DNA of 37,954 nucleotides from Burkholderiaceae bacterium (GTDB lineage Bacteria; Pseudomonadota; Gammaproteobacteria; Burkholderiales; Burkholderiaceae), in the NCBI GenBank assembly GCA_947452625.1, contig CANGEC010000003.1, positions 1 to 37,954 on the forward strand, given 5' to 3'. The position numbers and the translations under genes were made by a program. The notes beneath the pieces are model-generated. The model saw nothing but the letters and a program-made list of their open reading frames with translations. It had not been told where the DNA came from and did no database searches. Positions 1 through 37,954 of this stretch are shown one piece after another; position 1 is the stretch's first letter, and each line of letters starts with the position of its first letter.

Positions 1-1
1 T

Positions 2-1228
2 CACATTACCCAAATTCCCCTTGCTGAAACACTGAACTCTCCTGCTTTTGGCTTTGGCTGGGATGCTTTTTGGAAGCTCTCCCAATCTCGTGATGTAGAT
101 GCGCAAATCGCAGCTAAGTGGCAGTTGAGTAATTTGCTCCTCAATCCGATCTACGCAGAAATGCAGACGCAAATTTCTGATTGGTTATTACAGCGTGCAC
201 TCTCAATTCCAATTGAGGGTCTTGTTAGCGCGGATTTTCATTCACTCCAAAAATTCGCAACGCAATGCCTAAAAGAAGTTGCAGCTAGCGATACGCAATA
301 CAGCAATGCCGCAAAAGAATTACTGATTCGCCTGCAGCCTAAAGATGAAACACTGTCTTTACTTTGGAACACTTGGCTTGAAGAAAAAAATCTTGATACC
401 CTTACTCAAGCAGCTGAACTAGGCCTGACTGTCGCCAAGCTAACGCTTGGATTGCAACTGGCTGATGGCAACTCGACCTCGACTAAATCGAATGCCTCTC
501 TAAAAAAAGCAGCTCATTGGTTAGAGCTCGCAGCAAAAGATGGTGATCGAGATGCTTGGTATGCTCTTGGAGAAATTTATCGTCGCCCACAATTTTCTGG
601 GTACAGTGCAGTTGAAAGTGATCGCTGCTTTGATCGGGCTGCTGACTTAGGCCATCCACAAGCGCAATTTAGAAAAGGCGCCAATCTGTGGCGTAAGCGC
701 GAGAAGATTGAAGAGAGTGTGCGTGGCCTACAAGCTTCTTACTGGGTTTGGCAAGCGCATCAACAAGGCGTACCCGAAGCCAAAGAGTTAATCAGCAAGA
801 TTTTAGAAAGTCGCCCCAACTCAAAAGAAAATGATTGGCATGACTTAGCCACGCTTGCGGATAAAGCACTCAGTCACCATGCTGAATACAAATTAGACCT
901 TGAGTGGATGTTGATGTGTCATCGCATCATCGTTGCCAATCAGTTTCATCTGAGTAAAGCCGAACTTCTATTGAGTGAGATTGGCCAACTGCAACGCGAA
1001 CATTGTGTGGCGGTAGATATTCGCTGGGAGCTACCCAAAATCCTACCGAGGTTGATTCAGATTGAAAGCATTAGCCAGCGACGCTCTTTGCTAGCAGCAG
1101 GCAAAGCCTTCGCAGGAGTTGAATCAGACACAGAAGGTAATTTACGTCAAAGACGCTATCGCTTTGACAGGGTAACAAACTGGCTTACCGAAACCTTTGC
1201 ACCCCAAATGGATGCTGAGACAACTTAA
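2..1228 (+). CDS. Sel1/TPR-like repeat protein, 5'-truncated by window edge
   Basis: The frame is open without a stop from base 2 through the listed TTG at 125. Sel1-like segments such as AAHWLELAAKDGDRDAWYALGEIYRR and CFDRAADLGHPQAQFRKG. Confidence 0.7.
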   Translation, partial: HITQIPLAETLNSPAFGFGWDAFWKLSQSRDVDAQIAAKWQLSNLLLNPIYAEMQTQISDWLLQRALSIPIEGLVSADFHSLQKFATQCLKEVAASDTQYSNAAKELLIRLQPKDETLSLLWNTWLEEKNLDTLTQAAELGLTVAKLTLGLQLADGNSTSTKSNASLKKAAHWLELAAKDGDRDAWYALGEIYRRPQFSGYSAVESDRCFDRAADLGHPQAQFRKGANLWRKREKIEESVRGLQASYWVWQAHQQGVPEAKELISKILESRPNSKENDWHDLATLADKALSHHAEYKLDLEWMLMCHRIIVANQFHLSKAELLLSEIGQLQREHCVAVDIRWELPKILPRLIQIESISQRRSLLAAGKAFAGVESDTEGNLRQRRYRFDRVTNWLTETFAPQMDAETT

Positions 1229-2019
1229 GTGCTAGTGGCTGTCTCGCCATCCTCTTGAGCTGGTTTGGGTACATAGAAACGTGCCACGATTAAACCCAAC
1301 TCATAGAGTAGTGTCATCGGTACCGCTAATAGCAACTGAGACAAAACATCTGGCGGGGTCACAATCGCTGAAATCACAAAGGCGCCCACAATCACATAGG
1401 GACGGATCTCTTTGAGCTTAGCCAAAGGCACCAAACCCATGCGCACCAGAACAACCACAACTACCGGCACCTCAAAAGTAATACCAAATGCTAAAAAGGT
1501 GGTCATGGCAAAACTCAAATAGTTATCAATGTCGGTCGACATCTCCGCGCCCAAGGGAGCGTTGTAACTGGCCATAAATTTGAAAACTGTTGGAAACACT
1601 AAGAAGTAAGCAAAAGCCATGCCAATGATAAAAAGGGAATAGCTACTCACCACCAGTGGCAGAATTAATTTTCTTTCGTGCAAGTACAAGCCCGGCGCAA
1701 TAAAAGCCCATAACTGATACATCACGACTGGCAGAGCAATCACAAAGGCAACCAGCATCGTGACCTTCATGGGCACAAAGAAAGAACCAGTCACATCAGT
1801 AACAATCATTTTTCCGCCAGCCGGCAAGGCACTTAAGAGTGGCTGCGCAAACAAATGAAAAATATCTGGCGCCCAATACACTAGCCCCACAAACACCACA
1901 ATGATGGCTAAACTGGCCTTAATCACACGATCTCGCAACTCAAAGAGATGTGAGAGAAAAGACTCTTGAAGACCCTCTGAGGAATCGCCTGAACTTGGAT
2001 CTGAAGTATGTTGAGTCAT
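1225..2019 (-). CDS. tatC: Sec-independent protein translocase subunit TatC
   Basis: Multi-TM protein with TatC motifs (SFLSHLFELRDRVIKA, FIAPGLYLHERK, ITPPDVLSQLLLAVPMTLLYE); adjacent to tatA and tatB. Confidence 0.97.
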   Translation of the reverse strand: MTQHTSDPSSGDSSEGLQESFLSHLFELRDRVIKASLAIIVVFVGLVYWAPDIFHLFAQPLLSALPAGGKMIVTDVTGSFFVPMKVTMLVAFVIALPVVMYQLWAFIAPGLYLHERKLILPLVVSSYSLFIIGMAFAYFLVFPTVFKFMASYNAPLGAEMSTDIDNYLSFAMTTFLAFGITFEVPVVVVVLVRMGLVPLAKLKEIRPYVIVGAFVISAIVTPPDVLSQLLLAVPMTLLYELGLIVARFYVPKPAQEDGETATST

Positions 2020-2093
2020 GAAAAAATTTTCTGGTATTCGTGCTTTGATATTGAAACGTTGGCTTTACTCAAGATGCCGCTTAGATTGCCATC

Positions 2094-2573
2094 TTACTTA
2101 GCGCCACTCGTATGATGAAAGCGCTTCATTCTGGCCGCGCCTGATTGCACGCGAGTTCGTATGCCAGCTGAACGCTTAAACCACACCGGACGAGCGGCGC
2201 GCCTCACACCCCAACTATTACGCCCCTGCCTTTTTGTCTTACGCAACACATCAGTCTCATCAAGCACCGGCTTTGTGAAATTACTGGCATACACATCAGC
2301 CTGATCACTCAGATTGCTACTAGCCTCTTGCACAGTAGCGTTGATACTGTTCTCAACTTCTTTTAAGGCAGCACTACTTTCCTCACGAAATTTTTTGAAC
2401 TCATCAATCTCCATTTGGCGATTGACTTCGGATTTAACCTCAGCCATATAACGCTGTGCACGCCCAAATAAATTGCCCGCCATGCGAGCCACTTTTGGCA
2501 AACGCTCCGGCCCAACTACTACGAGAGCGACGACTGCGATCAGTGCAAGCTTTGAAACTCCAAGATCAATCAT
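2094..2573 (-). CDS. tatB: Sec-independent protein translocase subunit TatB
   Basis: N-terminal MIDLGVSKLALIAVVALVVVGPERLPKVAR motif, located between tatA and tatC. Confidence 0.96.
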   Translation of the reverse strand: MIDLGVSKLALIAVVALVVVGPERLPKVARMAGNLFGRAQRYMAEVKSEVNRQMEIDEFKKFREESSAALKEVENSINATVQEASSNLSDQADVYASNFTKPVLDETDVLRKTKRQGRNSWGVRRAARPVWFKRSAGIRTRVQSGAARMKRFHHTSGAK

Positions 2574-2612
2574 AGGGACTTAAGCATCAATGCACTCAAT
2601 CGCATTGACTTC

Positions 2613-2834
2613 TTACTTCACGTCTTTAGCTTGAACATCTACTGTTTTTTCAGTAGTGGTCGTGGCACTTTGCTGAATTTGCTCTTTTGGCTCTTCAGAA
2701 GTTTTCATGCCATCTTTAAAACCTTTTACAGCTCCACCTAAGTCTTGGCCAATGTTGCGCAATTTCTTGGTACCAAATACCAACATCACGATCACCAAGA
2801 CAATTAACCAATGCCAAATACTGAATGAACCCAT
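2613..2834 (-). CDS. tatA: Sec-independent protein translocase subunit TatA
   Basis: [40 protein letters not shown] is a canonical TatA N-terminus. Confidence 0.97.
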
Positions 2835-2850
2835 GCTTCTTCTCCTTGGA

Positions 2851-3207
2851 TTATTTTTTCCAGGGCCGCGGACCGCCCATCACATGCAAATGCAAGTGAT
2901 AAACCTCCTGCCCTCCATCTGCACCATTGTTCACCATTAAACGAAAGCCGCCATCTTTTCCGGGACGGCAACCCTGCTCTTTGGCAAGACGCGGTGCTAA
3001 TTCCATCATTCTACCTAGCAATGACACATCCGTTATGTCAGCTGATTCCAACATGGGGATATGCCTTTTAGGAATCATTAAAAAATGGACCGGCGCCGCT
3101 GGGTTGATATCTTTAAATGCATAGATCTCTTCGTCTTCATAGACCTTATGCGAAGGAATTAAACCTTGAGAAATCTTGCAAAACAGGCAATTGGGATCGT
3201 GAATCAT
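2851..3207 (-). CDS. hinT: HIT family (HinT-like) nucleotide hydrolase
   Basis: CLFCKI start and HLHLHVMGG histidine triad. Confidence 0.93.
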
Positions 3208-3221
3208 GCGCTTATCCTGGC

Positions 3222-3623
3222 TTACGCTTGACCGGCAGCTTTTCTGGCGGCCTTTTCTTCGATGCCCGAGGTACCCAAGCGCCTCTCAAGCTCGGCAATC
3301 ACATCTTCTGGACGTAAATTAAACTGAGACAAGGCAATCAAGCAATGAAACCATAGGTCTGCCACCTCTCCAACCAAGAGTTTTTGTTGCTCAGGGGCTA
3401 AGTTCGCCTGGCGAGCATCTTTTGCTGCCATCACGGTTTCTGTAGCCTCTTCGCCAATTTTCTTGAGAATGCCATCATCCCCTTTGGAAAACAGCAAAGC
3501 GGTATAGGACGTCTTCGGGTCAGCCTGCCCAGCCTTGAAAGCATCACGACGCTGATCAACCACATCAGCCAAATGGGCTAATGCGGAGTCGACATTACTA
3601 GGGGATTGAGTGTTATTTTCCAT
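3222..3623 (-). CDS. hisE: phosphoribosyl-ATP pyrophosphatase
   Basis: [15 protein letters not shown] and [13 protein letters not shown] motifs; his cluster context. Confidence 0.95.
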
Positions 3624-3642
3624 TTATCTTCTTTTGACAATA

Positions 3643-4038
3643 CTACTGCGTCCAATCTTCGACCTTTAAGGCTTTTACTCTTTTAAAGGCCTGGTCATTA
3701 CTCACGAGAATTGCACCCACTTGGGAAGCATGGGCTGCAATTTGCATATCCAGCAGCCCAAGAACCTCACCCCGAGTTTCTAATTGAGCTCGCAAATCCC
3801 CATAGCGCTCAGCCACATCACTATTCCAAGCCAATACATCAATTCTTTTCAATAACTCCTGCACCACTTTATGAAGATTCTTGGCCTGAGGCTTTTTTGC
3901 CAAGCCATAACGTAATTCTCCCTCTGAAATCACCGACAAGCAAAGTTGATCCATTGGCAGACTGGCAATTTTTCTACACACCGTGGGATTTTGCCTCAGC
4001 AAGAAACTCACCGTATTGGTATCCAACATGTACTTCAT
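3643..4038 (-). CDS. vapC: VapC family PIN-domain ribonuclease toxin
   Basis: [35 protein letters not shown] and LVSNDQAF carry the PIN acidic positions. I use the ATG at 4038 because the longer ORF to 4155 runs through vapB; this start gives an ATGA overlap with the vapB stop. Confidence 0.93.
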
Positions 4039-4298
4039 AAATCGGCAATGCCTTCTAAGGGGTCGCGCTCTTGAGAGCCTTGATTGCGATCTTGTGGCGT
4101 TAAAAAGTGTGCCGGAACTTCTGCATTCTTTAGGGCCGAGAAGAAGCCGTCCCAACTTTCAGGTTTACGGGACAAGATTAGGTCGCCAGTAGCGGGATCT
4201 TGCCGAATAAAGACCTCTTTTTCTTGAAAACGAAATGCTGCCGGCAAACGAATTGCCTGACTCCGTCCATTCATGAAGATTTTTGCGGTCTGACTCAT
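4035..4298 (-). CDS. vapB: VapB family (AbrB/SpoVT-type) antitoxin
   Basis: [22 protein letters not shown]-terminal DNA-binding motif; precedes and overlaps vapC by 4 nt; AAGGAG upstream of the ATG. Confidence 0.92.
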
Positions 4299-4311
4299 TA
4301 TACGAACTCCT

Positions 4312-4335
4312 TGGTATATATCAAAGTATATACCA
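4312..4335 (-). promoter_or_regulatory. Probable VapBC operator/promoter palindrome
   Basis: TGGTATATA-TCAAAG-TATATACCA: a perfect 9-bp inverted repeat with 6-nt spacer just upstream of the vapB start codon. Confidence 0.7.
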
Positions 4336-4392
4336 TCATAGATAGTCCTGCTTCTTATTTCAAGAGCTAAAAGAGGGATAACGCGTCAGAAA

Positions 4393-4809
4393 TTACTGTT
4401 TTTTAGCGCTGGATTCATCTACCCAAGTCGCGTTCTTGGCATCCCATTGCTGGAAAAAGCAGCTGTGTTCACCCGTATGGCAGGCAATGCTATCTTTTTG
4501 CTCAACCAGTAACAAAATCGTATCGCCATCGCAATCCAAACGTACTTCCCGTACTTTTTGCGTATGGCCAGATTCTTCACCCTTATGCCAAAGCTTTTGG
4601 CGAGAACGCGTCCAGTAAATCGCCTCCCCCAAGCGCAATGTTGCCAGCAGGGCATCACGGTTCATCCAAGCCATCATTAAAACGTCGCCACTACCGACCT
4701 CTTGAGCAATTACTGGAACTAGGCCCTGCTCGTTCCAAGTGACTGCATCAAGCCAAGCGCCTGCCTGCAAATCACTCATCGGGGTGAAGGTACTTTTAGA
4801 TGAACTCAT
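4393..4809 (-). CDS. hisI: phosphoribosyl-AMP cyclohydrolase
   Basis: [44 protein letters not shown] and [10 protein letters not shown] motifs. Confidence 0.97.
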
Positions 4810-4844
4810 AGATAAACTTTACAGCGATTACTCTTTGTCTGTAA

Positions 4845-5603
4845 TTAAATCCGCACCGGGATGCCTTGGGCGGCCATATATTCTTTTGCCTGGCCAACTG
4901 TAAATTCACCATAGTGAAAAATACTAGCCGCCAAAACAGCATCGGCATGCCCTTTGGTAATGCCATCGACCAAATGCTGCAGATTACCCACGCCCCCAGA
5001 GGCAATCACCGGAATGCTCACGGCATCGCTCACGGCAGCGGTCAAGGCCAAATCGAAACCATCTTTACTGCCATCGCGATTCATGCTGGTGAGCAAAATC
5101 TCGCCAGCACCTCTTTTAGCCACTTCACCTGCCCACGCCACTACATCCATACCTGTCGCAGTTCTACCGCCATGGGTAAATACCTCCCACTTGCCTGGAG
5201 CAGTTTGTTTAGCGTCAATTGCCACCACAATGCATTGCGAACCATAGTACGCCGCCGCATCTGACACTAAATCTGGATTGGCTACTGCGGAAGAGTTCAT
5301 GCTGACTTTGTCAGCGCCGGCATTAAGTAAGCGCCGCACATCTGCCACGGCACGCACTCCGCCACCGACAGTCAATGGAATGAATACTTGAGCCGCAACA
5401 TCTTCAATGATGTGCAAAATCAAATCGCGTCCATCGGAGGTTGCGGTGATATCTAAGAAAGTGAGCTCATCAGCACCTTGAGTGTCATAGCGACGCGCAA
5501 TCTCTACTGGATCGCCGGCATCACGCAAACCCACAAAATTTACGCCTTTGACAACTCGACCTGCTGTGACGTCAAGACAGGGAATGATTCGTTTAGTCAG
5601 CAC
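4845..5603 (-). CDS. hisF: imidazole glycerol phosphate synthase subunit HisF
   Basis: [31 protein letters not shown] and [10 protein letters not shown] motifs. Confidence 0.98.
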
Positions 5604-5614
5604 TAATGAGCACG

Positions 5615-6376
5615 CTAGATAATTTTTTTAGAAAACTTCAGCGTTAACTCATCAGCATATTTTTGAGCTTTAGCAAGATCAAGATCACCAGAGTAAATGG
5701 AGCGGCCAGCAATAACACCCATAATGCCCTCTTCCTCCACCGCACACAAAGATTCAATATCTTGATTATTGGATAAGCCGCCGCTAGCAATGATCGGAAT
5801 GCGCACTGCCTGAGCCAATTTCACAGTAGCATCGACATTGACACCTTTGAGCATGCCATCGCGCCCAATATCGGTATAGATGATGGCCTCAACACCATAG
5901 TCTTCAAATTTCTTGGCAAGGTCGATCACTTCATGACCAGTAATCTTGCTCCAACCATCGGTTGCAACCTTACCATCGCGCGCATCTAAACCTACCATGA
6001 TGTGACCCGGAAAAGCGACGCAAGCATCCTGCACAAAACCAGGGCTTTTAACAGCTGCGGTGCCAATGATCACGGTACTAATGCCGTCATCAAGCAGTCG
6101 TTCAATGGTTTCCAGATCACGAATGCCGCCACCCAACTGCACCGGAATGTCATCACCGACTGCTTTGAGAATTGATTTAATCGCAGATTCGTTTTTTAAC
6201 TTTCCTGCGAACGCGCCATTTAGATCGACCAGATGTAAGCGACGCGCCCCTTTACTAATCCAATGACCGGCCATCGCGCCAGGGTCATCGGAAAATACCG
6301 TAGCCTTGTCCATATCACCCTGTTCGAGTCGAACACAGTGGCCATCTTTAAGATCTATTGCGGGAATCAGCAGCAT
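5615..6376 (-). CDS. hisA: ProFAR isomerase (1-(5-phosphoribosyl)-5-[(5-phosphoribosylamino)methylideneamino]imidazole-4-carboxamide isomerase)
   Basis: [32 protein letters not shown] and [10 protein letters not shown] motifs. Confidence 0.98.
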
Positions 6377-6388
6377 GTCGAAAAAGTA

Positions 6389-7051
6389 TTAAGGTTTCCA
6401 AGAAACAAAATTTTGATAAAGCTTTAATCCGTATTCTGCACTTTTTTCTGGATGAAATTGGGTTGCAAAAATATTATCTCGCGCCACGGCAGAAGTAAAC
6501 CAATCACCATATTCAGTTGAGCCGGCAATATCTTCAGCGCGCTGTGCTGCCACATAATAACTATGCACAAAGTAGAAACTCGTCAAATCGGGAATTCCGA
6601 CCCAAATTGGATGCTCTACATCCTGTCGCACTTGATTCCAGCCCATGTGGGGCACTTTATAAGCAGAGCCATCGGGCTGTTTTTTTCCAGCGAGCTCAAA
6701 ATGCCGCACTTCTCCTGGAATCAATCCCAAGCAGGGAGTCCATTGCCCACTGTCACTTGCCCTAACCTCGGCACTACGATCAAAAAGCATCTGTTCACCA
6801 ACACACACCCCTAATAGGGGTTTATTTTTTGCAGCAGTCAAAAGAGCCTCTAACAAACCCGACTCTTCTAAATGCTTCATGCAGTCCGGCATAGCCCCTT
6901 GGCCAGGCAAAACCACTCGATCCGCTTTAGCAATTTCTTCAGGCTGACGGGCAATCAGCACATTGTCCAATGGCGCCACATGATGAAACGCCTGAAATAC
7001 GGAACGGAGATTTCCCATTCCGTAATCAACGATAGCGATAGTTTGCGCCAA
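6389..7051 (-). CDS. hisH: imidazole glycerol phosphate synthase glutaminase subunit HisH
   Basis: [24 protein letters not shown] nucleophile region, FVHSYY and ATQFHPEKS. Confidence 0.97.
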
Positions 7052-7097
7052 CTTTTAACCTGTCTTTATTTTTTACCAAGCAAGCAAAGTCTGCGTA

Positions 7098-7685
7098 TTA
7101 CAGGCTGCCTTTAGTTGAAGGTACAACTCCAGAGGCACGAGGATCCAAGGTCAAGGCCATACGCAGCGCGCGGCCAAAAGCCTTAAATACCGTCTCAATC
7201 TGATGGTGGGCATTAATTCCCCGTAAATTATCGATATGCAAAGTCACTCCGGCGTGATTCACGAAACCACGGAAGAACTCAATACTTAGATCAACGTCAA
7301 AATCGCCCACCCGCGCCCGTGTAAAAGGCACATTAAATTCCAAACCAGGGCGCCCAGAAAAGTCGATCACTACCCGGGACAAGGTTTCATCCAAAGGAAC
7401 ATAAGAGTGACCATAACGGGTGATGCCCGCTTTATCACCCACGGCCTTGGCGAATGCTTGACCTAGCGTAATGCCAACATCTTCCACAGTGTGGTGATCG
7501 TCAATATGGGTATCCCCTTGCGCACTGACCTTAAGGTCAATCATGCCGTGACGCGCGATCTGGTCGAGCATATGATCCAGAAAAGGCACTCCGGAGGCTA
7601 ATTCAGCCTTACCAGTGCCATCTAAATTGATCGCAATTTGAATTTTGGTTTCCGAAGTGTTTCGGATAACGTCGGCTTGCCGCAT
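7098..7685 (-). CDS. hisB: imidazoleglycerol-phosphate dehydratase (monofunctional)
   Basis: [39 protein letters not shown] and NAHHQIE motifs. MRQADV at 7685 looks like the better start; the ORF track extends to 7727. Confidence 0.96.
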
Positions 7686-7800
7686 GCTTCGTTGCGCCGC
7701 GAGGCGAAGTGTTGATTGAAGCCCCATAATATCATTGCCGGTACAAATGTAAGTACTGGATTTAATTCATTTTCCTGTCATTTTTTGAGCCGAGCACCCC

Positions 7801-8874
7801 ATGAGCCGTTTTTGGAGCCCTGTTGTACAGACCCTAACCCCCTATGTTCCCGGGGAACAACCGCAAATGCAGCGACTAGTAAAGCTCAACACCAATGAGA
7901 GCCCCTACGGTCCCTCCCCGAAAGCACTCATAGCGATTGCCGAGCAAACCAATGCAGATTTGCGTCTTTATCCCGACCCAGAGGGTTCTGCTTTAAAAAA
8001 AGCAATTGCGAAGTTGCACGGCCTGAATACCAATCAGGTTTTTTTAGGAAATGGCTCGGATGAAGTCCTAGCCCACGTCTTTCTGGGGCTGCTTAAACAC
8101 CAAGAGCCAGTGCTCTTTCCGGACATTACCTATAGCTTTTATCCGGTCTACTGCAAACTCTTCGGCATTGAATTTAAGTCTATTCCACTTGGATCAGAAT
8201 TTGAGATTGAACCCAACGACTACCAATCACCGAATGGCGGCATTATCTTTCCTAATCCCAACGCGCCCACCGGTAGAGCAATACCCCGCACCCAGATTGA
8301 AGCGCTCATAGCTAAAAACCAAGATTCCGTTGTAGTGATCGATGAAGCTTATGTCGATTACGGCACTGAATCTTGCATTCCGCTACTACGAGGTGATGGC
8401 TGCCCAAAAAATCTCCTAGTAGTGCACACACTCTCCAAGTCGCGCGCGCTCGCTGGCTTACGAGTTGGTTTCGCTGTCGGTCACCCAGATCTCATTGCAG
8501 GTTTAGAGCGTGTCAAAAACAGTTTTAACTCTTATCCATTAGGGCGTCTTGCACAAGCCGGCGCAATTGCTGCGATCGAGGATCAAGCCTATCTTGAGGA
8601 AACTTGTGCAAAAGTGATCAACACACGCCAGCATCTAGTTGATGAACTCAAGAACCTCGGCTTTAACACCCTGCCCTCAAGTGCCAACTTTATTTTCACG
8701 CGGCACCCAACACATTCCGGCACCAGCCTTTACCAAGCATTGCGTGAGCGGGGCATTATCGTGCGCCATTTCAAATCACCGCGGATTGAAGAGTTTTTAC
8801 GCATCACTATTGGTACGAACGAGCAAGGCCATGAGCTGCTTGCTGCCCTAACAGAAATCGTCTCTAAGGCTTAA
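7801..8874 (+). CDS. hisC: histidinol-phosphate aminotransferase, opposite strand to the rest of the his cluster
   Basis: [46 protein letters not shown] and [19 protein letters not shown] (PLP lysine) motifs. Confidence 0.96.
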
Positions 8875-10199
8875 TGATTTTTGAGTCGCATCTCAGCTGC
8901 GCGCGCATGCGCTTGCAAGCCTTCACCATGGGCTAAGGTGCTCGCTACAGCACCAAGTGTTTGAGCACCAGCCTCACTCACCTCAATCATGCTAGAGCGC
9001 TTAATAAAATCATAGACACCCAGTGGTGATGAGAAGCGTGCAGTACGTGCAGTCGGTAAAACATGGTTAGGGCCAGCACAGTAATCGCCCAAGGCCTCGC
9101 TGGTATAGTTCCCCATAAAAATTGCACCTGCATGACGAATTTTCTCAGCCCACTGACGAGGATTGGCAGCGCAAATCTCTAAATGCTCAGCAGCGATCGC
9201 ATTGGCAATCTCGCATGCCTGCGTCATATCTTTTACCTGAATCAATAATGCCCGTTGCGTTAAAGAAGTTTCAATCACTTTCTTACGTGGCATTTCTGGC
9301 AAGAGTTTATTGATACTCGCTTGCACTTGCTCAATAAAGTTCGCATCAGGACACAGCAAAATCGATTGTGCCAACTCATCATGCTCGGCCTGTGAGAACA
9401 GATCCATGGCAACCCAATCAGGGTGAGTAGAGCCATCACACAAGACCAAAATTTCAGATGGGCCTGCAATCATGTCGATACCAACAATACCGAAAACCCT
9501 TCTCTTCGCGGCAGCAACATAAGCATTGCCAGGACCAACAATCTTGTCGACAGCGGGAACCGTCTTTGTGCCATAAGCTAAGGCGCCGACAGCTTGGGCG
9601 CCACCAATAGTAAACACACGATCCACTCCTGATAAATAGGCTGCTGCCAAGACCAGGGGATTGCGTGCACCATCCGGAGTAGGCACGACCATCACCACCT
9701 CACCAACACCAGCAACTTTTGCAGGAATTGCATTCATCAAAACAGAAGAGGGGTATGCGGCTTTACCGCCAGGCACGTAAATACCGACGCGATCGAGGGC
9801 CGTTACCTTTTGACCCAAACGGGTGCCATCTGCCTCTTCGTACTCCCAAGAATGACAACCCGCCTCTAACTTCTGCTTCTCATGGTAAGCACGCACTCTC
9901 TGCGCGGCGATATCCAGAGCGCTTCTTTGCTCATCAGACAAACCACGATAAGCGTGCTCGAGTTCTTGCTGCGAAATTTCTAATTGAGCAACACTCGCAA
10001 CATTTAAACGATCAAATTGTTTTGTAAAAGCGAGCACTGCTTCATCACCTTTAGCTTTTACTTCAGCCAAAATCTTCACCACTGCTGCATCAATCGCCGC
10101 ATCATCGGCCAGCGGCAAAGAAAGACTAGATAACAGTGTTTCAGTAAATTGTGCGTCTTGACTATTAAGACGCTTGACCTTGATTTCTACTGAGGACAT
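8871..10199 (-). CDS. hisD: histidinol dehydrogenase
   Basis: [54 protein letters not shown] and LPTARTARF motifs. Confidence 0.98.
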
Positions 10200-10218
10200 G
10201 TTGTCAGCGATCTTCAGC

Positions 10219-10845
10219 TTATTTCAACTGTTCAAAGAAGGGCTGTAGTTGAGCACGCTTACGCTTATACGAAGCCTGATTCACAACCAAACGAGCGCTA
10301 ATATCGGCAATCGGTTCCACCTCTACCAAGCCATTCGCGCGCAAGGTATTACCGGTTGAAACCAAATCAACAATAGCATCTGCCAAACCGACCAATGGTG
10401 CTAACTCCATCGAGCCATACAACTGAATCGTATCGATGTGAACACCCTTATTGGCAAAGTGTTCACGTGCACAATTTACATACTTGGTGGCCACTTTTAA
10501 ACGCGAACCTTGTTTTACAGCAGCCGCGTAATCAAACCCTTCGCGCACCGCTACTGACATTCTGCATTTAGCAATATCTAAGTCAAATGGCACATAAAGA
10601 CCATCAGTGCCTTTTTCCATCAAGACATCCAAGCCTGCCACACCAAAATCGGCACCACCAAATTGAACGTAAGTAGGCACATCAGAAGCGCGCACAATAA
10701 TCAACCGCACATCCGGGTTGGATGTCTCAATAATGAGTTTGCGGGATTTCTCGGGATCTTCCAGCGGCCTAATACCAACCTTAGACAAGATCTCCGCAGT
10801 TTCTTCGAAAATACGCCCTTTGGAGAGGGCTAGAGTCAATTTCAT
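10219..10845 (-). CDS. hisG: ATP phosphoribosyltransferase catalytic subunit (short form)
   Basis: [27 protein letters not shown] and [19 protein letters not shown]; 208 aa, no C-terminal regulatory domain. Confidence 0.97.
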
Positions 10846-10865
10846 GGACTAATTATCCACTAGGC

Positions 10866-12140
10866 TTACTTTACCCGCTCAATGTTGGCCCCAAGCAAGG
10901 TCAACTTTTGCTCCATACGGTCATATCCGCGATCTAAGTGATAGATTCGGTCAACCTGCGTTTCGCCCTGTGCTGCCAAGCCAGCAATCACTAGGCTGGC
11001 TGACGCCCGTAGATCAGTTGCCATCACAACTGCCCCAGAAAGCTTTTCAACCCCCTGAGCAATCGCCGTATTTCCCTCAATAGCGATATCAGCACCCAAA
11101 CGATTGAGTTCTTGGACATGCATAAAGCGATTCTCAAAAATGGTCTCGGTAATCATCGAGCTACCACTAGCAACCGCATTCACGGCCATCAACTGGGCCT
11201 GCATATCGGTCGGAAACGCTGGATATTCTGAGGTTCTAAAGTTGACCGCCTTGGGACGAGCGCTCATGGTGGCCTTAATCCAATCGGGGCCCACTTCCAT
11301 ATTGAGTCCAGCTTCTTTTAACTTCACAATGACCGCGTCTAAAGTGTCTGGTCGGCAGTGTTTCACCACTACCTCGCCACCAGCAGCTGCCACAGCACAT
11401 AAAAAGGTCCCGGCTTCAATACGATCAGGAATGACCGAATGTTCAGCACCGTGCAATTTTTCTACACCCTCAATCACTAGGCGATCACTACCAATCCCAG
11501 AGATTTTGGCGCCCATTTTGACCAGGAGCTCAGCCAAATCACCTACCTCAGGCTCACGTGCTGCATTTTCCAAAATGGTAGTGCCAGATGCCAGAGTAGC
11601 GGCCATCAATAAATTTTCAGTCCCGGTAACCGTAATCATGTCAGTCAAAATTGAGGCGCCTGATAGACGCTCTTCGGGAGATTTTGTCTCAGCCTGAATG
11701 TAGCCACTCTTAATTTTGATCGTTGCACCCATGGCCTTTAAGCCTTTGATGTGCTGATCTACCGGGCGAGCACCAATCGCGCAACCGCCTGGTAGAGAAA
11801 CCTTGGCGCTATGCATTCTGGCAAGCAAAGGTCCCAACACCAATATAGAAGCACGCATGGTTTTCACCATCTCGTAAGTTGCTTCTGAGCTTTTGATTTG
11901 CGCTGCATTTAAAACCATATGATTACGATCAGCAGCATTTGGGAAGCTCACCGTGACACCAATTTCTTGCAAGAGCTTAAGCATGGTGCGTACATCTTGC
12001 AAATCAGGCACATTACGCAGAACAACTGGTTGGTCCGTCAGCAAGCAAGCACACAAAATAGGTAAGGCGGCATTCTTGGCTCCCGCAATCAGAACTTCAC
12101 CCTTCAACGGGGTGCCACCTACCATTCGTAATTTATCCAT
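10866..12140 (-). CDS. murA: UDP-N-acetylglucosamine 1-carboxyvinyltransferase
   Basis: [34 protein letters not shown] and [19 protein letters not shown] motifs. Confidence 0.98.
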
Positions 12141-12156
12141 GAATCAATTCCAATAT

Positions 12157-12405
12157 TTATGATGCCGAATTTTGCGCAAATTCATCCGGTGTGAATGCTT
12201 TGATTGAAAGTGCGTGCACTTCAGCCTTCATGCGCTCACCCATAGCGCCATAGACCAACTGGTGTCGCTGTATCAAGCGCTTACCTTCGAATTCAGGACT
12301 CACAATTGTGGCAAAAAAATGTTGGCCATCACCCTCAACCTGAATATGGGTGCACTCAATACCCTGTTTGATATAGCCCTCAATCTGCTCGGGGGTTGGC
12401 AACAT
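12157..12405 (-). CDS. ibaG: BolA/IbaG family protein
   Basis: 82 aa; IEGYIKQGIECTHIQVEGDGQHFFATIVSPEFEGKRLIQRHQLVYGAMGERM; located next to murA as is usual for ibaG. Confidence 0.88.
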   Translation of the reverse strand: MLPTPEQIEGYIKQGIECTHIQVEGDGQHFFATIVSPEFEGKRLIQRHQLVYGAMGERMKAEVHALSIKAFTPDEFAQNSAS

Positions 12406-12439
12406 CTCAATCTCCTAGTGAAGCGATGAATAAAGGTGC

Positions 12440-13216
12440 TTAGCTTCTCAGCTTATAGCCCGTTTGCAGCATGCGCAGTGCAATAGCTGAAACAGTGACA
12501 AAGAAACACAAAATAATGGCTAAGCTAGTCCAAGGGGAAATATCTGATACCCCAAAAAAGCCGTAACGAAATCCATCAATCATGTAAAAAAATGGATTGA
12601 AATGGGATACCACCTGCCATGCCGCAGGCAGGGAATGAATGGAATAAAACACCCCGGATAACATCGTCGCTGGCATGATAAGAAAATTTTGAAACGCAGC
12701 CAACTGGTCGTACTTATCCGCCCAAATTCCAGCAATCAAACCGAGACTGCCCAAAATTGCCGCACCCAAAAATGCAAACACCAGAATCCACAAGGGATAC
12801 TCGAGCGCCGGCGGCGCATACCAGGCAGTAATTAAAAATACACCCAGGCCAACGACCACACCACGAAAAACCGCCGCCAATACATATGCCGCATAGAACT
12901 CTAAGTGACTTAATGGTGCCAGCAATACAAAGACTAAGTTACCAGTGATTTTGGATTGAATGATGGAAGAGGAAGTATTGGCAAAAGCATTTTGCAATAA
13001 GCTCATCATCACCAAGCCTGGGATTAAAAATGCTGTGTAACTCAAACGCCCATACATTTCCTTACCATCGAGCACTTGACCAAAAATCATCATGTACAAA
13101 ATCGCGGTAAGCACTGGCGCCGCTACCGTCTGAAAGGCAACCTTATAAAAACGTTTGACTTCCTTACGCAATAAAGTTGGAAAGCCGCTACCGTACTGCA
13201 ATGGCATCTTCTTCAT
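12440..13216 (-). CDS. ABC-2 type transporter permease
   Basis: Six-TM permease (FYKVAFQTVAAPVLTAILYMMIFG, MLSGVFYSIHSLPAAWQ) overlapping the adjacent ATPase gene. Confidence 0.92.
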   Translation of the reverse strand: MKKMPLQYGSGFPTLLRKEVKRFYKVAFQTVAAPVLTAILYMMIFGQVLDGKEMYGRLSYTAFLIPGLVMMSLLQNAFANTSSSIIQSKITGNLVFVLLAPLSHLEFYAAYVLAAVFRGVVVGLGVFLITAWYAPPALEYPLWILVFAFLGAAILGSLGLIAGIWADKYDQLAAFQNFLIMPATMLSGVFYSIHSLPAAWQVVSHFNPFFYMIDGFRYGFFGVSDISPWTSLAIILCFFVTVSAIALRMLQTGYKLRS

Positions 13217-13965
13217 AGCGCATTTCCAGACATGATATTCACGAAGACATCCTCGAGATCCGTTTTGCCTTCACCATCCTTTTTAACTGAACCATAACGG
13301 CTCAATAAATTCGCAGTGGTATCTAGCGCAACAATTTTTCCTTGTTTGAGCATGGCAATACGTTGACATAAAGCCTCAGCCTCTTCCAGGTAATGTGTTG
13401 TGAGCACAATGGTATGACCATCTTGATTTAAACGACTGACGAATTGCCAAAGAGACTGACGCAATTCAACATCAACACCTGCGGTTGGCTCATCCAAAAT
13501 AATGACAGGTGGTCGATGGACCAGGGCCTGGGCCACTAAGACACGGCGCTTCATGCCGCCTGATAAGGAGCGCATATTACTATCAGCCTTACCAGTCAGA
13601 TCTAAATTAGCCATGATTTCATCAATCCAGGCATCGTTATTTTTAATGCCGAAATATCCTGACTGGAACTGCAAGGTTTCTCGAACAGTGAAGAATGGAT
13701 CAAACACCAGCTCTTGCGGCACGACCCCTAAGGCGCGCCGCGCATCACGAAAATGACTCTGCACATTCGCGCCCATAATCGCAGCCTGACCTTTGCTGGC
13801 AGTCACCAGTCCGGCCAAGATTGAAATGAGCGTAGTTTTACCAGCGCCATTTGGACCCAATAAACCAAAAAACTCGCCTTGCTCAATTTCTAGAGAGACG
13901 TCGTCTAGAGCCTGCAGTGCGCCATAGCTCTTGGAAATATTTTTGATAGAAATTGCGGAGGTCAT
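13213..13965 (-). CDS. ABC transporter ATP-binding protein
   Basis: Walker A GPNGAGKTT, signature LSGGMKRR, Walker B VIILDEPTAGVD. MTSAIS at 13965 preferred over the track start at 13998. Confidence 0.94.
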   Translation of the reverse strand: MTSAISIKNISKSYGALQALDDVSLEIEQGEFFGLLGPNGAGKTTLISILAGLVTASKGQAAIMGANVQSHFRDARRALGVVPQELVFDPFFTVRETLQFQSGYFGIKNNDAWIDEIMANLDLTGKADSNMRSLSGGMKRRVLVAQALVHRPPVIILDEPTAGVDVELRQSLWQFVSRLNQDGHTIVLTTHYLEEAEALCQRIAMLKQGKIVALDTTANLLSRYGSVKKDGEGKTDLEDVFVNIMSGNAL

Positions 13966-13966
13966 A

Positions 13967-14233
13967 CTATGCCCACCCCAGCAATGGCAAAACGCCATAT
14001 ACCCCAGCTAAAACTTTTAACTTTTCGGGCGCATTCACAATGGTGATTTTCTGATCCTTCAGGAGTAACTTTTTCTGCCAAGCCAAGAGCACTGTCAACA
14101 CAGTGGAATCAAAGTCTTTTAGCATAGAGCAATCAATCGTTTGCAAAATAGGCTCGTTGGATAAGCCCTCCTGCTCAAGCTTAACTGCATTTTCTTGTGT
14201 GACCTTGCTAGGTAAAACAAATGGCATGCTCAC
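13967..14233 (-). CDS. mlaB: MlaB-like STAS-domain protein
   Basis: 88-aa STAS-like protein (IDCSMLKDFDSTVLTVLLAWQKKL) directly after mlaC. Confidence 0.83.
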   Translation of the reverse strand: MSMPFVLPSKVTQENAVKLEQEGLSNEPILQTIDCSMLKDFDSTVLTVLLAWQKKLLLKDQKITIVNAPEKLKVLAGVYGVLPLLGWA

Positions 14234-14243
14234 CCTGTCTCAA

Positions 14244-14924
14244 TTAATTACTAGGCTTAGCAGCTGCCAGCTGCTTATTACGCTCTTGTAAAAATTTCAC
14301 AAGACCATCGACACCATTTTGGCTAATTTGATTTGCGAATTGATTGCGGTAAGCCTCAACCAACCAAACACCCATGATATTCATGTCATATACCTTCCAA
14401 CCATTGGCAGTTTTCTCCAAACGATAATCAAGCGGCACAGGATCGCCTCGCCCTAAGACAACCGTTTTTACGACCACCTCTTGATCCTCTGGCGCAGCCC
14501 GTAATTGCTTAAACTGAACCGTCTGATCACGTAGCTGACTTAAGGCGCCGGAATAAGTGCGAATCAACAAACTCTTAAATTCAGCGATTAATTGAGCCTG
14601 CTGCTCAGGAGTAGCCTTCTTCCAATTTGGACCCATGGCCATTTCAGTAGTGCGACGCATATCCGTATAGGGGACAATCTTTTTCTCAACCAAGTCCACA
14701 ATGCGTGGGATATTGCCCTTCTGAATTTCAGGATCGGACTTCACGGAAGCCATCACATCTGACACCACTGTTTTAATCAGACCATCGGGTGTAGATTGAT
14801 CTGGCGCTTGAGCCAAAGCCAAACCGCTTGTCAAAAATAAGCAAAAAGCCACGCTTGTAGCAACTAAATCAACGTACTTTTGGATGGTTTGGTAGCTTTT
14901 CATCGGTTTCTTAACCTGGTGCAT
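14244..14924 (-). CDS. mlaC: MlaC phospholipid-binding protein (Ttg2 family)
   Basis: Signal peptide, IVDLVEKKIVPYTDMRRTTEMAMGPNWKKATPEQQAQLIAEFKSLLIRTYSGAL; mla operon context. Confidence 0.95.
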   Translation of the reverse strand: MHQVKKPMKSYQTIQKYVDLVATSVAFCLFLTSGLALAQAPDQSTPDGLIKTVVSDVMASVKSDPEIQKGNIPRIVDLVEKKIVPYTDMRRTTEMAMGPNWKKATPEQQAQLIAEFKSLLIRTYSGALSQLRDQTVQFKQLRAAPEDQEVVVKTVVLGRGDPVPLDYRLEKTANGWKVYDMNIMGVWLVEAYRNQFANQISQNGVDGLVKFLQERNKQLAAAKPSN

Positions 14925-14982
14925 GTAATAAAGAATGATTTTAGCCCCTTAACAAGACAGAAGGCTCGGCAGGCCAGTAGAT

Positions 14983-15732
14983 CTACTCGTAGGCATTCTC
15001 GTAAGGGGGCATTGCTGGCTCTTCATCATCGCGCCCCTCATGAATTTGATACTCACGCCTCTGAATATAGGCATCTCTCATAAAGCTGTACTTATCAATC
15101 GCGGCACCATCGAGTAAATCCCCTGCCTCGTAATAGGTATTTCGCGCATTGACCACCCGCAAACCAGTAATACTGTTACGCACGCCAACATCAGGCACAT
15201 ACTTAAATAGATAGTCGGTCTGTAAATCTGCGGCTGTACCAAAAGTATCGCGCACTGAGCTTGGGCCGAAAAAAGGGAGAACCACATAAGGCCCTGCAGG
15301 AATTCCCCAAACACCAAAGGTTTGACCCCAATCTTCTTTATGCTTTTCCAATCCACCTGGAGTGGCCATATCGATAAATCCGCCTAAGCCAAAAGTCGTA
15401 TTCACTACCACCCGCATCAAATCATTAAATGCATAGGATGGCTTACCCTGCAGCAAATTATTTAAAGCGGTGTAAATATCGTTGTAGTTACTAAAGAAGT
15501 TGTAGATTCCTTGACGCACAAACTCCGGCAAAACAAAACGATAACCTGTCACGACTGGCTTTAAGAGGTAAGTATCTAAGCCCTCGTTGAACTCAAACAC
15601 CGAGCGATTAAAAGACTCCCAAGGATCATTAGGAGAAGGCTCAACACCAGCCGGGATAGAAGCACAGCCGACCATTAAAGAAGCAAAGCCTACTAGCAAA
15701 GCCCGCTTGAACCTTGCCACCCAATGGGTCAT
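14983..15732 (-). CDS. mlaA: MlaA (VacJ) lipoprotein
   Basis: Lipobox LMVGCAS, NDPWESFNRSVFEFNEGLD, GLGGFIDMATPGGLEKHKEDWGQTFGVWG motifs. Confidence 0.96.
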   Translation of the reverse strand: MTHWVARFKRALLVGFASLMVGCASIPAGVEPSPNDPWESFNRSVFEFNEGLDTYLLKPVVTGYRFVLPEFVRQGIYNFFSNYNDIYTALNNLLQGKPSYAFNDLMRVVVNTTFGLGGFIDMATPGGLEKHKEDWGQTFGVWGIPAGPYVVLPFFGPSSVRDTFGTAADLQTDYLFKYVPDVGVRNSITGLRVVNARNTYYEAGDLLDGAAIDKYSFMRDAYIQRREYQIHEGRDDEEPAMPPYENAYE

Positions 15733-16211
15733 TTTGCTGCGCCCTTGTCTTGACCGCTATCAGCAGCCTTGTTGTACAAGAATTGACTAATGAGGCTTTC
15801 AAGAACAATGGCCGATTGAGTCTGAGTAATTTTTGCGCCATCGGCCAACATATCATCAGAGCCACCTGCATCCAAGCCAATGTATTGCTCACCTAACAAG
15901 CCTGAGGTCAAAATTTTTGCAGAAGAATCTTTGGGAAACTTATAAGTATCCTCAATCGTCATTACCACTGTTGCTTGATACGTTTTATCGTCAAAAGAAA
16001 TGTTGGCAATGCGGCCAACCACAACCCCAGCACTTTTGACTGGTGCGCGTGGCTTTAAACCCCCAATATTGTCAAAACGAGCAGAGATTTTGTAAGTTGG
16101 AGCAAAAGAAACAGCATTCATATTGCCAACCTTGAGCGCGAGAAAAAGCGCTGCCAGTAAACCGATGGCGACGAAAATTCCTACCCAAATATCAATTGCA
16201 CTTTTTCTCAT
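15729..16211 (-). CDS. mlaD: MlaD MCE-domain protein
   Basis: Single TM then IGGLKPRAPVKSAGVVVGRIANI and LTSGLLGEQYIGLDAGG. Confidence 0.95.
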   Translation of the reverse strand: MRKSAIDIWVGIFVAIGLLAALFLALKVGNMNAVSFAPTYKISARFDNIGGLKPRAPVKSAGVVVGRIANISFDDKTYQATVVMTIEDTYKFPKDSSAKILTSGLLGEQYIGLDAGGSDDMLADGAKITQTQSAIVLESLISQFLYNKAADSGQDKGAAK

Positions 16212-16232
16212 AAGAGCCCCAGTTTATTCTTT

Positions 16233-17030
16233 CTAATTTGAGAACATCATCGCGGTCAGCAAGAAATCCAATGCCAAGACCGATAAAGAAGAAATCACGA
16301 CGGTACGGGTCGTTGCCTGCGAAACCCCTTCTGGGGTTGGTCGAGCTTCATAACCTTGATACAGCGCAATGAACGTCACCGCCACGCCAAATACCATGCT
16401 TTTAATCAGGCCATTACCAATATCTGAGAAGAGGTCTACACCACCCTGCATTTGCGACCAGAATGCCCCGGAGTCCACCCCAATTAAAGGCACCCCAACA
16501 AAATAGCCGCCCATCACACCCACTGCGGTAAAAATCGTTGCCAAAATAGGCATGGCGATCATGCCGGCCCAAAGACGAGGCGCAATGACACGACCCAGAG
16601 GATCAACCGCCATCATTTCCATGGCGCTCAACTGCTCTCCTGCCTTCATCAAGCCGATCTCAGCTGTCAATGACGTTCCTGCGCGACCTGCAAATAACAA
16701 TGCTGTAATGACTGGGCCCAACTCACGGGTCAAGGAAAGCGCCACCAATAATCCCAGAGCCTGTTCAGAGCCATACCGATTCAAGGTGTAATAACCTTGC
16801 AAGCCCAAAACAAAACCGACAAACAAACCTGAAACAGCAATAATCACAAAAGAGTGATTGCCCACAAATAAGATTTGATCAGAGACTAAACGCGGTCTTT
16901 TCAGTAAAAATGCTGAGCGCCACAATACAGCAACAAACATGCGGGCAGCATTACCCAGGCTGGTTAAATTGCGACGCACGAAAAAACCCAAGTCGCCAAG
17001 CAAATCTAATGCGTGATGCAGTATTGTCAT
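16233..17030 (-). CDS. mlaE: MlaE permease
   Basis: GFVLGLQGYYTLNRYGSEQALGLLVALSLTRELGPVITALLFAGRAGTSLTAEIGLMKAGEQL. Confidence 0.97.
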   Translation of the reverse strand: MTILHHALDLLGDLGFFVRRNLTSLGNAARMFVAVLWRSAFLLKRPRLVSDQILFVGNHSFVIIAVSGLFVGFVLGLQGYYTLNRYGSEQALGLLVALSLTRELGPVITALLFAGRAGTSLTAEIGLMKAGEQLSAMEMMAVDPLGRVIAPRLWAGMIAMPILATIFTAVGVMGGYFVGVPLIGVDSGAFWSQMQGGVDLFSDIGNGLIKSMVFGVAVTFIALYQGYEARPTPEGVSQATTRTVVISSLSVLALDFLLTAMMFSN

Positions 17031-17893
17031 TTGGCTGGCATCCCAAAATCTTCCTCTAGGCTTTGGCCGGGATAATGGAAGGGCACAGGACCATCGGGTG
17101 CAGCATCCAAAAATTGACGCACAAAAGGATCGGTAGAGCGGCTTAACTCTGCGGGCGTACCTTGCGCTCCAATGCGGCCATTAGCGATAAAGTAAACGTA
17201 GTCCGCTATCTCAAAGGTCTCTTCAACATCGTGCGTTACCAATAAACTTGTCGCACCAAGTGCATTGTTCAAATCCCGTATCAATCTAGCCGTGATACCC
17301 AATGAAATCGGATCTAGACCAGCAAATGGCTCGTCATACATAATCAAGGGGGGATCAAGCGCAATCGCCCGCGCCAAGGCAACTCGCCTTGCCATACCGC
17401 CAGAGATTTGCGAGGGCATGAGATCCCGCGCACTCCGTAAGCCCACTGCATTTAATTTCATCAAGACCAAAGAACGTAATAGCTCTTCACTCAAATCAGT
17501 ATGTTCGCGCAATGGAAAGGCCACGTTTTCAAAAACACTCAGGTCGGTAAATAAGGCGCCAAATTGAAATAGCATCCCCATCCGTCGACGCGCCGTCATG
17601 AGCTCGCTAGAACTCATCTTGCCAACATCACGACCTTCGAATAGAACCTGTCCGGACTGAGCGGTAAATTGACCGCCAATCAAACGCAAAATCGTCGTCT
17701 TGCCACAACCAGATCCACCCATGACGGCAACCACCTGGCCGCGCCGGAACTCCATATTGAGTCCTGACAAAATTTGTCGCTCACCAGGCGCATAAGAAAA
17801 GTTGACGTTTTCAATTGCAACAACAACTTCTCCGTGAGCGCGTTCCCCTACCTTTTGCTGGGCATCCAAAGAATGGGGCTGGCTACTGTTCAT
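17027..17893 (-). CDS. mlaF: MlaF ABC ATPase
   Basis: Walker A GGSGCGKTT, ISGGMARRVALARAIALDPPLIMYDEPFAGLDP. Confidence 0.96.
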   Translation of the reverse strand: MNSSQPHSLDAQQKVGERAHGEVVVAIENVNFSYAPGERQILSGLNMEFRRGQVVAVMGGSGCGKTTILRLIGGQFTAQSGQVLFEGRDVGKMSSSELMTARRRMGMLFQFGALFTDLSVFENVAFPLREHTDLSEELLRSLVLMKLNAVGLRSARDLMPSQISGGMARRVALARAIALDPPLIMYDEPFAGLDPISLGITARLIRDLNNALGATSLLVTHDVEETFEIADYVYFIANGRIGAQGTPAELSRSTDPFVRQFLDAAPDGPVPFHYPGQSLEEDFGMPAK

Positions 17894-17902
17894 ATCCCCA
17901 TA

Positions 17903-19366
17903 TTATCGCGGCAGAACAGAAGACCCCATTAAATACTCGTCTACCGCCTGAGCGCATTGACGTCCTTCACGAATCGCCCAAACTACTAAGGACTGGCCGC
18001 GACGCATATCGCCAGCAGCAAAGACCTTCGCCACATTGGTTTGATAGGCTTTTTGACCATCTACTGTCGCTTTAGCATTGCCACGAGCATCTTTTTCAAC
18101 ACCAAAGGCATTGAGCACTTGTTGTGCAGGGGAGACAAAACCCATCGCCAGAAGGACTAAATCGGCCTTAATCTCAAATTCAGAGTTTGGTACTTCTGAC
18201 ATCTTGCCGTCTTTCCATTCCAAACGCACGCCGATCAATTTCTCAACCTTGCCGTTTTTACCCTCAAAACGCTTAGTCCCCACCGACCAGTCACGATCAC
18301 AACCTTCTTCATGAGAAGAAGAGGTACGCAACTTGGTTGGCCAATAAGGCCATACCAAAGGCTTATTCTCAACTTCAGGAGGCTGGGGAAGCAATTCAAA
18401 CTGAGTAATCTTAGTGGCGCCATGACGATTAGAGGTGCCAACACAGTCAGAACCGGTATCACCGCCACCAATCACAACAACATGCTTGCCGGTAGCGCGG
18501 ATTTCATTTTTAAAGTCTCCGGCATTCTCTTTATTTTGTGGGATCAAAAATTCCAAGGCATAGTGAACACCCTCCAACTCACGACCGGGCACGGGGAGAT
18601 CACGAGGCTGCTCCGCGCCCCCTGAAATCACAACCGCATCAAAATCTTTCATGAGCTGCTCGGGAGAAACCGTTTTGCTTGAGTAATTCTTTACCTCGGA
18701 ACCCAGCACCTCTTTACCAACAAAGACACCGGTTTCAAATTTCACACCCTCAGCCTGCATTTGCTCAACACGGCGATCAATCAGCCACTTTTCCATCTTG
18801 AAGTCAGGAATGCCGTAACGCAGTAAACCACCAATGCGATCGTTCTTCTCAAACACTGTCACATCATGGCCCACGCGTGCCAATTGCTGAGCCGCTGCCA
18901 TCCCTGCTGGGCCACCACCAACAATAGCGACTTTTTTACCGGTCTTGGTCTTAGGCGGTTGTGGCTTAACCCAACCACTCTCCCAACCCTTATCAATAAT
19001 GGCATGCTCAATAGACTTGATACCAACCGGTGCACGATTGATTCCTAAAGTACAAGCAGCCTCGCAAGGCGCAGGACAAATACGACCGGTGAACTCGGGG
19101 AAGTTATTGGTCGACTGCAATACATCTAAGGCATTCTTCCAATCACTGTGAAATACCAAGTCATTGAAATCCGGGATGATGTTATTCACAGGGCAACCGT
19201 TGTTGCAAAATGGAATGCCGCAATCCATGCAACGTGCACCCTGAATCTTCGCCTCTTCATCTGTTAATGCAGCGACAAATTCTTTGTAGTGATGGAGACG
19301 TTTAACGGGCGCTTCGTAGCTTTCATCGACGCGCTCAAACTCCATAAATCCAGTGACCTTACCCAT
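17903..19366 (-). CDS. gltD: glutamate synthase small subunit
   Basis: [42 protein letters not shown] and [17 protein letters not shown] motifs. Confidence 0.98.
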
Positions 19367-19417
19367 ATTGAATCCTTAGTATCTTTTCTTAATATCTATC
19401 TGTATTGATTAAGTAAC

Positions 19418-22400
19418 TTAAGCAGCAACGGTATTGTTTTGAGCCTTTTCCCAAAGCTCACTCAAAGCACGTTTGTACTCAGTTGGGAGAACTTTGACAA
19501 AACGACCGCGGGCATTTTCCCAATCAGCTAAGAGTGCCTTAGCACGCTCTGAGCCAGTGTGACGGAAATGCCGCTCAATCAAGCCCTTCAAAATTTGCTC
19601 ATCGGTTAAGCGTTCACCGCCATCTTTTACATCTACCGGAGCATGCCACTGCGCTTGAGGCATCTTGGCAATTTGCTCAGCAGAAGGCAGAACCTTTTCT
19701 AAAGTGGCCATGCTGGTATTGCAACGCTTATCAAACAAACCATCTTCGTCATACACATACGCAATACCGCCACTCATGCCTGCCGCAAAGTTACGCCCGG
19801 TGGTGCCGAGCACAACAACTGTTCCACCAGTCATGTATTCGCAACCATGGTCGCCAGTACCTTCAACAACAGTCGTAGCTCCAGAATTACGCACCGCAAA
19901 ACGCTCACCAGCAACGCCGTTGAAGAATGCTTCACCGGCAATTGCACCGTAGAGAACAGTATTGCCCACAATAATGTTCTTCGCAGTATCACCACGGAAC
20001 TCATGAGGGGCACGAACAATCACTCGTCCACCGGACAGACCCTTGCCAACATAGTCATTGCCATCACCAACCAAATCCAAGGTAACGCCGCGTGCCAAGA
20101 AAGCTGCGAAGCTTTGGCCAGCTGTGCCATTGAGCTGAATATGAATCGTGTCATCTGGCAAACCTGCATGACCATATCGCTGCGCAATCTCGCCTGACAA
20201 CATGGCGCCGACAGTACGATTCACGTTCTTAACCGGAACAATGAAAGAGACTTTTTCGCCACGCTCTAATGCAGGTTCACTCTTCTCAATCAAGATATTG
20301 TCAAGCGCGCTTGCCAAACCGTGATCTTGAGTTAACACTTGATAGCGCGGTACATCCGCTGGCACTTGAGGAGCAGCAAAAATCTTACTGAAATCCAAGC
20401 CATGCACTTTCCAGTTCTCAATACCTTTACGGGTATCTAAGAGGTCCACGCGACCAATCAAATCATCAAATTTACGAATACCTAGCTGCGCCATGATTTC
20501 TCGAGCCTCTTCAGCAATAAAGAAGAAGAAGTTCACGACATGCTCAGGCTTACCAGCAAACTTTTTACGCAATTCTGGATCTTGCGTAGCGACGCCCACT
20601 GGGCAGGTATTTAAATGACACTTACGCATCATGATGCAACCTTCTACAACCAAAGGTGCTGTTGCGAAACCAAATTCATCCGCTCCCAACAAGGCACCAA
20701 TCACAACGTCACGGCCGGTTTTCATTTGGCCATCAGCCTGTACACGAATACGGCTACGCAAACGGTTGAGGACTAAAGTTTGTTGTGTCTCTGCCAGACC
20801 TAATTCCCATGGGGAACCAGCATGCTTAATCGAAGACAGCGGCGATGCACCGGTACCACCATCATGTCCAGCAATCACCACATGATCGGCCTTTGCTTTA
20901 GCAACACCAGCGGCAATCGTACCCACGCCCACTTCAGAAACGAGCTTCACAGATACATCCGCTTTGGGATTCACGTTCTTCAAGTCATGAATCAATTGTG
21001 CAATATCTTCAATTGAATAAATGTCGTGGTGCGGAGGGGGAGAAATCAAACCAACCCCTGGCACTGAGAAACGCAACTTACCAATGTAATCAGAAACCTT
21101 GCCACCCGGCAATTGACCACCCTCACCTGGTTTAGCCCCTTGCGCCATCTTGATCTGCAACTGATCAGCAGAACGCAAATATTCTGTGGTCACACCAAAA
21201 CGACCGGAGGCAATTTGCTTAATCTTCGAGCGCAATGAGTCCCCATCTAACAAAGGAATATTGGCTTCCACGACATCATTACCCAAAATGCTGGCTAAGG
21301 TTTCACCTTGCTTGATTGGAATACCTTTTAATTCGTTGACGTAGCGGTTCGGATCCTCACCACCTTCGCCGGTATTGGACTTACCACCAATACGATTCAT
21401 CGCAATCGCTAGAGTAGCGTGCGCTTCAGTAGAAATGGAACCTAAAGACATCGCGCCCGTTGCAAAACGTTTTACGATCTCTTTTGCAGACTCTACCTCG
21501 TCCAAAGGAATTGCTTTTGCTGGATCAATCTTGAACTCAAACAAACCACGCAAAGTCATTTGACGCTTGCTTTGGTCATTAATGATATTGGCATACTCTT
21601 TATAGGTTTGGTAACCCTTCTCAGCACCAATGCGCGTTGAGTGCTGCAACTTGGCAATCGTATCCGGCGTCCACATATGGTTTTCACCACGAATGCGGAA
21701 AGCATATTCGCCACCTGCATCGAGCATGTTTGTTAAGACTGGATCGTCACCAAACGCAGCGGTATGCATGCGCAAAGCTTCTTCAGCCACTTCAAATACG
21801 CCAATACCACCGACATTCGATGGCGTGCCCTTGAAATATTGGTCGATAACATCGTGATTTAAGCCAATCGCTTCAAAAATTTGTGAGCCGGTATAAGACA
21901 TGTAAGTGGAGATGCCCATCTTAGACATGACCTTTTGCAAACCTTTACCAACTGCTTTCACAAAGTTCTTTACCGCTTTTTCTGCCGACAAATCTCCTGA
22001 GAGCCCTTTCGCCATTTCTGCTAAGGTTTCCATGGCGAGGTATGGATGTACGGCTTCTGCGCCATAGCCAGCCAATAGCGCAAAGTGATGCGTCTCGCGA
22101 GCACTGCCAGTTTCCACGACTAAGCCAACACTAGTACGTAAGCCTTTTTCAACCAAGTGCTGATGAATGGCTGAAGTGGCTAATAGTGCAGGAATGGCCA
22201 CATGATCTGCATCCACCTGACGATCACTGACGATCAAAATGTTGTAGCCTGAACGTACGGCATCGGCAGCCTCGGCACATAAAGAGGCCAAGCGCGCTTC
22301 AATACCTGCTTTACCCCATACCGCTGGATAGCAAATATCTAATTCGTAAGAGCGGAACTTGCCATTGGTGTAATGGCCAATATGACGAATCTTAGTCATA

Positions 22401-24163
22401 TCGTCAAAATCCAAAATGGGCTGGCTCACTTCCAAACGCATAGGCGGATTGATATTGTTGGTATCGAGTAAATTGGGTTTTGGCCCAATGAATGACACCA
22501 ATGACATCACCATGTTTTCGCGAATGGAATCAATCGGAGGATTGGTGACTTGCGCAAACAACTGTTTGAAATAGTTATAGAGCGGTTTGTTTTTATTGGA
22601 GAGGACTGCCAGCGGGCTATCGTTACCCATTGAACCAATCGCCTCTTCGCCATTCATGGCCATTGGCGCCATCAAATACTTAATGTCTTCTTGGGTATAT
22701 CCAAAAGCCTGCTGGCGATCTAATAATTTTGCTGCTGGACGAATCGTGATTTTTTCATCAACGATATCTGCCTTACTGGCATCCACCTCATCCAACTTGA
22801 CACGCACTGCATCAATCCAGCTCTTATAAGGCTTTGCTTTAGAGACGGCATCTTTTAATTCAACGTCATCAATGATGCGGCCCTGCTCCATATCAATCAT
22901 GAACATCTTGCCTGGTTGCAAGCGCCATTTTTGAACAATTTTATTTTCTGGAATGGGCAATACTCCGGCCTCGGAGCCCATAATGACTAAGTCGTCATCA
23001 GTTACGTAATAACGTGCTGGACGTAAACCATTGCGATCTAGGGTGGCGCCAATTTGACGACCATCCGTAAACGCCATCGCTGCGGGACCATCCCATGGCT
23101 CCATCATGGCAGCGTGATACTCATAAAAGGCGCGACGATTGTCATCCATCAAGGTGTGCTGCTCCCATGCCTCTGGAATCATCATCATCATGGCTTGCGC
23201 CAATGGATATCCAGCCATCACCAACAACTCTAAACAATTGTCAAAGCATGCTGTATCGGATTGACCTGGGTAAATCAATGGCCAAAGTTTTTTAAGGTCA
23301 TCACCTAAAACTGGCGAACTAACCGCTCCCTCGCGGGCATTGACCCAATTGACATTGCCCTTAACGGTATTAATCTCACCATTGTGCGCAATCATGCGAT
23401 ACGGGTGGGCCAATTCCCAAGCCGGGAAAGTATTAGTAGAAAAACGTTGATGCACTAATGCCAATGCAGAGACAGTACTGGGATCTTTTAAATCCTCGTA
23501 ATAAGCACCAACTTGATTTGCCAAGAGCAAACCTTTGTAAACAATGGTGCGCGCTGACATCGATGCAACGAAGTACTCTTTGCCATGTTTCAAATGTAAA
23601 TCTTGAATAGCGTGACTTGCTGTTTTGCGGATGACGTACAACTTACGCTCAAGCGCATCGGTTGTCATGATGTCACGTCCGCGCCCAATAAAGATTTGAC
23701 GAATGAATGGTTCAGTTTTACGAACTGTCGGTGACATTGGCAGTTGGATATCCACAGGGACATCTCTCCAACCCAATACAACTTGACCCTCTAGGCGCAC
23801 AGTGCGCTCTAGCTCTTGCTCACATGCCAAACGTGAAGCGTTTTCTTTTGGCAAAAAGATCATGCCAACGCCATACTCACCAAACGGAGGCAAGGTCACA
23901 CCTTGCTTGGCCATCTCTTCGCGATAAAGCGTATCGGGAACCTGAATCAAAATACCCGCGCCATCACCCATGAGTGGATCAGCGCCCACAGCACCCCGGT
24001 GGTCTAAGTTCTCAAGGATCTTTAATCCTTGGGCAACAATCTCATGCGATTTCTTGCCCTTAATGTGTGCAACAAAGCCTACGCCACAGGCGTCATGCTC
24101 ATTCTGCGGGTCATATAAGCCTTGAGCAATGGGACGAAGTTCTGAATTAATTTGTGTATTCAT
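19418..24163 (-). CDS. gltB: glutamate synthase large subunit
   Basis: Ntn cysteine [21 protein letters not shown], [13 protein letters not shown] iron-sulfur region. MNTQ at 24163 preferred over 24181. Confidence 0.98.
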
Positions 24164-24248
24164 AATATTTCCGAGTGGCAAGAGAGCCTGATTACTTTTG
24201 GAGGATCAAATATAGGTGAATACCCAGGTTGTTGCAATAAAAATAAAA

Positions 24249-24307
24249 TGAGTCTGTCCCATTTAATATAGACTCAAGTCAAGGGGAATTCATAAAAAGG
24301 GGACAGA
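24249..24307. repeat. REP-like imperfect inverted-repeat element next to the RAYT gene
   Basis: TGAGTCT (24249-24255) pairs with AGACTCA (24270-24276). TCTGTCCC (24253-24260) pairs with GGGACAGA (24300-24307). Confidence 0.5.
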
Positions 24308-24357
24308 GTAATTCTGGCAACCAGCTCTGGCGCTGATTTAAGTCACTTCAATAATGT

Positions 24358-25062
24358 CTAAGATGCTGAATTTAAAGGATTTAATTTTCTTGGTCGGCCA
24401 CGATGACGTATTAAAGTCTGCCCTAAATCATGCTTAAAGAGTTTTTTAGCGCATAGCTCGCTAACCCAAGGCTTAGAGCGCAACAAAGCATCCGTAATCT
24501 GCCGATCCTCCCAATGTGGGGCGCCATCTTTTACAAAGCTTGACCAGGACATCTGACGCTCAAATGGCGTATTGCCCAACTTCCAAAAAGACTCGTGATC
24601 TACCAACCAAGGCTCAAGCTTGTCGCCAATGTGACTTGCAAAGCTCGTCCAACTCGAATCTTGGGGGCTCGACTCAAACCCCGCTCTGACAGGATTTAAT
24701 TCGATATAACGCTGGCAACGCAAAAAATATTCTGGATCAATCAGTGAGGAACGGTACCGGCCCTCCCAAATCGTGCCCGAGCGGTGATGCTTTTGATTGA
24801 AATATTGCGCATAGCGCCGCCCCAATGACTGCATGGTTTTTGATAATGAATTTGCATACGCGGGGGTAACCAATAAATGTACATGATTAGGCATCATGGC
24901 AAATGCATGTACTGAGCAAGCAAATTGTTTAGCGGCTTCACGCAACCAGTCGAGATAAATCTTGCGATCAGCATCATCAAAGAACAGCACTTCTCGATTA
25001 TTACCGCGCACCATAACGTGCATTGCCTGACCAGGAATAACAGTGCGCGCCTGTCTAGCCAT
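24358..25062 (-). mobile_element. REP-associated tyrosine transposase (RAYT, Y1_Tnp superfamily), intact ORF
   Basis: PGQAMHVMVRGNNRE, HUH-type MPNHVHLLV, GTIWEGRYRSSLID and RYIELNPVRAGF. Confidence 0.92.
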
Positions 25063-25073
25063 GACGAAACAGA

Positions 25074-27410
25074 TTACTGAAGTTCGCGAGCACCGCCGCC
25101 GCTAGAAAATTCTGGGATAAACCAATCGCCATCCACTTGCGTAACTCCTGAGGGAACTTCTCGTGATCCCTGCGGGGAATCTCTTAAGGCAGTTGTCATA
25201 TAAGAAATCCACATAGGCAATGCTAATCCGCCGCCAGTTTCTCGATCACCCAAGCTGGCAGGCTTATCAAAACCAATCCACGCGATTGCCACAACTTTGG
25301 GGTTGTAGCCTGCAAACCAAGCATCATGAGAATCATTTGTTGTACCGGTTTTACCGGCAATATCGCTACGCCCCAACTTCGCTCTAGCGCTTGCAGCAGT
25401 TCCAGACTTGGTGACTTCTTGCAACATACTATCCATCACAAAAGCAGTGCGTGCATCAAGGACTCTGGGGGCATCCTGTCCCGCATGTGTTGGCTTAGCC
25501 TCAAACAGCACATTACCTTTTGAGTCGATCATCTTGCTAATTAAAAATGGATCTACCCGATATCCTCCATTTGCAAAAACACTATAGGCGGAAGCCATTT
25601 GCAACGGGGTTACCGATCCTGCACCTAAGGCCATAGTTAAATAGGGCGGATGCTTTTCAGGTTCGAAACCAAAGCGCTGAATATATTCTTGGGCATAAGA
25701 TGGACCAATCGCACGAATAATTCGCACAGAAACTAAATTTTTCGATTTGGCTAAAGCGGTGCGTAAGCGCATCATGCCCTCGTACTTTCCATCGTAGTTC
25801 TTAGGCTCCCACACCTGACTTCCTGTTTCCATACTGCCAATTGATAAAGGCGCATCATTGACCATGGTGCTTGGTGTAAAACCTTTTTCAATTGCTGCCG
25901 CATAGATGAACGGTTTAAAGGAGGATCCCGGCTGCCTTAAGGCTTGGGTCACATGATTAAATTGATTGCGTCGAAAATCAAAGCCCCCAACCAAAGAGAG
26001 AATCGCGCCAGTCTCAGCATTCATGGAAACAAAGGCAGCTTCCACTTGAGGTAACTGGGCTAACTTCCAAACACCGCCATCCATCAACAGTCTCACTACT
26101 GCGCCGGGACGCAAACGCTTTTTAGGTTGAGTGCTATCCGTCAGAGAGGCAGCTGCCAACTTCAAGCCATCACCCTTGAGGGTAATGACGTCTCCCGTAG
26201 CAATCATCACTTGCATTTCTTTAGGTTTGGCGTCTAAAACCACTCCTGACTGCAAATCATCCAACTGTGGGTACGCTAACAAGGCCTCGTCAATGGCACG
26301 TTGACGCTTTACGTGATCTTCAGGTAAGTCAATGAATCCTTCGGGTCCACGATAGGCATGACGCAAGTCATATTCAAAAATACCGCGGCGTACCGCTTTA
26401 TAAGCAGCATCTTGATCAGCCTGCAAAATCGTCGTGTAAACGTCCAGACCTTGTGAATAAATTGCTTCACCATACTGTGCAAGCAATAATTGTCGAACCA
26501 TTTCTGCAGGAAAATCTGCGCGTGTACTAAATTCATTTCCTAAGCCACGAATATGCAATTCTTCAGCCATGGCCTTTTGATACTCGGCAGGCGTGATATA
26601 CGAAAGATCACGCATTCGCTGCAAAATATATTCTTGACGTATCTTGGCGCGACGGAAATTCGTGACGGGGTTATAGGCTGATGGTGCTTTTGGCAGGCCA
26701 GCCAGCATCGCTGATTCCGCTATGCTGATATCTTTCAATTCTTTACCGAAATAAATTTGCGCTGCACTAGCAAAACCAAATGCACGTTGCCCCAAAAAAA
26801 TCTGGTTCATGTAAATCTCTAGAATCTTGTCTTTGCTGAGCTCAGACTCGATCTCCCAAGCCAACAGGACTTCATAAATTTTGCGGCTAAAGGTTTTCTC
26901 GTTACTCAAGAAAAAATTCCGGGCAACCTGCATCGTAATAGTCGACGCACCTTGAGCTAGATGGCCCCGCAAGTTTGCCGTACCAGCCCGCAAAACGCCG
27001 ACATAATCCACCCCACCATGGGAATAAAAACGATCATCCTCAGTAGCAATCACAGCATTACGCATGCTCATAGGGATTTCATTTAGAGGAATGACTTTGC
27101 GCCGTTCTTCTCCAAACTCACCAATCAATACTTTATCGGCGGTATAGATACGTAATGGCGTCTTTGGGTTGTAATCTAGCAAAACAGAAATCTTGGGAAG
27201 ATTTGGTTTAGCAATCAAGAATGCATAACCCAGCAATAAAGTAATCATCAAGGCACATACAACCCCAATAATTAATAGCGCTTTTACCAGTGGATTACCA
27301 CCAGAGCCTTTGCCAGGGGAAGATTGGGCTCCAAACTGACGCGGCTGTCTATCAGGAAACCTGCTTGAACGCTGCTTGAGCTGCGGCTTATCTTTTGGGG
27401 TGAGTGCCAT
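25074..27410 (-). CDS. mrcA: penicillin-binding protein 1A
   Basis: Transglycosylase ATEDDRFYSHGGVDYVGVLRA and QGASTITMQVARNFFL; transpeptidase QPGSSFKPFIYAAAIEKG, SKNLVS and GKTGTTND. Confidence 0.97.
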   Translation of the reverse strand: MALTPKDKPQLKQRSSRFPDRQPRQFGAQSSPGKGSGGNPLVKALLIIGVVCALMITLLLGYAFLIAKPNLPKISVLLDYNPKTPLRIYTADKVLIGEFGEERRKVIPLNEIPMSMRNAVIATEDDRFYSHGGVDYVGVLRAGTANLRGHLAQGASTITMQVARNFFLSNEKTFSRKIYEVLLAWEIESELSKDKILEIYMNQIFLGQRAFGFASAAQIYFGKELKDISIAESAMLAGLPKAPSAYNPVTNFRRAKIRQEYILQRMRDLSYITPAEYQKAMAEELHIRGLGNEFSTRADFPAEMVRQLLLAQYGEAIYSQGLDVYTTILQADQDAAYKAVRRGIFEYDLRHAYRGPEGFIDLPEDHVKRQRAIDEALLAYPQLDDLQSGVVLDAKPKEMQVMIATGDVITLKGDGLKLAAASLTDSTQPKKRLRPGAVVRLLMDGGVWKLAQLPQVEAAFVSMNAETGAILSLVGGFDFRRNQFNHVTQALRQPGSSFKPFIYAAAIEKGFTPSTMVNDAPLSIGSMETGSQVWEPKNYDGKYEGMMRLRTALAKSKNLVSVRIIRAIGPSYAQEYIQRFGFEPEKHPPYLTMALGAGSVTPLQMASAYSVFANGGYRVDPFLISKMIDSKGNVLFEAKPTHAGQDAPRVLDARTAFVMDSMLQEVTKSGTAASARAKLGRSDIAGKTGTTNDSHDAWFAGYNPKVVAIAWIGFDKPASLGDRETGGGLALPMWISYMTTALRDSPQGSREVPSGVTQVDGDWFIPEFSSGGGARELQ

Positions 27411-27538
27411 ATGACCGAATTATAGGATGCTTGGCCAGTTTTCTTAAATGCCGCCAAGACAAAGTCTGGAGGCAATTTCTCACAGCAGATTGCAACTTGC
27501 CTGATATCGCTTCTCAGGGCAGAAGAAAACAATGAGAT

Positions 27539-28216
27539 ATGCCCAGCCGACACATCTCCCCGCAATCCTTTGATGAGATTTTGAGTGAATTAGGGGATGA
27601 TCCTGCCATTCCAGATCCGCATGGCATCAGAAAGCCCTCCGCCCCTCGTAAGCCAACCTCACACCAATCTGTCGCTGAAAAAGCGCTTTTTTTTAATAAT
27701 TTAGAGCCTGCAAGCGTTAACAAAATTTGGTGGTTTTTTGGCGGCCTCCTCGGTGGCGCCTTACTGTTTCTTGGCCTTGGCACTTTATTTCTAGATGACC
27801 TTAAAGCCGACTCCGAAAAGTCCTTAGCAGGGACTCAAGCGCAAGTTGCTGAGCTCAAGAAAGAAATCGCCCTGCAACGCCAAAATTCAGAAAATATTCA
27901 TGATGATCTTTATCAATCAATAGATGAATTAGAAGTAAGTATTCACTCTAAAATAAAATCATCAGCCCAAACTGTAAAAATTATCGCCAAAGTTGACCCA
28001 TATGAGTCTGAAATACTCCGCTGGCGTTACCTGGGAATGACCCAAGTTGGCCAAAGCCAACAAGCCTTCTTTCAATCCAAAACTGCACGCCTTGCCTTTC
28101 AAGTTGGCAATTCTATTTTGGGTGACTGGCACCTTTCTGAGATCAAAAAAGATCAAGCAAGTATCTCCAACTCCAAAGGTAAAACTTTGTTTCTAAAGGC
28201 AATGAAAATCCAATGA
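27539..28216 (+). CDS. Bitopic inner-membrane protein with coiled coil and PilP/GspC-like C-terminal region
   Basis: Cytoplasmic leader, one TM (IWWFFGGLLGGALLFLGLGTLFL), heptad-like segment, then WRYLGMTQVG...LAFQVGNSILGDWHLSEIKKDQASISNSKGKTLFL. ATGA overlap with the secretin gene. Confidence 0.75.
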   Translation: MPSRHISPQSFDEILSELGDDPAIPDPHGIRKPSAPRKPTSHQSVAEKALFFNNLEPASVNKIWWFFGGLLGGALLFLGLGTLFLDDLKADSEKSLAGTQAQVAELKKEIALQRQNSENIHDDLYQSIDELEVSIHSKIKSSAQTVKIIAKVDPYESEILRWRYLGMTQVGQSQQAFFQSKTARLAFQVGNSILGDWHLSEIKKDQASISNSKGKTLFLKAMKIQ

Positions 28217-29322
28217 AACTCCCAATCTTTAACTTCCAAATTTGTATCGCTTCTTTTGCATTCACAATCAACTTATGGATAGGCTCGGCAGAGGGTGGCA
28301 ATGCGCCCATCGCCCACCCCAACACGAACATTAGCCTGCAATTTACCGATATCGAACTTGCCGAACTATTGCAGATATTGGCCAAACTGGGCGGAGCCAA
28401 CTTTCTACTGAGTGAATCGATTCAAGGCAAAATCTCGGTCGATCTCATTGATACCCCTTGGCAAACCGCCCTTCATTCCATCATTGCTAGCCGAGGTCTA
28501 CGCCTCACCCGCAACGGTGACATCTACTGGATTGGCCCCCACTCAGAAATCCAGGCATTCCAAAAATTCCGCAGAGAAGATGCCGCACTTCCTTTTGGAG
28601 GAGACCATATCAATAGCCCCAAGCAAATCCTCATTGAAGCCAGAATTGTTGAGGCAGATCAGCGTTTTGCCCGTGAGCTAGGCATCAAACTAGGATATCA
28701 AGCCAATGGCTTGGGGGCCAATCCAGACCAAATCATCAGTGGCAATACCGATCTAGGAGGAACAGGTCTTAATGGCTTTAATCCGGCAAGTCTAGCGGCA
28801 ACCTTGGTATCGAAGACTGCCAGTCAGCTTTTGCAGGTGGAGCTTTCCGCACTCGAAGCCGATGGTCAGGGGAAGATCCTTTCTAACCCCAGAATCATGA
28901 CTGGGGACCAGGTTAAGGCCACCATTGAACAAGGGACCGAACTACCCTACCAAACCACCTCCCAAAATGGCAGCAAATTGCAATTTAGGAAGGCGAACCT
29001 TCGCTTAGAGGTGTTACCCAAAATTCATCCCGATGGAAAGATCTCCATGCTCGTAGGGATCAATAAAGATACTGTGGGTATTAAAACGGAGCAAGGTTAT
29101 GCGATTGACACCAAAAATTTAAGTTCGGAAGTGACAGTAGAAAATGGTGGGACTGCCATTATTGGAGGCATATTTCAAACTACGGACCGAGAAGATGAGG
29201 TCAAAGTTCCACTATTGGGCGATATACCCCTGATTGGCGGTTTATTTCGCCATAAATCAAAGTTACAAGATAAAACTGAGCTACTTGTCTTCCTAACACC
29301 CACTGTTCTTGATAAACCCTAA
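28213..29322 (+). CDS. PilQ/HofQ-type mini-secretin
   Basis: Signal peptide, N0/STN-like ISLQFTDIELAELLQILAKLGGANFLLSESIQGKISVDL, secretin IEARIVEADQRFARELGIKLG, LSNPRIMTGDQVKATIEQGTELPY, VPLLGDIPLIGGLFRHK. Confidence 0.93.
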   Translation: MKLPIFNFQICIASFAFTINLWIGSAEGGNAPIAHPNTNISLQFTDIELAELLQILAKLGGANFLLSESIQGKISVDLIDTPWQTALHSIIASRGLRLTRNGDIYWIGPHSEIQAFQKFRREDAALPFGGDHINSPKQILIEARIVEADQRFARELGIKLGYQANGLGANPDQIISGNTDLGGTGLNGFNPASLAATLVSKTASQLLQVELSALEADGQGKILSNPRIMTGDQVKATIEQGTELPYQTTSQNGSKLQFRKANLRLEVLPKIHPDGKISMLVGINKDTVGIKTEQGYAIDTKNLSSEVTVENGGTAIIGGIFQTTDREDEVKVPLLGDIPLIGGLFRHKSKLQDKTELLVFLTPTVLDKP

Positions 29323-29334
29323 TAAAATCGAAGG

Positions 29335-29859
29335 GTGAACTCTTCATCCAACAATATCTTTCTGATCGGCCTAATGGGCGCCGGGAAATCCACCGTTGGC
29401 AAAGTCCTGGCAAAAAAATTAGGGCGGCGCTTTTTGGATGCCGATCACGTCATTGAAGAGCGTTGCGGGGTAAAAATCCCCGTGATTTTTGAAATGGAAG
29501 GTGAAGAGGGGTTTAGAAAGCGTGAGGCCCAAACCATTAATGAAATCAGCGCAGAGCATGATATTGTTTTGGCGACCGGTGGTGGCGCTGTTCTTAACCC
29601 AGAAAATCGTAGGCTACTAAGTGAGCGAGGGGTAGTAATTTATCTTCATGCCAACCCTATTGAACTGTGGCATAGAACTAAAGGTGGCGAAGGTAGACCA
29701 CTTCTCAGAAATGGTGATGCCAAAAAAATTCTTGAAAATTTATATGCCATTCGTGACCCCCTATATCGCGAAATTGCCGATCACGTAATTGAAACCGGCA
29801 AACCGAGTGTCAATCAACTGGTCAATACTTTAATCATGCAGCTTGAACTATCCGCTTGA
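29335..29859 (+). CDS. aroK: shikimate kinase
   Basis: [22 protein letters not shown] Walker [20 protein letters not shown] start. Confidence 0.97.
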
Positions 29860-29866
29860 AATTCTT

Positions 29867-30949
29867 ATGAAAACACTTGAAGTAGATCTTGGTAGCAGAA
29901 GCTACCCAATTCATATTGGCACCGACTTGATTGATCAAGCCGAACTCTTTAATGCCTGCGAGAAAGCCAGCTCTATTTACATTGTGACTAATACAACGGT
30001 TGAGCCTCTCTATGCAAATCGACTCGTTAGTACTTTAGAAAAATTTGGCAAGCCTATTAGAAAAATTGTGCTGCCCGATGGCGAGTCCTATAAGGACTGG
30101 AAAAACCTACAATTGATTTTTGATGCTCTGCTGACTCATGGGGCTGATCGCAAAACCATGCTCATCGCACTCGGCGGGGGAGTTATTGGAGATATGACTG
30201 GCTTTGCTGCTGCCAGTTTTATGCGGGGCATTCGCTTTATTCAAGTTCCCACTACTTTATTGGCACAAGTGGATTCTTCAGTCGGCGGCAAAACCGGCAT
30301 TAATCACCCTCTCGGGAAAAATATGATTGGGGCCTTTCACCAACCAGAAGCAGTCATTGCGGATCTCAATACATTAAAGACCCTGCCCGCTCGCGAGCTA
30401 TCTGCCGGCTTAGCAGAAGTTGTTAAACATGGCGCTATTGCTGATGCCCAATTTCTCAATTGGATTGAAGCCAACGCGAAAGAACTTTTGGCGTGCGATA
30501 CAGAAGCGATGGCGCATGCGGTATTGCGCTCTTGTGAAATTAAATCAGCCGTTGTGTCGGCAGATGAACGTGAGGGAGGCGTTCGTGCCACGCTAAACTT
30601 TGGCCATACTTTTGGCCATGCCATTGAAGCGGGCATGGGCTATGGCGAATGGCTCCATGGCGAGGCGGTAGGTTGTGGCATGGTTCTCGGTGCCGATCTC
30701 TCTCAGCGACTTGGGAAAATTACCCGAGCCGAAGTTGAACGCCTAACAAAAATCATCCAGTCCATGAACCTACCTACACAAGCGCCAAAATTTGGCGCAC
30801 CGCGTTATATGGAATTAATGCAAGTGGATAAAAAGACTGAGGGTGGGACGATTCGCTATGTATTACTCGAGCAAATCGGTAAAGCAACTATCCAAAGCGT
30901 TCCTGATGCCACTGTATTAGAAACCCTTGCTGCCACTGGCGCCGCTTAA
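29867..30949 (+). CDS. aroB: 3-dehydroquinate synthase
   Basis: [66 protein letters not shown] at 29867 preferred over 29843. Confidence 0.97.
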
Positions 30950-30962
30950 AGCTCTGCAAAGC

Positions 30963-31343
30963 TTATTTCAATAAACCAATGGTGACAGTCTTGCCCGCCT
31001 GATGACTGGCAAACTCAGATAAGTCACTTAATAGCTCGCGCCCCGTTTTGGTATCCAACCACAAAGGTGCAGCTAAGGTACCTGCCCAACGATAGTGGTA
31101 GCCTCCTGACTTAGCAGCAACCCAAATTTCATGTAATGGTGGCTGAGTGTTGACCACGATCACGCTACGATCCCGAAAGCGGATATTGATGACATTCCCG
31201 CCCTGACGCTCTACATCCAGATCTAAATCCAATGCATCATCGGCTGCCTCTAAAGCTACCTCAATGGATTGCAGCAAATGGCTGCCCAATTGATGAAATT
31301 GCTTATCGTCAATCAACTCAGCGCTTGAATTATTTGGCTTCAT
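30963..31343 (-). CDS. cyaY: iron donor protein CyaY (frataxin)
   Basis: DVERQGGNVINIRFRDRSVIVVNTQPPLHEIWVAAKSGGYHYRW. Start uncertain: ATGs at 31388, 31373, 31358 and 31343. Confidence 0.92.
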   Translation of the reverse strand: MKPNNSSAELIDDKQFHQLGSHLLQSIEVALEAADDALDLDLDVERQGGNVINIRFRDRSVIVVNTQPPLHEIWVAAKSGGYHYRWAGTLAAPLWLDTKTGRELLSDLSEFASHQAGKTVTIGLLK

Positions 31344-31390
31344 ATTTGAGTCCTGCATGCTATATTCAATCATTCGTTTTAGAGACATTC

Positions 31391-31579
31391 ATGATAGCGA
31401 TTCTTAGAAGAACCCTCAGCATTAGCCTCCTAATATCCCTTATTGGATGTGGGGTTAGAGGCCCGCTTTATTTGCCAAATGTTCCAACAGCTCCCGTTCC
31501 ACCAAGTGAGCCAGAACCCAAAGGCAAGCTCTATCCACCCCAAACCCCGCAAACCAACCAAACCCCCATTCAGCAATGA
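31391..31579 (+). CDS. lptM: LptM-like small lipoprotein (formerly YifL)
   Basis: ISLIGCGVRGPLYLP lipobox with GCGxRGPLY motif, just upstream of lysA. The track ORF from 31232 has a spurious N-terminal extension. Confidence 0.85.
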   Translation: MIAILRRTLSISLLISLIGCGVRGPLYLPNVPTAPVPPSEPEPKGKLYPPQTPQTNQTPIQQ

Positions 31580-32874
31580 CCAAAAAAGCCATTCCACTCC
31601 CTAAATTATCTGGATTTACTGAGCGCAATGGTCATTGGTATGCCGAAGAAATTCCATTAGCAGACCTTGCCAAAGAGTTTGGTACCCCCTTATACGTCTA
31701 TAGCAGAAAAGCGCTGACCGAGGCCTATGAGGCCTATGACCGCGCTTGTGTTGACGTTCATGGGAAGCGTCGCGCTCGTGTGCATTTTGCAATGAAAGCC
31801 AACAGCAATTTAGCTGTACTGGATTGCTTTAAAAAATTGGGGGCTGGTTTTGATTTGGTAAGCGGCGGAGAATTAGCACGCGCATTAGAAATCGGCGCAG
31901 ATCCTAAGAGCTTGGTATTTGCAGGAGTTGGAAAATCTGCCGATGAAATCGCGCAAGCACTAAAGGCTCACGTTAAATGCATTAATGTTGAATCGATTGC
32001 CGAGCTTCACAAAATTAATCGTGTAGCTAAAGAGCTGCAATGTCGTGCGCCCATTTCTTTGCGCATTAATCCAGACGTCGATGCGCAAACCCACCCTTAT
32101 ATTTCTACTGGACTTAAGGGTAATAAATTTGGCATTGCCTATCACGAGGTCTTAAAAACCTATCGCGAAGCTGCCTTACTTTCACAAATTGATGTGGTTG
32201 GAATTGATTGCCATATCGGCTCACAAATTACGACGACCGCTCCCTATCTTGATGCCCTAGATAAAGTATTGGATTTGGTATCCCAGCTGCAACGAGAAGG
32301 TATTGAGATTCACCATTTGGATTTAGGTGGTGGCCTAGGAATTTCCTATGGCGAAGAAAATCCACCAGACATTACGGATTTCACAAACACCCTGCTCAAT
32401 CGAGTAGCAGAACGTGGCTTTGGTCATCTCGATGTGGTTCTAGAACCGGGGCGCTCCCTAGTGGGCAATGCGGGCGTACTCCTTACCAAAGTTGAATATC
32501 TTAAGCCAGGGGCAGAGAAAAACTTTTGTATCGTCGATGCAGCCATGACGGAGCTAATGCGCCCTGCTTTATACGAGGCCTACCACAGCATCGTACCGGT
32601 TCAGCGCAAGGCTGTTAAGAGTTCAACCTACGATATCGTTGGACCCGTTTGCGAATCCGGAGACTGGCTTGGCAAAGATCGTGAACTGGCAGTTGAAGAA
32701 GAAGATCTCTTAGCCATTCTTTCTGCTGGAGCCTATGGCTTTGTGATGGCCTCCAATTACAACACTAGGCCCAAGCCCGCCGAAATCATGGTCGATGGTA
32801 ATCATGCTTATGTCATTCGGGCCCGCGAAAACATCAACGACCTTTTTGCGACAGAACAGCTTTTACCCAAATAA
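31576..32874 (+). CDS. lysA: diaminopimelate decarboxylase
   Basis: VHFAMKANSNLAVL PLP lysine, LDLGGGLGISY, EPGRSLVGNAG, VGPVCESGDWLG. Confidence 0.97.
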   Translation: MTKKAIPLPKLSGFTERNGHWYAEEIPLADLAKEFGTPLYVYSRKALTEAYEAYDRACVDVHGKRRARVHFAMKANSNLAVLDCFKKLGAGFDLVSGGELARALEIGADPKSLVFAGVGKSADEIAQALKAHVKCINVESIAELHKINRVAKELQCRAPISLRINPDVDAQTHPYISTGLKGNKFGIAYHEVLKTYREAALLSQIDVVGIDCHIGSQITTTAPYLDALDKVLDLVSQLQREGIEIHHLDLGGGLGISYGEENPPDITDFTNTLLNRVAERGFGHLDVVLEPGRSLVGNAGVLLTKVEYLKPGAEKNFCIVDAAMTELMRPALYEAYHSIVPVQRKAVKSSTYDIVGPVCESGDWLGKDRELAVEEEDLLAILSAGAYGFVMASNYNTRPKPAEIMVDGNHAYVIRARENINDLFATEQLLPK

Positions 32875-32902
32875 AAAACCCCGCTAGCATCAGCGGGGTT
32901 TT
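32875..32902. terminator. Rho-independent terminator, probably bidirectional (lysA / cytochrome c4)
   Basis: AAAACCCCGCT-AGCATC-AGCGGGGTTTT between convergent genes. Confidence 0.9.
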
Positions 32903-32922
32903 GCTTTCAAGTGCTGCGCTTT

Positions 32923-33648
32923 TTAACGCAAACCAGCCATGTAATCTGCAACTGCTTTCATTTCTACATCCGAAAGCTTATTAGCAATGATGGCCATTTG
33001 CGGGCTATTCTTACGAACGCCATCGCGGAATGCCACCAACTGAGCAGCGGAGTATTCAGCCCACTGACCAGATAAGCGAGGATATTGAGCAGGAATACCG
33101 GCACCTGTAGGGCTATGGCAAGCAGCACAAGCAGGCACGCCTTTGGCTGCAATTCCACCACGATAGATGCTTTGGCCAAGCTCAATAGTGGCCTTGTCCT
33201 GGGCTACACCTAAAGAAGGCTCTTGTTTTACTAAATAAGCTGCAATGTTAAGCATATCCTGCTCAGTCAAGGTGGCGACCATACCCATCATGACTGGATT
33301 AACACGGCTACCCTCTTTAAAATTACGCAATTGTTTGGTGGTGTAAGCGGCGTGCTGAGCAGCCAATTTAGGCCATGTACCAGAGGCACTCTTGCCATTG
33401 GCACCATGACAACCCACACAAGCGGTTACGCCACGGCTAGCATCACCATTGGAGTACAGGGCTTCGCCAGCTGCGGCATCAACCTTGGGCTTTCCTGGCA
33501 CTACTGGTGCCTTGGCCTCAGCAGCAGGAGCTGCGGGCTCGGCGGCCAGAGTACCGGCAGAAAAGCCTGTTGCGAGTACAGTCAATGCTACGGCTATAAA
33601 ACTGGCACGTAAGCTAGTTAATTTGGAGATTTCAGAGCTTTGACGCAT
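32923..33648 (-). CDS. di-heme cytochrome c4
   Basis: Two CxxCH motifs (CVGCH, CAACH) in duplicated domains, signal peptide. Confidence 0.94.
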   Translation of the reverse strand: MRQSSEISKLTSLRASFIAVALTVLATGFSAGTLAAEPAAPAAEAKAPVVPGKPKVDAAAGEALYSNGDASRGVTACVGCHGANGKSASGTWPKLAAQHAAYTTKQLRNFKEGSRVNPVMMGMVATLTEQDMLNIAAYLVKQEPSLGVAQDKATIELGQSIYRGGIAAKGVPACAACHSPTGAGIPAQYPRLSGQWAEYSAAQLVAFRDGVRKNSPQMAIIANKLSDVEMKAVADYMAGLR

Positions 33649-33762
33649 TATGTTTACCTTGGCAAAAATTCCTAAAAGTGTTTGGGCCCTACTTTTACAA
33701 CCCTTTACCCAACACCATGAGATATTTCATGATTTTGCGTGATTTTACAATAGCTTCTGGAC

Positions 33763-35431
<1,669 letters not shown>

Positions 35432-35441
35432 GTGATTGGGA

Positions 35442-37139
35442 CTATTTCTCAAGAGCTTTTTTAAGCCGCTCAAGAAATCGTTGTGGTGGCATATAACCAA
35501 TCACACGTAACTCTTTTTGCTCTTGCGTATTAGCGTCAAAAATCAAAATGCCAGGCGGCCCATACAAACCAAATCGCTTCAGCAAATTCTGATTTTCAGC
35601 ACTATTTTTGGTCACGTCTGCTTGCAGCAAAACAAAGCGTTGTAATTCTTTGGCGACATCCGTATTTGCCAAGGTGTTTACCTCCATCTCTTTGCAACTG
35701 ATACACCAGTCCGCATAAAAATCGAGTAGCACTAATTTATTTTCAGCTTTTGCCTTTGCCAAGGCTTGATCGAGCTCTGCTGTTGAGTGGATGACAGTAA
35801 ACGCTACATCATCACTGATTTTGTGGATAACCTGGCCATCGACAGTAATTTGGGCGCCTGAATCTACCCTCTTCTGTACTAAAGGCGAAGCAATCCAAAA
35901 TGCCGTGGCCACCAATAGGACTCCCAAGGTACGCTGCAACCAAATCATCCAAATACCGGTTGATGGAATCAGAATACGCGCCTCAACCGCAATAAACAGC
36001 AAAGGCAAGCCCATGCCTAGCGCCATAACAAAAAGTAAGCTAGCGCCCAACATCATTGACCCAGTTTGAACAATAAAAGCGAGCACGCCTGCCAAGGGAG
36101 CTGTAATGCAAGGACTGGCAACCAAAGTAGAGATACTTCCCAGCGCAAAGGCACCCAATATACTGCCGCCCTTTTGGCGCCCTGCAATCCGGTCAATATG
36201 CTGGTGCCATGATTGGGGCAAACGCAAATCGTACAAGCCAAATAGACTGCCCGATAAAGCCAGCAACAGTAATGCAAAACCCCCTAGCGCCACAGGGCTC
36301 TGCAAGGCCCTTTGAACGCTACCGCCTAAGGCTGCCATTAATACTCCAGCTAAGGCATACATCAGCGCCATACCAAAAACATAAGCCATCGCAAGTAAAC
36401 TGGCACGGGCTTTAGAAACTGCCTTGCCGCCCTGAGTGCCAAATATCACGCTCGACAAAATCGGAAGCATTGGCAATACACAAGGGGTAAATGCAAGCGC
36501 TAAACCCAATACAAAAAATGCTAAAAATAAATAACTTGTTGAAGTACGCGCCAAGAAACTACTAATAGCATTTATGTCATCACGCTCATGCCACAACTCC
36601 ATCAAGCTTAAGCCATTTGAAGTATCAGCCTTGGCGGAAGTAATGCTACCCGCTTGTTCATCCAAGGCCTCTGGTATCGCGGAGACTTTTACGCCTGGCG
36701 CAACCAGCAAGAACTTTAAAGTCATTGGTGGATAACAAATACCAGCCTCGGCACAACCCTGAAGCTCTACCTCAAGATACATTGGCTGATTGGCGGCGGC
36801 CTTAATACCAAAGCTCACCAAGATAGCTTGTTTATAAATTATTAATTTTTTCTGGAATGTCTGATCAAACTTTTCTACCCCTTTTGGTAGCGTCGGTTTG
36901 TAAGTCACAAGCTTATTGGGATCTGTGCCCGCACGAAAATGGAGTGATTCCTGATAAAGGTAATAGCCCTTTACCGGCTCAAGCTCAACCTCTATCTCGT
37001 TGGTCTTCTCTAGCCAAGTAGCTTCGACTCGGAATGCTTTCTCAGGCGGCAAAAAATCTATTGCAGCATATGCTTGCACCATCAATAGCATCCATACTGC
37101 TGCTGCGATAGTTTTTATGCAGACCTTCATCCATTTCAT
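35442..37139 (-). CDS. dsbD: thiol:disulfide interchange protein DsbD
   Basis: CAEAGICYPP in the N-terminal domain, eight-TM DsbD core with FTPCVLPMLPI and SPCITAPL, C-terminal thioredoxin DFYADWCISCKEME. ATG at 37139 overlaps the cutA stop. Confidence 0.96.
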   Translation of the reverse strand: MKWMKVCIKTIAAAVWMLLMVQAYAAIDFLPPEKAFRVEATWLEKTNEIEVELEPVKGYYLYQESLHFRAGTDPNKLVTYKPTLPKGVEKFDQTFQKKLIIYKQAILVSFGIKAAANQPMYLEVELQGCAEAGICYPPMTLKFLLVAPGVKVSAIPEALDEQAGSITSAKADTSNGLSLMELWHERDDINAISSFLARTSTSYLFLAFFVLGLALAFTPCVLPMLPILSSVIFGTQGGKAVSKARASLLAMAYVFGMALMYALAGVLMAALGGSVQRALQSPVALGGFALLLLALSGSLFGLYDLRLPQSWHQHIDRIAGRQKGGSILGAFALGSISTLVASPCITAPLAGVLAFIVQTGSMMLGASLLFVMALGMGLPLLFIAVEARILIPSTGIWMIWLQRTLGVLLVATAFWIASPLVQKRVDSGAQITVDGQVIHKISDDVAFTVIHSTAELDQALAKAKAENKLVLLDFYADWCISCKEMEVNTLANTDVAKELQRFVLLQADVTKNSAENQNLLKRFGLYGPPGILIFDANTQEQKELRVIGYMPPQRFLERLKKALEK

Positions 37140-37477
37140 GATGATGAGCTTACCTCTAACTGTATCCATTGGCCATAAGCTTGATCATATTCGGCTGGGG
37201 TCATGCCAATGATTTCCGGGAGATCATAAGGATGATTATTTTTAATGAACTGCTGGATCGCATGCCACTGGCTTGAAACCGTTTTAGCAACGAGCAGCGC
37301 CTCGCGCTCTTCGCAAAGTTTTCCTTCCCAGCGATATACCGAATGCACTCCCTCATGGATCTGCACACAAGCAGCTAAATGTTGCTCTACTAGCGCTTGT
37401 GCCATCAGCTTTGCTTCTTCTAGTTTGGCAAAAGAGGTGGTGACGAGGAGTAATTGAGACTGTTTGACTTCCGGCAT
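37136..37477 (-). CDS. cutA: divalent cation tolerance protein CutA
   Basis: EQHLAACVQIHEGVHSVYRWEGKL and HPYDLPEIIGM motifs. Confidence 0.95.
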   Translation of the reverse strand: MPEVKQSQLLLVTTSFAKLEEAKLMAQALVEQHLAACVQIHEGVHSVYRWEGKLCEEREALLVAKTVSSQWHAIQQFIKNNHPYDLPEIIGMTPAEYDQAYGQWIQLEVSSSS

Positions 37478-37503
37478 TCTATATTTATACCCGCTTAAAT
37501 GAA

Positions 37504-37529
37504 AAAAGCCAGACCGGAGCCTGGCTTTT
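37504..37529 (-). terminator. Rho-independent terminator downstream of rplQ
   Basis: AAAAGCCAG-8 nt-CTGGCTTTT stem; the minus strand continues into a T run. Confidence 0.85.
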
Positions 37530-37545
37530 AATCTTACTAAAGGGC

Positions 37546-37938
37546 TTATGCCTCTTCAGCAACAGCTGTTTCTTCAACTTCTGGACGATCCACCAATTCA
37601 ACCAATGCCATTGGGGCATTGTCGCCGTGACGGAAACCAAACTTCAAAATACGAAGGTAGCCACCTGGACGAGTTGCATAACGTGGGCCGAGCTCTGTGA
37701 AGAGCTTCGTTACGATATCGCGATCGCGTGTGCGATTAAAAGCTAAGCGACGGTTTGCCAAGTTATCTTTTTTACCCAAGGTAATCAAAGGCTCGACAAC
37801 CATGCGCAATTCTTTAGCCTTTGGCAAAGTGGTTTTAATCACTTCGTGCTCCAAAAGAGAATTGGACATGTTGCGCAACATCGCTAAGCGATGTGAAGAT
37901 GTTCTATTAAGTTTGCGTAAGCCGTTTCCGTGACGCAT
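37546..37938 (-). CDS. rplQ: 50S ribosomal protein L17
   Basis: [45 protein letters not shown]. Confidence 0.98.
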
Positions 37939-37954
37939 GATGCTTCCTTTCTAA

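Follow-up and report, generated by a model that had tools for sequence, protein, structure and literature searches.

The locus and the layout of its secretin

The window that we analysed, a stretch of 37,954 nucleotides, belongs to Polynucleobacter as judged from named relatives. At its centre of interest lies an unbroken open reading frame for a short secretin, which we call mini-PilQ, preceded by a small gene, X, whose stop codon overlaps the secretin start (ATGA). The features are collected in Table 1. Related bacteria have the gene order ponA, pilM-N-O-P-Q, aroK, aroB; in Polynucleobacter the order is ponA, X, pilQ, aroK, aroB, with pilMNOP absent from the pilQ locus. For PilN, PilO and PilP this absence refers to the locus only.

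Table 1. Genes and protein domains at the mini-PilQ locus (positions in the window; aa, residues of the encoded protein)
Feature	Position	Strand	Evidence
ponA/mrcA, PBP1A family, conserved divergent neighbour	25074..27410	-	
Gene X, 225 aa, predicted bitopic inner-membrane clamp in the pilMNOP position	27539..28216	+	
X, long helix aa 57-142, predicted membrane segment and periplasmic coiled coil	27707..27964	+	model
X, PilP/GspC-HR-like beta domain (predicted), aa 163-221	28025..28201	+	model pLDDT ~95; Foldseek; hmmsearch; hhalign
mini-PilQ secretin	28213..29322	+	369 aa; TIGR02515 303.2 bits, cut-off 284.35
N0 (STN) domain, aa 39-109	28327..28539	+	PF07660 63-109; model pLDDT ~90; 4ar0 N0 match
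Helix aa 110-125, corresponding to the N0 C-terminal helix	28540..28587	+	model; PMC3441751
12-residue linker aa 126-137, site of the missing KH-like N1/N3	28588..28623	+	profiles, structures, model
Secretin domain aa 138-366, motifs intact (EARIVEAD, VPLLGDIPLIGGLF)	28624..29310	+	PF00263 213-366; PilQ structures 134-366
aroK, conserved neighbour downstream of pilQ	29335..29859	+	
aroB	29843..30949	+	

Between gltB and ponA the window also holds a gene resembling the Y1/REP-associated tyrosine transposases (24358-25062, minus strand). It matches PF01797 above the cut-off and scores 67.8 bits against an NCBI model with a cut-off of 80. The same spot is occupied in other Polynucleobacter (L109, L111, L113 and L104), and in another genus (L152) the gene adjoins gltB; a vertically kept, domesticated copy is suggested.

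PilQ has a single KH-like domain (PF03958), which some authors call N1 and others, since it adjoins the barrel, N3. AMIN domains in front of N0 are common in PilQ, and not universal. The first-pass annotation had read mini-PilQ as an intact frame with complete secretin motifs, in which a signal peptide and an N0/STN-like domain, ending near residue 109, are joined straight to the secretin domain with neither AMIN nor N1. Pfam, an alignment with solved structures and a monomer model agree on this layout. The signal peptide probably covers about residues 1-26. Pfam reports an STN and a Secretin domain and nothing in the gap between them; the STN score, 26.3 bits, is slightly below the cut-off of 28.4, the Secretin match has an E-value of 1.5e-45, and the N0 domain also aligns with that of 4ar0 (E 3.9e-14). 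Secretin_N (PF03958) and AMIN have no match in mini-PilQ even at E<=10, and this includes residues 105-140, where an N1 would have to lie. In 10 diverse members of the genus neither has a match at E<=1. As positive controls, N1-bearing relatives match PF03958 with E-values from 1e-11 to 9e-16, and AMIN is found as well in a 731-residue relative (control L152).

Against solved PilQ structures mini-PilQ aligns in two blocks, N0 (residues 28-118) and the barrel part (134-366), separated by 15 residues where the Neisseria PilQ structure has about 83. The AlphaFold2 monomer, built with 44 relatives and of moderate quality (mean pLDDT 70, about 90 in N0; pTM 0.47), places a helix and a short linker after N0, and the first secretin strand follows at residue 138. 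Such a helix at the C-terminal end of N0 has been reported to be general in type IV pilus secretins (PMC3441751). What is missing is the KH-like N1/N3 domain itself, about 60-85 residues with its linkers. A divergent N1 overlooked by the profile can be ruled out: N0 and the first secretin strand are only 28 residues apart, the model shows helix and linker there, and the N1 controls were positive.

Mini-PilQ passes TIGR02515, the NCBI model of PilQ (Table 1). It falls below the cut-offs of the two HofQ models (198 and 162 bits against 554 and 598), of the GspD equivalog (172 bits against 351; GspD has several N domains, where mini-PilQ has no PF03958), and of the SctC and MshL models. With regard to the gene order that marks a PilQ locus, pilMNOPQ-aroKB, the ponA and aroK-aroB flanks are present and X stands in place of pilMNOP. 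We regard mini-PilQ as a variant of PilQ rather than an ordinary member, because the KH-like domain between N0 and barrel is absent.

Distribution of the N1-less layout

Mini-PilQ has a match in 182 of the 187 Polynucleobacter genomes, and the 150 matches listed run overwhelmingly without a break from N0 to barrel. The N0 tryptophan precedes the barrel motif by 49-56 residues in 82 of the 87 loci that were fetched, against about 113-139 residues in relatives that keep N1; among the other five, four are full-length with a motif that escaped the pattern, and one is a contig fragment. Even members of the genus that are only about 50% identical have the N1-less layout. The layout is therefore shared by relatives, and is neither due to chance nor an in-frame deletion confined to this assembly. 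PF03958 is present in 45 of the 187 genomes, but in frames other than mini-PilQ, which are either about 700-800 residues long with up to three domains or about 510-545 residues long (L245 has an accessory PilQ of this kind). In the window's own genome there is no PF03958 and one secretin only.

Outside the genus, no N1-less secretin occurs among the best matches listed for the order (400 genomes from 164 genera, those without a match included) or for the class (370 genomes, 273 genera). The best matches listed, from scans of 300 genomes of the family, 400 of the order and 370 of the class, cover the barrel part only, the frames behind them are usually about 450-1000 residues long, and the short class secretins that we inspected retain an N1-type stretch. 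Two more N1-less PilQs are found among small-genome relatives, in L294 (genus g21) and L295 (genus g20), and four other g20 genomes (L296-L299) keep N1; the three of these that were scanned match PF03958 at E about 1e-11.

Polynucleobacter forms one clade (100/98) in a tree built from the barrel part only, with g20 and g21 placed elsewhere. A single loss shared with g20 and g21 is rejected by the AU test (p 4e-8), which here concerns the gene tree only and includes some long branches. Since one N1-less clade is rejected, at least two losses of N1 must have occurred, with the reservations that long branches and a gene tree call for. The loss is fixed in Polynucleobacter and happened separately in a related lineage. 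The N1-less loci of g20 and g21 retain genes resembling pilM, pilN and pilO. The L294 locus also has a PilP gene, and none was identified at the L295 locus. Loss of N1 and loss of pilMNO are separable, because in g20 and g21 the first has occurred and pilMNO are still there.

Two other arrangements were seen in passing. Elsewhere in the class, secretins of a length comparable to mini-PilQ (373-375 residues) adjoin aroK in L300 (G783, 4794-5912) and L301 (G778, 4171-5295), but theirs is the reverse loss: they have retained an N1-type stretch and have no N0 (in L301 by inspection), and no pilMNOP-like genes are evident immediately upstream. Genus g17 (L148, L149 and L150) has another reduced locus upstream of pilQ. 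It starts with a PilM-like gene, continues with a gene for 179-198 residues that combines a PilN-like NLLPYR motif with a C-terminal PilP/HR-like stretch, and ends with a PilQ of 448-452 residues that has N1. This is apparently a parallel compression of pilNOP.

Gene X and the pilus genes of the genus

The neighbour X, which the first-pass annotation did not mention, tells us no less than the secretin does, and perhaps more. Its cytoplasmic tail is conserved (RHISPQSFDEILSELGDDPAIPDPHGIRK), and no lipobox is seen in the protein, which has a long predicted membrane and coil helix. For the C-terminal domain the top Foldseek hit is the HR domain of GspC in a GspC-GspD complex (3oss_C, probability 1.00, TMt 0.75), and several PilP structures are hit as well; E-values are 0.007 and up, and this is the sole coherent family. 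A profile of the domain, searched against the PDB with hmmsearch (177,635 sequences), puts Neisseria PilP at ranks 1 and 2 (E 0.0013 and 0.0039). The hhalign comparison with PilP-type domains picked from relatives gives 95%, and by inspection the PilP of g21 has a GKWRVVSID motif similar to X. Searched against Pfam, the PilP family included, X yields nothing over the cut-off; its weak matches (AcaB, TssO etc.) were taken as chance similarity of the coiled coil. The predicted fold and the weak profile scores together identify a putative PilP/HR-type beta domain in X. At a dN/dS of 0.24, X evolves faster than the secretin.

Pilus genes elsewhere in the genus vary. The L245 locus (G071:C1:1209000-1228000) holds an accessory type IV pilus cluster, as in some Polynucleobacter; here one PilM-PilN-like and one PilO-PilP-like fusion accompany a 522-residue PilQ that has N1, a PilB-like ATPase of full length and pilin-like genes. 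At G031:C1:850697-864533 and G034:C1:318745-328279 PilM, ATPase and PilC are present as fragments interrupted by stops, which suggests decayed leftovers of another pilus cluster. A peptidase-only PilD of 166 residues is present in G084; in L243 it adjoins the ATPase gene. In the window's own genome (L242, G000:C4) the gap between coaE and PilC is about 140 bases and the short PilD of L243 is missing, which could be a real loss or a flaw of the metagenome-assembled genome (MAG).

A probable reduced pilus machine and its known counterparts

We think it probable that mini-PilQ serves as outer-membrane secretin in a greatly reduced machine of the type IVa pilus kind, most likely for DNA uptake, and that it descends from an ancestral PilQ through loss of the AMIN domains and of the one KH-like domain. 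The secretin would then carry one flexible periplasmic ring, N0, hung under the barrel by the short helix and the linker, and its vestibule would be one ring shorter. X, predicted to be anchored in the inner membrane and to span the periplasm with a long coiled coil, would bind the N0 ring through the PilP/GspC-HR-like domain. In this way X alone may do the linking that is done elsewhere by PilM-PilN-PilO-PilP, and the port would serve DNA uptake by way of a short (pseudo)pilus. PilP binds N0, not N1 (PMC3441751), so the loss of N1 need not cost the clamping: the clamp site survives.

The broader proposal is a genus-wide pilus or DNA-uptake machine with a lone N0-ring vestibule, in which PilM-PilN-PilO-PilP are compressed into one coiled-coil/HR protein. 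We offer it tentatively, as a possibility that has nearly as much for it as against it. If true, this would be among the smallest envelope-spanning scaffolds of type IV filaments, and the barrel-proximal KH ring would be dispensable in PilQ.

The role of the machine has to be judged from the rest of its parts. Complete free-living-type Polynucleobacter genomes have no PilM, with local matches of 18-20 bits only. Most of the complete genomes checked have one PilB/ComGA-type ATPase of about 360-400 residues, which in the one examined (L242) is a T2SSE core only, and no second full ATPase, therefore no PilT. One PilC and 1-3 N-methyl pilins are found in most genomes checked, and ComEC in most genomes, with no match in G067 and G034. 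It is unlikely, we believe, that mini-PilQ serves protein secretion or an adhesion or twitching pilus instead of DNA uptake. Its nearest solved relatives are general PilQs, and DNA uptake is not the sole possible role, because G067 has the secretin and the ATPase with no ComEC match. The one short ATPase, the lack of PilT, the few pilins and the prevalence of ComEC nevertheless speak for uptake, and in some genomes there is a separate accessory pilus system with an N1-bearing PilQ of its own (L245).

A further reading holds that N1 was replaced rather than lost, the missing ring being formed by another protein, by residues of X or by the 12-residue linker. Helix and linker are indeed well conserved in closer relatives (FQKxRRxDxALPFGGDH), and the model of X supplies a long periplasmic helix. 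However, divergent members of the genus differ in the sequence and the length of the linker, a KH fold needs about 70 residues, and the model of X contains no KH-like domain; we consider a replacement distinctly improbable.

There is very little to be said for a decaying, pseudogene-like remnant of PilQ. Some genomes, G031 for example, have the secretin in a broken or split state, and it has stops in G037 and G061, but it is intact in nearly all of the about 150 species genomes among the matches listed, and the partner genes are retained. A dN/dS of 0.044 against L032, with dS near saturation, points to strong purifying selection on mini-PilQ. Conservation refutes decay for most of the genus. 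Although the window comes from a 79%-complete MAG, an assembly or frame artefact that removed N1 from a normal PilQ is rejected as having practically no chance of being right, since the same layout is found genus-wide, in single-contig genomes of many species too.

The first-pass annotation had called a secretin without N1 architecturally unusual. This holds in so far as we found no paper on an N1-less PilQ in open-access text and none on this Polynucleobacter secretin, and a paper of 2025 describes N0 and N3 as seen in every secretin (PMC12114550). It is not wholly without precedent, as the Tad secretin RcpA of Pseudomonas aeruginosa lacks N3 (PMC10499894). With N1 loss fixed and purifying selection acting, Polynucleobacter is a natural counter-example among PilQ secretins, and within g20 species that have the KH domain can be compared with others that lack it. 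Whether assembly or gating depends on the KH ring can thereby be put to the test, as can the question whether clamping between N0 and HR is sufficient alone. X, as a possible one-protein stand-in for PilMNOP, may be of use for studying the alignment of inner-membrane with outer-membrane parts.

Among known systems, PilQ of type IVa pili (Neisseria 9sh1 and 4av2, Vibrio 6w6m; TIGR02515) shares with mini-PilQ the N0 domain, the helix at its end and the secretin domain, as well as the aroK-aroB neighbourhood and a PilP-like partner gene. Ordinary PilQ differs in having AMIN and the KH-like N1/N3, and PilM, PilN, PilO and PilP encoded at its locus. The HofQ/ComE-type secretins (about 410-450 residues), which are linked to competence, are likewise short and without AMIN, but comparably short relatives keep N1 and even the best HofQ model scores mini-PilQ far below its cut-off. 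RcpA of P. aeruginosa (8odn) resembles mini-PilQ in having no barrel-adjoining KH-like domain and a single periplasmic domain joined via a linker (PMC10499894); in RcpA, however, that domain is VirB9-like and not N0, the system is a different one, and other RcpA homologues keep N3. X, finally, differs from PilP in that it is no lipoprotein and is predicted to be bitopic, with a coiled coil of some length, and from GspC in lacking the extra C-terminal domain typical of that protein. Yet its beta domain is predicted to be of one kind with PilP and the GspC HR domain, the partners of N0 in PilQ and GspD, and its gene likewise adjoins that of a secretin with N0.
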